From assembly GCA_900318405.1 (NCBI GenBank), contig ONKP01000015.1, positions 1 to 63,936 of the forward strand: 63,936 bases of DNA, read 5' to 3'. Under the pieces are notes generated by a model. The model made no database searches. It had not been told where the DNA came from and saw only the letters and a list, made by a program, of their open reading frames with translations. The first letter of the stretch is position 1. Each line of letters begins with the position of its first letter. Shown one piece after another: positions 1 through 63,936 of this stretch. The DNA is from an uncultured Eubacteriales bacterium. GTDB lineage: Bacteria; Bacillota; Clostridia; Lachnospirales; Lachnospiraceae. Position numbers and translations under genes: made by a program.

Positions 1-1
1 G

Positions 2-755
2 AACGGACTTTTCCGTGTACAGATGTTCCGTCAGGATGATGCGCACATTCTCGTATCGGAGGACCAGATCGCCGATGAGATCAAGGATATCATGTCCATA
101 GCGACAGAGATCTACGGCACATTCGGACTGACCTACCGCGCGGAGCTCTCTACCCGTCCGGATGACTACATGGGTGATATTAACACCTGGAACCAGGCAG
201 AGGCAGATCTCAAGGACATCCTGAACGAGGTTTACGGCGAAGGAAATTATGAGATCAACGAGGGCGACGGTGCGTTCTACGGACCGAAGATCGACCTGCA
301 GATGAAGGATGCACTCGGCCGTGAATGGCAGATGGGTACGATCCAGCTCGACTTCCAGAATTTTTGGCTCGATGGAGCGTTTCATCGGTATCCTGATTGA
401 GAACTACAAGGCGGCATTCCCGTTCTGGCTCAGCCCTTATCAGGTAGGCGTCGTTCCGATTCGCCCTGAGCATAACGAGTATGCGAAGAAGGTCGTAAAG
501 GCGCTCAAGGACGCCGGCATCCGCGTGGAGGTGGATTACGCCGATAAGAACATGAACGAGAAGATCAAGACCTTCAAGACCTTCCATGATCCGTATATTG
601 TCGTCGTAGGAGATAAAGAGGCGCAGGACGGCACTGTTTCCATCACCGTCCGCGGACAGAAGCAGCAGCTTCATGATGTCCCGCTGGCAAAGCTTGTGGA
701 GATGTGCACCGCCATGGAGCGCACACATTCCAAGAAACTGATCTCTTCGATCTGA
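2..755 (+). pseudogene. thrS: Threonyl-tRNA synthetase, 3' part, with internal deletion and frameshift
   Basis: Class II threonyl-tRNA synthetase, which charges tRNA-Thr in the cytosol; the 5' part lies outside the window. Frame 2 runs from base 2 to about 372 and encodes catalytic-core sequence (RQDDAHI, then GAFYGPKID and [10 protein letters not shown]). Homology resumes near base 363 in another frame with [12 protein letters not shown] (motif 3) and the anticodon-binding domain, ending at 755. About 25 residues normally joining these parts are missing, and the implied loss is a length of 2 modulo 3, for example about 74 nt. The lost part includes the IHRA segment that carries the third zinc-binding His of the family (His511 in E. 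coli). A product would be truncated soon after the junction. thrS is normally essential, so either another copy exists or this is a sequence or assembly error. Confidence 0.85.
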
Positions 756-761
756 CACCTT

Positions 762-793
762 GCGGCCGGGGAGCGCTCCCCGGCCGCTTTATA
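762..793 (+). terminator. Rho-independent terminator after thrS
   Basis: A perfect 13-bp GC-rich inverted repeat (762-774 with 775-787) with no unpaired loop bases in the DNA is followed by a short T-rich tract. It lies 7 bp after the thrS stop. The T tail is weak, but stem strength and position fit a terminator. Confidence 0.7.
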
Positions 794-968
794 AAACGCA
801 GGTGATATATCCTCATGTGTCCGACACCGTAACCCCCTGGATGGGAAGAATTCCGCGGGAAAATCCTTAAACCGTGAAAATCCGGGTAAAGGGAATTCTT
901 TGCGTCGGAAAAGAAGACGGCAGAAAAGCCATGATGTCGGTGCAGACAGAAGTAAGAGAGTAAAGATC

Positions 969-2960
969 ATGACAAGGCAGAGTAAAACCGGTGAAAAAAG
1001 TAAATACAAAGCGGCCGCGTTTATATCCGACTGGAATTACGAGGTGATCTACCAGTATTTTCAGGGGTTCATCAGATATATCGGGGAAAATCTGGATTTC
1101 TCTATCGACGTGTTTGATGATTTCGGTATCTACGGAGCGAGTGTGGCGCATAATTCTATCGGCAAAGGCGGTATGGAGGTCTTTGAGATCCCTGACCTGC
1201 TGCAGTACGACGGCATCATCATACAGGGTGATATCGGCTGGCCTGAAGTCATGCAGCAGCGCGTGATCCGCTGCTGCTGCGACAGCAATGTGCCGATCAT
1301 GTCGCTCAATTATCCGCTCGCTGACAGCACCTACGTCGGAACAGATAACTATGCCGCGATGACGGCTGTCATAGAGCACCTGTTCAATGATCATCATGTA
1401 AAAACACTTGCTTTTGTACGTGGTCCGCAGAACAGCGGCGAGGCAGAACTGCGCCGCCAGGCTTTTGAGGATGCCTGTGAACGTCATGGTATCCGGCCCG
1501 AACAGCGTCGAATGTATAGTAATTCGTGGGCGGTCGAATTCGGTGAAAAAGCGGCTGCTGAAATCATAGCTGACGGAATTCCGGAGGCCATTGTATGCGC
1601 GAATGACTGGCTTGCCATGGGCGTGATCAGCAAACTGAAGGAAACCGGCCGGAAAGTGCCGGATGATGTGCTGGTTACGGGCTTCGATGATATTCCGGAT
1701 GCGAAATATCACAGTCCGCGACTGACGACGGTCAATCGGGATTTTGCCAGCGTCTCCTGTGCAGCCTGCCGGTACATCGTCGATATTGCCGATGGCAGAC
1801 GGAAGCCTTCCGCACATGATTACAGCCCGTTTGTTCTGGTGGCTTCAGAGTCCTGCGGCTGTCATGATTCCATTCCCGGACGGGATGAGGTCAAGAATAA
1901 ATACCAGAGTCTGCTGGGAAGCGTTCGCCGGCTGTACCGTGTGCAGGATACATTTCTGCCTGATCTGCAGGCGGCCGGATCCCTGCGCGAATTCATGGAT
2001 ATTTTTGAAAAAGAGGCATTGAAGGAGCTGGAATGCAGCTGGGCCTGCATCGTCCTCAACCCTGACTTTGTCCTGCACTATACGGAAGATCACCTGTATT
2101 CCACATATCCCGACTGGATGCTGCTGATGGCTGTTGCCGGAGACAGGCCGGCTGAGCTCAGGATCGATCCGGAGCTGCAGGGATATATGCTCTTTAACAA
2201 GGAAGGCGTGATCCCCGATATTCTGAAGAAGCCGAATCAGCTGCTGGCGGTGTATCCGCTGCACGATCATGAGATGAACTACGGATACCTGGTGATCGAC
2301 GGGCTTTCTCCGTTAGCCGACTATAATACGCTGGAAGTCCTTCTCACGCAGCTGGCGCAGATTATCGCCGCCATCCGCAGCCGAAGCTATATCCGCGAAA
2401 TGAATAAGGAGCTCTCAGAGATATCCTTTACGGATCCCCTCACCGGACTGTACAACCGCTACGGATACCGGCGTTTCGGGGAAAAATACTTCGAGAGTAA
2501 AAAAATAGAGGGGCAGACCGTTTATTTTTACTTCACCGATATTGATGATATGAAAAATATCAATGACCATTACGGTCATGAAGCAGGAGACACAGCCATA
2601 CGTCTGACGGGATCTGCTCTTCTCGAACAGTGCAGGCGCCGCGGCGGCTTTGCCATGCGCTACGGCGGCGACGAGTTCCTCTATCTGACGGACCTTGGAG
2701 ATGCGGAAGTCGTCAGCGAGATCGAGGCGTCGATTCAGCGCCAGATTGAAAATGAGAAATTCCCCGTGAAGTTTACGGTAAGCACCGGCGTGTTCTGCAC
2801 AACGGAGAAATCGATCCGCGATATTGCCGACGGTATCACCGAGGCGGATAACCGCATGTACAGTGTCAAGCAGAAAAAGCACATCGAGCGCCGGCATCAT
2901 CCGTTCACGTATCCGCAGAGCAGTGGGGAAGGTACGGATAAGCCGGGTGATGACTTCTGA
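969..2960 (+). CDS. LacI-type ligand-binding sensor fused to GGDEF domain (putative diguanylate cyclase)
   Basis: Predicted 663-residue cytoplasmic signalling protein. Residues about 12-290 look like the periplasmic-binding-protein-like sugar-sensing half of LacI/GalR regulators, but there is no helix-turn-helix in front. A middle region of about 180 residues is unassigned. Residues about 485-640 form a GGDEF domain with DPLTGLYNR (489-497) and an intact RYGGDEF signature (GGDEF at 566-570), so c-di-GMP synthesis is likely. The usual RxxD inhibitory I-site reads RRGG here, so product inhibition of that type is probably absent. An in-frame TTG at 900 would add 23 residues; ATG 969 is preferred because it follows a purine-rich GAGAG stretch and begins just before the conserved domain. 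The ligand is unknown. No transmembrane segment is visible. Confidence 0.85.
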   Translation: MTRQSKTGEKSKYKAAAFISDWNYEVIYQYFQGFIRYIGENLDFSIDVFDDFGIYGASVAHNSIGKGGMEVFEIPDLLQYDGIIIQGDIGWPEVMQQRVIRCCCDSNVPIMSLNYPLADSTYVGTDNYAAMTAVIEHLFNDHHVKTLAFVRGPQNSGEAELRRQAFEDACERHGIRPEQRRMYSNSWAVEFGEKAAAEIIADGIPEAIVCANDWLAMGVISKLKETGRKVPDDVLVTGFDDIPDAKYHSPRLTTVNRDFASVSCAACRYIVDIADGRRKPSAHDYSPFVLVASESCGCHDSIPGRDEVKNKYQSLLGSVRRLYRVQDTFLPDLQAAGSLREFMDIFEKEALKELECSWACIVLNPDFVLHYTEDHLYSTYPDWMLLMAVAGDRPAELRIDPELQGYMLFNKEGVIPDILKKPNQLLAVYPLHDHEMNYGYLVIDGLSPLADYNTLEVLLTQLAQIIAAIRSRSYIREMNKELSEISFTDPLTGLYNRYGYRRFGEKYFESKKIEGQTVYFYFTDIDDMKNINDHYGHEAGDTAIRLTGSALLEQCRRRGGFAMRYGGDEFLYLTDLGDAEVVSEIEASIQRQIENEKFPVKFTVSTGVFCTTEKSIRDIADGITEADNRMYSVKQKKHIERRHHPFTYPQSSGEGTDKPGDDF

Positions 2961-2992
2961 CACGGTTATCATCATATAAAGGAGTGATAGAA

Positions 2993-3880
2993 ATGCTGCA
3001 TCTGACAAACCGCAGACCGGGGCGCAACGACCCCTGCTGGTGCGGAAGCGGTAAAAAATACAAGTACTGCCATCAGGAATTTGACAATAAACTGGAGCAC
3101 TTTGAGACGCTTGGCATTCAGGTGCCGAAGCACAGCATGATCAAGACGCCGGAGCAGGTCGAAGGTATCCGCGAGAGTGCGAAGGTCAATATTGCCGTTC
3201 TCGATGAGGTGGCCTCGAAGATCCGCGAGGGCATGAGCACAGAGGAAATCGATCGCATCGTCTATGATACGACGGTAAAAATGGACGCCATTCCGGCGCC
3301 GCTTCACTACGAAGGTTTTCCGAAAAGTGTCTGCACCTCGATCAACAATGTCGTGTGCCACGGCATTCCCTCGGAGGATGAGATCCTGCAGGAGGGAGAT
3401 ATTATCAATGTCGATGTGTCGACGATCAAGAACGGTTATTTTTCCGATTCATCCCGTATGTTCATCATCGGTGGGACAGATCCGGCGTGGAAAAAACTTG
3501 TCGATGTGACGAAGGAGTGCGTGGAGATCGGCGTGAAGGCCGTGAAGCCCTGGACACAGCTGGGCAATATGAGCAACGCGGTGCATATGCATGCGGTGGA
3601 GAACGGATTTTCCGTCGTCCGTGAGATCGGCGGGCACGGCTGCGGCTGCGAATTCCACGAGGATCCGTGGGTGAGCTTTGTCGCGGAGCCGAACACTGGT
3701 ATTCTGATGGTTCCCGGCATGTGCTTCACCATTGAGCCGATGGTCAACATGGGTACCGACGAGATCTTCCAGGACGAGGACAACGGCTGGACCATTTACA
3801 CAGAAGATGATCAGCCGTCGGCACAGTGGGAAGTACAGGTGCTCGTGACGGAAGACGGCTGCGAGGTCATCACCTACTGA
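2993..3880 (+). CDS. map: Type I methionine aminopeptidase with N-terminal SEC-C zinc motif
   Basis: Removes the initiator methionine from nascent proteins, acting at the ribosome. The 295-residue protein starts with a SEC-C zinc-binding motif (Cys15, Cys17, Cys26, His27), the clostridial long form of the enzyme. The pita-bread catalytic domain follows, with the five expected metal ligands Asp141, Asp152, His215 (in GGHGCGCEFH), Glu248 (TIEPMV) and Glu280. ATG 2993 is chosen over the in-frame GTG at 2984 because AAAGGAG ends 8 bp before it. It follows the GGDEF gene by 32 bp and may share its transcript. A terminator-like hairpin lies downstream. Confidence 0.96.
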   Translation: MLHLTNRRPGRNDPCWCGSGKKYKYCHQEFDNKLEHFETLGIQVPKHSMIKTPEQVEGIRESAKVNIAVLDEVASKIREGMSTEEIDRIVYDTTVKMDAIPAPLHYEGFPKSVCTSINNVVCHGIPSEDEILQEGDIINVDVSTIKNGYFSDSSRMFIIGGTDPAWKKLVDVTKECVEIGVKAVKPWTQLGNMSNAVHMHAVENGFSVVREIGGHGCGCEFHEDPWVSFVAEPNTGILMVPGMCFTIEPMVNMGTDEIFQDEDNGWTIYTEDDQPSAQWEVQVLVTEDGCEVITY

Positions 3881-3994
3881 GAGACTGTGAGTTCATCCCG
3901 AATGGGAAACTGCATGGATTCGTCAGGTGCAAATCGGGCGGAATGTCTTTCAGACAGGTACACAGCATGCGATAGATTTCTATAGAATCTGTAT

Positions 3995-4046
3995 AAACGG
4001 CGCAGTTTCCGGAGGATGCGCATCTTTCGGAGATGCACCGTTTTTT
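3995..4046 (+). terminator. Terminator after map
   Basis: An inner stem GCATCT/AGATGC (4020-4025 with 4031-4036, loop TTCGG) sits inside an outer AAACGG/CCGTTT pairing (3995-4000 with 4038-4043) and ends in six T residues (4041-4046). It lies about 115 bp after the map stop. The rest of the 343-bp gap before azlC holds no gene I can support. Confidence 0.7.
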
Positions 4047-4146
4047 GCGGGGATGCAGGCAATATCCGGCAGGGTATGTCCCAAATAACAGCTTCCACAG
4101 CAGTGTGATCCGATGGCACAGAGCCGTTGCAGTACAGGCTATCTGC

Positions 4147-4204
4147 TATATACAGCATGTATGCCTGTTAAGAACTATATACAGCATGTATGCCTGTTAA
4201 GAAC
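4147..4204. repeat. Perfect 29-bp tandem duplication upstream of azlC
   Basis: Two identical 29-bp units (4147-4175 and 4176-4204) lie head to tail just before the azlC start at 4224. They contain the palindromic hexamer GCATGT/ACATGC context (CAGCATGTATGCCTG) once per unit. They could be a duplicated regulatory site or a replication-slippage product. Confidence 0.9.
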
Positions 4205-4223
4205 ATGGATAAAAGTGAGAAAT

Positions 4224-5120
4224 ATGAGTAAGGAAAACAGGAAAAAAACAGATGTGAAGAGAGCGGATCCGTCGACGTCCCGCGGCTGGTTTGTGCGCGG
4301 CCTCAGAAACGGAATCCCGATCTGTGCCGGTTATTTTGCCGTGTCCTTTGCCCTCGGCATTTCAGCGAAAAATGCCGGGATGGATGCTCTGCAGGCATTT
4401 GCCATGTCGCTGACCATGGTGGCGTCGGCCGGGCAGTTTGCGGCTATCAGTTTAATCGCTTCTTCTGCGGGAATTATTGAAATGATCACGACAACGCTGA
4501 TCGTCAATCTTCGTTATTTTCTGATGAGCTGTTCGCTGACGCAGAAGCTCAGCACAAAAACAAAGCCGGGGCATCGTTTCCTTCTGGCTTACTGTATGAC
4601 AGATGAAATTTTCGGCCTTTCTGCGACAGTCAGTGGAAACCTGAATCCGTTTTACACGTATGGTCTGATGCTGGTATCGGTTTCCGGATGGTGCGCGGGT
4701 ACTGTGATCGGTGTCCTGATGGGCAATATTCTTCCGGTGTGGGTGTCGAATGCGCTTGGTGTGTCCATGTACGGCATGTTTCTCGCCATCATCATCCCGC
4801 CGGCAAAGGAAAATCATTTCATCGGCGTACTGGTGGCAATTTCCATGGCTGCAAGCTGGCTGTTTACGGTTCTGCCGGTCGTGAAGGAGATCTCCTCCGG
4901 CTTCCGTATCATTATTCTGACACTGGTTATTGCCGGCATCGCCGCTGTACTGCGCCCGGTATCGGATGAAGAAGAGAACGCCTTACCTGATGAAGTCGCA
5001 GAGAGCAGCCTGTCAGGAGAGACAGTCGGTCCTTCGGAACCAGACATGGATGAAAGCATCCCCGATGAAAACGCTGGAGCCGGAGACGGAAAGAACAGCA
5101 GAGAGGAGCGCAGAGAATGA
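4224..5120 (+). CDS. azlC: AzlC-family branched-chain amino acid exporter, large subunit
   Basis: Large membrane subunit of the AzlCD system, which exports branched-chain amino acids and analogues. The 298-residue protein has several hydrophobic segments and the family core (AGYFAVSFALG near the N-terminus, then a VASAGQFAA-type segment and VNLRYFLMS). A charged tail of about 60 residues rich in Glu, Asp and Ser follows the last membrane helix; this tail is longer than usual. ATG 4224 is chosen because the family homology starts soon after it; the longer reading frame from 4113 would pass through the 29-bp tandem duplication. The stop overlaps the azlD start (ATGA), indicating translational coupling. 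Confidence 0.9.
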   Translation: MSKENRKKTDVKRADPSTSRGWFVRGLRNGIPICAGYFAVSFALGISAKNAGMDALQAFAMSLTMVASAGQFAAISLIASSAGIIEMITTTLIVNLRYFLMSCSLTQKLSTKTKPGHRFLLAYCMTDEIFGLSATVSGNLNPFYTYGLMLVSVSGWCAGTVIGVLMGNILPVWVSNALGVSMYGMFLAIIIPPAKENHFIGVLVAISMAASWLFTVLPVVKEISSGFRIIILTLVIAGIAAVLRPVSDEEENALPDEVAESSLSGETVGPSEPDMDESIPDENAGAGDGKNSREERRE

Positions 5121-5416
5121 ATAGAATTTACCTGGCTATTGCCGTCATGGCGGCGACAATTTATGCGATCCGTGTGATGCCGTTTCTTTTTATCCGCAAG
5201 CCGATCCGCAACCGCTTTATCCGATCCTTCCTGTACTATGTGCCATATGTGACGCTCGCCGTTATGACATTTCCCGCGATTCTCACTGTCACGGATAATA
5301 TCTGGGCAGGAGCGGCGGCGCTCATTGCCGGTATCATCGCTGCATGGCTCTCCAGGGACCTGTTTGTCACAGCTATCACCTGCTGTGTGGCGGTGTTTCT
5401 GGTCGGAATGTTCTGA
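5117..5416 (+). CDS. azlD: AzlD-family branched-chain amino acid transport small subunit
   Basis: Small membrane partner of AzlC. At 99 residues with about four hydrophobic segments it matches the AzlD family in size and in its MPFLFIRKPI-type first loop and FLYYVPY motif. It starts inside the azlC stop codon (4-bp overlap), as is typical for this pair. Together they are expected to form a proton-driven amino acid exporter. No separate promoter is visible. A convergent gene follows after an inverted repeat. Confidence 0.9.
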   Translation: MNRIYLAIAVMAATIYAIRVMPFLFIRKPIRNRFIRSFLYYVPYVTLAVMTFPAILTVTDNIWAGAAALIAGIIAAWLSRDLFVTAITCCVAVFLVGMF

Positions 5417-5507
5417 GATTCCTCTGCGATAACCCGCAGGCTGTAAGCTGTGTCGCAGTTATTGTCTTAAGCCTGACATTTATTTCGTTGCTGCGAAGTC
5501 GCTGTGT

Positions 5508-5559
5508 CAGGCATGCAGTTTTCCATGGGTGTTTCGTGTGCCCCAAAACTGCATACCTG
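5508..5559. terminator. Inverted repeat between convergent azlD and yfbR-like genes
   Basis: A 15-bp stem with one mismatch (5508-5522 with 5545-5559, 22-nt loop) lies in the 159-bp gap between two convergent genes. The inner end of each arm is a TTTT/AAAA block. The position suggests a bidirectional transcription stop, though there is no classic T run after the stem. Confidence 0.5.
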
Positions 5560-5575
5560 ACGATGATTCGTATTG

Positions 5576-6190
5576 TCATGGGTTCGTGTTGCCAGGTGAA
5601 AGCAGTTCGTCCAGCGTTTCACCGTAGGGCGGAAGAAATTCCTGCACGAAATCCCTTACTTCCGGCATTTCCGAGACCATGGCCTGTACAGATTTTTCTG
5701 TCGTCTCTCTGGCTGTGCGAAACTCGCGGTTGCCGGAATTTTCTTCTTCTATGCACTTGATCAGAGCAGAGAGTTTATCAGCGGCTTTGACCAGACGGCG
5801 CATATACCTGTCTTCATCTGTGTCTTCCGCACAGAAAATTTCCTCAAACGAGGGCCGCAGATCCTCAGGCAGCGTGTCAAGCAGACGCTGATCAGCTTCA
5901 GATTCAACCGCTTTATATGCATCACGGATGCCGGAATTCGCATATTTTACCGGGGTGGGCATATCTCCCGTGATGATCTCTGAACAGTCGTGGTACAGAC
6001 CGACAAGCGCGGCTTTTTCCCCGTCAAGCTTCCGTCCGTAACGCACATTTCCGATCACACACAGCGCATGTGCGATCATAGCCACCTCCAGCGAATGTTC
6101 ACTCAGATTTTCCGGACGTGAATTGCGCATCAGCGCCCAGCGCTCGATATATTTCATCCTTGAAACGGTAGCAAAAAAACTCGAAATCAT
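5576..6190 (-). CDS. yfbR: YfbR-like HD-domain 5'-deoxynucleotidase
   Basis: Predicted metal-dependent phosphatase that dephosphorylates deoxyribonucleoside 5'-monophosphates. The 204-residue protein follows the YfbR pattern closely: an N-terminal SRMKYIERWALMRN segment, then ENLSEHSLEVAMIAHAL with His32, and the HD pair His67-Asp68 in LYHDCSEIITGDMPTPVKY. Length and motif spacing match the family. It is transcribed alone on the minus strand, convergent with azlCD. Assignment to the family is firm; the exact nucleotide preference is known only from homologues. Confidence 0.92.
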   Translation of the reverse strand: MISSFFATVSRMKYIERWALMRNSRPENLSEHSLEVAMIAHALCVIGNVRYGRKLDGEKAALVGLYHDCSEIITGDMPTPVKYANSGIRDAYKAVESEADQRLLDTLPEDLRPSFEEIFCAEDTDEDRYMRRLVKAADKLSALIKCIEEENSGNREFRTARETTEKSVQAMVSEMPEVRDFVQEFLPPYGETLDELLSPGNTNP

Positions 6191-6320
6191 CGTATATTCT
6201 TATCCTTTCTCTGACATCAGAACAGGTGGTCTGTGTTGTATATCATATCAAAATCTTCCAGTCTGCGGAAGAGATGTGCCATTCATTCACTGATGCTGCC
6301 GCAACTGGCCGAGGTTATAT

Positions 6321-6599
6321 GTGGACAAGTACTGTAAACTGCAGTCGACTTATAACCCCAATATGCCGTTTCGCATGTTTCTCTATGCTGCAAAGGCATA
6401 CGAAGGCTATGCAAATGACCCGGATAACAATTTCAACATCTACAGCGATGAACTTCAGTATATCCCTGCGGCCAGATTTGCAGTATTCTATAATGGAAAA
6501 AAGGGCAGAGTCTTGTATCCAACATACTATTCAGATAAAGTAAAAGGGAAGACATTAAAAGAATCAGGCGTGATTAATGAGAAGAATATAGCAATTTAA
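6321..6599 (+). pseudogene. Fragment of a PD-(D/E)XK (Rpn-like) nuclease/transposase-family protein
   Basis: A 92-codon reading frame carries the pattern DKYCKLQSTYNPNMPFRMFLYAAKAYE, then NIYSDELQYIPAARFAVFYNG (given here in parts). This resembles the middle of the Rpn / PD-(D/E)XK 'transposase' family common in Lachnospiraceae (EHQSxxNPNMPxR...YAxxxY...FYNG). Full-length members are about 280-330 residues and begin with a conserved N-terminal nuclease region that is not found upstream in any frame. The C-terminal sequence after FYNG also diverges. I read it as a decayed remnant. It occupies most of the 482-bp gap between the YfbR-like and AI-2E genes. Confidence 0.6.
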
Positions 6600-6672
6600 A
6601 AATCAGGCGTGCTTTTGTAAAAGGGTATAGCTCTTCAAAAAATCAAAACGAACTTCCGGGGGACATACAGCA

Positions 6673-8004
6673 TTGAAATGGACAAAAAATAAACTGGGCA
6701 AGGAGTGGAAATCTCTTACACTTGCTCTCTGTGCGGCAATTCTGTTCTACGTCATCATTTCGCATCTGGGAACGATAGGTGCTGCACTCGCAAGATTTGG
6801 ATATTTTATCTATCCTGTATTTCTCGGCGTCGTGATCGCCTATATTTTTGATCCCCTGGTCAAGGTATTTGAATTCCATGTCTTTCAGAAAATGAAGAGA
6901 TATCGCGTGCGGCGCAGCCTCTCTGTGCTCTGCGCGATTCTTATTGTAGTGATCGGTATCATATTTCTGTTTGTCGGGCTGATCCCGCAACTTATCGACA
7001 GTGTCACCACATTCATCGCCAACATCGGCACATATATCACACAGATCCGGCAGTGGACAGAAATGCTGGCAAACAAGGCTGCAGAGTACCACGTGGATGT
7101 CACGGATCTGGAAAACAATATTACGAAGTTCCTCGATTCTCTGATGGACAGTCTGCCGCAGAACGCCAATAATATCGTCAGCTCGGCGGTCTCCGTGGGA
7201 CAGAATATTGTAAGCTGGATCATCGGCTTCATCATCGCGATTTATTTTCTGGTCGACAAGAAGCGTCTCCTGAACTGGTTTGGACGGCTGTTCAGAGCTA
7301 TCATGACAGAAAAAGCATATGCGTCATCCGCCGCATTCTGGGGCAGATGTAACAAGATCCTGATCCGTTACATCATCTGTGATCTGCTGGATGGCCTGAT
7401 CATAGGCCTCGCTAACGCTGTATATATGACGATTGCACGGATGCCCTATGTGGTTCTGATATCCGTCGTTGTAGGTGTGACAAACCTCGCACCTACCTTC
7501 GGCCCGATCGTCGGAGCCGTCATCGGTGCATTTATTCTTGTGCTGATTAATCCGTGGTATGCGCTCTGGTTCCTGATTTTTACCATTATCCTGCAGACCA
7601 TCGACGGCTATGTACTCAAGCCCAAAATGTTCGGATCCCTTCTGGGTGTTTCCGGTGTCTGGATCCTGATCTGCATCGTCGTCGGAGGCAGGATATTTGG
7701 CGTCGGCGGCGTGCTGCTGGCGATTCCGTTTGCTGCCATTATCGATTTCATCTATAAAGAGTTCATCCTTGTGAAGCTCGACGAGCGGAAGAAGCGCCGC
7801 CAGGAAGCAGAAGCTGCTGCTGAAAACAAAAATGCATCGGCCGCAGCCTGTGCCGCCTCTGCGGACATGGCTGCTGATTCACCCTCATCCGGCACTGCAC
7901 CTGTGAACGCAGCAACTGATATGCCGGCTTCCGGTACTGTATCCATGAGTGGCACAACGGATGCAACATCGGCAGAAGCTTCGCCGGAAGATAGAGCAGA
8001 ATAA
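6673..8004 (+). CDS. AI-2E family transporter (YdiK/PerM-like membrane protein)
   Basis: Predicted polytopic membrane protein of 443 residues. It has paired N-terminal hydrophobic segments, a soluble amphipathic stretch (about 100-165) and a C-terminal block of membrane helices containing the family pattern PxFGPIVGAVIGA and LKPKMFGSLLGVSG. Family members export small molecules (AI-2 in E. coli TqsA) or sodium/protons; the substrate here is unknown. The start is TTG 6673, preceded by GGGGGA at 9-bp spacing; the nearby ATG at 6678 is out of frame and closes at once. The last 70 residues are an Ala/Ser/Thr-rich low-complexity tail, an unusual addition. Confidence 0.9.
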   Translation: MKWTKNKLGKEWKSLTLALCAAILFYVIISHLGTIGAALARFGYFIYPVFLGVVIAYIFDPLVKVFEFHVFQKMKRYRVRRSLSVLCAILIVVIGIIFLFVGLIPQLIDSVTTFIANIGTYITQIRQWTEMLANKAAEYHVDVTDLENNITKFLDSLMDSLPQNANNIVSSAVSVGQNIVSWIIGFIIAIYFLVDKKRLLNWFGRLFRAIMTEKAYASSAAFWGRCNKILIRYIICDLLDGLIIGLANAVYMTIARMPYVVLISVVVGVTNLAPTFGPIVGAVIGAFILVLINPWYALWFLIFTIILQTIDGYVLKPKMFGSLLGVSGVWILICIVVGGRIFGVGGVLLAIPFAAIIDFIYKEFILVKLDERKKRRQEAEAAAENKNASAAACAASADMAADSPSSGTAPVNAATDMPASGTVSMSGTTDATSAEASPEDRAE

Positions 8005-8055
8005 TAGATCTGTCTGCATCTGTCTCAGCATCGGTTGAATTTCATAAACATCAAA

Positions 8056-8089
8056 CAGGCCTCGGATACCGTTTGGTGTCCGGGGCCTG
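8056..8089. terminator. Bidirectional terminator between convergent genes
   Basis: A 15-bp stem with two G-T pairs (8056-8070 with 8075-8089, GTTT loop) lies in the 110-bp gap between the convergent AI-2E and cellobiose phosphorylase genes. On the minus strand it is followed by a T-rich stretch (TTTGATGTTTAT). Confidence 0.7.
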
Positions 8090-8114
8090 TCATAAATATC
8101 AAAAACCTTCTCTG

Positions 8115-10553
8115 TTACGCACCCATGCGCACCACAACCTGCACATCCGTTTTCCCAGCAACCGGCCGGATCAGATTTCCATCCACCGGCTGTCCGTCCA
8201 CAGTCATGGAAGCCACACCCTTCTGTACATGCGCACTGTTATCCACCGTAATGTGGTATTTCACGCCGCGGAAAGTCCGATCCAGCGTGTAACCATCTAC
8301 CGAATCCGGAATGCACGGATTGATCCGCAGACCGTCAAGCTCAGGCTGGATGCCGAGAATATACTGGCTCATCGCCGTAAACGTCCAAGCCGCAGTACCC
8401 GTCAGCCAGCTGTTCTTGCCCTCGCCCGGGATAGCCGCATCCTTGCCGGCAACCATCTGGCAGTATACATACGGTTCCGTCTTGTGAATGTCCTCGATAT
8501 CCTCCAGATAGATCGGGCATGTCTTCTTAAACACTTCAAAAGCACGGTTTCCGTGGCCAACCACGGTTTCAGCACAGGCGATCCACGGGTTGTTATGGCA
8601 GAAAATACCCGCGTTCTCCTTGTATCCCGGCGGATAAGAAGAAATCTCACCGAGTTCAACGTGATACTTTGTATAAGCAGGCTGCAGCAGAACAATGCCG
8701 TACTTCGAATCCAGTCTCTCGGCGACGCTCTGCAGCGCCATCTCGGCCTTTCCATTATCAGTGCCCACGCCGGCCATCACACACATGCCCTGCGGCTCAA
8801 TGTAGATCTGGCCCTCCTCATTGATGTGACTGCCTACCGGATGGCTGTATGCGTCATACGCGCGGACAAACCACTCGCCGTCCCAGCCGGCGTCATTGAT
8901 TGCATCCACCATCTCTGCGACTTTCGCCCGCACATCCGCAGCTTCATCCGCAAGCCCTATGTGATCGCAGATATCCGCATATTCATTGCCGTATTTTACA
9001 TACATGCCTGCGATGAATACAGATTCTGCCACCGGTCCCTCCGACGGACCGAAAGTCTGGAAGCTCTCACCAGGTTCCTCGGAAAAGCAGTTGAGATTCA
9101 GACAGTCATTCCAGTCGGCGCGTCCGATCAGCGGCAGCCCGTGCGGCCCCTTGTGTGTCGTCGTGAACCGGAAGCTCCGGCGCAGATGCTCCATCAGCGG
9201 AACAGCCTTTGAAAAATCGGAGTCAAATGCACATTTTTCATCCAGGATCGAATAATCACCTGTCTCACGCAGATAAGCGGAGGTTCCGGCAATCAGCCAG
9301 AGCGGGTCATCATTGAAGCCGCCGCCGATATCGGCATTGCCCTTCTTCGTGAGCGGCTGATACTGGTGATAGGTAGAGCCATCCTCAAACTGCGTGTTCG
9401 CAATATCAATGATCCTCTCACGCGCACGGGCCGGGATCAGGTGAACGAAGCCGAGCAGATCCTGACAGGAATCACGGAAGCCCATGCCGCGTCCCATGCC
9501 CGACTCAAAGTACGAAGCCGAACGGCTCATATTGAAGGTCACCATGCACTGATACTGGTTCCAGATATTCACAAGCCTGTTCAGCCGCTCGTCCTTCGTA
9601 TGAACCGTGTACGTGGAGAGCAGATTCGTCCAGTAATCCTTCAGCTCAGCCAGCGCAGCGTCAACCTGCTCGTCCGTCCGGAACTTCGCGAGAAGCTTCT
9701 CCGCCGGCGCCTTGTTGATCACATTCGGAGCCTCCCACTTCTGATCCTTCGGATTCTCGCAGTATCCGAGGACAAAAATAAACGAAGCGGATTCACCCGG
9801 TTTCAGATCAACCTTCAGGTGATGACTGCCGATCGGCTGCCAGCCGTGTGCGATACTGTTGCGGCTCTCCCCCTCGATGACCGCCACAGGATCGTGAAAA
9901 CCATTATAGGTGCCGATAAAAGCCTCGCGGCTGGTATCAAACCCGGCTACGGGTTTATTCACGGCAAAAACAGCGTAATGGTTGCGGCGCTCGCGGTATT
10001 CGGTCTTGTGATAGATCACAGAGCCGATGACCTCGACCTCGCCGGTGGAGAAGTTTCTCTGGAAATTCGTCTGGTCGTCCTGCGCGTTCCACAGGCAGAA
10101 CTCGACGAAGCTGAACAGATCGAGATGTTTTTCTTCTGTTCCTTTATTGGTAAGGACGATCCGGTTGATCTCACAGGCGTCATGAACCGGGACGAAAGCC
10201 TGAAGCTGAGCCTGCACGTGGTTTTTCTCACCGGTGATAACCGTATAGCCGAGGCCATGCCGGCAGGAGTAGGCGTCCAGTTCTGTCTGCGTCGGCTGCC
10301 AGCCCGGATTCCAGATCGTGCTGCCGTCTTTTATATAGTAGTAACGGCCGCCGTTATCCAGAGGACAGTTGTTATAGCGGTATCTCGTAATGCGGAGAAG
10401 CTTGGCATCTTTATAGAAGGAATAGCCGCCTGCCGTATTAGAGATCAGGCTGAAAAAGTCCTGCGTACCGAGGTAATTGATCCAGGGCAGCGGGGTAGCC
10501 GGGGTCTCGATCACATATTCACGGGCCTCATCATCAAAATGACCGTATTTCAT
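8115..10553 (-). CDS. Cellobiose phosphorylase (glycoside hydrolase family 94)
   Basis: Cytosolic enzyme that splits cellobiose with phosphate into glucose-1-phosphate and glucose, saving ATP. At 812 residues it has the length of clostridial cellobiose phosphorylases. The N-terminus ([41 protein letters not shown]) and the GRADWNDC segment (about 477-484), which holds the general-acid Asp of GH94, are all present. The start is placed at 10553 because GGAG precedes it by about 8 bp and homology begins exactly there; a start at 10580 would add nine unconserved residues. Its promoter region is shared with the divergent LacI regulator and carries two palindromes around its -35/-10. Laminaribiose or cellodextrin phosphorylase is less likely on sequence resemblance. 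Confidence 0.93.
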
Positions 10554-10627
10554 ATCAATCTCCATTCCGCCGTAAATCATCCGGCAGCCCAGATATCATG
10601 AAAGCCTTCTCTGCACGGAAACTTTCA

Positions 10628-10641
10628 CGAATACGATTTCG
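10628..10641. promoter_or_regulatory. LacI-type operator 1 (downstream of the cellobiose phosphorylase -10)
   Basis: CGAATACGATTTCG matches the common pattern CGAAAACGNTTTAG of the three other sites in this intergenic region. It sits just downstream of the minus-strand -10 box, at the expected transcription start, a repression position. Confidence 0.65.
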
Positions 10642-10652
10642 GTATCGCACCA

Positions 10653-10682
10653 ATTATAGACATAAAAGCCGGACGAAATCAA
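10653..10682 (-). promoter_or_regulatory. Promoter of the cellobiose phosphorylase gene
   Basis: On the minus strand a perfect TATAAT -10 (10658-10653) follows TTGATT (10682-10677) with 18-bp spacing. It lies about 100 bp before the GH94 start codon and is flanked by operators 10628-10641 and 10686-10699. Confidence 0.65.
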
Positions 10683-10685
10683 TGA

Positions 10686-10699
10686 CGAAAACGTTTAAA
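10686..10699. promoter_or_regulatory. LacI-type operator 2
   Basis: CGAAAACGTTTAAA contains the perfect palindrome AAACGTTT centred at 10692/10693. It lies immediately upstream of the -35 of the minus-strand promoter. Confidence 0.7.
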
Positions 10700-10757
10700 T
10701 TCAGAAATTAGCAATACTTTACAAAAAATAATCTAAATAAATGTATACTTTTAAGAG

Positions 10758-10786
10758 TTGACTCGAAAACGTTTTAGCCTTATGAT
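10758..10786 (+). promoter_or_regulatory. Promoter of the LacI regulator gene
   Basis: TTGACT (10758-10763) and TATGAT (10781-10786) are separated by exactly 17 bp. The palindrome at 10764-10777 fills the spacer, so a bound repressor would block polymerase. This suggests autoregulation. Confidence 0.8.
10764..10777. promoter_or_regulatory. LacI-type operator 3 (inside the regulator promoter)
   Basis: CGAAAACGTTTTAG with a perfect 10-bp palindrome AAAACGTTTT (10766-10775) occupies the -35/-10 spacer of the plus-strand promoter. Confidence 0.8.
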
Positions 10787-10796
10787 GAGGCCATAA

Positions 10797-10810
10797 CGAA
10801 AACGATTTAG
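10797..10810. promoter_or_regulatory. LacI-type operator 4 (near the regulator transcription start)
   Basis: CGAAAACGATTTAG lies just after the plus-strand -10. Its centre is 33 bp, about three helical turns, from that of operator 3, so two repressor dimers would sit on the same DNA face. Confidence 0.75.
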
Positions 10811-10832
10811 ACCTGCCAGAGAGAGGAAGCCG

Positions 10833-11858
10833 GTGAAACCGATGGTTACGATCAGGGATATTTCGAAGGCCTGTCATGTCTCTCCGGCTACAGTCAGTAA
10901 GGCGTTGAACGGGTATCCGGATATCGGGGCGGCAACAGCCGAGAGAATCCGGGCCAAGGCCAGAGAATTGCATTACATGCCGAATGCGGCAGCGAGGCAG
11001 CTGAAAACAAATGCTTCCCATAATATAGGCATTGTGTTTGAAGATGGAGCCGAGAGCGGCCTGACGCATGAATTTTTCTCCATGATCCTGAACAGCGCCA
11101 AGACAGAGATTGAGAAACTTGGCTACGATATCACATTTGTGAGTTCAAGGGTCGGAGGTAATTCTTTTCTCGAACACTGCAGGTACCGGAAAGTCGATGG
11201 CGTACTGATCGCCTGTGTAAATTTCCAGACAAAACAGATTCGCGATCTGATGAACAGCGAATTTCCGGTTGTCACGATCGATTACAGCTATGACAATCAC
11301 AGCTGCGTGATGAGTGACAATATGGAAGGAACGTATGAACTGGTGCGTTACCTGTACAACAGGGGTCATCGGAGAATCGCTTATATACATGGAGAAGACA
11401 CACCGGTGACAAAACGCCGGCTGACGGGTTTTTACAGGGCGTGCAGGGAACTCGGACTGCAGATCCCGACAGCGTATGTGGTGACAGGAGCGTTTCACGA
11501 TCCGTTTGCAGCGAGGCGCCTGACAGAGGACCTGATGCGAATTGATCCGCCGCCCACAGCCATCATGTATCCGGATGATTACTCCTATGTAGGAGGACGA
11601 AACGTCATCGAGGAAATGGGGCTTTCGATTCCGGGAGATATCAGTGCCGTGGGATATGACGGCATCAACCTTTCCCAGGTGCTCAGGCCGAGACTTACAA
11701 CCTGGCATCAGGATGCCGAAGGCATCGGGACGGAGGCGGGAAAAATGCTTGTCCGGATGATTGAAGAAGGCAACTGCGGAGCCCCGGAGGAGGTCCTCAT
11801 CCATGGATCGCTGATGGAAGGCGATACTGTGAGAGACATCTGCTCTGACGAGGAGTGA
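10833..11858 (+). CDS. LacI/GalR-family transcriptional regulator of the cellobiose locus
   Basis: Predicted DNA-binding repressor of 341 residues. Residues 6-32 form the LacI helix-turn-helix (TIRDISKACHVSPATVSKAL), including the VSPATVSKALN recognition helix, and the hinge has the LKTNASHNIGIV form. The rest is a sugar-sensing periplasmic-binding-like domain. GTG 10833 is preceded by GAGAGGAAG; ATG 10842 is a possible alternative. It is divergent from cellobiose phosphorylase and precedes the sugar transporter, so it probably senses cellobiose or a product of its breakdown (inference). Its own promoter contains two of the four operator-like palindromes. Confidence 0.93.
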   Translation: MKPMVTIRDISKACHVSPATVSKALNGYPDIGAATAERIRAKARELHYMPNAAARQLKTNASHNIGIVFEDGAESGLTHEFFSMILNSAKTEIEKLGYDITFVSSRVGGNSFLEHCRYRKVDGVLIACVNFQTKQIRDLMNSEFPVVTIDYSYDNHSCVMSDNMEGTYELVRYLYNRGHRRIAYIHGEDTPVTKRRLTGFYRACRELGLQIPTAYVVTGAFHDPFAARRLTEDLMRIDPPPTAIMYPDDYSYVGGRNVIEEMGLSIPGDISAVGYDGINLSQVLRPRLTTWHQDAEGIGTEAGKMLVRMIEEGNCGAPEEVLIHGSLMEGDTVRDICSDEE

Positions 11859-11971
11859 GATGGCCGCAGGAGAACTGAAGTGACAGATGAAGCAACTATC
11901 TCCGCGAGGAGAACAGCGCTTTTCTGAATATTAATTTTTCTCATTACATTTTCAAAGGGAGGAAATGAATT

Positions 11972-13471
11972 ATGAAGAAACGTATGTCTACACTGATGAG
12001 CCTTGCTGTAGTAGCAGCTATGGTGGCTCCGATGGCGGCCTGCGGATCATCAACCGCAAGCTCAGCCAGCTCAGCTGCAAGCAGCGCAGCATCTGCGAGC
12101 ACAGCTGCAGCATCTTCTTCCGCAGCGGAAGAGACTTCCAGCTCCAGCTCCGCAGCTGAAGAAGTAGCAGCTTCTTCTACCAGCACAGCTGCATCTACTT
12201 CTGATGCAGGCGCAGACGAAGGCAAAGTTCTCAATATTGAGTGCTGGAACACCGAGTTCCAGAGCCGTATTACAGATCACTATCCGGATTATCAGAAGGT
12301 TGACGATACCACCGGTAAGATCGGTGATGTAACCGTTAACTGGATCATCACTCCTTCTGATGACAACGCATATCAGAACAACCTCGACAGCGTACTTCCG
12401 GAGAACGAGAGCGCATCCGCTGATGATAAGGTAGATATCTTCCTTATGGAGGCTGACTACGCACTGAAATATGTAAATTCCGACGTGACGATGAGCATGA
12501 AGGATCTGGGTATCGATCCTGACAAGGATTTTGCTGATCAGTATCAGTACACCAAGGATATCGTTACCGATTCCGACGGCAATATGAAGGGCGCTTCCTG
12601 GCAGGCATGCTCCGCAGGTCTGATTTACAACAGAGCAATCGCCAAAGAGGTTCTCGGAACAGATGATCCGGATGAAGTTCAGAAGGCTGTATCTGACTGG
12701 GATACCTTCAATGAGACAGCAAAGAAGGTTAAGGATGCAGGTTACAAGATGACCGCAACCGTAAACGATACCTATCGTGTATACTCCAACAACGTATCCG
12801 CACCGTGGGTTGACGGCACAACCGTTAAACTTGATGACAACATCAAGAAATGGGTAGACGATTCAAAGGCAATGGTAGATGCAGGCGAGACCGGAACTGA
12901 TGAGCTCTGGAGCGATGCATGGAGCGCAGGCTTCGCAGCACCTGGCAACGTATTCTGCTACTTCGGACCGGCTTGGCTGATCAACTTCTCCATGGGCGCT
13001 GCTCCGGATCAGGACGATGATGGATCTGTTGCTCATGAAGGTGGCTGGGGAATGTGCGTAGGACCGCAGAGCTTCTACTGGGGCGGCACATGGATCGCAG
13101 CAGCAACCGGCACAGATAACCCTACACTTGTTAAGGACATCATCCTTACCATGACAACAGATGAGGGCGTTCTGAAAGACATCGCCATGAAGGATTCCGA
13201 TTGCGTCAACAACAAGAAGGTTCTTGATGAGCTTGCTAACTCTGATGATGGCAACAATGCTATCCTCGGCGGACAGAACCCTTACAAGCAGCTGGCAGCT
13301 GGCGCTGAGAAGGTTGATATGAGCAACATCTCCGCTTATGACCAGGGTCTCAACGAGTCCTTCCAGACCGCTATGGGCGACTACTTCACCGGCAACTCCG
13401 ATTACGATACCGCATATCAGGCATTTGTAACGAGTGCACAGGAGAAATATCCGGAGCTTACATTTGAATAA
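11972..13471 (+). CDS. Sugar ABC transporter substrate-binding lipoprotein
   Basis: Extracellular sugar-binding component of an ABC importer, anchored as a lipoprotein. The signal peptide (MKKRMSTLMSL...) ends in a lipobox with Cys24 (MAACGSS). Residues about 25-85 are an unusually long Ser/Ala/Glu linker made of SSAAS-type repeats, likely a tether through the wall. The remaining 415 residues resemble family 1 solute-binding proteins, with a conserved GGTWIAAATGT segment. The start has GGGAGG at good spacing. Two permease genes follow, and the divergent phosphorylase suggests cellobiose or cello-oligosaccharides as ligand. A strong terminator between this gene and the permeases would raise binding-protein expression relative to them. 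Confidence 0.93.
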   Translation: MKKRMSTLMSLAVVAAMVAPMAACGSSTASSASSAASSAASASTAAASSSAAEETSSSSSAAEEVAASSTSTAASTSDAGADEGKVLNIECWNTEFQSRITDHYPDYQKVDDTTGKIGDVTVNWIITPSDDNAYQNNLDSVLPENESASADDKVDIFLMEADYALKYVNSDVTMSMKDLGIDPDKDFADQYQYTKDIVTDSDGNMKGASWQACSAGLIYNRAIAKEVLGTDDPDEVQKAVSDWDTFNETAKKVKDAGYKMTATVNDTYRVYSNNVSAPWVDGTTVKLDDNIKKWVDDSKAMVDAGETGTDELWSDAWSAGFAAPGNVFCYFGPAWLINFSMGAAPDQDDDGSVAHEGGWGMCVGPQSFYWGGTWIAAATGTDNPTLVKDIILTMTTDEGVLKDIAMKDSDCVNNKKVLDELANSDDGNNAILGGQNPYKQLAAGAEKVDMSNISAYDQGLNESFQTAMGDYFTGNSDYDTAYQAFVTSAQEKYPELTFE

Positions 13472-13485
13472 TGTATCCGGCATGG

Positions 13486-13517
13486 ACCGCCCCCGCCGGC
13501 TGACGGGGGCGGTTTTT
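13486..13517 (+). terminator. Intra-operon terminator after the binding-protein gene
   Basis: Arms 13486-13495 and 13504-13513 pair perfectly (10 bp, GC-rich, 8-nt loop) and are followed by TTTTT. It probably gives partial termination so that the binding protein outnumbers the permeases. Confidence 0.85.
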
Positions 13518-13567
13518 CACACGGAAGGGATATATAGAAGGGTAAGGACAAAGGTATTTATGGTGCT

Positions 13568-13629
13568 GGGCTGATATATGATCACGGAGGCAGACAGATG
13601 TTCGCGATATCCGGATCATATATAAGCCC
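13568..13629. repeat. Long inverted repeat between binding-protein and permease genes
   Basis: Arms 13568-13583 and 13614-13629 pair over 16 bp with a single mismatch, around a 30-nt loop. It sits in the 233-bp gap after the terminator and before the first permease, with no T tail. It could be an mRNA processing or stability element, or an operator. Confidence 0.75.
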
Positions 13630-13704
13630 ACGACCGAATGGGAAGGCCGGAGCACAGAGGTTTCCGGTAACGGATACTATGAAAGAATACGGAGGAATGG
13701 AGAT

Positions 13705-14625
13705 ATGAGCAGTAAGAAATCATCAAGCCGTATCATGCGTCATAACAAATACGGATATATTTTTCTTTTGCCGTTCATGATCGTATTTGTTATCTTCCAG
13801 CTGATTCCTCTGATCAGCACGATCTATAACAGCTTCTTTGAAAATTACATGTCAGGTCTGATGCAGATCGGACCGAACTTCATCGGTTTTGCCAATTATG
13901 CAAAGCTTTTCAGCAGCGGTGAGATCGAAAAATATACGGCAAACACCATGATCATGTGGATCGCCGGTTTTATTCCGCAGATCATCGTATCGCTTCTGCT
14001 GGCAGCGTGGTTCACAGATCCGTCTCTCCGTCTGAAGGGACAGAGATTTTTCAAGACAGTGATCTATTTGCCGAACCTGATCATGGCTTCCGCATTCGCA
14101 CTGCTGTTCTTCACCCTGTTCTCGACAGTAGGACCGATTCATTCCATCGCCGTGAACCTGGGCTGGATCGACCAGAGCTTTGATTTCATGAAGAGCACGG
14201 CTTCGGTTCGTACCCTCATAGCCATGATGAACTTTCTGATGTGGTTTGGTAATACGACGCTTCTCCTGATGTCCGGTATGATGGGCATCGATCAGTCGCT
14301 GTTTGAGGCGGCTGAGGTGGATGGCGCCACGGCCACGCAGATCTTCTGGAAGATCACGATGCCGCTGCTTCGCCCGATTTTCGTCTATGTGCTGATCACT
14401 TCACTGATCGGTGGCCTGCAGATGTTCGATGTACCGCAGATTCTCACGAACGGCGACGGCGGTCCTGCCCGTACGACCATGACGCTGATCATGTGGCTGA
14501 ACAAGCACCTGTACAGCAAGAACTACGGTTTGGCCGGTGCGCTTTCCGTCATCCTGCTGATCATCACAGGTATCCTGAGTATTGTCGTATTCAAGCTGAC
14601 CGCAGAAAAAGAAGTCAAGGCCTGA
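13705..14625 (+). CDS. Sugar ABC transporter permease, MalF/UgpA type
   Basis: First of two inner-membrane permeases of the sugar importer, 306 residues with about six hydrophobic segments. The cytoplasmic coupling loop contains the EAA motif (EAAEVDGATATQIFWKITMPLLRP, residues about 205-228), which docks to an ATPase. It is followed after 13 bp by the second permease. No ATP-binding protein is encoded in this locus, so a shared MsmK/UgpC-type ATPase elsewhere is implied. The predicted substrate is cellobiose or a cellodextrin, from gene context only. Confidence 0.93.
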   Translation: MSSKKSSSRIMRHNKYGYIFLLPFMIVFVIFQLIPLISTIYNSFFENYMSGLMQIGPNFIGFANYAKLFSSGEIEKYTANTMIMWIAGFIPQIIVSLLLAAWFTDPSLRLKGQRFFKTVIYLPNLIMASAFALLFFTLFSTVGPIHSIAVNLGWIDQSFDFMKSTASVRTLIAMMNFLMWFGNTTLLLMSGMMGIDQSLFEAAEVDGATATQIFWKITMPLLRPIFVYVLITSLIGGLQMFDVPQILTNGDGGPARTTMTLIMWLNKHLYSKNYGLAGALSVILLIITGILSIVVFKLTAEKEVKA

Positions 14626-14638
14626 GGGGGTGTAAACG

Positions 14639-15487
14639 ATGGAAAAAGAAAAAGGTTCTGTCCATGCAAGAAGGTTTATCGCTTACCTCGTTCTGATCAT
14701 CCTCACGGTGCTCTGCCTGGTATGGTTCTACATTCTGATCATCAACGCGACACGAAGCAAAAATGATCTGCGTGTCAATGGATTCTCGGCAATCCCGAGC
14801 ACGCATCTGATGGAAAACCTGAACAATCTGTTCCACGGCACGCAGCCTGTCCTGCGGGGCATGCTCAACTCCATCATCGTTGCCGGATGCAGTGCGTTCC
14901 TTGGCACATATTTTTCAACAATGACAGCATACGCGATCCATGCGTACAGATTTAAGGGAAGAAAGTTCATCTATACCTTCATTCTCGCCATCATGATGAT
15001 CCCGACGCAGGTTTCCGCACTCGGTTTCGTAGATTTGATGAGAAAAATGAAACTGATGAACAACTTCATTCCGCTGATCATTCCGTCCATGGCGGCGCCG
15101 GTTGTGTTCTTCTATATGAAGCAGTATATGGACAGCAACCTGCCGGGATCACTGATCGAAGCGGCAAGAATAGACGGAGCGAGCGAGTTCCATATCTTCA
15201 ACAGGATCGTTGTACCGCTGATGAAGCCGGCCATCTCCGTACAGGCCATCTTCACCTTTGTATCAAGCTGGAACAACTACTTCATTCCTTCCCTCATCCT
15301 GAAGGACGAGAATATGAAGACGCTGCCCGTACTGATCGCAGAACTTCGTTCCGCAGATTTCCTGAAGTTTGATATGGGCCAGGTTTACGCCATGATCGCC
15401 TTCTCGATTTTCCCGGTCATCATCGTGTACCTGTTCCTTTCCAGAAACATTGTCGGCGGTGTAACAGCCGGCGGTGTCAAGGAGTAA
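14639..15487 (+). CDS. Sugar ABC transporter permease, MalG type
   Basis: Second permease of the sugar importer, 282 residues with about six hydrophobic segments and the coupling-loop EAA motif (EAARIDGASEFHIFNRIVVPL). It begins 13 bp after the first permease, with GAGGGGG upstream, and closes the transport operon. The C-terminus is the short NIVGGVTAGGVKE form typical of carbohydrate MalG-like permeases. A GC-rich stem follows the stop. Confidence 0.93.
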   Translation: MEKEKGSVHARRFIAYLVLIILTVLCLVWFYILIINATRSKNDLRVNGFSAIPSTHLMENLNNLFHGTQPVLRGMLNSIIVAGCSAFLGTYFSTMTAYAIHAYRFKGRKFIYTFILAIMMIPTQVSALGFVDLMRKMKLMNNFIPLIIPSMAAPVVFFYMKQYMDSNLPGSLIEAARIDGASEFHIFNRIVVPLMKPAISVQAIFTFVSSWNNYFIPSLILKDENMKTLPVLIAELRSADFLKFDMGQVYAMIAFSIFPVIIVYLFLSRNIVGGVTAGGVKE

Positions 15488-15513
15488 ATCTTTTCAAATT
15501 CCTTCTTCTTACA

Positions 15514-15542
15514 GATGCCCGCCGGCTTCACCGGCGGGCATC
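15514..15542 (+). terminator. Stem-loop after the permease operon
   Basis: A perfect 12-bp stem (15514-15525 with 15531-15542) with a 5-nt CTTCA loop follows the second permease by 26 bp. There is no T run, so termination may be partial. Confidence 0.6.
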
Positions 15543-15629
15543 ACTGTTTATAAGGTTTACTTGAGGAACGGGGACGCTTATGCTATTATCAAATTTGTAT
15601 GTGCGTTTGATAAAGGAGCAGTTTTTTTC

Positions 15630-16583
15630 ATGAACTATATCGTCTTCGATCTGGAATGGAACCAGAGCCCCCGCGGAAAAGCAGGCGAGGTGAAGGGCCT
15701 CCCTTTCGAGATTATTGAGATCGGTGCCGTCAAGCTGGACAGCAGCCGTCGCATAGTGGATACGTTTCAGCAGGTGATCCGTCCCGCGGTCTATCGCACG
15801 CTGAACTATCGGACAAGGGAGATCGTTCAGATCGGCAGGGAAGAACTGCAGAACGGCATGGCTTTTCCGGAAGCCGCCAGAAATTTTCTCAACTGGTCGG
15901 GCGGCGATTCTATTTTCTGCGTATGGGGAAATGTAGATCTGTCCGAGCTCCAGAGGAATCTCCGCTATTACGGCATGCTCGGTCTGATGAAGGGCCCGCT
16001 GCATTACTATGATGTGCAGAAAATGTTTGCGGTTCAGTATGAGGATATGAAGAGCCGCCGCTCGCTGGAGTATGCGGCCGATTTTCTTCATCTCGACAAA
16101 TCGGACCAGTTTCACAGGGCGCTGTCAGATGCCGAATACACGGCAAAAATTTTTCAGACGATCGATATGGATATCGCTCTTGCCTACGATTCGATCGATG
16201 TCTATCAGAATCCGAAGTCAAAGACAGAGGAAATTCACACCGTATACAACGGATACACAGAGTATATCTCCCGCGAATTCGGCAGCAAAGAGGCTGCCAT
16301 GAGCGATCCGGAGGTGCTCTCGACGCACTGCTGCATCTGCGGCAGAAAGTCGAGAAAGCGGATCCGCTGGTTCTCTGTCAATTCCCGTTATTATTACTCG
16401 ATTGCCGAATGTCCGGAGCACGGGCTTCTGATCGGAAAGATCAGGATGAAGCACAATGACGACGGCGGTATTTTTGTGATCAAGACGATCAGACGCTGCA
16501 GTTTATCGGAGGCGGAGATGATCCGCGGCAGGAAGACACGGCTGACGACCCGCCGCCGGAAAAAGCGCAACGCCGGAGCATAG
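15630..16583 (+). CDS. DEDDh 3'-5' exonuclease with C-terminal Cys-rich region
   Basis: Predicted nuclease of the DnaQ/KapD-like exonuclease family, 317 residues. The catalytic residues are visible: Asp7 and Glu9 (FDLEWN), an Asp in WGNVDLSEL, and the DEDDh pair His/Asp in HRALSDAEYT. The last 110 residues contain a Cys-rich element (THCCICGRK, later AECPEHG) that could bind zinc, and a basic tail (RRRKKR) that may bind nucleic acid. ATG 15630 is preferred over an upstream frame start at 15474, since AAAGGAG precedes it and the exonuclease motif begins there. RNA or DNA specificity cannot be told from sequence. Confidence 0.85.
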   Translation: MNYIVFDLEWNQSPRGKAGEVKGLPFEIIEIGAVKLDSSRRIVDTFQQVIRPAVYRTLNYRTREIVQIGREELQNGMAFPEAARNFLNWSGGDSIFCVWGNVDLSELQRNLRYYGMLGLMKGPLHYYDVQKMFAVQYEDMKSRRSLEYAADFLHLDKSDQFHRALSDAEYTAKIFQTIDMDIALAYDSIDVYQNPKSKTEEIHTVYNGYTEYISREFGSKEAAMSDPEVLSTHCCICGRKSRKRIRWFSVNSRYYYSIAECPEHGLLIGKIRMKHNDDGGIFVIKTIRRCSLSEAEMIRGRKTRLTTRRRKKRNAGA

Positions 16584-16663
16584 CACAGGTAACGAACGCG
16601 AATCACCGCGTTTGGAATATAGCATCTGCTGCGCGACGAGAAAGCGCAGCTGAAGGAGGACAA

Positions 16664-19600
16664 ATGTACAGAAAAGCAGATCCGAATCAGAACATGCTGG
16701 AGAACGAGGAGAAAGTATCTCAGTTCTGGGAAGATCATGAGATCTTCAAGAAAAGCGTGGAGGAGAAGGAAGGCCATCCGGTCTATATGTTTTATGACGG
16801 ACCGCCTACAGCAAACGGAAAGCCTCATATCGGCCACGTGGAGACGCGTGTCATCAAGGATCTGATTCCGAGATACCGCACCATGAAGGGATACCAGGTG
16901 CCGAGAAAGGCAGGATGGGATACCCACGGTCTCCCGGTAGAGCTCGAGGTCGAGAAAGAGATCGGCATCGAGGGCAAGGATCAGATCGAGGAATACGGCA
17001 TCGAGCCTTTCATCAAGAAGTGCAAGGAATCTGTCTGGAAATACAAGGGTATGTGGGAAAAGTTTTCCCGCAAGGTCGGCTTCTGGGCCGATATGGAAAA
17101 TCCATATATCACCTATAAGGACGATTACATCGAGTCCGAATGGTGGGCACTGAAGGAGATCTGGAAGAAGGGTCTGCTCTACAAAGGATTCAAGGTTGTG
17201 CCCTACTGCCCGAGCTGCGGCACTCCGCTCTCATCGCATGAGGTGGCACAGGGATACAAGACGATCAAGGACAGGACAGCTGTTGTCCGCTTCAAGGTAA
17301 AGGGTGAGGACGTCTATTTCCTCGCGTGGACGACCACACCGTGGACATTGCCGTCCAATATCGCTCTCTGTGTGAACCCTGATGAGTCCTATGTAAAAGT
17401 AAAATGCGTCGACGGCTATACCTACTATCTGGCAGAGCCGCTCCTGGACAAGGTGCTGGGACCGCTGGCTGAGAAGAGAGAGGATCTCTCCGATACGGAG
17501 CCCCCGAAGGCTTATGAAATCCTTGAGACATACAAAGGCAGGGATCTGGAATACAAGGAGTATGAGCCGCTGTATCAGTGCGCGGCTGATGCTGTGGCAA
17601 AGCAGCACAAGAAGGCGTTTTTCGTGTACTGCGATGATTATGTAACAATGACCGATGGTACCGGTATTGTTCACATCGCGCCTGCTTTCGGTGAAGATGA
17701 TGCCCGTGTGGGACGTAAATATGACGCGCCCTTTGTTCAGATGGTCGATGATCATGGCCGCATGAAACCGGAGACAGGAAAATTCGCCGGCATGCGCTGC
17801 AAACCGACCCAGCATGAGATCAAAGATGAGGGAGCCATCAGCGCAGATCCCGAGGTTCTGAAGGATCTGGAGGAGAGAGAGCTTCTTTTCGCCGCACCGA
17901 AGGTGGAGCATGATTATCCGCACTGCTGGCGCTGCGACACACCGCTGATCTACTATGCGCGCGAGTCCTGGTTCATCAGGATGACGGCGGTCAAGGATGA
18001 CCTTGTCCGCAACAACAAGGAAATCAACTGGGTTCCGCCGACGATGGGCGAGGGCCGTTTCGGCAACTGGCTGGAGAATATTCAGGACTGGGCGATTTCC
18101 CGTAACCGTTACTGGGGCACACCGCTTCCGGTGTGGACCTGCCCTGACTGCGGCAAACAGATCTGCATCGGTTCCCGTCAGGAGCTGGCGGAGCTTTCCG
18201 GCAACCCGGACAACGCCCACGTAGAGCTGCACCGTCCGTATGTCGATGCGATCACGATCAAATGCCCGGACTGCGGCGGCGAGATGCATCGCGTGCCGGA
18301 GGTTATCGACTGCTGGTTTGATTCCGGTGCCTGCCCGTACGCAGAGCTCCACTATCCTTTTGAGAATAAGGATCTCTTCGAGAAACAGTTCCCGGCGAGC
18401 TTCATCTCCGAGGCTGTCGATCAGACGAGAGGCTGGTTCTATTCTCTGCACGCAGAGGCAACGCTGCTGTTCAACAGGCCGGCGTTCAAAAATGTCATCG
18501 TCATGGGCCTTGTCCTCGACAAGGACGGCAACAAGATGTCCAAGTCCAAGGGCAACGCCGTTGACCCGATGGATGCACTTGATAAATTCGGTGCGGATGC
18601 GATCCGCTGGTATTTCTACAATGCCAGTGCGCCGTGGCTTCCGAAGAAGTTCAGCGAAAAGGCTGTGACGGAGTACGCGGGACGATTCCTCGGCACGCTG
18701 TGGAACACCTATGCGTTCTGGGTTCTCTACGCCAATATCGACAAGTTCGACCCGACGAAGTACACGCTGGATTACGACAAGCTCTCCGTGATGGACCGCT
18801 GGCTCCTGTCCCGCATGAACACGATGGTTCGCGATGTAGACAGCAATATGTCGCAGTACCGCATCCCGGAAACAGCCAAGGCGCTGGAGTCTTTCGTGGA
18901 TGACATGAGCAACTGGTATGTGCGCCGTTCCAGAAGCCGTTTCTGGGCGGGCGGCATGGAGCAGGACAAGATCAATGCCTATATGACGCTTTATACGGCA
19001 CTTGTGACCGTATGCAAGGCGGCGGCACCGATGGTTCCGTTCATGACTGAGAGCATCTATCAGAATATCGTGCGCGGTGTGGATTCTTCCGCTCCGGAGA
19101 GCATCCATCTGTGCAGCTTCCCGACAGTGGACGAGTCGAAGATTGACGCGGATCTGGAGGCAAAGATGGCGCAGGTTATGCGGATCGTCGTACTCGGACG
19201 CTCTGCGCGTAATGCTTCCAATATCAAGAACCGCCAGCCGCTGTCAAAAATGTATGTGCGCATCGATGAGCCGCTCGATGATTTTTACACGGCGATCGTG
19301 CGTGAGGAGCTTAATGTCGGCGAGGTCATTTACGACAGCAGCCTGAAGGTACAGTATTCGCTGAAACCGCAGCTCAAGACCGTCGGACCGAAGTTCGGAA
19401 AGCTGGTCGGCGGCATCCGCAAGGCACTGGCAGGCATGAACGGCGCAGATGCAGTGGCAGAGCTGAAGGAGAACGGATCCCTGGTATTTACGGTTGACGG
19501 ACAGCAGGTCAGCCTCGGCAGAGAGGATCTGCTGATCGACATCGCCCAGACCGAGGGCTTCTCCACACAGTCGGACGGAACGGTAACTGTCATGCTGGAT

Positions 19601-19882
19601 ACAAAGCTGACACCGGAGCTGATCGAGCAGGGCTTTGTTGCCGAAATCATCAGCAAGATCCAGACGATGCGCAAGGAAGCGGGATTTGAGGTTATGGACC
19701 GCATCCGCGTATATGCAGAGGGCAGCGGAAAGATCGAGGAGATTCTCCGTGCCAACGATGCGAGGATCAGAAAGACGGTAATGGCCGATGAGATCATCAC
19801 CGGTGAAACAAAAGGTTACGTAAAGGACTGGAAGATCAATTCTGAGGACGTGACACTTGGCGTCGAAAAAACGGGAGGCTGA
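16664..19882 (+). CDS. ileS: Isoleucyl-tRNA synthetase, long clostridial form
   Basis: Charges tRNA-Ile, with editing of valine. The 1072-residue class I enzyme has the HIGH motif at residues 55-58 (PTANGKPHIGH) and KMSKS at 624-628. The editing domain contains the TTTPWTLPSN segment, and the anticodon-binding helices follow. The sequence resembles the long IleRS of clostridia (GWDTHGLPVELEVEKEIG, FWADMENPYITY). ATG 16664 has a strong GAAGGAGG site. The 80-bp leader shows no T-box sequence, unlike many Firmicute ileS genes. It ends 5 bp before glycogen phosphorylase, an unusual partner. Confidence 0.97.
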   Translation: MYRKADPNQNMLENEEKVSQFWEDHEIFKKSVEEKEGHPVYMFYDGPPTANGKPHIGHVETRVIKDLIPRYRTMKGYQVPRKAGWDTHGLPVELEVEKEIGIEGKDQIEEYGIEPFIKKCKESVWKYKGMWEKFSRKVGFWADMENPYITYKDDYIESEWWALKEIWKKGLLYKGFKVVPYCPSCGTPLSSHEVAQGYKTIKDRTAVVRFKVKGEDVYFLAWTTTPWTLPSNIALCVNPDESYVKVKCVDGYTYYLAEPLLDKVLGPLAEKREDLSDTEPPKAYEILETYKGRDLEYKEYEPLYQCAADAVAKQHKKAFFVYCDDYVTMTDGTGIVHIAPAFGEDDARVGRKYDAPFVQMVDDHGRMKPETGKFAGMRCKPTQHEIKDEGAISADPEVLKDLEERELLFAAPKVEHDYPHCWRCDTPLIYYARESWFIRMTAVKDDLVRNNKEINWVPPTMGEGRFGNWLENIQDWAISRNRYWGTPLPVWTCPDCGKQICIGSRQELAELSGNPDNAHVELHRPYVDAITIKCPDCGGEMHRVPEVIDCWFDSGACPYAELHYPFENKDLFEKQFPASFISEAVDQTRGWFYSLHAEATLLFNRPAFKNVIVMGLVLDKDGNKMSKSKGNAVDPMDALDKFGADAIRWYFYNASAPWLPKKFSEKAVTEYAGRFLGTLWNTYAFWVLYANIDKFDPTKYTLDYDKLSVMDRWLLSRMNTMVRDVDSNMSQYRIPETAKALESFVDDMSNWYVRRSRSRFWAGGMEQDKINAYMTLYTALVTVCKAAAPMVPFMTESIYQNIVRGVDSSAPESIHLCSFPTVDESKIDADLEAKMAQVMRIVVLGRSARNASNIKNRQPLSKMYVRIDEPLDDFYTAIVREELNVGEVIYDSSLKVQYSLKPQLKTVGPKFGKLVGGIRKALAGMNGADAVAELKENGSLVFTVDGQQVSLGREDLLIDIAQTEGFSTQSDGTVTVMLDTKLTPELIEQGFVAEIISKIQTMRKEAGFEVMDRIRVYAEGSGKIEEILRANDARIRKTVMADEIITGETKGYVKDWKINSEDVTLGVEKTGG

Positions 19883-19887
19883 AGCTT

Positions 19888-22398
19888 ATGATGAATCCGC
19901 TGTTTAAAAAGGAGACGTTTAAGAAGGAAGTTCGGGATGAAATCCGCAGACTTTTCCGTACCACGCTGGAAGAGGCGACAGAGCACCAGATCTATCAGGC
20001 TGTATGCTATGTGGTGAAGGATGTGATCATTGACAACTGGATGGCCACACAGCAGGAGATGAAAAAAGACGATCCGAAGATCGTGTACTACATGTCGATG
20101 GAGTTCCTCACGGGACGCTACCTCGGCAACAACCTGCTGGCGCTCAGCGCTTACGGCGAGGTAAAAGACGCCCTCGCCGAGATGGGCATTGATATCGATG
20201 CCATTGAGGATGAGGAGCGTGATCCGGCTCTTGGAAACGGCGGTCTCGGAAGACTTGCCGCCTGCTTCATGGATTCTCTGTCCACCCTGGGCTATGCGGC
20301 CTACGGGTGCGGCATCCGCTATCATTACGGCATGTTCCGTCAGGAGATCCGCGACGGTTATCAGGTGGAAGAGCCTGATAACTGGCTGGCAGACGGCAGC
20401 TATCCGTTCGAGCTGAAACGGCCCGAATACGCCAAGGAGATCAAATTCGGCGGCTACGTAGCCGTCGATTACGATCCGGCGACAGGCAGGAACTATTATC
20501 ATCAGGAGGGATGCCAGACCGTACGGGCCATCCCCTATGATCTGCCGGTTGTCGGCTTTGGCAACAACATGGTGAATACGCTGCGAATCTGGGATGCAGA
20601 GGCGATCAATGATTTTTCCCTTGATTCCTTCGATAAGGGCGATTATCACAAGGCGGTGGAGCAGGAAAATCTGGCGCACACCCTCACAGAGGTTCTCTAT
20701 CCGAACGACAATCATATGGCCGGTAAGGAACTGCGCCTGCGCCAGCAGTATTTCTTCGTATCTGCCAGCGTGCAGACCGCAGTGAAAAAATATCTGAAGC
20801 GGCACGACGATATTCACGGCCTCTATCAGAAGGCCTGCTTCCATATGAATGATACGCATCCGACGCTGACCGTGCCGGAGCTGATGCGTATCCTTCTGGA
20901 CGAGCAGCACCTTGGGTGGGATGAGGCATGGGCACTCACGACCAAATGCTGCGCCTATACGAACCACACGATCATGAGTGAGGCGCTGGAGAAATGGCCG
21001 ATCGAGCTTTTCTCCCGTCTGCTGCCGAGAATCTATCAGATCGTTGAGGAGATCAACCGCCGTTTCTGCAATCAGATCACGGCGAAGTACCCGAACAATG
21101 CACAGGACAAGATCCGCTCGATGGCGATCATCTACGACGGACAGGTACGTATGGCGAACCTCGCGATCGTCGGCGGTTTTTCCGTCAACGGTGTGGCGGA
21201 GCTTCATACGGAGATCCTCGAGAAGAGGGAGCTGCATGATTTTTATGAGCTGTGGCCGGAGAAGTTCAGCAACAAGACGAACGGCATCACGCAGCGGCGT
21301 TTCCTGCTCCACGGTGATCCGCTTCTTGCCAAATGGGTGACGGATCATGTGGGCAGCGAGTGGACGACGGATCTGGACCGCATCAAGGGGCTTGCTGTCT
21401 ATGCGGATGATGAGAAGGCACAGGCGGAGTTCATGAATATCAAGTACCAGAACAAGGTACGCCTCGCCCGCTATATCCTTGCGCATAACGGCATCGAAGT
21501 GGATCCGCGGTCGATCTTTGATGTGCAGGTCAAGCGTCTGCATGAGTACAAGCGGCAGCTGTTGAATATTCTTCACGTGATGTATCTCTACCGCAAGATC
21601 CAGATGCACCCGGATCTGCCCTTCTATCCGAGGACATTTATTTTTGGCGCGAAGGCCAGTGCCGGCTATGAGCGCGCGAAGATGATCATTAAGCTGATCA
21701 ACAACGTGGCGGATGTCATCAATAACGACAAGAGCATCAACGGAAAGCTGAAAGTCGTGTTCATCGAGGACTACAGAGTCAGCAACGCCGAGGGTATTTT
21801 TGCCGCGGCGGATGTATCCGAGCAGATCTCGACGGCTTCGAAGGAAGCTTCCGGCACATCGAACATGAAGTTCATGCTGAACGGTGCGCTGACGCTCGGA
21901 ACGATGGACGGCGCCAACGTAGAGATCGTTCGTGAGGTGGGCGATGAAAATGCGTTTATCTTCGGACTCTCGGCGGATCTTGTCATCGAGTATGAGCGCA
22001 ACGGCGGATATGATCCGATGTGGTATTTCAACAACGACCCGGATATCCGCGACGTCCTGATGCAGCTGATCAACGGCAGATATTCCGGCGGAGACATGCA
22101 GATGTTCCGCGATATCTACAATTCCCTGCTGTACCCGGTCAACGGCGCAAGAGCCGACCAGTATTTCATTCTGGCGGATTTCAAGCCGTACGCAGCCGCG
22201 CAGGAGAGGGTTGAGGCCAAGTACCGCAATGAAGAGGCATGGGCGAAGAGCGCCATCCTCAATGTAGCGCATGCAGGACGGTTCAGCTCTGACCGTACGA
22301 TTCAGGAATACGTCGATGATATCTGGCATCTGGACAAGATGACCGTGCCGGATCCGGCGGAGGAAGAGCGGAAGGCAGTCAGAAAGTCGAAAAAGTAA
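19888..22398 (+). CDS. glgP: Glycogen/maltodextrin phosphorylase
   Basis: PLP-dependent enzyme that releases glucose-1-phosphate from alpha-1,4-glucans. The 836-residue protein has the usual family length and the pyridoxal-phosphate motif EASGTSNMKFMLNGALTLGT with Lys661 as the expected Schiff-base residue. GNGGLGRLAACFMDS and KTNGITQRR are also canonical. The first ATG (19888) follows the ileS stop by 5 bp with GGGAGG at the end of ileS as ribosome-binding site, so the two are probably cotranscribed. A second ATG at 19891 is equally possible. The last 15 residues are a charged tail. A strong terminator follows. Confidence 0.96.
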   Translation: MMNPLFKKETFKKEVRDEIRRLFRTTLEEATEHQIYQAVCYVVKDVIIDNWMATQQEMKKDDPKIVYYMSMEFLTGRYLGNNLLALSAYGEVKDALAEMGIDIDAIEDEERDPALGNGGLGRLAACFMDSLSTLGYAAYGCGIRYHYGMFRQEIRDGYQVEEPDNWLADGSYPFELKRPEYAKEIKFGGYVAVDYDPATGRNYYHQEGCQTVRAIPYDLPVVGFGNNMVNTLRIWDAEAINDFSLDSFDKGDYHKAVEQENLAHTLTEVLYPNDNHMAGKELRLRQQYFFVSASVQTAVKKYLKRHDDIHGLYQKACFHMNDTHPTLTVPELMRILLDEQHLGWDEAWALTTKCCAYTNHTIMSEALEKWPIELFSRLLPRIYQIVEEINRRFCNQITAKYPNNAQDKIRSMAIIYDGQVRMANLAIVGGFSVNGVAELHTEILEKRELHDFYELWPEKFSNKTNGITQRRFLLHGDPLLAKWVTDHVGSEWTTDLDRIKGLAVYADDEKAQAEFMNIKYQNKVRLARYILAHNGIEVDPRSIFDVQVKRLHEYKRQLLNILHVMYLYRKIQMHPDLPFYPRTFIFGAKASAGYERAKMIIKLINNVADVINNDKSINGKLKVVFIEDYRVSNAEGIFAAADVSEQISTASKEASGTSNMKFMLNGALTLGTMDGANVEIVREVGDENAFIFGLSADLVIEYERNGGYDPMWYFNNDPDIRDVLMQLINGRYSGGDMQMFRDIYNSLLYPVNGARADQYFILADFKPYAAAQERVEAKYRNEEAWAKSAILNVAHAGRFSSDRTIQEYVDDIWHLDKMTVPDPAEEERKAVRKSKK

Positions 22399-22452
22399 AC
22401 GGCTGCTCTGCTGCTCTGCGCTGATTGGTGAAGTTTACAGAAACTGACACAG

Positions 22453-22505
22453 GCGGATGTATGCGCAGGAGAGCATAAAGTCCTTTGCGCATGCATCCGC
22501 GTTTT
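22453..22505 (+). terminator. Terminator after glgP
   Basis: A 15-bp stem with one mismatch (22453-22467 with 22486-22500, 18-nt loop) is followed by GTTTT. It lies 55 bp after glgP. The remaining gap to 22741 has a TATAAT at 22567-22572, a possible -10 for the next gene, without a clear -35. Confidence 0.8.
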
Positions 22506-22740
22506 CACAACCACTCTTTGGCAGCCACTGTCACAGTTCGTGCTTTATTTATTTGAGCTTTTGAAATATAATGTACGTGATTTTTTATGCCTGTGATCCG
22601 TGGAACGGGGAAAAGGGGTTCCTGTCGCGGGGAGGTATAAGGGATGAGTTATGGCGAAAACGGGCGCATACGCGGATATACGCATCACGGCGTTTTCGTT
22701 CGGGGAGTATAAATTGCGGTGATAAGCGGGAGGAAACACG

Positions 22741-25656
22741 ATGGACAGAGAGGAATACCGTGAGAAGCTGGATCAGCTGACAGACGCGGTCAGTGACAGG
22801 GATTATACCAGAGCCCTGAACATCGCGGATGAGATCGACTGGCGGCGGGTGAAGAGCCTGAACACGCTGAATATGGTAGCCGATATCTACGAGATGAACA
22901 GGGAATATGAGGCGGAAAAGAAGATTCTGCTTCTGGCCTATGAGAAAGCTTCGATCGGAAGGAGTATTCTGTACCGTCTCGTTGAAGTGTGTCTGAAACT
23001 GAATCAGATCGGCGAAGCGGAAAAGTATTTCAAAGAATATTCAAAGACGGCAAAAAATGACAGCTCCCGCTGTGTTCTCCAGTATAAGCTTTATAAGGCG
23101 ACGAAGGCACCGCTCGAGGCGCAGATCGATGTACTTGAGGAGTACCGGGATAAGGAGTATACGGAGCGATGGGCCTATGAGCTTGCGACACTGTATGCCA
23201 AAGCCGGTGACAAGAAGCGCTGCGTAGACACATGTGATGATTTGATTCTCTGGTTTGGGGACGGTAAATACGTTCTGAAAGCCATGAGGCTGAAAATGCG
23301 CTATGCGCAGCTGACACCGGCTCAGGAAAAAAGCTACAGGCGCATGATGGACATGGGCGGCTATGATTCGGCACCCTGTGAAATCGACCGGGTGGAGGCT
23401 GATGCAGAGGACCGCGCAGGGGCGAGACTGTATCATGAGGCCGGACTTACGTCCTCCGGCAGAGAAAAAACAGCGCCTCATGTCGTGGCGTCTGCGGGAC
23501 AGAGACCGGATGAGGAGGAGACTCAGGCTCAGGCTAAAACCCCGGCTCAGGCCAGGACACCGGTTCAGACTAAGAAGTACGGTGACAGGCCGTCAGATGC
23601 CGGCAATACAGCTGACATGATAGCTGAAGATACGGATGAAGATACCGCTGAGAATGCATCAGCAGCTGATGATTTTTCCGACGGCGGAGATGGACAGCCG
23701 GAGAGCAGGGATACAGACACAGCTGAAGTTCCGTCGGACAGCGCATCAGCCGGAAACGGACGTGCTGCGGCAAAATCATCCGGCGGTTTCCGGAACCGTG
23801 TTGTCAGGACAATCAGTGATATCATCGGAGCGGGCAGTGATGACCGCGATGATATGTTTGGTGATATCGATGCCGAATACAGGAGTGTTGACGAGGAAGA
23901 GCCGGCAGAGGAACAGACGGAGAAAGAGGGGACAGAACAGGGACTTCATCTCCGTCAGCTGAAGGATGATCTGCACGATCATACGAAAACGCCTGACACC
24001 GAAGCTGAGGACAGCGACGACGGGGAGACCGATGCGGACAGGACAAAGGTCTTCCGGCGGAACAGCGTTCGGGTTCAGCGGGATGGTTCTCTTGATCTCG
24101 GTGCTTTTCTGAATGATTCGGCAAAGGAAATGGCTTCCGATATCAGTAAGGACGAAGTCGATGAAGAGCCGCTACCTTCAACGGACAGTACGGCTGCGGC
24201 TTCGGCTGTGGATGATACGGTGAAAGCTGGTGGCACTGCAGCTTCAGCAGATGATGCTTCGAAGGCCGATGAGACCGCGGAAGCAGATGACACCGCAGCT
24301 TCGGCAGCGGATGCAATGGCAGAAGCAGATGCTGCTGCGGTTCCAGCTGCGGATGAAACGGCAGAAACTGATCATGCAGCTTCAGCTGACAATGCTGCGG
24401 AGGCCGATGAGACCGCAGAACCAGAGAATGCGACGGAGATGACAGATATGAAAGAAACAGGAGAAGCAGCAGATATGACAGAGACGAATGCCGATGCAGC
24501 TGTGAAGGCGGACGGAGCAGTAGAAATCTCTGCTGATTCATCTGCCGCAGGCAATGGACCGGTTGTCGCGAAGTCGGCAGCGGATGCCCTGCAGGGACTG
24601 AAGGAAGGTGTAGAAGCAGAAAAAGCACAGGCCGAGAAGGAAGAAGCTGTCAGGACTGCTGCATCGGATGATGACACCGATATGAAGGTTGTTCCTGACA
24701 AACCGAAGAAAAAACCTCATTACATCGAGGAGCTGGAGGTTCCGGATCCGGAGCCCACAGAAGAGGAAAAGAAACACCATACACATACCATTTCGCTTGA
24801 TACCATCGGTGAGAATACCGTTCCGATCTCCATTGACAAGATCCTGAGCGAGGAGACACCGGAAGAGCGCAGAATCCGTATCCTGAACAAGGCGAAACCG
24901 ACCAGAATGAGCGAGGAGCAGCGGAAGATATTCACGTATTTTGCCCGCGTTCCCGGCATGGACGGCCAGATCCTGGAGGCTGTGAACAGCGTATATACCC
25001 ATGCGGGAGAGAAAACATCCATGCATGGCAATATCGCCATCATGGGAGCGCGCGGATGCGGCAAGTCAAGGCTGGCGCACGGACTGATCGTTGCCATGTG
25101 CCGTGATCTCGGACTGGAAGCCTGCAAGATGGCGCGTATCAACGGTAAGACGCTGAATAAAAAGGATGCGGCAAAGGTGATTTCGGTCATGGCCGGCGGC
25201 TTCCTGATCATTGAGGATATTACCAATGTCACGGAAGCTACACTGAAGACACTCAACCAGGCAATGGAGTTCCGCACCGACCGTCTCGTTGTCATTATCG
25301 AGGATGAGAAGACGAGAATGCGCGCCTTCCTGAAGTCACATCCGCAGTTTGCGGCCAAATTTGACAAGGTGATTTCCGTTCCGGTGTTCACAAATGATGA
25401 GCTTGTGACGTTTGCACGTACCTATGCGACAGAGAACGGATGCAAGATCGATGATCTCGCGATTCTCGCACTGTATACGATCATCGGAAATATGCAGTCG
25501 GAGGAAGAACCTGCCACGATCTCGGATGTGAAGGAAATCATTGACGGTGCTATCCTTCATGCGACGAAGGGACGCCGCAGACATGGAAGCTATGATGCAG
25601 AGAAGACAGGCAAGTGGATCATCATCCATGAGAAAGATCTGACTGCCAACGGCTAA
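22741..25656 (+). CDS. Large TPR-like / acidic linker / CbbX-SpoVK-like AAA+ protein, function unknown
   Basis: A 971-residue protein in three parts. Residues 1-215 are alpha-helical and look like tetratricopeptide-type repeats. Residues about 215-690 are low complexity, rich in Ala, Asp, Glu and Thr, with a basic patch near 340 (SSGGFRNRVVRTISDI). Residues about 700-960 form an AAA+ ATPase: Walker A GARGCGKS (769-776), a Walker-B-like strand FLIIED (821-826) with the usual DE order reversed, and a CbbX/SpoVK-like stretch (MRAFLKSHPQFAAKF) where the arginine-finger position is Lys873. No membrane segment or signal is visible. It stands alone behind the glgP terminator. I do not know its function; a scaffold or remodelling ATPase with a flexible spacer is a guess. 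Confidence 0.8.
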   Translation: MDREEYREKLDQLTDAVSDRDYTRALNIADEIDWRRVKSLNTLNMVADIYEMNREYEAEKKILLLAYEKASIGRSILYRLVEVCLKLNQIGEAEKYFKEYSKTAKNDSSRCVLQYKLYKATKAPLEAQIDVLEEYRDKEYTERWAYELATLYAKAGDKKRCVDTCDDLILWFGDGKYVLKAMRLKMRYAQLTPAQEKSYRRMMDMGGYDSAPCEIDRVEADAEDRAGARLYHEAGLTSSGREKTAPHVVASAGQRPDEEETQAQAKTPAQARTPVQTKKYGDRPSDAGNTADMIAEDTDEDTAENASAADDFSDGGDGQPESRDTDTAEVPSDSASAGNGRAAAKSSGGFRNRVVRTISDIIGAGSDDRDDMFGDIDAEYRSVDEEEPAEEQTEKEGTEQGLHLRQLKDDLHDHTKTPDTEAEDSDDGETDADRTKVFRRNSVRVQRDGSLDLGAFLNDSAKEMASDISKDEVDEEPLPSTDSTAAASAVDDTVKAGGTAASADDASKADETAEADDTAASAADAMAEADAAAVPAADETAETDHAASADNAAEADETAEPENATEMTDMKETGEAADMTETNADAAVKADGAVEISADSSAAGNGPVVAKSAADALQGLKEGVEAEKAQAEKEEAVRTAASDDDTDMKVVPDKPKKKPHYIEELEVPDPEPTEEEKKHHTHTISLDTIGENTVPISIDKILSEETPEERRIRILNKAKPTRMSEEQRKIFTYFARVPGMDGQILEAVNSVYTHAGEKTSMHGNIAIMGARGCGKSRLAHGLIVAMCRDLGLEACKMARINGKTLNKKDAAKVISVMAGGFLIIEDITNVTEATLKTLNQAMEFRTDRLVVIIEDEKTRMRAFLKSHPQFAAKFDKVISVPVFTNDELVTFARTYATENGCKIDDLAILALYTIIGNMQSEEEPATISDVKEIIDGAILHATKGRRRHGSYDAEKTGKWIIIHEKDLTANG

Positions 25657-25659
25657 CAG

Positions 25660-25700
25660 GATGAGGATCGTGAGAGCGCGAAGCTCCTGCGGTCCTCATC
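25660..25700 (+). terminator. Stem-loop after the TPR/AAA+ gene
   Basis: An 11-bp stem with one G-T pair (25660-25670 with 25690-25700, 19-nt loop) begins 4 bp after the stop and is followed by GCTTTA. The T tail is short. Confidence 0.55.
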
Positions 25701-25708
25701 GCTTTACT

Positions 25709-25770
25709 GCGAATACTTGCAGCGACACGAGAGCACATAGTGCGAAGTGGCGCGTAGACTTATACAGTAC
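25709..25770. repeat. Intergenic repeat element, copy A
   Basis: Contains GCGAATACTTGCAG (25709-25722) and then GAGCAC...GAAGTGGCGCGTA. Both blocks recur, in the opposite orientation and with block order changed, at 49491-49540. The 188-bp gap before rsmA is otherwise empty. Confidence 0.55.
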
Positions 25771-25844
25771 TGTGGCAGCTTGCAGGATGTGGATGTTTAC
25801 TGTATGACACAGCACTGCACGTTCATACGATTGGATGAAAAATA

Positions 25845-26735
25845 ATGGATAAGATGACACCGTGGCTGGCAGAACCTGCCCGCACGATTGAAATCCTTCA
25901 GAAATATGATTTTCACTTTCAGAAAAAATACGGACAGAATTTCCTCATTGATCCGCATGTGCTGGATCGGATCATATCCGCTTCGGGTGTTTCAGAGGAT
26001 GATACGGTTCTGGAGATCGGCCCGGGTATCGGTACGCTGACACAGTATCTTGCTTATGCCGCCCGCCGTGTATATGCCGTGGAAATTGACCGTAATCTGA
26101 TCCCGATCCTGACCGGGGATACCCTGAAGGACTGGGACAACGTGACGGTGATCAACGGCGATATCATGGATATGGACCTCCCGGCGTTTGTCCGTGAGCA
26201 CAATGACGGGAAACCGGTACGTGTCGTGGCCAATCTTCCCTACTACATCACGACGCCGATCCTGATGAAAATTCTGGAATCGGGGATGCCCTGTCTCTCC
26301 ATCACAGTGATGGTGCAGGCTGAGGTTGCCGATCGTATGCGCGCAGAACCGGGATCAAAGGACTACGGGGCTCTGTCACTCGCCGTCAGGTACTATTCGG
26401 TACCGGAGATCGGCGCGCAGGTGCCGCCGAACTGTTTTATGCCGCGCCCGAAGGTCGGCAGTACCGTGATCAGTCTTCGCGTGCGAAGACCGGAGGAACG
26501 CGTCCGCACAGCGGATGAGACCATGCTTTCCCGTGTGATACGGGCTTCTTTCGCCCAGCGCAGAAAAACGCTTTATAACGGGCTCCGCAACAGTGAAGAA
26601 CTGCAGTGTCCGCAGGAACTGGCAGCGGAGGCAATCCGTGAGGCGGGACTTCCGGAGAACGTGCGCGGAGAAGAGCTTTCCCTCGAAGATTTTGCGCGCG
26701 TTGCGGATATCCTTTATGCAAGGCAGAGAGTGTGA
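25845..26735 (+). CDS. rsmA: 16S rRNA (adenine1518/1519-N6) dimethyltransferase
   Basis: KsgA/RsmA dimethylates two adjacent adenines in the 3' hairpin of 16S rRNA, a late step of small-subunit assembly. The 296-residue protein has an N-terminal YGQNFLIDPHVLDRI, the SAM-binding motif LEIGPGIGTLTQYLA and the catalytic NLPYYITTPILMK (NLPY) motif. The C-terminal helical domain contains SFAQRRKTLYNGL, typical of the family. ATG 25845 is preceded by a weak GGATGA. Length and motifs are canonical. Confidence 0.96.
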   Translation: MDKMTPWLAEPARTIEILQKYDFHFQKKYGQNFLIDPHVLDRIISASGVSEDDTVLEIGPGIGTLTQYLAYAARRVYAVEIDRNLIPILTGDTLKDWDNVTVINGDIMDMDLPAFVREHNDGKPVRVVANLPYYITTPILMKILESGMPCLSITVMVQAEVADRMRAEPGSKDYGALSLAVRYYSVPEIGAQVPPNCFMPRPKVGSTVISLRVRRPEERVRTADETMLSRVIRASFAQRRKTLYNGLRNSEELQCPQELAAEAIREAGLPENVRGEELSLEDFARVADILYARQRV

Positions 26736-26943
26736 AAACAGAATACCTGGCATGGACTTTCAGTACGGGATTTCTTTTGCGCAGCGGGTAAATGGCCGGT
26801 GTGCGATACATATTTCAGATACGAAGAATATAATTTGTACAATATGTATATAATTTCGAATAATAGCATACGAAATGACGAAACAAAAAGTGAATACTGT
26901 GTGAAAAGTTTGTAAAAAGCTGTATTTAGCGTCGGAAATGTAC

Positions 26944-26970
26944 TATAATTATGTCTGACATTTTTGTCAG
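26944..26970 (+). promoter_or_regulatory. -10 box and palindromic operator before the rubrerythrin gene
   Basis: TATAAT (26944-26949) is followed at the expected start site by CTGACATTTTTGTCAG (26955-26970), a 6-bp inverted repeat with a 4-bp centre. The -35 is weak (TGTATT at 26921-26926, 17-bp spacing). It could be an operator for an oxygen- or peroxide-responsive regulator. It does not match the PerR consensus. Confidence 0.5.
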
Positions 26971-27034
26971 GCACAATATATCACAGTGAATCGCCAGTGC
27001 GGAAACGCGATGGCAGAAAGGCGGGATTTTTATT

Positions 27035-27613
27035 ATGGCTAAGTACAAATGCACAGTCTGCGGTCACATTTATGATGAGGATGTAGAAGGCGTAAAGTTT
27101 GAGGATCTTCCGGATACCTGGACCTGCCCTACATGTCATCAGCCGAAGTCCAAATTTGTTAAACTTGAGGAAGGCGGAGCAAAGGTATGGGCTTCCGAGC
27201 ACAAGATCGGCATCGGATCTGATGTTCCGGCTGATATCAAAGAGGGACTGCAGGCTAACTTCACCGGTGAGTGCACAGAGGTGGGCATGTATATGGCTAT
27301 GGCACGCGTAGCTTATCGTGAGGGATATCCGGAAATCGGTATGTATTATGAGAAGGCTGCTTCTGAGGAAGCTATCCATGCCGCAAAGTTCGCAGAGATG
27401 CTCGGCGAAGTTGTAACGGATTCTACAAAGAAGAATCTGCAGCTCCGTGTTGAGGCTGAGTACGGCGCAACAGAGGGCAAGACCGAGCTGGCAAAGAGAG
27501 CTAAACAGGAGAATCTGGATGCCATCCATGATGCCGTTCATGAGGCTGCCCGTGATGAGGCAAGACATGGCAAAGCTTTTGAAGGTCTGCTGAAGAGATA
27601 TTTCAACGAATAA
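27035..27613 (+). CDS. Reverse rubrerythrin (NADH-linked peroxide reductase component)
   Basis: Oxygen and peroxide defence protein of anaerobes. The rubredoxin-type Fe(SCys)4 domain is at the N-terminus (Cys6, Cys9, Cys31, Cys34), and the ferritin-like di-iron domain follows with Glu-containing helices ([40 protein letters not shown]). This order is the reverse of classical rubrerythrin and matches the clostridial 'reverse rubrerythrin'. The 192-residue length fits. It is a single-gene unit with its own promoter region and terminator. The upstream palindrome suggests regulation by stress. Confidence 0.94.
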
Positions 27614-27702
27614 TAAGTTATTCGCCAACCACCGGCGTCTGAGGATGGCTGCGGGGTGGAGGCATCTGTATCTCTGGAAGGTATTATAGTGTGTGAAGCA
27701 CG

Positions 27703-27746
27703 AAGTCCCATGTTCCGGGTTTTATCTCAGAACATGGGACTTTTTT
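27703..27746 (+). terminator. Terminator after the rubrerythrin gene
   Basis: A perfect 13-bp stem (27703-27715 with 27730-27742, 14-nt loop) ends in TTTTTT (27741-27746). It separates this gene from the convergent nrdG. Confidence 0.9.
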
Positions 27747-27773
27747 CACGATATTCAGGTGTTTTCAAATATA

Positions 27774-28340
27774 CTACATGGATGTTCTTGTGGAGATGTT
27801 TACGTTGTCGAAGTGTTTGATTTTGTGATCCGGTTTGCGGTCCTTCGGCGGTTCGTAGCCATGCAGGCCGATCAGCCGCTGGTTGGAGCTGCCGCGGAAT
27901 GTCAGATTCACATCCTTCAGCGCTTCCACGAATTCGCCGTCCACGAGGCAGTCTGTGCAGGCGAGCATTTCATCGGTATACGGCGTGTATACTTTTCCGC
28001 CGGGAACCAGATCCACATCATAGGTGTAGCCTGTATAGCACCAGATATCTTTTTTCGGATAGGTGCTGCGGATTCTCTTCAGGAGACCGGCGAGAACTGC
28101 CTGATTTTCGGGCTCGAATGGTTCGCCGCCGAGGAGCGTAAAGCCCTGAATAAAGTCGGGCTTCAGTGCTTCGATAATCCGATCGGCGATGCTGTCGTCA
28201 AAGGGCTCGCCGTAATTAAAGTCCCATGTCATGGCATTGAAACAGCCCTTGCAGTGATGACGGCATCCTGATACAAAGAGGCTGACACGGACGCCCGGCC
28301 CGTCGGCGATATCAAATTCCTTGATGTTTGCGTAATTCAT
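27774..28340 (-). CDS. nrdG: Anaerobic ribonucleoside-triphosphate reductase activating protein
   Basis: Radical SAM activase that installs the glycyl radical on NrdD under anaerobic conditions. The 188-residue protein carries the radical-SAM motif Cys26-x3-Cys30-x2-Cys33 (GCRHHCKGCF), the GGEPF motif and a WCYTGYTYD segment typical of NrdG. The start at 28340 is chosen because the conserved MNYANIKEFDIADGPGVR begins there; the frame is open back to 28427 without conserved sequence. It lies on the strand opposite to nrdD and 2.1 kb from it, with proS between them. Confidence 0.95.
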   Translation of the reverse strand: MNYANIKEFDIADGPGVRVSLFVSGCRHHCKGCFNAMTWDFNYGEPFDDSIADRIIEALKPDFIQGFTLLGGEPFEPENQAVLAGLLKRIRSTYPKKDIWCYTGYTYDVDLVPGGKVYTPYTDEMLACTDCLVDGEFVEALKDVNLTFRGSSNQRLIGLHGYEPPKDRKPDHKIKHFDNVNISTRTSM

Positions 28341-28701
28341 GCCCTCATGACTCCCTTCGGCTTCTTTCGTTTCCGGGGTGCAGACGCAAATACAGATGCT
28401 GCACAACCCGTTTTCATATTTTAGCACATTTGCGTGAGAAAAATACTGCCTGCTCGCGCATAAGCTTCGAGCTTCCCTTCGGTCGCTCTCAGCAAGTGCT
28501 CATCGCTCCGTCGAGGCTGGAAGTCTCCATGTGTGACAGTGGCTGTCAAAGAGCGAACAGTGATGCAGCAGGTACATTCCCCGATTGACAACGGAAGCGT
28601 CAGAGATTAGACTTGAGAATGCATGCGTATTTGAGATGAAACATGTGAAGGCATGTGAATGGATATACTGCCGTTTCCAGGCGGGAGATAAGGAGTTCAA
28701 A

Positions 28702-30141
28702 ATGGCAAAAGAGGGAAAACTGGTCGAGCAGATCACGGCAATGGAAGATGATTTTGCGCAGTGGTACACCGATGTCTGCATCAAGGCGGATCTCATCGGA
28801 TACACGAGCGTTAAGGGATGCATGGCAATCAAGCCCGCGGGATATGCGATCTGGGAGAATATTCAGAAGGATCTGGATGCCCGTTTCAAGGCAACCGGCG
28901 TGGAGAATGTCTACATGCCGATGCTGATACCGGAAAATCTGCTTGCAAAGGAGTCCGATCTTGTCAACGGATTTGCGCCGGAGGTGGCGTGGATCACCGA
29001 GGGAGGCAACGAAAAGCTGCAGGAAAGACTCTGCGTGCGTCCGACTTCCGAGACCCTCTTCTGCGATTTTTATGCAAAGGATATCCAGTCGCACCGCGAT
29101 CTGCCGCGCCTCTATAATCAGTGGTGCTCGGTTCTCCGCTGGGAGAAGACAACGCGTCCGTTCCTTCGTTCCCGTGAGTTCCTGTGGCAGGAGGGCCACA
29201 CCGCCCATGCAACGGCGGAGGAGGCCGAGGAGCGCACGGTCATGATGCTGAATGTCTATGCCGATTTCCTCGAGCAGGATATGGCGATCCCGGTCATCAA
29301 GGGACAGAAGACCGACAAGGAAAAATTTGCCGGTGCCCTTCACACCTACACCGTCGAGTCACTGATGCACGACGGCAAGGCGCTGCAGTCCGGTACCAGC
29401 CATAATTTCGACGATATTTTTGCAAAAGCATACGACGTCACCTATACAGCACCTGACAATACGGTACAGTACTGCCATCAGACGTCCTGGGGCATGACGA
29501 CCCGTGTGATCGGTGCCATGATCATGGTGCACGGCGACAACAGCGGACTGGTCATTCCGCCGCATATCGCACCGGTACAGGTGATGATCATCCCAATCCG
29601 TCAGGATGCGGAGGGTGTTCTGGACAAAGCACACGCCATGCTTGACGCACTGCAGGCAGCGGGCGTCCGCGTGAAAATTGATGAGTCTGACAAGCGGCCG
29701 GGCTGGAAATTCTCCGAGCAGGAAATGCGCGGTATTCCGCTGCGTATTGAGATCGGACCGAAGGATGCGGCAGCTGACCAGGCCTGCCTCGTGCGTCGGG
29801 ACAACCGTGAAAAAACAATGGTACCGATCGCGGATATTGCGACAGCTGTTCCGGCTATGCTGGAGACGATCCAGCAGGATATGTTTGAGCGTGCGAAGAG
29901 CTTCCGCGACAGCCATACCTATGATGCGCATGACTATGAGGAGTTCAAGACCACTGCGGCCGAGAAACCCGGCTTTATCCGTGCCATGTGGTGCGGCGAT
30001 CCGGCCTGCGAAGAGAAGATCAAGGCGGATACGACCTGCACATCACGCTGCATTCCTTTTGAACAGGAGAAGATCAGCGACCGGTGCGTATGCTGCGGAA
30101 AACCGGCAAAGAAGATGGTTTACTGGGGAAAAGCATACTGA
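28702..30141 (+). CDS. proS: Prolyl-tRNA synthetase, archaeal/eukaryote-like type
   Basis: Class II synthetase that charges tRNA-Pro. At 479 residues it lacks the editing insertion of the long bacterial form and carries instead the C-terminal zinc-binding domain of the archaeal-type (type 3) enzyme, with Cys residues in [18 protein letters not shown] and RCVCCGK. Motif 2 ([25 protein letters not shown]) is clear. ATG 28702 is preceded by AAGGAG; the frame is open back to 28585 without conservation. No T-box is seen in the 360-bp gap upstream, which holds hairpin-prone sequence related to the intergenic repeats. A terminator follows. Confidence 0.96.
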
Positions 30142-30254
30142 TAGAATAATTTAGCACAAAATAATATAGCTAAAACTTTGCCGAAGATTGTGAGACAAAA
30201 TTGGTGATTTTTTTCCATGATTCGTCCTTGCTGTTTCCGGAAGAGAGGGTTATG

Positions 30255-30290
30255 ATAATGGGGCACAAGATGTTGTGCCCCATTATTTTA
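30255..30290 (+). terminator. Terminator after proS
   Basis: A perfect 14-bp stem (30255-30268 with 30273-30286, GATG loop) runs into ATTTTA. The remaining 146 bp before nrdD hold no gene and no convincing NrdR box pair. Confidence 0.9.
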
Positions 30291-30436
30291 TTCGAGCTAG
30301 ATATAGTGACTTTCCGGAAATGTCAGTATCTGAGCGGGTTTCGGGGCTGTTGACCGGGCCGGCTATATTTTTGACCTAAAACGGGGCATGGGAGTATATA
30401 AACCGGGAAACAGGAGATGTACAGGGAGGGATAAAC

Positions 30437-32683
30437 ATGTCAGGAGAGACAAACGTCAATGTCATTAAGAGAAATGGCGAGGAGGTGGTCTTCGATGAGG
30501 AGAAGATCTACAACGCCATTGCCAAAGCCAATAAGGAAGTTGACCCGATCCATCAGATGAATACCTATCAGATCCGTGCAGTGGCGGACAATGTCACGGC
30601 ACAGGTGAGCCGTTCCCCGCACGCGGTAAGTGTCGAGGATATTCAGGATCTGGTAGAGAGAGGCATCATGGAGATGCGCGGCTACGAGGTGGCGCAGAAG
30701 TATGTGCGTTATCGCTACAAGAGAACGCTCGCCCGCAAATCCAATACGACCGATGACGGCATCCTCTCTCTGATCGATCAGTCCAACGAAGAGGTCAAGC
30801 AGGAGAATTCCAACAAAAATCCTGTGATCAACTCCACGCAGCGTGATTACATGGCCGGCGAGGTCAGCCGTGATCTCACGAAGAGAGTCCTGCTCCCTGA
30901 GGATATCGTCAAGGCGCATGAGGAGGGCATCATCCACTTCCATGATTCCGATTACTATGCGCAGAAGGAGCATAACTGCGATCTGATCAACCTTGAGGAT
31001 ATGCTGCAGAACGGCACCGTGATCAGTGAGACGCTGATCGAGAAGCCGCACAGCTTTTACACGGCGTGCAATGTGACCACGCAGATCGTGGCGCAGGTGG
31101 CATCCAACCAGTACGGCGGACAGTCCTTCTCACTGGCGCATCTGGCTCCGTTCGTAGATGTGAGCCGTAAAAAGATCCGCAAAGAGGTCATTGAGGAGCG
31201 CAAAGAGACCGGTGAGCCGATGGATGAGGGCATCATTGAGAAGATCGTTGAGCGCCGGCTCGCCACGGAGATCACAAGCGGTATTCAGACGATCCAGTAC
31301 CAGCTGATCACCCTGATGACCTGCAACGGCCAGGCGCCGTTTGTCACGATGTTCATGTATCTGGACGAGGCACCGGAGGGACAGACCCGTGAGGATCTCG
31401 CCGCACTGATCAGGGAAGTCCTGATCCAGAGAATGCAGGGCGTCAAGAACGAGAAGGGCGTATGGATCACCCCGGCCTTCCCGAAGCTGATCTACGTGCT
31501 CGATGAGGACAATATTTACGAGGACAGCAAGTACTACTATCTGACAGAGCTCGCGGCCAGGTGTACCGCCAAGAGGATGGTGCCGGATTATATCTCCGCG
31601 AAGATCATGAAGAAGCTGAAACACTCCGCCGGAGAGGATCCCAACGGTCCCGGTGATGTGTATACCTGCATGGGCTGCCGCTCTTTCCTTACACCGGATC
31701 GCTCCGGCAACGGCTACAACAATGTCGCGAAGGCGAAGAACTATGATCCCACCAAGCCCAAGTACTACGGTCGTTTCAACCAGGGCGTTGTCACGATCAA
31801 CCTGGTGGATGTGGCCTGCTCGTCCCACAAGGATATGGACAAGTTCTGGGATATCCTCGATGAGAGACTGGAGCTCTGCCACAGGGCACTGCGCTGCCGC
31901 CACGAGAGACTGCTCGGAACGACGTCCGATGTGGCGCCGATCCTCTGGCAGTACGGCGCTCTCGCCCGTCTTGACAAGGGAGAAAAAATAGACAAGCTGC
32001 TCTACGGCGGTTATTCGACGATCTCTCTCGGCTATGCAGGACTCTATGAGATGTGCTACTACATGACCGGAAAGAGCCATACGGATCCGGAGGCAAAGAA
32101 TTTTGCGCTTGCTGTCATGCAGAGACTGAACGACGCCTGCACGAAGTGGAAAAAGGCTGAGAATATCGATTATTCCGTATATGGCACGCCGCTGGAGTCC
32201 ACGACCTATAAGTTCGCGAAGTGCCTCCAGAAGCGGTTCGGCATTATCGAGGGTGTCACAGACCACAACTACATCACGAACAGCTACCACGTCAATGTGC
32301 GTGAGCACATCGATGCGTTTAGTAAGCTGAAGTTCGAGTCGGAATTCCAGCAGCTCTCCCCGGGCGGAGCCATCAGCTACATCGAGGTTCCGAACATGCA
32401 GACAAACATCCCGGCTGTGCTGTCCGTCATGAAGTACATCTATGACAATATCATGTACGCAGAGCTCAATACCAAGAGCGATTACTGCATGGTCTGCGGC
32501 TATGACGGTGAGATCCAGATCAAAGAGGATAAGAACGGCAAGCTGATCTGGGTATGCCCGAACTGCGGCAACACCGATCAGTCCAAGATGTCCGTCGCTC
32601 GCCGGACCTGCGGCTACATCGGCACACAGTTCTGGAACCAGGGCAGAACGCAGGAGATCAAGGACAGGGTGCTTCATCTGTGA
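30437..32683 (+). CDS. nrdD: Anaerobic ribonucleoside-triphosphate reductase
   Basis: Glycyl-radical enzyme that makes deoxynucleotides from ribonucleoside triphosphates without oxygen. The 748-residue protein begins with an ATP-cone (KRNGEEVVFDEEKI, residues about 8-95), the allosteric site. The C-terminal part has a zinc site (CMVCGYDG and VCPNCGN) and the radical loop RRTCGYIG, where Gly726 is the expected radical residue. The start is supported by GGGAGGG. It works with NrdG at 27774-28340. Its presence indicates anaerobic growth. Confidence 0.97.
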   Translation: MSGETNVNVIKRNGEEVVFDEEKIYNAIAKANKEVDPIHQMNTYQIRAVADNVTAQVSRSPHAVSVEDIQDLVERGIMEMRGYEVAQKYVRYRYKRTLARKSNTTDDGILSLIDQSNEEVKQENSNKNPVINSTQRDYMAGEVSRDLTKRVLLPEDIVKAHEEGIIHFHDSDYYAQKEHNCDLINLEDMLQNGTVISETLIEKPHSFYTACNVTTQIVAQVASNQYGGQSFSLAHLAPFVDVSRKKIRKEVIEERKETGEPMDEGIIEKIVERRLATEITSGIQTIQYQLITLMTCNGQAPFVTMFMYLDEAPEGQTREDLAALIREVLIQRMQGVKNEKGVWITPAFPKLIYVLDEDNIYEDSKYYYLTELAARCTAKRMVPDYISAKIMKKLKHSAGEDPNGPGDVYTCMGCRSFLTPDRSGNGYNNVAKAKNYDPTKPKYYGRFNQGVVTINLVDVACSSHKDMDKFWDILDERLELCHRALRCRHERLLGTTSDVAPILWQYGALARLDKGEKIDKLLYGGYSTISLGYAGLYEMCYYMTGKSHTDPEAKNFALAVMQRLNDACTKWKKAENIDYSVYGTPLESTTYKFAKCLQKRFGIIEGVTDHNYITNSYHVNVREHIDAFSKLKFESEFQQLSPGGAISYIEVPNMQTNIPAVLSVMKYIYDNIMYAELNTKSDYCMVCGYDGEIQIKEDKNGKLIWVCPNCGNTDQSKMSVARRTCGYIGTQFWNQGRTQEIKDRVLHL

Positions 32684-32707
32684 TACATGGGGCGATGGTT
32701 GTAAACA

Positions 32708-32743
32708 TGTAACTTTATCGTTCGCGCTGTAACTTTATCGTTC
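32708..32743. repeat. 20-bp tandem repeat after nrdD
   Basis: The 16-mer TGTAACTTTATCGTTC occurs twice (32708-32723 and 32728-32743) with a 20-bp period. The 262-bp gap to the CCA gene otherwise holds only the terminator below. Confidence 0.8.
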
Positions 32744-32851
32744 TCGATTGGTGATAAATTAAAATCCTGATTGTCATTTGGTAACTCTGATTGTCCGCAT
32801 AACGGAAAATCCGTAATATGTGGGAAAAATGAAAACTGTATTTGTTATCCG

Positions 32852-32881
32852 GGCATCTGATGAAAGTCAGATGCCTTTTTG
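32852..32881 (+). terminator. Terminator after nrdD
   Basis: A perfect 9-bp stem (32852-32860 with 32867-32875, 6-nt loop) followed by TTTTT. Confidence 0.9.
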
Positions 32882-32945
32882 TTATTCAGAAGCCTTTTTG
32901 CTATAATAAAAAAAGTACAGAACCGCAGGAAGGAAGGGGAGAAAG

Positions 32946-34280
32946 TTGAAGATCAGAATACCCGCAACAGCGAAGGCGATACTGGATGCTCTGCATGCGA
33001 GGGGCTATGAGGCGTTCGTCGTAGGCGGCTGTGTCCGGGATTCGATCCTGGGCAGAGTACCGGCGGACTGGGATATCACGACAAACGCGAAACCGGAGGA
33101 AGTCAAGCGCATTTTTTCGCGGACGATTGACACGGGCATGAAGCACGGGACAGTCACGGTGCTGGTTGGTACGCGGCAGCACGAGGTGACGACCTACCGG
33201 ATCGACGGCAAGTACAGCGACGGGAGACACCCCGACAGCGTGACATTCACCCCGAGCCTCACGGAAGATCTGAAGCGCAGAGATTTCACGATCAATGCGA
33301 TGGCCTATAACGATGAGACGGGACTGGTCGATCTCTTCGGCGGCGTCGAAGATCTGCAGAAAAAGCTCATCCGCTGCGTCGGCAATCCGCTGGAGCGGTT
33401 TTCAGAGGACGCGCTGCGCATCCTGAGAGCCGTTCGCTTTTCCGCCCAGCTGAATTTCAGCATCGACGAGAATACGATCGCCGGCATTGTCATACTGGCA
33501 CACACGCTGAGCCGGATCAGCGCCGAGAGAATCTGCACGGAGCTGGTCAAACTGATCTGCTCCGATCATCCCGAATATCTGAAGGTGGCCTATGAAGCCG
33601 GTATCACACGCGTGATCCTGCCTGAGTTTGACGAGATGATGAAGACGCCGCAGAATAATCCCAACCACATGTACGATGTCGGTACGCATACACTCGTCTC
33701 CATGATGAATGTCAAACCGGAAAAAATCCTGCGTCTGACGATGCTGCTGCACGATGTGGGCAAGCCCTCATGCAGGACGACGGATGAGAACGGCATCGAT
33801 CACTTCCGTGGACACGGAGAAGCCGGGGTGAAGATCGCACAGGATATACTCCGCCGCCTGAAAATGGATAACGCGACGATGCAGACCGTGCTGACGCTGA
33901 TCCGCTTTCATGACTGCCGGGTTCTTCCGCAGGAGCGTCAGGTGAGGCGCCTGATGAGCCGCACGGGGACCGATCTGTTTCATGATCTGATCCGTGTGCA
34001 GGAGGCTGATATCCTGGCACAGAGCCAGTACCGGCGGGACGAAAAACTGCAGAATATCATCGCCGTAACGCAGCTCGGAGAGAAGATCATCCGTGAGAAA
34101 CAGCCGGTCACCGTCCATGACCTCGCTATCACAGGCAAGGATCTCATGGATGCCGGTGTGCCGGAAGGCCCTGAGATCGGACAGATCCTGAAAGCCGCGC
34201 TCGACGAGGTATTGGATGACCCGGCCAAAAATAACCGCGACTACCTCCTGCATTTAGCCGCCAGAATGGCGAGGCGGTAG
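32946..34280 (+). CDS. cca: CCA-adding tRNA nucleotidyltransferase
   Basis: Adds or repairs the 3'-CCA of tRNAs. The 444-residue class II nucleotidyltransferase has GGCVRDSILGR and the catalytic DWD (ADWDIT), then EVTTYRIDGKYSDGRHP and RRDFTINAMAY. An HD domain (LLHDVGKP, HFRGHGEAG) lies in the C-terminal half, as in many clostridial members. TTG 32946 is the start, with GGAAGGGGAG just upstream. The nearby tRNA-Leu gene lacks an encoded CCA, so this enzyme is needed for it. Separate A-adding and CC-adding enzymes cannot be ruled out from one sequence. Confidence 0.93.
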   Translation: MKIRIPATAKAILDALHARGYEAFVVGGCVRDSILGRVPADWDITTNAKPEEVKRIFSRTIDTGMKHGTVTVLVGTRQHEVTTYRIDGKYSDGRHPDSVTFTPSLTEDLKRRDFTINAMAYNDETGLVDLFGGVEDLQKKLIRCVGNPLERFSEDALRILRAVRFSAQLNFSIDENTIAGIVILAHTLSRISAERICTELVKLICSDHPEYLKVAYEAGITRVILPEFDEMMKTPQNNPNHMYDVGTHTLVSMMNVKPEKILRLTMLLHDVGKPSCRTTDENGIDHFRGHGEAGVKIAQDILRRLKMDNATMQTVLTLIRFHDCRVLPQERQVRRLMSRTGTDLFHDLIRVQEADILAQSQYRRDEKLQNIIAVTQLGEKIIREKQPVTVHDLAITGKDLMDAGVPEGPEIGQILKAALDEVLDDPAKNNRDYLLHLAARMARR

Positions 34281-34289
34281 GCTTATTTC

Positions 34290-34318
34290 TTGACATTTAT
34301 ATGCTTTCAGTGTATAAA
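34290..34318 (+). promoter_or_regulatory. Strong promoter of the hup gene cluster
   Basis: Consensus TTGACA (34290-34295) and TATAAA (34313-34318) are separated by 17 bp, about 40 bp before the HU start codon. This is the best sigma-A promoter in the window and fits an abundant protein. Confidence 0.85.
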
Positions 34319-34355
34319 GATTTTATCTGTTGATTTTCATTAGGAGGAATACAAA

Positions 34356-34628
34356 ATGAACAAAACTGAATTAGTTGCGGAGATCGCTAAAGAGTCCGAT
34401 CTGTCCAAAAAAGATGCTGAGAAGGCTCTCACCGCTTTCACAGATGTAGTTTCCAAGGCTCTTAAGGACGGAGACAAGGTTCAGCTTGTCGGATTCGGTA
34501 CCTTTGAAGTTTCCGAGAGAAGCGCCCGCACCGGAAGAAACCCTCAGACCGGCGAGACGATCGAGATCAAGGCTTCGAAGACTCCGAAGTTCAAAGCCGG
34601 CAAGGCCCTGAAGGATCTTGTAAAGTAA
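34356..34628 (+). CDS. hup: HU-family DNA-binding protein
   Basis: Small nucleoid protein that bends and packs DNA as a dimer. The 90-residue sequence matches HU throughout: [21 protein letters not shown], the [22 protein letters not shown] beta-arm region and the C-terminal [11 protein letters not shown]. It has a strong AGGAGG site and a consensus promoter. Its codons favour abundant-protein usage. It opens the cluster rqcP-divIC-tilS/hpt-ftsH, starting 4 bp before rqcP. Confidence 0.97.
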
Positions 34629-34631
34629 TCA

Positions 34632-34871
34632 ATGCGGCTTGATAAATATCTGAAAGTATCACGGCTGATCAAACGACGTACGACTGCCAACGAAGCCTGT
34701 GATGCGGGACGTGTTCTTTTAAACGGCAAGGCGGCCAGAGCCTCGGCAGCAGTGAAGGCGGGGGACAGGATCGATATCCAGTTCGGAACAAAGACCGTCA
34801 GTGTAGAGGTGCTCGATGTGCGCGAGACCGTCAGAAAAGAAGATACGGAACAGCTTTACCGGTTCCTGTGA
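34632..34871 (+). CDS. rqcP: S4-domain RNA-binding protein RqcP (YabO)
   Basis: A 79-residue protein made of a single S4 RNA-binding domain (MRLDKYLKVSRLIKRRTTANEACDAGRVLLNG). Its size and its position after hup match YabO, shown in Bacillus subtilis to be RqcP, which works with RqcH in adding alanine tails to stalled nascent chains on 50S subunits. It starts 3 bp after the hup stop codon, so is probably cotranscribed. Heat shock protein 15-like function is the alternative name for the same fold. Confidence 0.9.
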   Translation: MRLDKYLKVSRLIKRRTTANEACDAGRVLLNGKAARASAAVKAGDRIDIQFGTKTVSVEVLDVRETVRKEDTEQLYRFL

Positions 34872-34883
34872 CAGGTGAGAATG

Positions 34884-35180
34884 ATGCGTCAGAATAAGAA
34901 GACGATGATCGGCATCCTGATCGCGGTGGCAGCACTGATGATCGCGATGATGATCATGAGTGTCAAACTGAATACAAAGCTCGTGCAGGGCAGCGAACAG
35001 ATCTCGGATCTGCAGGCACAGCAGGAAGCGGAGGAGCAGCGTACGGATGATATCAACGCTCTGCGGGACGAAATGCAGAGTGATGATTATAAAGAGCAGG
35101 TAGCGAAAGAAAAACTGGGACTTATCAGGGATAATGAGATTATCTTCAAGGAGTCTCAGAGCAGCAGTGATGACCAGTAA
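34884..35180 (+). CDS. divIC: Septum formation initiator, DivIC/FtsB family
   Basis: Small bitopic divisome protein of about 98 residues. A short basic N-terminus is followed by one membrane segment (about 11-27) and an extracellular coiled coil (about 35-65), with the family pattern YKEQVAKEKLGLIRDNEIIFKE near the end. Start codons at 34875 (GTG), 34881 and 34884 are all in frame; 34884 gives the best spacing from AGGTGA. In many clostridia yabP and yabQ lie just before it and spoIIE after it; here they are missing. Confidence 0.88.
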   Translation: MRQNKKTMIGILIAVAALMIAMMIMSVKLNTKLVQGSEQISDLQAQQEAEEQRTDDINALRDEMQSDDYKEQVAKEKLGLIRDNEIIFKESQSSSDDQ

Positions 35181-35185
35181 TCGAG

Positions 35186-35217
35186 AGCCATATCCGGCAA
35201 GACCGGGTATGGCTTTT
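35186..35217 (+). terminator. Terminator after divIC
   Basis: A 12-bp stem with one G-T pair (35186-35197 with 35203-35214, 5-nt loop) followed by TTTT. Confidence 0.75.
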
Positions 35218-35264
35218 ACTGTTGCAGAAAAGAAAACCCAGTGATGAGAAAATGTGTCCGGACA

Positions 35265-35294
35265 CCGGGACAGGCATGGCCGGGACAGGCATGG
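35265..35294. repeat. 15-bp perfect tandem duplication upstream of tilS-hpt
   Basis: The unit CCGGGACAGGCATGG is present twice head to tail (35265-35279, 35280-35294), 50 bp before the tilS start. Confidence 0.9.
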
Positions 35295-35343
35295 CTGATA
35301 AATGGCGAATGGGACATAAGGCGATGGCGGGAGATGAAAAACA

Positions 35344-37437
35344 GTGGATCTGTCAGGCAGAGTAGAGGTGTATATCCGGAAAAATCACCTGATCCGCGGG
35401 AAGGAAGAGGTTTGCGTTGCGCTGAGCGGCGGGGCGGACTCCGTCACACTGCTGCTGGTTCTCCGGGAACTCGGCTGCCGTGTTTCTGCCGTTCATGTGA
35501 ATCATCAGCTGCGGGGCGCGGAGAGTGCCGGCGATGAGGCTTTTGTACGTCAGCTCTGTGAGAAGTACCGGGTGCCGCTGTATGTCTATGCCTTCGATGT
35601 GAAGAAACTGTCTCAGGAGACAAAGACCGGCACAGAGGAAGCGGGAAGGATGGCCAGACACAGGGCCTTCCTGGACTGCGTTCAGCGGCACGGCGCTTCC
35701 GCGATCGCTGTCGCACATCACGCCAATGATCTTGCGGAGACATTTCTTTTTCATGCGGCCCGGGGAAGTTCACTGAAAGGGCTCGCAGGCATCCGGCCTG
35801 AACAGGAGATTATGATCCGGCCGTTCGACAGAGATATCGCAGGCGAAGATGACCTGTTCTCTCTTTCCGGCAGCTTTCGGGAGATCCGCCCGCTGCTCTG
35901 TGTTTCCCGGAAGGAAATTGAAGCCTTTCTCTCGGAACGCGGGCAGTCCTACCGGACAGACAGCACCAACTTCATCCCGGACGGCGCACGCAACAGGATC
36001 CGATGCGAAATCCTTCCCTGTTTTGAATGTGAGATCAATGCGGAGACGGTACGCCATATCTCGGAAGCAGCCGGCGACATCGCAGCGGCGGATGATTTCC
36101 TGCGGCAGGAGGCTGCGAGACGCGCGGAAGGACTCGTCCGGCCATGCGGCGACAATGCTTTTTCTGTGGCGGAGCAGCTGACGGAGGAACCGGAGATACT
36201 GCAGGGATATATCCTCATGGATGCCCTGACGCAGGCTGCCGGACGGGCAAAGGATATCGGCCGCATGCATGTGGATCAGGTCAGGCAGCTTTTTTCCATG
36301 CGCTCCGGGAGCCGCATCTCCCTTCCGTATGGCCTGACGGCGGTGAGGGATTACACTGGTGTGACACTGATGCCTGCCGGATGGACAGATCCCAGCGCAG
36401 ATGATGCAGTGTTCATCAACGGAAGCGGCACGTATACCTGGCATGGCTGGCGGTTTCGCTGTGACATCCTCCCGGCGGAGACCGTGCGGTCTCAAATCGG
36501 TCAATTCAGGTATACGAAGTTTTTGAATTATGATAAAATAAAACAGAATCTGTGCATCCGAAAACGTTTAAACGGTGACCGGATCCACACGGGGACGAGT
36601 GGAACGGAGGGCCCCGGGAAGAAGCTTTCGGATTACATGATTAATGAAAAAATCCCGGCGCGGGAACGGGATGATGTTCCCCTGCTGGCTGCGGACCATC
36701 ATATTTACTGGGCCGTGGGATACAGAATCAGCACCGAGAGCAGGGTGACAGAGGAAACGTCGCAGGTTCTCAGAATCGCAGCTGAGTATTCATCTCCAGA
36801 AGCCGGAACAGCACATGCAGGAGGAAGAATCGTGCCGGAGGATGACAGACCGGTACAGTATACACAACAATACAGAGAGAAGACGGCAGCGTCAGAAGGA
36901 GAAAATATGGGAGAATCAGTATCTGTTCTGATTGATCAGGACAAACTCGAAGAGAGAATTGCAGAACTGGGACGCCAGATCAGCAGGGATTATGCGGGCA
37001 AATCGCTTCACATGATCTGCATCCTGAAGGGCGGCGTCATGTTTATGTGTGAGCTGGCCAAGCATGTGACGATACCGATGACGATGGACTTCATGTGCTG
37101 CTCCAGTTACGGCGGCGGAACGGTGTCCAAGGGTATCGTGAAGATCGTCAAGGATCTGGATGAGCCGATCGAGGGACGGGATGTACTCGTGGTGGAGGAT
37201 ATCGTAGATACCGGACGCACCCTGAGCCACCTTTTCAAGATCCTCAATGAAAGAAAGCCTGCCAGTGTACGCCTGTGTACGCTCCTGGACAAGCCGGAGC
37301 GGCGTGTTGTGGATGATGTACATGTGAATTATACGGGCTTCCAGGTGGAGGATGAGTTTGTCGTCGGTTATGGTCTCGATTATGATCAGCGGTATCGCAA
37401 TCTGCCGTATATCGGTGTGATCCATTTCGATGACTGA
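35344..37437 (+). CDS. tilS-hpt: Fused tRNA(Ile)-lysidine synthase and hypoxanthine phosphoribosyltransferase
   Basis: One uninterrupted 697-codon frame. Residues 1 to about 490 are TilS, which converts C34 of tRNA-Ile(CAU) to lysidine: PP-loop SGGADS (28-33), HHANDLAETFLF and a C-terminal domain. Residues 522-697 are a complete hypoxanthine phosphoribosyltransferase with the PRPP motif VVEDIVDTGRTL. The two are joined by about 35 unconserved residues. An internal ATG at 36907 has AAGGAG (36896-36901) at 5-bp spacing, so a free 176-residue Hpt may also be made. A TilS/HprT fusion is known in Listeria; most Clostridia keep separate genes. The GTG start follows GGGAG at about 11 bp. Confidence 0.9.
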   Translation: MDLSGRVEVYIRKNHLIRGKEEVCVALSGGADSVTLLLVLRELGCRVSAVHVNHQLRGAESAGDEAFVRQLCEKYRVPLYVYAFDVKKLSQETKTGTEEAGRMARHRAFLDCVQRHGASAIAVAHHANDLAETFLFHAARGSSLKGLAGIRPEQEIMIRPFDRDIAGEDDLFSLSGSFREIRPLLCVSRKEIEAFLSERGQSYRTDSTNFIPDGARNRIRCEILPCFECEINAETVRHISEAAGDIAAADDFLRQEAARRAEGLVRPCGDNAFSVAEQLTEEPEILQGYILMDALTQAAGRAKDIGRMHVDQVRQLFSMRSGSRISLPYGLTAVRDYTGVTLMPAGWTDPSADDAVFINGSGTYTWHGWRFRCDILPAETVRSQIGQFRYTKFLNYDKIKQNLCIRKRLNGDRIHTGTSGTEGPGKKLSDYMINEKIPARERDDVPLLAADHHIYWAVGYRISTESRVTEETSQVLRIAAEYSSPEAGTAHAGGRIVPEDDRPVQYTQQYREKTAASEGENMGESVSVLIDQDKLEERIAELGRQISRDYAGKSLHMICILKGGVMFMCELAKHVTIPMTMDFMCCSSYGGGTVSKGIVKIVKDLDEPIEGRDVLVVEDIVDTGRTLSHLFKILNERKPASVRLCTLLDKPERRVVDDVHVNYTGFQVEDEFVVGYGLDYDQRYRNLPYIGVIHFDD
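36896..36909 (+). promoter_or_regulatory. Internal ribosome-binding site and ATG for free Hpt
   Basis: AAGGAG (36896-36901), a 5-bp gap and ATG (36907) lie in the tilS-hpt frame exactly where Hpt homology begins. It looks like the original hpt start kept after loss of the tilS stop codon. Confidence 0.75.
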
Positions 37438-37461
37438 CTACAGTAAAGGAGCAGATCCGAA

Positions 37462-39327
37462 TTGAACAATAACAGCAGGAGGCCCATGATCGTCTATCTG
37501 ATCGTCATGGCTGTCCTCATTGTTTTTCTGGCCGTGCTGCCGATGACCGTAAACAGAACGGAGACGGTAAGCGCAGACACGTATCGCAGCTATCTGAGTG
37601 ACGGCAGCATCACCAATGCGGCAGTTATTCAGAACACAGAGGTACCGACGGGCAGTGTCCAGTTCACGTACGGAGGCAGAAGCTGCGAGGTCCACGTGAC
37701 GGATGTCAATGCCGCCATCAGCGAGCTGGAAAAAAATAATGTGTCCTACAGGGTCGACGATGTACCGGATTCGGGTATTTTTGAAACCGTTATCCTGCCG
37801 ATTCTTATCGGCGTGATCGTCCTCTTCATCGTGATGATGCTGGTGAGCCGCACGGCGGCCGGGGCGAACAGCTCGAACGCCCGGATGATGGACTTCGGAA
37901 AGAGCAGAGCAACCATGGTCGGGCCGAAGGAGAGCACCGTTCGTTTCTCGGATGTCGCCGGACTCGATGAGGAGAAAGAGGACCTGCAGGAGATCGTTGA
38001 TTTCCTGAGGGATCCGCAGAAGTATACGAGGGTCGGCGCGAGAATCCCGAAGGGCGTCATCCTTACCGGCAGACCCGGTACCGGCAAGACGCTTCTGGCC
38101 AAGGCTGTCGCCGGCGAGGCCAATGTGCCTTTCTTCTCGATTTCCGGCTCGGATTTCGTGGAGATGTTTGTCGGTGTCGGCGCATCCCGCGTGAGAGACC
38201 TTTTCGCGGAGGCGAAGAAAAATTCGCCCTGCATTGTTTTTATCGATGAGATCGATGCTGTCGGACGGCGCAGAGGCACCGGCATGGGCGGCGGACATGA
38301 TGAGCGCGAGCAGACGCTGAATCAGCTCCTGGTAGAGATGGACGGCTTCGGCGTCAATGAGGGCATCATCGTCATGGCGGCGACGAACCGCATTGATATC
38401 CTCGATCCCGCGATCCTTCGTCCCGGACGGTTTGACAGGAAGATTGTCGTCGGCCTGCCGGATGTGAAGGGACGGGAGGCAATTCTCCGCGTTCACGCGA
38501 GGAACAAACCGCTCGGCGACGATGTGAACCTGAAACAGATCGCCCAGACAACAGCCGGATTCACCGGCGCTGACCTTGAAAATCTGCTGAACGAGTCGGC
38601 ACTGCTTGCCGCACATGAGAACCGGCTGTTCATCACACAGAAGGATATCCGGGATTCGTTCATCAAGGTGGGCATCGGCACCGAGAAGAAGAGCCGTGTC
38701 ATTTCCGAAAAGGAGCGGCGGATCACCGCTTATCATGAGACCGGACACGCGATCCTGTTCCACGTGCTTGACGAGCTCGATCCTGTCTATACGATCTCCA
38801 TCATTCCCACGGGTCCCGGCGCTGCCGGCTATACGATGCCGCAGCCGGAAAACGATGACATGTTCATGACGCGGAAACGCATGATGCAGCAGATCGTAGC
38901 GGATCTGGGCGGACGCACGGCGGAAGAGATGATCTTCGACGACATCACAACAGGCGCGTCGCAGGATATCAAGCAGGCGACGCAGACCGCGAGAGCCATG
39001 ATCACCAAGTACGGCATGTCGAGCAAGCTCGGCCTCGTGAATTACGACGAGGGAGATGAGGACGAGGTCTTCATCGGCCGTGACTGGGGCAAGACCAAGA
39101 GCTACAGCGAAAATATTGCCGCGGCCATCGATGAGGAAGTGAAGGAGATCATTGAGGACTGTCATGCGCAGGCAAAGAAACTGATCTCCGAGCACAGGTT
39201 TGTACTGGATGAATGCGCGCACCAGCTGCTCATAAAGGAAAAACTGAATCGAACCGAATTTGAGGCCATTTTCGATGAGGAAGAAAAAGCAAAAGCGGCG
39301 TCAGCGGAGGGTCAGGTTTCTGATTGA
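37462..39327 (+). CDS. ftsH: ATP-dependent zinc metalloprotease FtsH
   Basis: Membrane-anchored AAA+ protease that degrades misfolded membrane proteins and some regulators. The 621-residue protein has a membrane segment near residues 9-28, an extracellular loop, a second segment near 105-125, then an AAA+ module: Walker A GRPGTGKT (203-210; most homologues have GPPGTGKT) and Walker [12 protein letters not shown]. The protease site HETGH is at 425-429. TTG 37462 follows AAAGGAG at 10 bp; ATG 37486 is the only near alternative. It closes the tilS-hpt-ftsH unit with a 24-bp gap. Confidence 0.97.
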
Positions 39328-39502
39328 AAGATGCGTAACTGATTTTTTTCAGCAGATACGTAAATGTTGCACAAAAACGACATGATGAAATTGTGAAGTT
39401 TGTGCAGACTTTCGGATAACCTTATGTTACTATAATAACCGTAAAAACCCCCCAATACATTATAGTTTTTGCTACACCCCATAAGAGAAATACCTTCTCC
39501 AC

Positions 39503-39533
39503 AAAAACCAGCCTTGAATAAAGGCTGGTTTTT
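39503..39533. terminator. Terminator after ftsH
   Basis: A perfect 13-bp stem (39503-39515 with 39521-39533, 5-nt loop) with AAAAA before and TTTTT within the ends can act on both strands. It lies 175 bp after ftsH; a TATAAT at 39431-39436 in between leaves room for a short transcript (see findings). The rest of the 366-bp gap shows no gene. Confidence 0.9.
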
Positions 39534-39693
39534 GCTATCTATAAGACAACTGTGACAGATCCTGCCTGTAAAGCGCAGGAGCGGTGTGCAGGCATCGCCG
39601 AATGCAGCACAGCGGAGTACGGGGTCATACAGTATTGTGTATTGTGGCACTGTTTCAATCAGTCGAAAACGCAGGACGCATGAGGGGGACAGC

Positions 39694-41778
39694 ATGTATC
39701 AGGACAGAGAACTGAATTACACATTGAATATGCGGACACTGCTGAAAAAAGATGCTTTATTCAGTGATGAGACGGAGATGTACCGGCAGCCGATGGAATC
39801 CGATCCCGGCGACGTCGTTACGATCCGCTTCCGCACGGCAAAGAACAACGCAGATGAGGTTTTCCTCTGCCATGAGAAGGACAGGCTTCCGCTTGCGTGG
39901 GAGTACAGCCGGCATGGCTTTGATTATTACAGCATTGACGTTGTCGTGCATGACCGGCCGTTCGATTATTTTTTCGAGATCAGACTCGGAAGGACGGTCT
40001 GCTACTATGACAAGCTGGGCGTGACGAGAGACCCGAAGCCGCGTTACCGCTTCAGGGTTCTCCCCGGCTTCCATACACCGGACTGGGCCAAGGGTGCGGT
40101 CATGTATCAGATTTTCGTTGACCGCTTCAATAACGGCGACACCTCCAACGATGTGAAGACAGATGAGTACAGTTACCTGGGCCAGCATGTAAAAAAAGTT
40201 CATGACTGGTATCAGCCGCCGGCACCCATGGATGTGCGCAATTTTTACGGCGGAGATCTGGAAGGCGTGATACACAAGCTGGACTATCTGCAGGATCTCG
40301 GCGTGCAGGTGCTCTACCTGAACCCGATCTTCGTGTCCGCGTCAAACCACAAGTATGACTGTCAGGATTACGATCACGTCGATCCGCATTTCGGCCGCCT
40401 GGTGGACGATTACGGCCGCCTGCTGGAGCCCTATGACGAGAACAACACGCACGCGGAGCGCTATATCCGCCGGGTGACCAGCCAGGCCAATCTGGAAGCC
40501 AGCAACAAGCTGCTGGCTGAGCTGGTCGAAGAGGCGCATCGCCGGGGCATCCGTGTGATCCTGGACGGCGTGTTCAATCACTGCGGCTCTTTCAACCGCT
40601 GGATGGACCGTGAAAAAATATATGAAGGCCACGAGGGCTTTGAACCCGGCGCCTATGTGACGGCGGACAGTCCGTACCGCAGCTACTTCCGCTTTGCGGA
40701 CGGGAGCTCATGGCCCGATAACGGACAGTATGAGCAGTGGTGGGGCAACGAAACGCTCCCCAAGCTGAATTACGAGGATAGTGAGATCCTGCAGCAGGAT
40801 ATCCTGCGGATCGCGGCCAAATGGGTATCAGCGCCGTACAACTGTGACGGATGGCGACTGGACGTGGCGGCGGATCTGGGACACTCCCCGGCATTTAACC
40901 ACAGCTTCTGGAAAAAATTCAGAAAGGCCGTGAAGTCGGCCAATCCGGATGCCATTATTCTGGCGGAGCATTACGGTGACGCCTATGACTGGCTGGGCGG
41001 TGACGAGTGGGATACGGTGATGAACTATGATGCGTTCATGGAACCGGTATCCTGGTTTATCACCGGCATGGAAAAACACAGTGATGAATTCCAGCAGGGA
41101 CTGCTGGGCAATGCCGACAGTTTTGCTGATGCCATGCGTTATCATATGGCTTCGTTCACAGGCCCCTCTCTCTATACCAGCATGAATGAGCTGGATAATC
41201 ATGATCATTCGCGGTTCCTGACGCGCACGAACCATATCGTGGGACGTGTGCAGAACCAGGGCAGTGAAGCGGCATCCAGAAACGCGGATCAGGCGGCGCT
41301 GCGTGAGGCGGTTGTGATCCAGATGACCTGGCCCGGTGCGCCTACCGTGTATTACGGCGATGAGGCGGGCGTCTGCGGTTTTACGGATCCGGACAGCCGG
41401 CGAACCTATCCGTGGGGACTGGAGGATAAAAATCTGCTGGCCTTCTACAGGACGATCATCCGCGTTCACCGCAGGTATTCCGCGCTGCAGAACGGTTCCG
41501 TCAAGATACTGTTCAGGGATTACGGGGTGCTTGTGTATGCACGATTCAACAGGGATGAGACGATCCTCATCCTCGTGAACAACCGCACGGAGAAATATCA
41601 TCTGGAGGCGGTGGTATGGCAGGCGGGAATTGACCGGCTGGAGAAGGAGATCCGGATGGCGCGGGTTTTCACGACGACGAAGGACGGATTTTTTACCGGC
41701 GGAGAGGATGCCATCGTGAACTGCGGCAATCTCCGGACGGATCTGGAGCCGGAGAGCGCGGTGGTGCTTGCACTTTGA
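39694..41778 (+). CDS. GH13 alpha-amylase-family enzyme (neopullulanase/cyclomaltodextrinase-like)
   Basis: Predicted cytosolic alpha-glucan hydrolase of 694 residues with no signal peptide. An N-terminal beta domain (about 1-120, CBM34-like in neopullulanases) precedes the (beta/alpha)8 barrel with GH13 motifs: VILDGVFNHCG, CDGWRLDVAAD (nucleophile Asp390), LAEHYGD (acid/base Glu425) and LDNHDHSRFL (Asp504). YYGDEAGVCGF closes the barrel. ATG 39694 follows GAGGGGGA. It probably acts on maltodextrins or cyclodextrins and feeds the phosphorylase; the exact specificity is not readable from sequence. Confidence 0.9.
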   Translation: MYQDRELNYTLNMRTLLKKDALFSDETEMYRQPMESDPGDVVTIRFRTAKNNADEVFLCHEKDRLPLAWEYSRHGFDYYSIDVVVHDRPFDYFFEIRLGRTVCYYDKLGVTRDPKPRYRFRVLPGFHTPDWAKGAVMYQIFVDRFNNGDTSNDVKTDEYSYLGQHVKKVHDWYQPPAPMDVRNFYGGDLEGVIHKLDYLQDLGVQVLYLNPIFVSASNHKYDCQDYDHVDPHFGRLVDDYGRLLEPYDENNTHAERYIRRVTSQANLEASNKLLAELVEEAHRRGIRVILDGVFNHCGSFNRWMDREKIYEGHEGFEPGAYVTADSPYRSYFRFADGSSWPDNGQYEQWWGNETLPKLNYEDSEILQQDILRIAAKWVSAPYNCDGWRLDVAADLGHSPAFNHSFWKKFRKAVKSANPDAIILAEHYGDAYDWLGGDEWDTVMNYDAFMEPVSWFITGMEKHSDEFQQGLLGNADSFADAMRYHMASFTGPSLYTSMNELDNHDHSRFLTRTNHIVGRVQNQGSEAASRNADQAALREAVVIQMTWPGAPTVYYGDEAGVCGFTDPDSRRTYPWGLEDKNLLAFYRTIIRVHRRYSALQNGSVKILFRDYGVLVYARFNRDETILILVNNRTEKYHLEAVVWQAGIDRLEKEIRMARVFTTTKDGFFTGGEDAIVNCGNLRTDLEPESAVVLAL

Positions 41779-41806
41779 ATCGGTATATCTTATAATTACA
41801 GGCGAT

Positions 41807-41892
41807 GCCGCTGTGGCGGAACTGGTAGACGCAAGGGACTTAAAATCCCTCGGTGCTTACACACCGTGTCGGTTCGATCCCGACCAGCGGCA
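41807..41892 (+). tRNA. tRNA-Leu (anticodon UAA)
   Basis: An 86-nt class II tRNA. The acceptor stem is GCCGCTG/CAGCGGC with discriminator A; the anticodon stem AGGGA/TCCCT holds loop CTTAAAA with anticodon TAA, which reads UUA; the long variable arm CGGTG...CACCG is typical of Leu; the T arm is GTCGG-TTCGATC-CCGAC. CCA is not encoded. No integrase or att repeat is seen beside it. Confidence 0.97.
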
Positions 41893-41903
41893 TGATACTT
41901 TTT

Positions 41904-41943
41904 GCCCGGAAATCCTTTAAATCGAGGTTTTCCGGGCTTTTTT
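41904..41943 (+). terminator. Terminator after tRNA-Leu
   Basis: GCCCGGAAA (41904-41912) pairs with TTTCCGGGC (41929-41937), followed by TTTTTT. Confidence 0.9.
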
Positions 41944-42184
41944 GATGCCTTGAAAAAGTTCCATGCAATATTCATGCATTTACAGGGACTTCGGGGAGTT
42001 TTTATTTCTGTCCGGAGGCTCATTGCGGTCCGCGGCTCTGACAGCCTCTGAAATGTGACGAAAATGCGCTTCAAATGAAAACTGCTTCTCCCTCCGGCGT
42101 TCAGTTGTAGTAAAATGTGAGTAGTCCGCAGGGCTTTCGCTTCAGCTCAGCCTGAAGAGCGCATACATATACTTCCTGTCGGGG

Positions 42185-42264
42185 AGAGGCCGGTTTTCAG
42201 GGTATGTAAGTGGATTTCGCGGTCAGAGGCCGATTTTCAGGGTATGTAAGCGGATTCTGCGGTC
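42185..42264. repeat. 40-bp tandem duplication with four mismatches
   Basis: Units 42185-42224 and 42225-42264 match at 36 of 40 positions. They lie in the 419-bp stretch between the tRNA terminator and the nitroreductase gene, where no gene is supported. Confidence 0.85.
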
Positions 42265-42362
42265 AGCGGTTTATTTTTCTCAGGGGGATTTTCAGGCAGG
42301 GAAAGAGTTGCAGAAAGTACAGCTGTTCAAACACATCGTCCATGGGAGAAGGAGGTTTGACT

Positions 42363-43232
42363 ATGAATTACATGGAAAAAATTGAGGCAAGAATGTCAAC
42401 CCGTGAGTTTAAGAAGAAGGAACTTTCCGAGAAGCAGATCGACAGTATCAAAAAAGCGTTTCTGGATACGATGCGGCTGGATCGGGATATTGATGTCAGC
42501 CTGGAAATTGTCGGCGGCGATGCAGGCGTTCGTCTGGAAGGACTGGCGGGCTATGGCGGCAATGCTTTTATGGCACCGAACTATCTGGTGATCCTTTCAG
42601 ATCAGAAGCCCGGCTACATGGAGAATACCGGTTATCTGACAGAGGATCTTATTCTGTCACTGACGGAGATGGGCATTGACTGCTGCTGGATCACGGTCAA
42701 CGACAGCGACTATGTGAAGACTGCGCTTCGGATCGATTCCATGAAGGAGATCACGGCGCTGGTCGCGGTCGGAGAGGGCAAAAAGGAACGCCTCATGAAG
42801 AGACTGGACATCTTCAACCCTTCCAATGTGAAATATAAGGAGCGCGAGGGCCATGTGGCTCCGAAGATCGCACAGGATGACATCGCCTATTATGGCGTTT
42901 GGGGCAATCCGGTGGACTGGAGTGATACGAGGATAGCACCGCAGGTTGACCATGCGATTTATGCGGCTTCGCTGGCACCGAGCTTTCTGAACCGTCAGCC
43001 GTACCGCTTTATTTTCAGCAATAAGATCCTTGTACTCCTTGCCAAGAAGGAGGAAATGGTGAATGAGAATGATACGCTGCTGGATATCGGCGCTGCGATG
43101 CTGAATTTTGCCGCAGTGATCAGGGACGAAAACGGCTCGGACGGCACGTGGCATCTGGGTGTGCCAACAACGATCGGTGATACGAAAAAGCCGGAGGAGT
43201 ATGAGATCGTCGCGTGGTTTGATCTGTCCTGA
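42363..43232 (+). CDS. Nitroreductase-family protein (TM1586-like, two half-domains)
   Basis: Predicted FMN-dependent oxidoreductase-like protein of 289 residues. The N-terminus has the STREF pattern (SxRxF, FMN phosphate contact in nitroreductases). The second half begins near residue 180 (DWSDTRIAPQVDHAIYAASLAPSFLNRQPYRF) and resembles a second nitroreductase half, as in the TM1586-type family of fused half-domains. ATG 42363 follows a strong GAAGGAGG. It stands alone between repeats. Substrate and reaction are unknown. Confidence 0.8.
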   Translation: MNYMEKIEARMSTREFKKKELSEKQIDSIKKAFLDTMRLDRDIDVSLEIVGGDAGVRLEGLAGYGGNAFMAPNYLVILSDQKPGYMENTGYLTEDLILSLTEMGIDCCWITVNDSDYVKTALRIDSMKEITALVAVGEGKKERLMKRLDIFNPSNVKYKEREGHVAPKIAQDDIAYYGVWGNPVDWSDTRIAPQVDHAIYAASLAPSFLNRQPYRFIFSNKILVLLAKKEEMVNENDTLLDIGAAMLNFAAVIRDENGSDGTWHLGVPTTIGDTKKPEEYEIVAWFDLS

Positions 43233-43257
43233 GAGCGGGGGTTCCGGCCTGGGGTCT

Positions 43258-43283
43258 CCATGTGTTCCCTGACTCTGGCAGTG
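43258..43283. repeat. 26-bp dispersed repeat, copy 1
   Basis: CCATGTGTTCC-TG-CTCTGGCAGTG; a second copy at 55673-55698 matches at 24 of 26 positions. Both are intergenic. Confidence 0.7.
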
Positions 43284-43435
43284 TCTGAACGGGAACGCCG
43301 AACAGCTGTCGATGGCCTGCCGAACTTTTCAATTTTCTGTAATTATAGTATGATGAGCAGTGTCTGAACGGGAACGCCGAACAGCTGTCGATGGCCTGCC
43401 GAACTTTTCAATTTTCTGTAATTATAGTATGATGA
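43278..43435. repeat. 79-bp perfect tandem duplication upstream of the phosphoglucomutase gene
   Basis: Units 43278-43356 and 43357-43435 are identical over 79 bp. Each ends in TATAGTATGATG, which resembles a -10 region, so the duplication may give two promoters. The 343-bp gap around it holds no gene. Confidence 0.95.
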
Positions 43436-43575
43436 AACAAGATTGAATTGAAAAAGCAACTGCCTGCCTACGAAAAACAGCAGGGGATGCAATAGGAGAA
43501 GCGTGCCGTATAGGCAGGCATAGCAGCATCGAAACTTGTACAGTTGACCCATGTAAGAAAGGAAGGGTGTGGCAA

Positions 43576-45258
43576 ATGTATCAGGATGATTACAAACGCT
43601 GGCTGAATGCGGATCTGATCGATTTCGATCTGAAAAAGGAACTGCGTGATATTGAAGGTGACGACGATGCGATCAAGGATCGTTTCGCTGTGGCACTGCA
43701 GTTCGGTACGGCAGGACTCCGCGGAGTTCTTGGCGCAGGAACAAACCGCATGAATATCTGGGTTGTACGCCAGGCGACGCAGGGGGTTGCCGACTGGGTA
43801 AAGACACAGGGCGGTACACAGACCGTGGCAATCAGCTACGATTCCCGTCTGAAGGGCTGGAATTTTGCCAGGGACGCAGCAGGCGTTCTCGCGGCGAACG
43901 GAATCCATGTCAGGATTTATGATGAGCTGATGCCGGTTCCCGCACTTTCCTTTGCTACGAGATATTATAAATGCAATGCCGGCATCATGGTGACGGCATC
44001 CCATAATCCTTCCAAGTACAACGGATACAAAGCATATGGCCCTGACGGATGTCAGATGACCGATGAGGCGGCGGCTGTCGTATACGCACAGATCCAGAAG
44101 ACGGATGTGCTGACAGGTGCCAAATACATGAGCTTTGCAGAGGGCGTGGAGAAGGGACTGATCCGGTTTGTCGGCAACGACTGCAAGGAAGCCCTTTATC
44201 AGGCCATTGAGTCCCGTCAGGTTCGTCCGGGTCTGTGCAAAACGGCCGGCCTGAAGCTGGTTTATTCTCCGCTGAACGGTACCGGCCTCGTTCCGGTTAC
44301 CCGTGTCCTTCAGGACATCGGCATTACGGATATCACCATCGTTCCGGAACAGGAATATCCGAACGGTTATTTTACCACCTGCTCATATCCGAACCCTGAA
44401 ATCTATGAGGCACTCGAAAAAGGACTGGAGCTCGCCAAGAAGACGGGCGCGGACCTGATGCTCGCGACCGATCCTGATGCGGACCGTGTCGGCATCGCCA
44501 TGAAGTGCCCGGACGGCTCCTATGAGCTGGTATCCGGCAATGAGATGGGCGTACTGCTTCTTGACTATATCTGCGCAGGCAGGATCGAAAAAGGAACGAT
44601 GCCTGACAGACCTGTGGCGGTGAAATCCATCGTGTCAACGCCGCTGGCAAACCTTGTCGCTGAGCACTATGGCGTTGAGATGCGCGAGACGCTGACCGGA
44701 TTCAAGTGGATCGGTGATCAGATTGCACAGCTCGAGGCAGCGGGTGAAGTGGACCGGTTTATTTTTGGATTTGAGGAGAGCTACGGCTACCTCGCCGGAC
44801 CGTATGTACGTGATAAGGATGCCGTGATCGGTTCGATGCTGATCTGCGAGATGGCAGCTTACTACCGCAGCATCGGAAGCTCCATCAAGCAGCGTCTGGA
44901 AGAGATCTATGCGCAGTACGGCCGCTACCTGAACAAGGTTGACAGCTATGAGTTCCCGGGACTTTCCGGTATGGACAAGATGGCCGGTATCATGGAGAGC
45001 CTGAGAAAGAATCCGCCGGCTGATTTCAGCGGCGATAAGGTTGTGCAGGTTGTTGATTACGAGAAGCCGGAGGAAACAGGACTGCCGAAGGCCAATGTTC
45101 TGATCTACAAGCTGGCAGACGGCGCTTCTGTCGTTGTCCGTCCTTCCGGCACCGAGCCGAAGATCAAGACTTACTTCACGACAAAGGGTAAGGATCTGGC
45201 GGAGGCGCAGGCAGAGAAGGACAAGCTCACGGAGGCCGTGAAACCGATTCTGTCCTGA
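43576..45258 (+). CDS. Alpha-phosphoglucomutase (phosphohexomutase family)
   Basis: Interconverts glucose-1-phosphate and glucose-6-phosphate. The 560-residue protein has FGTAGLRGVLGAG at the N-terminus, the phosphoserine loop TASHNPSKYNGYK (Ser142), the metal loop ATDPDADRVG, the sugar-binding GFEESYGYL and the phosphate-binding RPSGTEPKIK. It resembles Bacillus PgcA. ATG 43576 sits 8 bp after AAGGAAGGG; a GTG at 43567 is less well placed. It would take the product of the cellobiose and glycogen phosphorylases into glycolysis. A duplicated promoter-like region precedes it. Confidence 0.94.
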   Translation: MYQDDYKRWLNADLIDFDLKKELRDIEGDDDAIKDRFAVALQFGTAGLRGVLGAGTNRMNIWVVRQATQGVADWVKTQGGTQTVAISYDSRLKGWNFARDAAGVLAANGIHVRIYDELMPVPALSFATRYYKCNAGIMVTASHNPSKYNGYKAYGPDGCQMTDEAAAVVYAQIQKTDVLTGAKYMSFAEGVEKGLIRFVGNDCKEALYQAIESRQVRPGLCKTAGLKLVYSPLNGTGLVPVTRVLQDIGITDITIVPEQEYPNGYFTTCSYPNPEIYEALEKGLELAKKTGADLMLATDPDADRVGIAMKCPDGSYELVSGNEMGVLLLDYICAGRIEKGTMPDRPVAVKSIVSTPLANLVAEHYGVEMRETLTGFKWIGDQIAQLEAAGEVDRFIFGFEESYGYLAGPYVRDKDAVIGSMLICEMAAYYRSIGSSIKQRLEEIYAQYGRYLNKVDSYEFPGLSGMDKMAGIMESLRKNPPADFSGDKVVQVVDYEKPEETGLPKANVLIYKLADGASVVVRPSGTEPKIKTYFTTKGKDLAEAQAEKDKLTEAVKPILS

Positions 45259-45350
45259 AATCCTGAGACCAGTAACCTGATACCTGCAAGATGAAAATCC
45301 TGTATACATCCTACAGAACCGGTAAGTACCTTACCAACGCAATATTTAAA

Positions 45351-45380
45351 CTGCCGGCGGTTCACAGAGGCCGCCGGCAG
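45351..45380 (+). terminator. Stem-loop after the phosphoglucomutase gene
   Basis: A perfect 10-bp GC-rich stem (45351-45360 with 45371-45380) 92 bp after the stop; no T run follows. The 273-bp gap to deoD shows no gene. Confidence 0.5.
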
Positions 45381-45531
45381 TACAAACAACAATTCTTAGA
45401 AAGACTGCCGTCAGTATAAACAGCAGCCCGGACGGCGGCTTATATGATTATTGCTGCCGTACGAAAGACAGGAATGCGAAAGCTGCTGTACCTGTCTGAC
45501 GACATGGCAGAACACAGGAGGACATACAATC

Positions 45532-46269
45532 ATGGGAACACCATCAATTTCTGCGTGCATGGAGATTAAGGACGGTACGCATCCCGCAAAAATCGTTCTG
45601 ATGCCCGGCGATCCGCTTCGCGCCAAATATGTAGCGGATACCTATCTGGAGAATCCGGTTTTATTCAATGATGTACGTGCGATGTACGGATATACCGGTA
45701 TGTATGACGGTGTGGAAGTTTCCGTCATGGGCAGCGGCATGGGAATTCCGTCGATGAGCCTGTACGCGCATGAGCTCTTCACGCAGTTCGGCGTGGAGGG
45801 AATCATCCGCATCGGTTCTGCGGGCGGTGTAGGCGATACTGTTAATGTGCGCGATATCGTGGTTGCCATGAGTGCGTCGACGAACTCTGCAGCGCCGGAG
45901 AGATACGGCCTGCCGGGACATATTGCTCCTACGGCTGACTGGGACATGCTTCGCACGGCTGTGAAGATTGCAGATGATATGAAACTCCGCACTTCTGTCG
46001 GCTCCGTGTATTCTTCTGATTTCTTCTACTATCCGGATCCTGAGGTTGCGAAGAAGGAGCGTGAGGCAGGTCTTCTGGCTGTTGAGATGGAGACCGCCGG
46101 TCTCTATACAGAGGCGATGTACTGCCATAAGAAGGCACTGGGCCTGTTTACGGTTTCTGATCACCTCTTCAAGCCGGAGCATCTGACACCGGAAGAGATC
46201 CGCACATCGTTCAATGATATGATGGTGATCGCGCTCAAGACGGCAGCGGAGATCACGAAGAAGCTGTAA
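45532..46269 (+). CDS. deoD: Purine-nucleoside phosphorylase, DeoD type
   Basis: Splits purine (deoxy)nucleosides into base and (deoxy)ribose-1-phosphate. The 245-residue sequence matches the hexameric DeoD type: MPGDPLRAKYVADTYLENP (phosphate loop), GSGMGIPSMSLYAHEL, IRIGSAGGVGD, VEMETAGLY and FTVSDHLF. ATG 45532 follows CAGGAGG. It supplies hypoxanthine and guanine that Hpt, 8 kb upstream, can salvage. A hairpin separates it from the convergent murI. Confidence 0.95.
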   Translation: MGTPSISACMEIKDGTHPAKIVLMPGDPLRAKYVADTYLENPVLFNDVRAMYGYTGMYDGVEVSVMGSGMGIPSMSLYAHELFTQFGVEGIIRIGSAGGVGDTVNVRDIVVAMSASTNSAAPERYGLPGHIAPTADWDMLRTAVKIADDMKLRTSVGSVYSSDFFYYPDPEVAKKEREAGLLAVEMETAGLYTEAMYCHKKALGLFTVSDHLFKPEHLTPEEIRTSFNDMMVIALKTAAEITKKL

Positions 46270-46286
46270 CAGATTTTTTATTCACG

Positions 46287-46334
46287 AAAAAACAGAGCCA
46301 GTTGTACAGGCTGTTTCGGCCTGTCAGCTGGCTC
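46287..46334 (-). terminator. Terminator after murI (minus strand)
   Basis: Arms 46319-46334 and 46295-46311 pair with one bulge; on the minus strand the stem is followed by TGTTTTTT. It lies between convergent deoD and murI. Confidence 0.8.
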
Positions 46335-46360
46335 GTATGTTTCGCAGTGCATATGAATCA

Positions 46361-47221
46361 TCAGATAAGCGCATCATACATGCTGCGGTAGAGACGAAGC
46401 TCCTCCGGGGTATTCCGGCTCGACAGAAAAATAATCCGTCCGTTTCCGATACTCTGAGCCCCAGAAGTCTGTTGATCTGTCGGCTGTCCTGTTTCAACCG
46501 GTTCTTCTTCCGCCAGAAGTCTGCGCTGCCGCAGACGCCGGTGAAGCTGTCGGGCTGTGCCGGCGCCGCCGTCGAAGAGAGGGATATTTCCCATGACCTG
46601 GCGGATATGCTCCCGGACAAAAGGGTAGTGCGTACAGCCGAGAACAATGGCATCTGCCTTGCCGATATAGGGACTGAGCAGTTCGGAGAGCAGGGCTGTC
46701 AGGTCAGGGTCCTGCAGGTGTCCCCTCTCGATCCTGGCGGCAAGGCCGGGACACATGACGGGAATAAATTCCGCTTCTCCGGCAAGTTCGCTGGAAAGGC
46801 GGGCATATTTTTCAAGTTTAAGTGTGGCGGGCGTCGCCATCACGAGAATTTTTCCATGAGGAAAGGCTTCGGCGGCGGGACGGATCGCCGGTTCCACGCC
46901 GATGACGGGTAACAGGCTGTCATAACGGCTGCGCACCAGACTCACGGCTGCACTGGTAGCTGTATTACAGGCGATGACAAGAGCCTTGATGCCACGGCTG
47001 ACAAGAAAATCGACGGACTGCATCGTAAGAGAGCGGATCTCGTCGATAGATTTTTCACCGTAGGGAGCATGGGCGGAATCGCCATAATAGAGATAGTTCT
47101 CTGCGGGAAGTTCCTTTGTCAGCTCCCTGAGCACGGAAATGCCGCCAAGGCCTGAGTCAAAAACGCCGATGCATCCCTTCGGGATGTTTTGCTGTTCTGT
47201 TAACTGGATATTGTTGCTCAT
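46361..47221 (-). CDS. murI: Glutamate racemase
   Basis: Makes D-glutamate for peptidoglycan. The 286-residue protein has both catalytic cysteines in context (VIACNTATSAA and VLGCTHYPF) and the IGVFDSGLGGISVLREL start. The initiation codon is placed at 47221; the frame is open to 47380 but the extension is unconserved. The C-terminus has about 25 extra residues rich in Gln, Glu and Thr. It is divergent from the transglutaminase lipoprotein gene with a 131-bp gap. Confidence 0.95.
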   Translation of the reverse strand: MSNNIQLTEQQNIPKGCIGVFDSGLGGISVLRELTKELPAENYLYYGDSAHAPYGEKSIDEIRSLTMQSVDFLVSRGIKALVIACNTATSAAVSLVRSRYDSLLPVIGVEPAIRPAAEAFPHGKILVMATPATLKLEKYARLSSELAGEAEFIPVMCPGLAARIERGHLQDPDLTALLSELLSPYIGKADAIVLGCTHYPFVREHIRQVMGNIPLFDGGAGTARQLHRRLRQRRLLAEEEPVETGQPTDQQTSGAQSIGNGRIIFLSSRNTPEELRLYRSMYDALI

Positions 47222-47352
47222 GGTTTTTCTGTCCAATGATGTATAATCCGCTCTGCTGCGGGTGGAGGCATCTGTATTCTGGAAGTGTAAGCAGTAACGA
47301 AACGCCTTTATTATATGCCGGACATGAGAAGTTGTCGAGGCGGGAGGTTTTG

Positions 47353-48750
47353 TTGAAGAAGAATGCGCGGGAAAAAGCACACAGAATTTTTATAGCGGCA
47401 GTATCTCTGATGCTGTCAGCTTCGCTGCTTGCTGGCTGCGGGCAGACGACAGACAGCGGCTCGGATCCCGCTGCGCAGGCGGCTGAGACCGCGCAGAAGG
47501 CACAGGATGGCGCGAAGCAGCTGATCCACTGGATTGCCGAGACCTTCGGGCTGAACCGTTCTGCGGAAGAAACGTCCGGAACGTCAGACATCACCGCTTC
47601 ATCTTCTGTCACAGAGAGCAGTTCAGACACCGGGCCTTCGCAGAGCATTTATTTTTCTCTCCTGCCGGAGGAAATGGATGAGAGATATCAGGACAAACTG
47701 CCGGAAGGACCCTCGCTCTTTGTCAACAAAGCATCCTTTTACTACTATTATTCTGTTCTCACATCGGAACAGCAGCAGCTGTATGATGCGTTTTTTGCCG
47801 TGTTGCAGCAGCCTGACAGCAAAGAGTACAGAAAACGGGTGAATGTGGCGGAGAGTCCGGATTCCGATGCCTTCAGGACCAATATCGATTATGCATACAA
47901 GGCGCTGATCTTTGATCATCCGGAGCTCTTCTGGTTCAGTCAGAACGGCGGCGTGTTCAGCTATTATTATTCGGGACAGCAGCAGTCGGATGGCACCTAT
48001 GCCGTCATGGTTCAGCTGGCGGAGACCTATGACAATTATCAGACGGAGATGACGACCTTCAATCAGGCGGTTGACAGCTTTATGTCGCAGATCGATCTCA
48101 GTCAGTCACAGCCGATGATCGCGATGCAGATCCATGACCGGCTGATCGATATGGTTACCTATGACGATGCACTGGCTGATGCGACAACGGCGGCGGGTGA
48201 TGTGACAGATTACGGATATACGGCTTACGGAGCGCTGGTGGCAAACAGCCGCGGTGAGGCCAACACGGCTGTATGTGACGGGTATTCCTTTGCTTTTGAA
48301 TATCTGTGCCAGCAGGCGGGGATTACCGCTATGAGAATCACGGGACAGGCGGGTTCATCGCCTGATCAGATGGGCGGTCACTCCTGGAACCTGGTCCAGT
48401 ATGATGACGGACAGTGGTACGAGGTGGATGCGACCTGGGATGACCGGGAACCGGTGTTTGATGAGAATGATCCGGCGGCGCAGATCTATCATGACGCGAT
48501 GAATGATACGGTGTACTGGGGCAGAATCCGCCACTACCTGTTCAACGTGACGACGCAGACGATCTCGGATTTTCAGCCGGATGACAGGTATACCTATTAT
48601 GAGCCGGACGGGAGCTATGCGACGTTCCTCGGCGAATCCTTCCACATCAGGGATGACGGCTCCGATGCGTCCACCGGGGATCCGCTCACATGCCTTGCGC
48701 CGACGGCAGAAGGAACGCAGTATTCCTATGATAATCTGATGGGGTATTAA
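47353..48750 (+). CDS. Transglutaminase-like cell-surface lipoprotein
   Basis: Predicted surface lipoprotein of 465 residues. The signal peptide ends in lipobox LLAGC. After a Ser/Thr-rich linker comes a unique domain (about 95-270) and a transglutaminase/protease-like core with the triad Cys308 (AVCDGYSFAFEYL), His343 (GGHSWNLV) and Asp359 (YEVDATWDD). Such proteins may cleave or cross-link cell-wall peptides; the substrate here is unknown. TTG 47353 is 5 bp after GGGAGG. Its stop overlaps the stop of the convergent TetR gene by 4 bp. Confidence 0.88.
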   Translation: MKKNAREKAHRIFIAAVSLMLSASLLAGCGQTTDSGSDPAAQAAETAQKAQDGAKQLIHWIAETFGLNRSAEETSGTSDITASSSVTESSSDTGPSQSIYFSLLPEEMDERYQDKLPEGPSLFVNKASFYYYYSVLTSEQQQLYDAFFAVLQQPDSKEYRKRVNVAESPDSDAFRTNIDYAYKALIFDHPELFWFSQNGGVFSYYYSGQQQSDGTYAVMVQLAETYDNYQTEMTTFNQAVDSFMSQIDLSQSQPMIAMQIHDRLIDMVTYDDALADATTAAGDVTDYGYTAYGALVANSRGEANTAVCDGYSFAFEYLCQQAGITAMRITGQAGSSPDQMGGHSWNLVQYDDGQWYEVDATWDDREPVFDENDPAAQIYHDAMNDTVYWGRIRHYLFNVTTQTISDFQPDDRYTYYEPDGSYATFLGESFHIRDDGSDASTGDPLTCLAPTAEGTQYSYDNLMGY

Positions 48751-49391
48751 GCCATGGCGTGGCCGGTATTCCGGTAGCCGGCGATAATGCTGTGGACGGT
48801 GCGGAAGAGATAGGGCTTGTATTCTTCCATCGGACACGGCTCTTCGTTGATGATCGCAGAATAGGCGGTTGATCCGACGAATTCAACGATGGCAAAAAGC
48901 AGAAATTCCGGACGGTCGCAGTCAAAATGGTCTTCCTTCAGTGCCTCGAGATAGTGATTGTAGAAGACGTGCAGATCCGGACCGTCTGTATGGCCGAAAG
49001 AAGGATCCTCCACCAGATGCCGGAAGATGCCCCATGACAGATTTTTGGAGATGAAGCGCAGCAGCATCTTGTTATTCTGGAAGAAATCAAGAATGTAGTT
49101 GATCAGAGCATCGACGTACTCGCTGACGTTTTTCGGCTGCTTTTCCGTCGGCATCATCTCGATCGATTTGGCCGCATCGAGAAAGATCTGCGCAGACTGC
49201 CGTGCCACGAGCTGGTCACGGAGGTCATACTTGTCCTTGAAATACAGATAAAAGGTCCCTTTTGCCACATTGGATTTTTTAGCTATATCAGAGATCGTCG
49301 TATCGTTGAAGCCTTTGTTGAGAAACAGCTCATAGGCGTGAGACAGCAGCGACGATCTTTTATTTTCCTTATTTAACTCGACTTTCCCCAT
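48747..49391 (-). CDS. TetR-family repressor of the MMPL locus
   Basis: Predicted DNA-binding regulator of 214 residues. The N-terminal helix-turn-helix is clear (DTTISDIAKKSNVAKGTFYLYFKDKYDLRDQL). The ligand domain resembles regulators of lipid or drug exporters but gives no specific ligand. The start at 49391 (MGKVELNKEN) follows AAGGAAG at about 9 bp; upstream in-frame codons lack conservation. It is divergent from the MMPL gene, with three related palindromes between them, so it most likely represses that gene and itself. Confidence 0.92.
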   Translation of the reverse strand: MGKVELNKENKRSSLLSHAYELFLNKGFNDTTISDIAKKSNVAKGTFYLYFKDKYDLRDQLVARQSAQIFLDAAKSIEMMPTEKQPKNVSEYVDALINYILDFFQNNKMLLRFISKNLSWGIFRHLVEDPSFGHTDGPDLHVFYNHYLEALKEDHFDCDRPEFLLFAIVEFVGSTAYSAIINEEPCPMEEYKPYLFRTVHSIIAGYRNTGHAMA

Positions 49392-49429
49392 ACAGAACAT
49401 CTTCCTTCTGTTCCGCTTGCGCGGACACT

Positions 49430-49630
49430 TCTTGATTCGCAGCGAAGTGTATAAGCCACGGATTGCTCCGTGCTTGGCACTCCCGCAATCCTGCAAGTAT
49501 TCGCACTTTCGTTCCGCTTACGCGTCACTTCGTGCTCATACTTGCTGCCTTCGAAATCGCATACAGTCTCTTACACACGCTCTGCGTGTGACGATCCTGT
49601 CTGCGTTTCGAAGGGCTTATACACTACGTT
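49430..49630. repeat. Structured intergenic region with repeat element, copy B
   Basis: Contains CTGCAAGTATTCGC (49491-49504) and TACGCGTCACTTCGTGCTC (about 49519-49537), the reverse complements of blocks at 25709-25760, plus short hairpins such as ACACGC-TCT-GCGTGT. It is part of the 487-bp tetR/MMPL gap and could form a structured leader for tetR. No reading frame is supported. Confidence 0.5.
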
Positions 49631-49640
49631 AATGTAAAAA

Positions 49641-49653
49641 TGAACGCCGGTCA
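49641..49653. promoter_or_regulatory. TetR operator-like site 1
   Basis: TGAACGCCGGTCA, a palindrome with one mismatched pair, overlaps a minus-strand TTGACC that can serve as -35 for the tetR gene. Confidence 0.55.
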
Positions 49654-49673
49654 ATATGCATTGTGCACATATC

Positions 49674-49696
49674 AAATGACTGACCGTCAGTCATTT
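49674..49696. promoter_or_regulatory. TetR operator-like site 2
   Basis: A perfect 23-bp palindrome around a central C at 49685 (half-site AAATGACTGAC). It lies between the two divergent promoters. Confidence 0.8.
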
Positions 49697-49711
49697 TGGT
49701 TGAGATTTACT

Positions 49712-49742
49712 AATTGACCGTCGGTCATTTAGGGCTTATTAT
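49712..49742 (+). promoter_or_regulatory. MMPL promoter overlapped by TetR operator-like site 3
   Basis: TTGACC (49714-49719) and TATTAT (49737-49742) are 17 bp apart. TGACCGTCGGTCA (49715-49727), a perfect palindrome around T49721, covers the -35. Bound repressor would block polymerase. Confidence 0.75.
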
Positions 49743-49878
49743 TCTTAGCGTAGCAAGGAAATCAGCAGTCTCACTGTCGGACTGCTAATCCGGAACACGT
49801 CAATGACTGCCGCAGACAATGGCAGGCAAATAACAGAAGACCGCGGGACTGCGGTTCGGGGATAGGGGATGAAAACAA

Positions 49879-52131
49879 TTGGTTAAAGTAGGCAAGTGGA
49901 TCGCGAAGCACAGGATTCTGATTTTAATCCTTGCCGTGATCGCTCTGATTCCCTCTGCTTGGGGATACGAGCATACGAAAACAAATTACGACCTGCTCAC
50001 TTATCTTCCTGAAAGCCTTGAGACAGTCAAGGGACAGGATATCCTGGTCGACGAATTCGGCATGGGTGCGTACGCACAGATCGTCGTCGAGAATAAGAGC
50101 CTGAAGCAGGTACAGCAGATCGAGAAGGACGTTGAGGCCATTCCGCATGTCAAATCCGTTCTCTGGTATGATGATGTGGCGGATATCACACTTCCGCTCG
50201 ACATGGTGCCGCAGGATCTGCGTGAGAAGTTCATCAACGGTGATGCGACGATGATGCTTGCATTGCTGGATGACTCTACATCAGCGGACACGACGATGGA
50301 TGCCGTGCGTCAGATCCGGGAGACACTTGACAAGGACTGCAGCGTCAGCGGTATGACGGCCATTCTGAACGACCTCAGTGATCTGGTCGATCAGGAGCTT
50401 CCGATCTATGTAAGCATTGCCGTTATTCTCTCACTGATCGCGATGCTTCTGCTGACCGACTCCTTCGCGGTTCCGTTCCTTTTTCTGATTGATATCGCCT
50501 TCGCCGTCGTGTACAACATGGGCACGAACATGATGTTCGGTCAGATCTCCTACATTACAAAAGCAATCGCGGCTGTCCTGCAGCTGGCCGTTACGATGGA
50601 TTATTCCATCTTCCTCGTCGGCAGCTACAAGGAGAACAAGCAGAGATTCCCGGGCGAAAATGAACGCGCCATGGGTCATGCGATCTCCAATACCTTCAAA
50701 TCGATCATCGGTTCATCGGTGACGACGATCGCAGGTTTTATCGCTCTCTGCTTCATGACCTTTACACTGGGCCTTGATATGGGCCTTGTCATGGCGAAGG
50801 GCGTTGTGTTCGGCGTTCTGACCTGTGTGACAGTACTTCCGTCACTGGTTCTCTGCTGCGACAAGCTGATCACAAAGACCACGCACAGAGCACTGCTGAA
50901 CAACCTGAAAAAGCCTTCGGATTTCATCACAAAGCATTTTCCGATCTGGCTGGTTATTTTTGCCGTGATGTTTATTCCGGCGATCTACGGCAATAACAAT
51001 GTCGGCGTTTACTATGATATGTCCGGCTCTCTTCCGGGAACGCTTCCTTCCAAACAGGCAGCGCAGAAGGTGGAAGATGATTTCGGAAGCAGCACCCTTC
51101 ATATGCTCCTGATTGATAAAAATACACCGGCCAAGGATCAGAAGGAACTGCTGAATGAGATCGATGATGTCGACGGCGTCAACTACTGCCTCGGCATGCA
51201 GTCGATCGTAGGCTCCGACGTTCCGGAATCCATGATACCGTCCGATGTGAAGGATATGCTGGAGAGCGGAAAATACACGCTTGCTTTTGTCAGCAGCAAA
51301 TACTATGCAGGGTCGGATGAGGTCAATGCACAGATCGACAAAATCAATGAGATTCTTCATCAATACGATGAGGGAGGCATGCTGATCGGCGAAGCGCCGC
51401 TGACGCATGACCTGGTTGATGTCACCAACGTCGATTTCCGCAATGTTACATCGGCATCGCTGATCATTATTTTCATCATTATTGCCTTTGTTTATAAATC
51501 GTGGACACTGCCGGCAATCCTCGAGCTTGTGATCGAGTTCGCCATTCTGGTCAACATGGCCATTGAGTTCTACACCGGAACAAAGGTTTCGTTCATTACC
51601 AGCATTATCCTCGGAACCGTACAGATGGGTTCAACCGTCGATTATGCAATCCTGATGACGAGCCGTTATCAGAAGGAGCGGCAGCGTGGGCACGACAGGA
51701 AGGAAGCCGTGAAGATCGCCCATGAGGCATGTATGGGTTCGATCATCACCTCCGGTATTTCCTTCTTCGCGGCGACAGCAGGCGTGGCAGCTTATTCGGA
51801 TATCGATATTATTCATTCGATCTGCCTGATGCTTGCCCGCGGTGCACTGATCAGTACGGTGACCGTTCTCTTCGTACTGCCGGGTATGCTCCGCCTGTTC
51901 GGAGGAATCATTGAGCATACCTCCTATGATTTCCTGGGCAAAAAACGGGCGGCCCGCATCGAAAAGTTTAAAGCGAAGAGACAGAATGCCGGCGGCGAAC
52001 CTGCCGTTGCCACGGCGACAGTTGCAGGTGCGGCAAACACCGAATCTGCTCCCGCAGATGATGACAACAGGGGAGATTCGTCAGATCCGGGCAATAACAG
52101 TACGGAAGATGCCGGCGGATCCGGACAGTAA
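49879..52131 (+). CDS. MMPL/RND-family exporter
   Basis: Predicted polytopic exporter of 750 residues in two similar halves, each with one membrane helix, a large external loop and a cluster of helices. The MMPL proton-relay Asp-Tyr pairs are present: TMDYS (Asp241, Tyr242) and STVDY (Asp588, Tyr589). The 60-residue C-terminal tail is rich in Ala, Asp and Gly and looks disordered. TTG 49879 follows AGGGGAT. The next gene encodes a secreted heptad-repeat protein, a recurring partner of such pumps. The cargo may be a lipid, glycolipid or peptide; it cannot be told here. Confidence 0.92.
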   Translation: MVKVGKWIAKHRILILILAVIALIPSAWGYEHTKTNYDLLTYLPESLETVKGQDILVDEFGMGAYAQIVVENKSLKQVQQIEKDVEAIPHVKSVLWYDDVADITLPLDMVPQDLREKFINGDATMMLALLDDSTSADTTMDAVRQIRETLDKDCSVSGMTAILNDLSDLVDQELPIYVSIAVILSLIAMLLLTDSFAVPFLFLIDIAFAVVYNMGTNMMFGQISYITKAIAAVLQLAVTMDYSIFLVGSYKENKQRFPGENERAMGHAISNTFKSIIGSSVTTIAGFIALCFMTFTLGLDMGLVMAKGVVFGVLTCVTVLPSLVLCCDKLITKTTHRALLNNLKKPSDFITKHFPIWLVIFAVMFIPAIYGNNNVGVYYDMSGSLPGTLPSKQAAQKVEDDFGSSTLHMLLIDKNTPAKDQKELLNEIDDVDGVNYCLGMQSIVGSDVPESMIPSDVKDMLESGKYTLAFVSSKYYAGSDEVNAQIDKINEILHQYDEGGMLIGEAPLTHDLVDVTNVDFRNVTSASLIIIFIIIAFVYKSWTLPAILELVIEFAILVNMAIEFYTGTKVSFITSIILGTVQMGSTVDYAILMTSRYQKERQRGHDRKEAVKIAHEACMGSIITSGISFFAATAGVAAYSDIDIIHSICLMLARGALISTVTVLFVLPGMLRLFGGIIEHTSYDFLGKKRAARIEKFKAKRQNAGGEPAVATATVAGAANTESAPADDDNRGDSSDPGNNSTEDAGGSGQ

Positions 52132-52239
52132 CCGCAGGGAAGATCCGGGCACTCAGAGATAACAGATAACAATTGAGAGGCTGTGAATATTCAAACCGGG
52201 GAATACAGACCTGGGGAAAGAATCGAGGTTGAGGGACTT

Positions 52240-54693
52240 ATGAACAGAAACAGCAGGATCAGAATAAAAAACAGAACCAGAAAAATGGCAAATACATCCG
52301 CGGCTGTCGGTATGGCCGTCCTGATGGGAATTACCCCTGTGATTTCTGCTGTCCCTGCGTATGCAGACAGCAGTGACGAGCAGGTGGATAAGGAAGAGTC
52401 GGTATATGTCAATGCAGATGCCAGCGGAAAGACATCCAAGATCACGGTATCAGATCATCTGCGCAATCCGGACGGAGCCTCTACCCTGGAGGATTCCTCC
52501 ACGCTCTCCGATATTGAAAATGTCAAGGGCGATGAAACCTATACCGGAAGCGGCAGCAACATGACATGGGATGCCAACGGCAGCGACATTTATTACCAGG
52601 GCACATCCACAGAAAAACTGCCGGTCGGCGTAAAGTTCACTTACCTGCTGGATGGCAAGGAGATCTCTGCAAAGGATCTCGCCGGAAAGAGCGGCAAGCT
52701 GACGATCAGGATCGACTACACCAATAATACATCCTCGACGGCGAAGGCCGGAGGCAAGGATGTCAGCCTTTCCACACCTTTTGTCATGATGACGGGACTC
52801 ATCCTTCCGGATGATACCTTCTCCAATGTCACGGTCGACAACGGAAAAATCGTCAATGATGGATCGAGAAATATCGTACTGGCCTATGGCATGCCGGGAC
52901 TTGCAGACAGCCTTGATCTGGATTCTCTCAAACAGAATTCCAAGGATGCCATCGATTCTATGAAAAAGGCAAAAAATACAGCGAATGACCTCGAGTCCGA
53001 TGAGGACGTGAAGAGCAGTTCATCGGATTCCGCAGATACAAAGGATTCTGACGATACCGAAACAGACGATGAGAAGGCATCGGATGCGAAAGAGGATATT
53101 GACGATTTCAGCATTCCGGAATCCGTGGAGATCACAGCTGATGTGACGAATTTCTCTCTCGGATCCACCTATACCTTCGCTTCGTCGGATATTTTTGACG
53201 ACATCGATACGGATAATTTCGAGGATCTCTCCGATGTGAAGGACATGATCGACAAGCTCGAGGATTCCATGACGCAGCTGGCAGACGGATGCTCGGAGCT
53301 GAACGACGGCGCGGCAAAGCTGGATGACAGCTATGGCGAGCTGGATGATGGCATTTCCACGCTGAAGGACGGCCTGGATCAGGCAGTTTCCGGTGCGCAG
53401 CAGTATACGCAGGGCGTTGCATCGGCAGCAGAGGGTGCGAGCCAGCTGAGCGCGGGCGCAAATAAGCTGAACAGTGCACTGAGCGGCAGTTCGGATCAGC
53501 TGACAGACAATGTGACAGCCCTTGCCAACGGAGCCGCAAGCGTGTCCAATGGCGCAGCTGCCGTGAGCAACGGCGTCAATGCGGCCGTAGATTCCATCAG
53601 CTCTCTGGAGAGCGGACTGTCCACGGCAAAAAATGCACTGGATTCGATCAACACCTCCGTCCTTACGGATCAGAGCTCGACGCTGCAGGCGCTGCAGAAG
53701 GCATCCCAGGCAGCAGCCTCTGCACAGCAGCTGGCTTCCACGGATCCCGCGGGTTCACTGACGAGCACGCTGACATCGCTGAATGAGACTTCAGCGAGCC
53801 TGTCATCGCAGATTGCCAACCTGCAGACAACACAGGGTGCCCTGAATGCGGCCATTGCGGCAGCGGATCAGAGCGATCCGAATTCGGCGGCAGTGGTAGC
53901 GCAGGAACAGCAGGCAGTGGCACAGCTGCAGAATTCGATCAATACCCTTTCAGCGCAGAAAACGCAGGTTGACAGCACGATTCAGGCCATCACAGCGGCG
54001 CAGGGCAATGCAGAAGAGCTTCAACAGATCCTGCAGTCTGTATCCGGCCAGACACAGACGCTGCAGCAGGAACTGAACGTATCGGCAGGATATGCTACAC
54101 AGATTCAGACGGCGAGAAATTCCATCAGTCAGGTAAGTGCAGGCCTTGGCTCTGCCATCAGCCAGATCAATGGAAGCAAGCAGAATCTGAGTACGCTGAA
54201 AAACGGAGCGGCTTCTGTCGCATCCGGTGCATCACAGGTATCCAGCGGTGCTTCACTTCTTTCCGGAAGCACAGGACAGCTCGTCAGCGGTGCGGCCAGC
54301 CTGTCTGCAGGTGCAACAAAGCTGAACACAGGCCTTCAGACGCTGAACAGCAAGTCTTCAGATCTTGTAGACGGTCTGAAACGGCTGCTGGATGGTGCCG
54401 GAACCCTGAAGGATGGTTCTACACAGGTGAAGGATGGTATCAGTCAGCTGCATGACGGCACGCAGGAGCTTGCCGACAGCACCGCAAAGCTGAACAGCGG
54501 CGATATGTCTGATATCTACGATTCCTCAAAGGATCTCATCGATGATGTATCTGATCTTCAGGATCGTCTGACGGCGCTGAATTCTGAGGATACAAGCTAT
54601 ACAAACTACAGCGGCATCGCTTCCGGAAAGACCGGATCCGTCAAATTCATCATTGCGACGGATGAGATCAAAAGCGATGACAGCGATAACTGA
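52240..54693 (+). CDS. Secreted coiled-coil protein with X3-Leu-X2-Gly heptad repeats
   Basis: Predicted exported protein of 817 residues. A basic N-terminus and hydrophobic core end at AYA-DSS, a likely signal-peptidase site. Residues about 35-230 form a globular, beta-rich region; about 245-290 is an acidic Asp/Ser stretch; from about 345 on are long runs of LxxG heptads (LADGCSELNDGAAKLDDSY, LSAGANKLNSAL, LDGAGTLKDGSTQVKDG), the repeat class found in YhgE/Pip-like and MMPL-associated proteins. No C-terminal anchor is seen. ATG 52240 follows GAGGTTGAGGG; the frame is open to 52183. It is probably cotranscribed with the MMPL pump and may act as its external partner. Confidence 0.85.
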   Translation: MNRNSRIRIKNRTRKMANTSAAVGMAVLMGITPVISAVPAYADSSDEQVDKEESVYVNADASGKTSKITVSDHLRNPDGASTLEDSSTLSDIENVKGDETYTGSGSNMTWDANGSDIYYQGTSTEKLPVGVKFTYLLDGKEISAKDLAGKSGKLTIRIDYTNNTSSTAKAGGKDVSLSTPFVMMTGLILPDDTFSNVTVDNGKIVNDGSRNIVLAYGMPGLADSLDLDSLKQNSKDAIDSMKKAKNTANDLESDEDVKSSSSDSADTKDSDDTETDDEKASDAKEDIDDFSIPESVEITADVTNFSLGSTYTFASSDIFDDIDTDNFEDLSDVKDMIDKLEDSMTQLADGCSELNDGAAKLDDSYGELDDGISTLKDGLDQAVSGAQQYTQGVASAAEGASQLSAGANKLNSALSGSSDQLTDNVTALANGAASVSNGAAAVSNGVNAAVDSISSLESGLSTAKNALDSINTSVLTDQSSTLQALQKASQAAASAQQLASTDPAGSLTSTLTSLNETSASLSSQIANLQTTQGALNAAIAAADQSDPNSAAVVAQEQQAVAQLQNSINTLSAQKTQVDSTIQAITAAQGNAEELQQILQSVSGQTQTLQQELNVSAGYATQIQTARNSISQVSAGLGSAISQINGSKQNLSTLKNGAASVASGASQVSSGASLLSGSTGQLVSGAASLSAGATKLNTGLQTLNSKSSDLVDGLKRLLDGAGTLKDGSTQVKDGISQLHDGTQELADSTAKLNSGDMSDIYDSSKDLIDDVSDLQDRLTALNSEDTSYTNYSGIASGKTGSVKFIIATDEIKSDDSDN

Positions 54694-54746
54694 TTCATAA
54701 ATTTCCCCCCTCATTCTCGTAAGAGCTATGCTCTTATCAGGTCCCC

Positions 54747-54785
54747 GGAGCGGCTGCGGCCTCAGTGCTGCAGCCGCTCCTCTAT
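54747..54785 (+). terminator. Terminator after the MMPL operon
   Basis: A perfect 11-bp GC-rich stem (54747-54757 with 54770-54780, 12-nt loop) followed by TCTATTTT. Confidence 0.7.
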
Positions 54786-54917
54786 TTTGGCTATATAAAC
54801 AAATGCAAAACTGGTAATTGTAATATGTTCAGTTCGTTTTAAGATAAGGGACATATTCCGGAATGAAAAGCAATGTGAAGAGCATCCGGAAAATACGATG
54901 AAGGGTGGAAAGACATC

Positions 54918-55526
54918 ATGCAGAACACAGAAAATGTAAGACACACGGGAGAAAAGCAGCACACTGAGAGACGTACCAGCGCGGAGACAACGAGAGAAAT
55001 TGTCATCATGGCCATGTTTACGGCGCTCACTTACGTTTTTACATGGCTGATCAACATCCGGCTTCCGCTTCCGGGAACCGGCGGACTGATCCACCTGGGC
55101 AATGTACCGCTGTTTATTGCGGCGATGCTCTTCGGTAAGAAGACCGGCGCTGTATCCGGCGCCTTCGGCATGGGACTGTTTGACCTGACGAGCGGCTGGG
55201 CGCTCTGGTCGCCGTTTACTTTTGTGATTGTAGGCCTGATGGGGTTTGAAGTCGGCCTGTTCGCGGAGAAGAAACCGATTCGTAATCAGTTCGTGAACGA
55301 TCTTGTATCGCTGATCATTGCGCTTGGCATCAAGGTCGGCGGTTATTACGTGGCAGAGGGCATCATCACCGGCAACTGGCTGGCGCCGGTCGGATCGATC
55401 CCCGGCAATGTGGTGCAGGTCGGCGTGGCTTCGATCGTCGTGCTTGCGCTTGCACCGTTTCTCCGCCGCGCACTGCGCAGATCTCCGCTTTCTGCTGAGA
55501 TGGCGCATGCAGCTGTGAAGGAATAA
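54918..55526 (+). CDS. ECF transporter S component (substrate unknown)
   Basis: Membrane substrate-capture subunit of an energy-coupling-factor vitamin importer. The 202-residue protein has a charged 25-residue N-terminus and about five or six hydrophobic segments, with GGLIHLGNVPLFIAAMLFGKKTGAVSGAFGMGLFDL as the conserved core (given in parts: IHLGNVPLF and GAVSGAFGMGLFDL). This resembles the PF07155-type S components. No ATPase or T subunit is nearby, so it probably shares a group II ECF module. I see no TPP, FMN, THF or preQ1 riboswitch in the 133-bp leader that would name the vitamin. Confidence 0.82.
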   Translation: MQNTENVRHTGEKQHTERRTSAETTREIVIMAMFTALTYVFTWLINIRLPLPGTGGLIHLGNVPLFIAAMLFGKKTGAVSGAFGMGLFDLTSGWALWSPFTFVIVGLMGFEVGLFAEKKPIRNQFVNDLVSLIIALGIKVGGYYVAEGIITGNWLAPVGSIPGNVVQVGVASIVVLALAPFLRRALRRSPLSAEMAHAAVKE

Positions 55527-55592
55527 GGAAGCAGCCGGGCTGTTGGCGTAATGACATAACCTGGCTCAGAAAATGCCAATCATTTTTTTAGT

Positions 55593-55646
55593 AACTGCCT
55601 GTGCAGATAAGAAGCGGCGAACGTCTCTGTCTGCGTAGGCAGTTTT
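55593..55646 (+). terminator. Terminator after the ECF S-component gene
   Basis: AACTGCCT/AGGCAGTT (55593-55600 with 55637-55644) and an inner GCAGA/TCTGC pairing form one long stem ending in TTTT. Confidence 0.65.
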
Positions 55647-55672
55647 GCGTGTTACAGTTCATTTATTGCCAG

Positions 55673-55698
55673 CCATGTGTTCCGTGGCTCTGGCAGTG
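55673..55698. repeat. 26-bp dispersed repeat, copy 2
   Basis: Matches 43258-43283 at 24 of 26 positions. It lies between the ECF terminator and the FKBP gene. Confidence 0.7.
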
Positions 55699-55805
55699 GT
55701 TAAATTGTAACTTTCGCGTGAACGGAGAGCCACATTCGGGCTGAAAAACAGGTGCGAATATGATAAAATCAGCTTATAAAATAAGACTGGAAAGGATCAG
55801 ACATC

Positions 55806-56363
55806 ATGAAAAAGGAAAATCGCAAAGCTGCACAGGAACGCCGGGCTAAGGAGAGAGAGGCCGAGGAACGGAAGAAAAAATTAACCCGTATCCTTGTGCC
55901 CGTCATTGTGATCGCTGCTCTGGCGGTTCTTGTGATCGGCATTGTTGTAACGGCTTCTCATTCAGAGGATGATAATGTAAAAACATCGGATTCGGCCTAT
56001 GATTCCACGGGATCTGTGACGGCGGCGTCAGAGGCGGGAGCGAATACATCTGCGGTTTCTACGGCCTCGGTTTCCACGGAGAGTGTAGTCGCTGACAGCA
56101 CACAGACCGCAAAGCTGGGCGATACGGTTGTCATTGACTATGTGGGAAAAATTGACGGCGTGGCTTTTGACGGCGGAACGGCGGAGAATCAGACCCTGAC
56201 GCTCGGCTCGGGCGCTTATATCGACGGTTTTGAGGATCAGATTGTCGGTCATCATCCGGGAGAGACATTCGATATCAATGTGACGTTCCCGGATGATTAC
56301 GGTGCAACGGATCTGGCCGGTAAAGACGCTGTATTTACGATTACACTTGATTCTATTCAATAA
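55806..56363 (+). CDS. Membrane-anchored FKBP-type peptidyl-prolyl isomerase
   Basis: Predicted extracytoplasmic folding catalyst of 185 residues. A highly charged Lys/Arg/Glu N-terminus (about 1-25) is followed by one membrane helix (about 27-48), a Ser/Thr/Ala-rich linker and an FKBP domain with [17 protein letters not shown] and [33 protein letters not shown]. The FKBP domain is short, like that of trigger factor. ATG 55806 follows GGAAAGGA. Activity is inferred from the family only; some FKBP domains act as chaperones without isomerase activity. Confidence 0.88.
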
Positions 56364-56364
56364 T

Positions 56365-56493
56365 ACGCGTAGCACAGCCCAGCCAGATTCAGAATCCCGG
56401 TTAATGCGCATGGCACAGCCTGAGTGAGAATCCCCGGTTGATGTGTATTGTATGGTACAGCCTTATTTCGAGACTCTGCTGATACGTGTGGTA
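56365..56493. repeat. Degenerate tandem repeat, about three units of 38-41 bp
   Basis: Units starting near 56365, 56404 and 56442 share GCACAGCC then AGAATCCCGGTT with decreasing identity (third unit GTACAGCC, AGACTCTG). They fill the 151-bp gap after the FKBP gene. It looks like an old tandem duplication series. Confidence 0.65.
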
Positions 56494-56514
56494 TAAGAGA
56501 AAGAGGGAATAACC

Positions 56515-57540
56515 ATGTCCTGGAAACCTGCCCGGTGGATACAGCATCAGAAGGACCGCATCCGTCTGGATAAGAAAAGCTTTTTTACCTATTCTGTTCT
56601 GCGGATACTCGTTATTCTGACCGGTATCCGCTGCTTTTTCCAGGGACGGTATGAGGATGTGGCACTGTGCATCCTTTCCCTCTTCCTGTTTCTGCTTCCG
56701 TCTTTTTTTTCAGAGAAGCTGAAAGTCGAAATACCGACGCTGTTTGAGAGCCTTATTTATCTGTTTATTTTTGCAGCAGAGATTCTGGGCGAGGTGAATC
56801 ACTACTATACGGCGATTCCCGGCTGGGATACGATGCTCCATACGATTAACGGTTTTCTGTGTGCGGCCATCGGTTTTTCACTGGTCGATATTCTGAACAG
56901 GAAAAGCAAAAACCTGAACCTCTCACCGCTCTATCTGGCACTGGTGGCGTTCTGTTTTTCCATGACGGTCGGTGTACTGTGGGAGTTCTTTGAATTTTTC
57001 TGCGATCAGACGATGTTCCTGGATATGCAGAAGGATTTTATCGTGAAGGCATTCGGGTCGGTTACGCTGGATCCTACGAATCAGCAGATCCCCGTGAAGG
57101 TGTCGAACATCACGAAGACTGTGATCTACGCAGCAGATGGCACGACGACTACGATCAACGGTGGATACCTCGATATCGGTATTATCGATACGATGAAGGA
57201 TCTCTTCGTCAATTTTATCGGTGCGATCGTGTTCTCTGTCATCGGATATCTGTATGTGAAGAAACGGGACAACAAGTCCATAGCGAAGAGTCTTATCCTG
57301 ACGACGCTCACGGATGAGGAACTGGCTGAACAGGAGAAGCAGATCGAGCAGCATAAGCTGGATCAGATCAATGATGCCGCCCGGCGCGAGGCCGCTGTGC
57401 GGGCTGAGATCGAGCGGCGGCAGAAAAATCTGGCCGACGATGCGGATCGTGTGAAGAAAGAGTGGAAAGAGAATCTGGAAGAGGATTTCGGTTATCCCGA
57501 GCGTAAGGCAGATCACTCAGGAGGAAAGCATAGAAGATGA
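56515..57540 (+). CDS. DUF2238/YjdF-like membrane protein
   Basis: Predicted membrane protein of 341 residues, function unknown. About six hydrophobic segments lie between residues 25 and 270, with WDTMLHTINGFLCAAIGF and GVLWEFFEF, patterns of the DUF2238 (YjdF) family. The C-terminal 75 residues are a charged coiled coil. Its stop overlaps the mntP start (ATGA at 57537-57540), so the two are translated together, which hints at a link with manganese or metal handling (inference). Confidence 0.78.
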   Translation: MSWKPARWIQHQKDRIRLDKKSFFTYSVLRILVILTGIRCFFQGRYEDVALCILSLFLFLLPSFFSEKLKVEIPTLFESLIYLFIFAAEILGEVNHYYTAIPGWDTMLHTINGFLCAAIGFSLVDILNRKSKNLNLSPLYLALVAFCFSMTVGVLWEFFEFFCDQTMFLDMQKDFIVKAFGSVTLDPTNQQIPVKVSNITKTVIYAADGTTTTINGGYLDIGIIDTMKDLFVNFIGAIVFSVIGYLYVKKRDNKSIAKSLILTTLTDEELAEQEKQIEQHKLDQINDAARREAAVRAEIERRQKNLADDADRVKKEWKENLEEDFGYPERKADHSGGKHRR

Positions 57541-58124
57541 ATCTGAGATTTATCCTGAACAGCCTGGGTCTGGGTGTCGGGCTGGCTATGGATGCGTTCT
57601 GCGTATCGATGGCAAACGGGCTGAATGAGCCGGACATGTCGGGCAGGAAACGATGTGCCATTGCGGGAACATATGGTGCGTTTCAGTTCCTCATGCCGAT
57701 GATCGGCTGGCTCTGCGTCCATACGATTCTTACGTATTTTCAGGCGTTCCAGAAGTTTATCCCCTGGATCGCCCTTTTTCTGCTTTTATATATCGGCGGA
57801 AAAATGCTGCTCGAGGGCATCCGCAACAGGAAATCCGAGGAGAAGAAGGCGCATGTGCTGAGAACGTCCGAGCTGATGGTGCAGGGCATCGCCACCTCGA
57901 TTGACGCGCTGTCCGTCGGATTTACCATCGCAGGCTATGAAACGTCGGCGGCAATTGCTGCGTGTATTCTGATCAATCTGGTGACGTTTATCCTTTCATA
58001 CGCGGGACTGATTATCGGGCGAACCTTCGGAACGAAGCTTGAGGGCCGGGCTAACATTGTCGGCGGTGTTATTCTGATTGCCATAGGCGTCGAGATCTTT
58101 GTGCAGGGATTGCTCGGCGGCTGA
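57537..58124 (+). CDS. mntP: Manganese efflux pump MntP
   Basis: Exports Mn(II). The 195-residue membrane protein has about six helices and both conserved Asp-containing repeats, GLAMDAFCVSMANGL and GIATSIDALSVGF, with GxxxGxxxG-rich ends. Length and motifs match MntP/YebN. It starts within the preceding gene's stop codon. No yybP-ykoY manganese riboswitch is seen immediately upstream of the gene pair. Confidence 0.93.
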   Translation: MNLRFILNSLGLGVGLAMDAFCVSMANGLNEPDMSGRKRCAIAGTYGAFQFLMPMIGWLCVHTILTYFQAFQKFIPWIALFLLLYIGGKMLLEGIRNRKSEEKKAHVLRTSELMVQGIATSIDALSVGFTIAGYETSAAIAACILINLVTFILSYAGLIIGRTFGTKLEGRANIVGGVILIAIGVEIFVQGLLGG

Positions 58125-58218
58125 AGAAACTGGGGGCAGCAGGAGCAGATACAGTACGACGACAGAATAAGTAGAATACAGGGCATGAAGAAAGGCAGAC
58201 GGAACTTCAGACAGAAAA

Positions 58219-59595
58219 ATGCGCAGAGTTGATTTTGAAAATGGCAGGATGCTTCAGAATATCGCGGCGACGACGCTTCCGATGCTTGTCGCACAGGTTC
58301 TGAACCTCCTTTACAGTATTGTGGACCGGATCTACATAGCCCGGATCCCGGTGATCGGAACGGCGGCACTCGGAGCCGTTGGCCTCTGTTTTCCGATCAT
58401 CATCATTATTACGGGTTTCACCAACATGTTCGGCAGTGGCGGACAGCCGCTTTTTTCCATGGCGATCGGAAGAAAGGACAGGAAGGAAGCGGAGAAGCTG
58501 CAGAACACAGCACTCTGGCTGATTCTTCTGACAGCCTGTGCGATCATCGTGCTCGGGGAAATATTTGCGCGCCCGGTGCTCCGCGTGTTCGGCGCCTCTG
58601 ACAATGCGCTGACCTATGCGATGCCGTATCTCCGGATCTATCTGCTGGGAACGGTCTTTTCCATGGTCGGTACCGGCATGAACCCCTTCATCAATGCGCA
58701 GGGTTTTACAACAACGGGCATGACGACTGTCATTCTGGGAGCCATGGCCAATCTTCTGCTGGACCCGCTGTTTATTTTTGTCTTCGGGATGGGCGTGGAA
58801 GGTGCCGCCATTGCGACGGTGATCTCGCAGTTTCTGTCAGCGGTTTATGTGATCCGTTTCCTGACGGGAAAGACACCGGAATTCAGGCTCCGGCTGATGC
58901 CGCTCCGTGAGCTGCGCGCGTGCGGCCGGGAGGCGCGGAATATTTCCGGTCTCGGCACGGCGGCGCTTGTGATGCAGCTCACGAACAGCCTGGTCCTGAT
59001 CTGTGCGAACGGCATGCTGTCGCAGCTTGGCGGTGATCTCTACGTGTCGATCATGACGATCGTCAACTCGGCGCGGCAGGTATTTGAGACGCCACTGCTT
59101 GCAATCGTGGAGGGCACCAGTCCGATCCTGAGCTACAACTATGGCGCGGAGCGGCCGCAGAAGGTGAGAAAAGGCATCCGGTATATGTTTGTCATGTGTA
59201 TCGTGTATGCACTTCTGGTGTGGGCTGTCATGATGGCGGCGCCACAGCTGATCGTCCGGATCTTCAGCTCGGATGAGACGATACTGGAAGACGCCATGCC
59301 GGCGATACGGATCTACTTCTCGACATTCTTCTTCATGGTGTTCCAGTACACGGGGCAGACCGTATTTAAATCGCTGGGAAAGAAAAAGCAGGCGATCTTC
59401 TTCTCGCTTTTCCGCAAGGCCATGATCGTGGCACCGCTGACATATATTTTTCCACTGGTGTTTGGCATGGGAACGGATGGCGTGTTCCTGGCGGAACCGG
59501 TGTCCAATGTCATCGGCGGACTGGCGTGCTTCATCACGATGCTGCTGACTGTCGGCGTGGAGCTGAGGCAGATGCAGGAAAGAAGCCGAGGATGA
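58219..59595 (+). CDS. MATE-family efflux transporter
   Basis: Predicted cation-coupled multidrug or metabolite exporter, 458 residues with about 12 hydrophobic segments. The MATE pattern is visible in PMLVAQVLNLLYSIVDRIYIAR, FGSGGQPLFSMAIGRKD and PILSYNYGAERPQKVRKGI. It resembles the clostridial DinF/MepA-like branch. ATG 58219 has only a weak ribosome-binding site. It follows mntP by 94 bp. Substrate unknown. Confidence 0.92.
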   Translation: MRRVDFENGRMLQNIAATTLPMLVAQVLNLLYSIVDRIYIARIPVIGTAALGAVGLCFPIIIIITGFTNMFGSGGQPLFSMAIGRKDRKEAEKLQNTALWLILLTACAIIVLGEIFARPVLRVFGASDNALTYAMPYLRIYLLGTVFSMVGTGMNPFINAQGFTTTGMTTVILGAMANLLLDPLFIFVFGMGVEGAAIATVISQFLSAVYVIRFLTGKTPEFRLRLMPLRELRACGREARNISGLGTAALVMQLTNSLVLICANGMLSQLGGDLYVSIMTIVNSARQVFETPLLAIVEGTSPILSYNYGAERPQKVRKGIRYMFVMCIVYALLVWAVMMAAPQLIVRIFSSDETILEDAMPAIRIYFSTFFFMVFQYTGQTVFKSLGKKKQAIFFSLFRKAMIVAPLTYIFPLVFGMGTDGVFLAEPVSNVIGGLACFITMLLTVGVELRQMQERSRG

Positions 59596-59748
59596 TCAGC
59601 GACCCGCCAGATGACAATATTTTTTAAGTGACAGCAGGAAGATGAATTCTGTGAATCGAAATGGCAGGGGTTGGAAATATAAGGAAACCTCAGCAATAAG
59701 AAAAATACCGGAAAGCTGTAACAGCAGAATAATAACGGAGGACAGACG

Positions 59749-61404
59749 ATGGATTATTTTAAGGTTTTTCACAGGCTGCAGAATGGAAATGATGTGCGCG
59801 GCGCGGCGATCGCGACGGATAAGGAGCAGCAGACGCTGACGCCGGACATCGCCGCCTATATCGCGCGCGCCTATGCTGCGTGGCTGGCAGAGCGGACGGG
59901 AAAAGCAGTGGGAGATCTCCGCATCGGCGTCGGACATGACAGTCGTGTGACGGCGGAGCCGCTTTCGGAAGCAGTTCTGAAGGGGCTCTCTGTGGCGGAG
60001 AGTTACAACTGCCACCTCATCTCGACACCGGCGATGTTCCAGTCGACGGTTCTGCCGGGCAGTGATTTCGACGGTGCGGTGATGATCACGGCGAGCCATC
60101 TGCCGTTTAACCGCAACGGCCTGAAGTTCTTCACGAAGGACGGCGGACTGGAACACAGCGAACTGACAGAGGTGCTTGATCTCGCTACGGCACTGGCAGA
60201 AAAATATGCCGGCGGCGGTGCAGCAGAAGCAGCAGATAACACCGCCGGTGGTGCAGCAGAAGCAGCAGAGAATACCGCCGGTGGTGCAGCAGAAGCACCG
60301 GGTAATACCGAAGGCGGGACGCCGGCGGCAGAAGTGAAGGATGTTTCAGCGGCCGGACTGCCGGAGGGCGAGGGCAGCAGCGTTGATTTTGACATGGTGG
60401 GCCTCTACTGTGATCATATGAAGCAGATCATCATCGATGAAGTACAGGCAGAGGACAGAGAGCATCCGCTTGCCGGACTTCACATCGTTGAGGATGCCGG
60501 CAACGGCGCCGCAGGATTTTTTGCCACGGATATTCTGCAACCGCTCGGCGCTGACATCAGCGGCTCTGTCTATCTGGATCCCGACGGGACGTTCCCGAAC
60601 CACATTCCGAATCCGGAGAATCATGACGCCATGAATGCGGCGCGGAAGGCGGTGACGGACAGCCGGGCGGATCTCGGCGTGATCTTCGACTGCGACGGAG
60701 ACCGCGGGGCCGTTGTTTTTGCAGACGGGACAGAGGTGAACAGAAATGTGCTGATCGCTCTGCTGGCGGCGATTCTGGCGCCGAAGCATCCGGGTTCTGT
60801 GATCGTAACGGATTCAGTGACGTCGGACGAGCTTCATGATTTTCTGGAAAAAGACCTCGGCCTGAAGCATTTCCGCTATCGCCGCGGTTATAAAAATGTA
60901 ATCGACAAGGGGATTGAGCTCAATAAAGCCGGCGAGGACTGTGAGCTTGCGATCGAGACCAGCGGTCACGGTGCGTTTAAGGAGAATTACTTCTCAGATG
61001 ACGGCGCCTACATCGCCGTGAAGATTATCTGCACGATGGCGCGTCTGCAGAAGGAAGGAAAAACCATCGAATCGCTGATCCGGGATCTGAAGCAGCCGGC
61101 GGAATCTGTTGAGGTGCGCTATACGATCGCCGGTGAGGATTTTGCCGATTACGGGACAAAGGTGCTGGAGGACTTCCGGGTATTTGCGGAACAGGATCCG
61201 AGGTTCCATATCGTGGAGCCGAACTACGAGGGTATCCGTGTTTCCTTTGATGATGAGGAAGTGAAGGGCTGGATGCTTCTGCGGAAATCCCTGCATGATC
61301 CGGTGCTGCCGATGAATATCGAGGCTGAGAAGGCCGGAGGAACGGATATCATCCGGAAGAGATTGGAGCCGTTCTTCGCAAGATTCGACAGGCTCTCCGT
61401 CTGA
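59749..61404 (+). CDS. Phosphomannomutase/phosphoglucomutase with repetitive insert
   Basis: Phosphohexomutase-family enzyme of 551 residues. It starts with NGNDVRGAAIA, has the phosphoserine loop as TASHLPFNRNG (Ser116; most relatives have TASHNP), the metal loop FDCDGDRGA and the substrate loop ETSGHGAFKENYFSDDGAY. Between residues about 155 and 200 lies an inserted stretch made of an 11-residue unit repeated about three times (GGAAEAADNTA; DNA period 33 bp, 60214-60312). This lies at the end of domain 1, where a linker can be tolerated. ATG 59749 follows GGAGGACAG. The LP form of the serine loop occurs in a distinct clostridial subgroup, so specificity is uncertain. Confidence 0.88.
   Translation: MDYFKVFHRLQNGNDVRGAAIATDKEQQTLTPDIAAYIARAYAAWLAERTGKAVGDLRIGVGHDSRVTAEPLSEAVLKGLSVAESYNCHLISTPAMFQSTVLPGSDFDGAVMITASHLPFNRNGLKFFTKDGGLEHSELTEVLDLATALAEKYAGGGAAEAADNTAGGAAEAAENTAGGAAEAPGNTEGGTPAAEVKDVSAAGLPEGEGSSVDFDMVGLYCDHMKQIIIDEVQAEDREHPLAGLHIVEDAGNGAAGFFATDILQPLGADISGSVYLDPDGTFPNHIPNPENHDAMNAARKAVTDSRADLGVIFDCDGDRGAVVFADGTEVNRNVLIALLAAILAPKHPGSVIVTDSVTSDELHDFLEKDLGLKHFRYRRGYKNVIDKGIELNKAGEDCELAIETSGHGAFKENYFSDDGAYIAVKIICTMARLQKEGKTIESLIRDLKQPAESVEVRYTIAGEDFADYGTKVLEDFRVFAEQDPRFHIVEPNYEGIRVSFDDEEVKGWMLLRKSLHDPVLPMNIEAEKAGGTDIIRKRLEPFFARFDRLSV
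60214..60312. repeat. 33-bp in-frame repeat (three units) inside the phosphohexomutase gene
   Basis: Units 60214-60246, 60247-60279 and 60280-60312 encode GGAAEAA(D/E)NTA-type peptides. The first two are nearly identical, the third is diverged. Confidence 0.9.
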
Positions 61405-61513
61405 ATCCGGGCGCAGGCTGCTGGCATGGCTTCAGACTGTACTGTGGCAGCATTCATGGCGTGTATTTATATTGTGCCGCAGTGAGTTTTGCGGCAGATG
61501 AGGAGGGGTGAAC

Positions 61514-63244
61514 ATGTCAGGAAGGAAAACAGCGGCGCTGCTTATGGCAGCGGTTATGTTTCTGATGAGTGCTGCAGGATGCCGGAGCAGCGGACAGAGC
61601 ACGGGGGCTTCGGTATCGGAGCAGGCGTCGCCGGAGCAGACGTCATCGGAGACATTGTCCGTCAGTTCTGTGGAGACTGCCAGCTCCGTGGAGACGCCTG
61701 CAGGCAGCGGAAAGCTTTTATCGGGCAAAACGGGTTCTTCAGAGTCTTCATCGGGCACAGGGCAGAAGAATAGCGCTGATAAAAAATCTTCCGCTGTTTT
61801 CAGCGGTAAGGGTATCACCTCTGATATGGGAACGGGAGATTTTTCCGGCTGGATTCTGAAGGTGAGTAAGGTGAACAGCTGGCCGGACGGCGACAGGAAG
61901 GCCGTGCAGATGGGCGCTTCTCTGGAAAACCGCACGGGTTCCGCGCAGGATTCCTGGGAGTTCCGGCTGGATATCGGAGCCGAGCCGAAGGTCAGTGATT
62001 CCTGGAACTGCAGTCTGAAGACCAGCGGAAGCGTATTCGATGTGACGCCGGCGGATTACAATAAGCATGTGGATGCCGGCGGAACCGTGAATGATATCGG
62101 CATTATTTTTTCCACTGTGCAGGATGTGAATATCGAGGGCACGTACAGAGTCGATGCGTCGACGAAGGAGGCTGTAAAGATGACTTCGGAGGAAGAAAAA
62201 ACGTATCGGAACGCGCAGATCGCAGCTGCAGGCGCGGGAAACACAGCGGCAGCGGGCAGCGGAGTAAAGAAGGAAGTCGCCGCGGCTGACAAATCAGGTA
62301 CGCCGTTTGCCAATCACGGTAAGCTTAAGGTGGACGGAATCGACCTCGTGGATGCCCATGGAAAAGCGTATCAGCTGAAGGGCGTCAGCACGCACGGTAT
62401 CGCATGGTTCCCGCAGTTTGTCAATGAGGATGCTTTCCGCACGCTGCGCGACAGCTGGGGCGCCAATCTCGTCCGTCTGGCCATGTACACGGCGGAGAGC
62501 GGTGGCTACTGCACCGACGGTGACAGGACGAAGCTGGAGCAGACGATTGATACAGGCGTGAAGGCAGCGACGGATCTTGGAATGTACGTGATCATCGACT
62601 GGCATATTCTGTCCGACCAGACACCGCTGAAGTATCAGGATCAGGCAAAGGACTTTTTCGGGCGGATGTCTGCGAAGTACGCCGGTCAGGGAAATGTTCT
62701 CTATGAGATCTGCAATGAGCCGAACGGCAGTGCGTCCTGGAGTGACATCAAGGCCTATGCGGAGGAGATCATTCCGATCATCCGTGCGCACAACCCGGAC
62801 GCGGTGATCATCGTCGGCACGCCGACATGGTCGCAGGGTGTTGACAAGGCGGCAGCTGATCCGATCAGAGATTACCCGAATATCATGTATACATTGCATT
62901 TTTATGCTGCGACGCATAAGGATGATCTGCGGAACAAGCTCACAGCGGCCAGAAACAGCGGCCTTCCGATCTTTGTATCGGAGTTCAGCATCTGCGACGC
63001 CTCCGGCAATGGAGGTATCGATTACGACTCGGCGGCAGCATGGAAGAGCCTGATCAATCAGGACAATTTGAGCTACGCGAGCCTGATCAATCAGGACAAT
63101 TTGAGCTACGCCGGCTGGAGCCTCGCGAATAAAAATGAGACGTCTGCGCTTATCAAACCGAATGTGACGAAGACCAGCGGCTGGACGGACGATGAGCTGT
63201 CGGACACAGGCCTGTGGCTGAAGCAGATGATTTCGGGAAAGTAA
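61514..63244 (+). CDS. GH5 endoglucanase lipoprotein with CBM2-like domain
   Basis: Predicted surface beta-1,4-glucanase of 576 residues. Cys23 in MSAAGC is the lipobox cysteine. A Ser/Thr-rich linker is followed by a beta domain (about 110-205; WILKVSKVNSW, WEFRLDIGAEPKVSDSWNCS) resembling cellulose-binding family 2, and a GH5 barrel: acid/base Glu402 (YEICNEPNG) and nucleophile Glu490 (FVSEFSICDASGNGG). An exact 11-residue duplication (SLINQDNLSYA, 512-533) lies just before the conserved YAGWSLANKNETSA and may disturb the active-site end of the barrel. ATG 61514 follows GAGGAGGGG. It could provide cellobiose for the phosphorylase at 8-10 kb. Confidence 0.9.
   Translation: MSGRKTAALLMAAVMFLMSAAGCRSSGQSTGASVSEQASPEQTSSETLSVSSVETASSVETPAGSGKLLSGKTGSSESSSGTGQKNSADKKSSAVFSGKGITSDMGTGDFSGWILKVSKVNSWPDGDRKAVQMGASLENRTGSAQDSWEFRLDIGAEPKVSDSWNCSLKTSGSVFDVTPADYNKHVDAGGTVNDIGIIFSTVQDVNIEGTYRVDASTKEAVKMTSEEEKTYRNAQIAAAGAGNTAAAGSGVKKEVAAADKSGTPFANHGKLKVDGIDLVDAHGKAYQLKGVSTHGIAWFPQFVNEDAFRTLRDSWGANLVRLAMYTAESGGYCTDGDRTKLEQTIDTGVKAATDLGMYVIIDWHILSDQTPLKYQDQAKDFFGRMSAKYAGQGNVLYEICNEPNGSASWSDIKAYAEEIIPIIRAHNPDAVIIVGTPTWSQGVDKAAADPIRDYPNIMYTLHFYAATHKDDLRNKLTAARNSGLPIFVSEFSICDASGNGGIDYDSAAAWKSLINQDNLSYASLINQDNLSYAGWSLANKNETSALIKPNVTKTSGWTDDELSDTGLWLKQMISGK
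63046..63111. repeat. 33-bp perfect in-frame duplication in the GH5 gene
   Basis: Units 63046-63078 and 63079-63111 are identical and encode SLINQDNLSYA twice, between the catalytic Glu490 and the conserved Trp of the barrel. Confidence 0.95.
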
Positions 63245-63341
63245 CGTGCGAATACCGGACTGTGGCTGAAACAGATGATTTCGGGAAAGTAACGTGCGAA
63301 TACCGGACTGTGGCTGAAGCAGATGGTCGCGGGAAAGTAAC
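63212..63341. repeat. 48-bp tandem repeat of the GH5 gene's 3' end
   Basis: Units start at 63212, 63260 and 63308 (period 48 bp; the third is partial with a few changes). Each contains the last codons LWLKQM.(S/A)GK and a stop, so copies two and three lie after the real stop at 63244. They fill most of the gap to the next gene. Confidence 0.95.
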
Positions 63342-63405
63342 CGGATGCCTGCAGATGGCCGCGGGGAGGCGGTATCTGCAGTTCTGAAAGCAGTGGATGA
63401 AAGCA

Positions 63406-63936
63406 ATGTATGAACAGGAAGCATCAGTGACGCAAAAACAGGAGATCAACATCCGGGTGATCCGCTCGGGACGCCGGAGCCTCGCCATGGAAGTCAGACC
63501 AGGAGCAGAGGTCATCGTGCGCGCGCCGTATCATGCGACCATGTCAGAAATACGGGATTTTGTCAGTAAGAACCGCGGATGGCTTGATCATCATCTGGAA
63601 CTGGCGAAGGAAGAACAGCGCAGGATCAAGGAGAGCCCCTATGGAACGATCAGCTGGGAACAGGTGCAGAAATATGCGGATCTGGCGCTGAAGACGATTC
63701 CGCCCAGAGTGAGGCGGTATGCGGAGCAGATGGGTGTCACGTATCACAGGATCACGATCCGCTGTCAGCGGACACGCTGGGGAAGCTGTTCCACGAAGAA
63801 AAATCTGAATTTCAACTGTCTCCTGATGCTCACGCCACCGGAGGTGCAGGACTATGTCATCGTCCATGAGCTGTCGCATCTGAAGGAAATGAATCACTCG
63901 CCTCGTTTCTGGGCCGAGGTGGAAAAGGTTCTGCCC
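63406..63936 (+). CDS. YgjP-like zinc metallopeptidase (DUF45), 3' end outside the window
   Basis: Reading from 63406, 177 codons run off the window end. The sequence has the YgjP/DUF45 pattern: NIRVIRSGRRSLAMEVRPGAEVIVRAP, RTRWGSCSTKKNLNFNC, then the zinc site HELSHLKEMNHSPRFW (HExxH plus a third His). ATG 63406 (MYEQEASV) and GTG 63427 are both possible starts; the first has GGATGAA upstream. Members are predicted SprT/WSS1-like peptidases; the physiological target is unknown. Confidence 0.85.
   Translation, partial: MYEQEASVTQKQEINIRVIRSGRRSLAMEVRPGAEVIVRAPYHATMSEIRDFVSKNRGWLDHHLELAKEEQRRIKESPYGTISWEQVQKYADLALKTIPPRVRRYAEQMGVTYHRITIRCQRTRWGSCSTKKNLNFNCLLMLTPPEVQDYVIVHELSHLKEMNHSPRFWAEVEKVLP

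Follow-up and report, generated by a model that had tools for sequence, protein, structure and literature searches.

The gene described here lies in a 63,936-nucleotide stretch of Lachnospiraceae DNA (the window, meaning the whole stretch that was analyzed) and encodes a protein made up of three parts: a TPR-like helical N-terminal domain, a long acidic spacer and a C-terminal AAA+ domain (Table 1). The initial annotation had described this arrangement, including the acidic arm and the motif residues GARGCGKS, FLIIED and K873, and all of these were found again in the protein.

Table 1. Coordinates of the features of the gene and its flanks, numbered from the first nucleotide of the window
Feature	Position	Strand	Remark
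Whole gene, 971 aa	22741..25656	+	N-domain present in 194/200 family genera
TPR-like helical solenoid, residues 1-205	22741..23355	+	
Acidic low-complexity spacer, residues 206-714	23356..24882	+	
Degenerate AAA+ domain, CbbX/SpoVK/EccA type, residues 715-971	24883..25653	+	
Walker A GARGCGKS, residues 769-776	25045..25068	+	Canonical in window; kept in 67/117 genera
Walker-B position FLIIED, residues 821-826	25201..25218	+	DE in 0/112 genera
Arginine-finger positions A871, K873	25351..25359	+	Placed by alignment to CbbX
C-terminal tail IHEKDLTANG, residues 962-971	25624..25653	+	Family consensus ILxEKDF
15-bp hairpin 3' of glgP, possible terminator	22453..22500	+	Consensus scan: not flagged
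18-bp hairpin, 78% complementary, directly 3' of stop codon, possible terminator	25660..25700	+	Consensus scan: not flagged

The N-terminal domain is an antiparallel helix-pair solenoid that falls within the TPR superfamily by the criterion applied, and the Pfam model TPR_19 matches 29 of 31 members (E<=0.01). The earlier reading of this end as a protein-binding type of solenoid is therefore supported as to its fold, with binding itself being predicted. The C-terminal domain has the AAA+ fold including the lid, with CbbX as its closest structural and profile match and, as first described, no standard Walker B motif or arginine finger. A single open reading frame encodes the protein in 200 of 215 loci. 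At one locus (L069:9142-14614, minus strand, genome G017), the domains are split into an N-domain frame of 809 aa and a C-domain frame of 1011 aa that lie 7 bases apart.

The protein was proposed to belong to no named family and the database searches agree, finding no full-length match to a characterized family in Pfam, NCBIfam, PADLOC or, for the two ends of the protein, the PDB sequences. In Pfam nothing reaches a cut-off. The best NCBIfam model is CbbX (TIGR02880), which scores 35 bits where the cut-off is 459.25, followed by EccA (TIGR03922; 32.9 bits against 466.65, E 2.6e-8) and SpoVK (TIGR02881; E 1.2e-5), the last of which covers part of the AAA+ domain. A resemblance to the clamp-loader delta subunit HolA (TIGR01128, E 1.7e-5) was rejected because its 24.4 bits fall short of the cut-off (80) and are exceeded by the CbbX score. 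Assignment to a defense system was also rejected, since the whole protein has no PADLOC match. Among the open-licence papers found, no title or abstract opening describes the protein. TPR-motif gene clusters have been reported from a gut-restricted group of Lachnospiraceae (PMC3971600) and could not be matched to the gene in the window. The product is a real, unnamed protein with a TPR domain, an acidic arm and an altered AAA+ domain, and it is found family-wide.

The gene is separated from glgP (19888-22398) by 342 bases and from ksgA by 188 bases. These gaps, together with hairpins on both sides, indicate that it may well be transcribed alone in the window, as had been suggested. The suggestion does not extend to most relatives, in which the nearest same-strand open reading frame is less than 100 bases away (91 of 120 genera). 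A consensus scan of the window finds promoter- and terminator-like sites in about the same numbers as in shuffled sequences. Most of glgP is overlaid by an 837-codon antisense frame (19816-22329, minus strand), which is most likely a by-product of codon use.

Distribution and gene neighborhood

The distribution of the protein was determined with profiles of its two end domains in a sample of 200 Lachnospiraceae genomes, one per genus and each at least 90% complete. The N-domain profile matches 194 of these genomes; apart from about a dozen, the matching genera listed have a single match each. The layout is no one-off of the window, and the altered residues described below are the rule of the family. 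In two of the six genomes without an N-domain match (G086 and G143), there are C-domain matches in frames cut off by a contig end, and neither domain is found in four of the 200 genera. The C-domain profile matches 195 genera, a count in which the weaker matches may be true SpoVK/CbbX-type paralogues, as is the one at locus L070. In an earlier set, the C-domain of the window protein used as query matched 36 of 37 genomes of the family, one of them (G026) solely through a SpoVK/CbbX-type paralogue, and none of 24 genomes from other families.

Outside the family, matches are few and weak. In the other families of the order, 3 of about 161 genomes match (E<=1e-6), all more weakly, with a best value of 4.7e-13. 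Within the order-level sample, 34 of the 35 same-family genomes listed match; the exception (G671, 99% complete) lacks the N-domain, which is present in three other members of its genus. A phylum-wide sample of 299 genomes gives 22 matches outside the family, none of them better than 1.3e-6, which is the range of generic TPR similarity. Named relatives within Lachnospiraceae include Blautia, Fusicatenibacter, Lacrimispora, Lactonifactor and Oliverpabstia. Retention in 194 of 200 genera suggests that the gene likely does something basic in these organisms. This near-universal gene of a dominant gut family has no match in PADLOC, and its product stays below every cut-off in Pfam and NCBIfam.

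Residues and neighbors were counted at one locus per genus in 120 genera (the window, 19 and a further 100). Because the 100 loci come mostly from the upper part of the N-domain match list and from positions not close to a contig end, the set contains too few of the most diverged genera.

Genes for glycogen enzymes are the most frequent neighbors. In 55 of the 120 genera, glgB is the closest same-strand gene on the downstream side (median gap 30 bp), glgP adjoins the gene in eight genera and the window, and a GH13 amylase does so in two. The total with a glycogen neighbor is 66 of 120 including the window, whose glgP had been displaced by the antisense frame in a previous count of 65. Upstream neighbors include recR in 19 genera, ksgA in 15 and a JetC-type gene in nine (within 150 bp in eight), and downstream neighbors include ksgA in 13 and a Cof-type HAD hydrolase in 10. 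In 77 of 120 genera, one of these genes (glgB, glgP, GH13, recR, ksgA, Cof-type HAD or JetC) is found no more than 100 bases away on the same strand. In five genomes of the genus of the window (loci L039, L043, L048, L051 and L072), the gene overlaps ksgA by 4 bases. Two further sets of genes recur nearby. A Wadjet type III-like set (JetA3-JetB3-JetC3), often following recR, lies upstream at matching loci in eight to nine genera, with PADLOC labeling one member each at L271:12080-16507, L259:16578-17312 and L064:502-2031; no adjoining JetD was noticed. Flagellin and a small flagellar-type gene, both named by eye, occur within six genes in 20 genera without being adjacent.

Catalytic positions, conserved surfaces and the acidic spacer

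The residues of the AAA+ domain were compared in the 117 genera, out of 120, in which both domains could be aligned; 112 of these are without a gap at the motifs, and column assignments within the most diverged C-domains are uncertain. The window protein has a canonical Walker A motif (GxxxxGK[ST]), and the 50 of 117 genera in which the P-loop is unrecognizable include two that are alignment gaps. The state of the P-loop changes at least eight times on a quick N-domain tree. A canonical DE is absent from the aligned Walker B site of every homologue counted, and the window protein carries ED there. The reversed acidic order noted in the initial annotation is not conserved: position 825 is Glu in 92 of 112 genera, and position 826, that of the catalytic Glu, is K in 44, H in 12, N in 12, E in 11, R in 10 and D in 8, with other residues in the remainder. 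This position is therefore occupied by K, H, N or R in 78 of 112 genera. A finger Arg is found at position 871 in 12 of 112 genera, at 873 in five and at either in 17. The sensor-2 Arg is missing from all 104 genera without a gap there (S928 in the window protein). The sensor-1 GY signature is replaced by E854 D855 in the window protein and by ED in 70 of 112 genera, and the Asn four residues ahead of the first arginine finger, which is H867 in the window protein, is kept in 48 of 112. An intact P-loop, Glu826 and any finger Arg are combined in a single genus of 112 (locus L205).

Conservation follows a different pattern. When the 266 positions of the domain are ranked, catalytic positions fall low (K775 at 89, K873 at 160, D826 at 175 and A871 at 182), and the sole high-ranking position of the P-loop is G769, at 11. 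The highest ranks are held by A937, Y895, I962, L911, L967 and D966, and the most conserved features also include the lid (Y895, A896 and L911), N806 with K808, and the ILxEKDF tail. The pair N806/K808, in an LNxK loop, would sit at the place of pore loop 1. The conservation of lid, loop and tail together with the low rank of the catalytic positions indicates that selection has kept the fold and some of its surfaces more than the chemistry. Judged by its residues, the AAA+ domain is no longer an ordinary ATPase in almost any of the genera counted. With G769 ranking so high and an intact P-loop present in over half of these genera, that of the window among them, ATP binding or slow turnover may persist in some members. 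A link between loss of the P-loop and the glycogen neighborhood was also considered. The P-loop is intact in 45 genera with a glycogen neighbor and 22 without, and not intact in 24 and 26, respectively; the link was rejected for want of independent support on the N-domain tree.

The acidic spacer is roughly 500 residues long in the window protein and ranges from 143 to 1231 residues across 115 genera, with a median of 486. An ungapped motif search of the 115 spacers yields two strong motifs, [ED]KQITGQ[ML]SI[ED]D[IV]LAEWE and [YF][ND]TxNLQxELAxSMxxI[ML], and none in two sets of shuffled spacers, a control that had one third as many starting points. At a weight-matrix threshold passed by 0.1% of shuffles, the two motifs are found in 76 and 67 of 115 genera, and at least one is found in 89; these counts lean upward because the matrices were trained on the sequences in which they were counted, and a strict pattern finds either motif in fewer genera (53 of 115). 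Both motifs are present in 54 genera, in identical order in all 54. They look like docking helices. The window protein has neither motif at the weight-matrix threshold, and we would guess by eye that ENTVPISIDKILSEETPEER, which immediately precedes its AAA+ domain, could be an eroded motif of the [ED]KQITGQ type. Where glgB is near, 53 of 57 genera have motif 2, against 23 of 58 where it is not (Fisher p 7e-10 on raw counts), an association that is not significant once relatedness is allowed for (six independent pairs on supported branches). Some spacers are unusual in length or composition. The spacer of L215 contains a long run of near-identical EYEDEDDSEYDDDE repeats, an expanded spacer brings the protein at L262 to 1640 aa, and the version at L261:5213-12001 (minus strand) reaches 2262 aa, with its C-domain undetected.

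Proposed function and comparison with known systems

Across the family, a single protein combines the TPR-like solenoid, the long acidic linker and the CbbX-type AAA+ fold. The explanation that accounts best for this, and to which we give about an even chance, is that the protein is a cytosolic, non-hydrolyzing scaffold or adaptor that evolved from an ancient TPR-AAA+ chaperone related to CbbX, SpoVK and EccA. The solenoid would bind a client and the linker would act as a flexible tether, which in many genera would bear as many as two docking helices. No longer a motor, the AAA+ domain would have been retained for assembly or docking by way of its lid, LNxK loop and ILxEKDF tail. In the window protein, with its intact P-loop, nucleotide may still be bound and serve as a structural cofactor or a sensor. 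The likeliest clients would be alpha-glucan enzymes in lineages with glgB or glgP beside the gene, and the client may differ between lineages. A broader and unlikely form of this proposal would make the protein a family-defining scaffold of Lachnospiraceae, a chaperone turned into a non-enzymatic hub that lost its ATPase and gained an arm with docking motifs, gathering alpha-glucan enzymes and other clients. If true, such a hub would assemble alpha-glucan enzymes in a bacterial group that is among the most abundant in the gut.

The frequency of glycogen genes beside the locus raises the possibility of a dedicated chaperone or regulator of GlgB and/or GlgP, by analogy with CbbX and Rubisco or SpoVK and MurG. 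Narrow clients are typical of the SpoVK-CbbX-EccA clade (PMC10659427), and the presence or absence of a glycogen neighbor, which changes at least 15 times on the N-domain tree, adds to the support from the counts of adjoining genes and from motif 2. Against this, about half of the genera counted have no adjoining glycogen gene, the motif association fades when relatedness is allowed for, and seven genomes without a glgB over the cut-off all keep the N-domain. One genome (G226, 95% complete) has no match to glgA, glgB or glgP and keeps both domains; incompleteness alone is an unlikely cause of all three absences, so glycogen is unlikely to be the sole role of the protein. Nearly every genome has both the gene and glgB, and this genome is the one informative case for a loss of the gene together with glgA, glgB and glgP. 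A dedicated glycogen-enzyme chaperone is thus possible and rather improbable.

A working enzyme is less likely still. The initial annotation had suggested that the AAA+ domain may hydrolyze ATP slowly or need an arginine supplied by a partner, and its reading as a whole is supported in the domain layout and unsupported in this respect. A slow ATPase of this kind would fit the canonical Walker A motif of the window protein and the P-loops that remain intact in relatives, and torsin is activated by degenerate AAA+ partners. It is at odds with the drift of the catalytic positions and with the P-loops that can no longer be recognized. The idea of a partner's arginine was rejected on the failure to find a SpoVK/CbbX-type paralogue in the genome of the window itself (91.66% complete), where the best other match is a 626-aa AAA protein at 5.6e-6; overall, a slow or partner-dependent ATPase appears quite improbable, and it may still hold for members with an intact P-loop, the window protein included. 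Least probable is a part in replication, repair or chromosome organization, for which the position of recR or a JetC-type gene directly upstream would speak. Most of the 120 genera have neither neighbor, a shared promoter would explain the position as well as a shared job, and the genera in which the gene lies between recR and the HAD hydrolase have the most decayed AAA+ domains, with no recognizable P-loop in 10 of 10 (one being a gap row).

The proposed scaffold can be compared with several known proteins. Judged by its aligned residues, the window protein is a divergent relative of the CbbX/SpoVK/EccA clade that is without the three sequence marks defining the clade. CbbX, the red-type Rubisco activase, shares its AAA+ fold and differs from it in carrying both finger arginines and the sensor-2 Arg in the alignment, and a DE Walker B motif, all of which the window protein lacks. 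CbbX in turn has neither the TPR domain nor the acidic spacer. SpoVK shares a common AAA+ clade with the window protein (TIGR02881). SpoVK is reported to have a short N-terminal domain and to require Walker A, Walker B and the arginine finger in vivo, the clade is defined by GY in the sensor-1 region, and EccA, of type VII secretion, has N-terminal TPRs followed by the AAA+ domain of the clade (PMC10659427). The layout of EccA thereby resembles that of the window protein, and type VII genes were not seen by eye among the recurrent neighbor clusters. EccA is not known to have a long acidic spacer, and its active site is complete. Acidic bacterial hubs of the PopZ type may offer a parallel, with an acidic disordered middle between binding and assembly parts; unlike the window protein, they are not known to have a TPR or AAA+ domain.

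A related protein comes from a sister family. One genome there (G571) has a frame at L319:642-2903 on the minus strand, open over 754 residues at a contig end, that joins a TPR domain without any spacer to two canonical AAA+ domains of the SpoVK/CbbX type. Its TPR domain is related to the N-domain of the family (hhalign probability 97.1%, E 5.3e-11 over 161 columns; 41% BLASTP identity over 63 residues), and its AAA+ domain is related to that of the family (98.9%, E 3.2e-17). Summed over both AAA+ domains, which keep the full motifs GNPGTGKT, FIDEAY and NPG(I/F)xSR, the scores of the entire protein exceed the SpoVK and CbbX cut-offs of NCBIfam, and an apparently active TPR-AAA+ protein of this kind is thus present in the sister family. 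In the simplest story, whose direction is drawn from this one genome, a chaperone of this type would be the ancestor of the Lachnospiraceae protein, which would have given up hydrolysis and acquired its arm. It would represent a case of an AAA+ machine seemingly turned scaffold, and the apparently active relative in the sister family makes that change testable.
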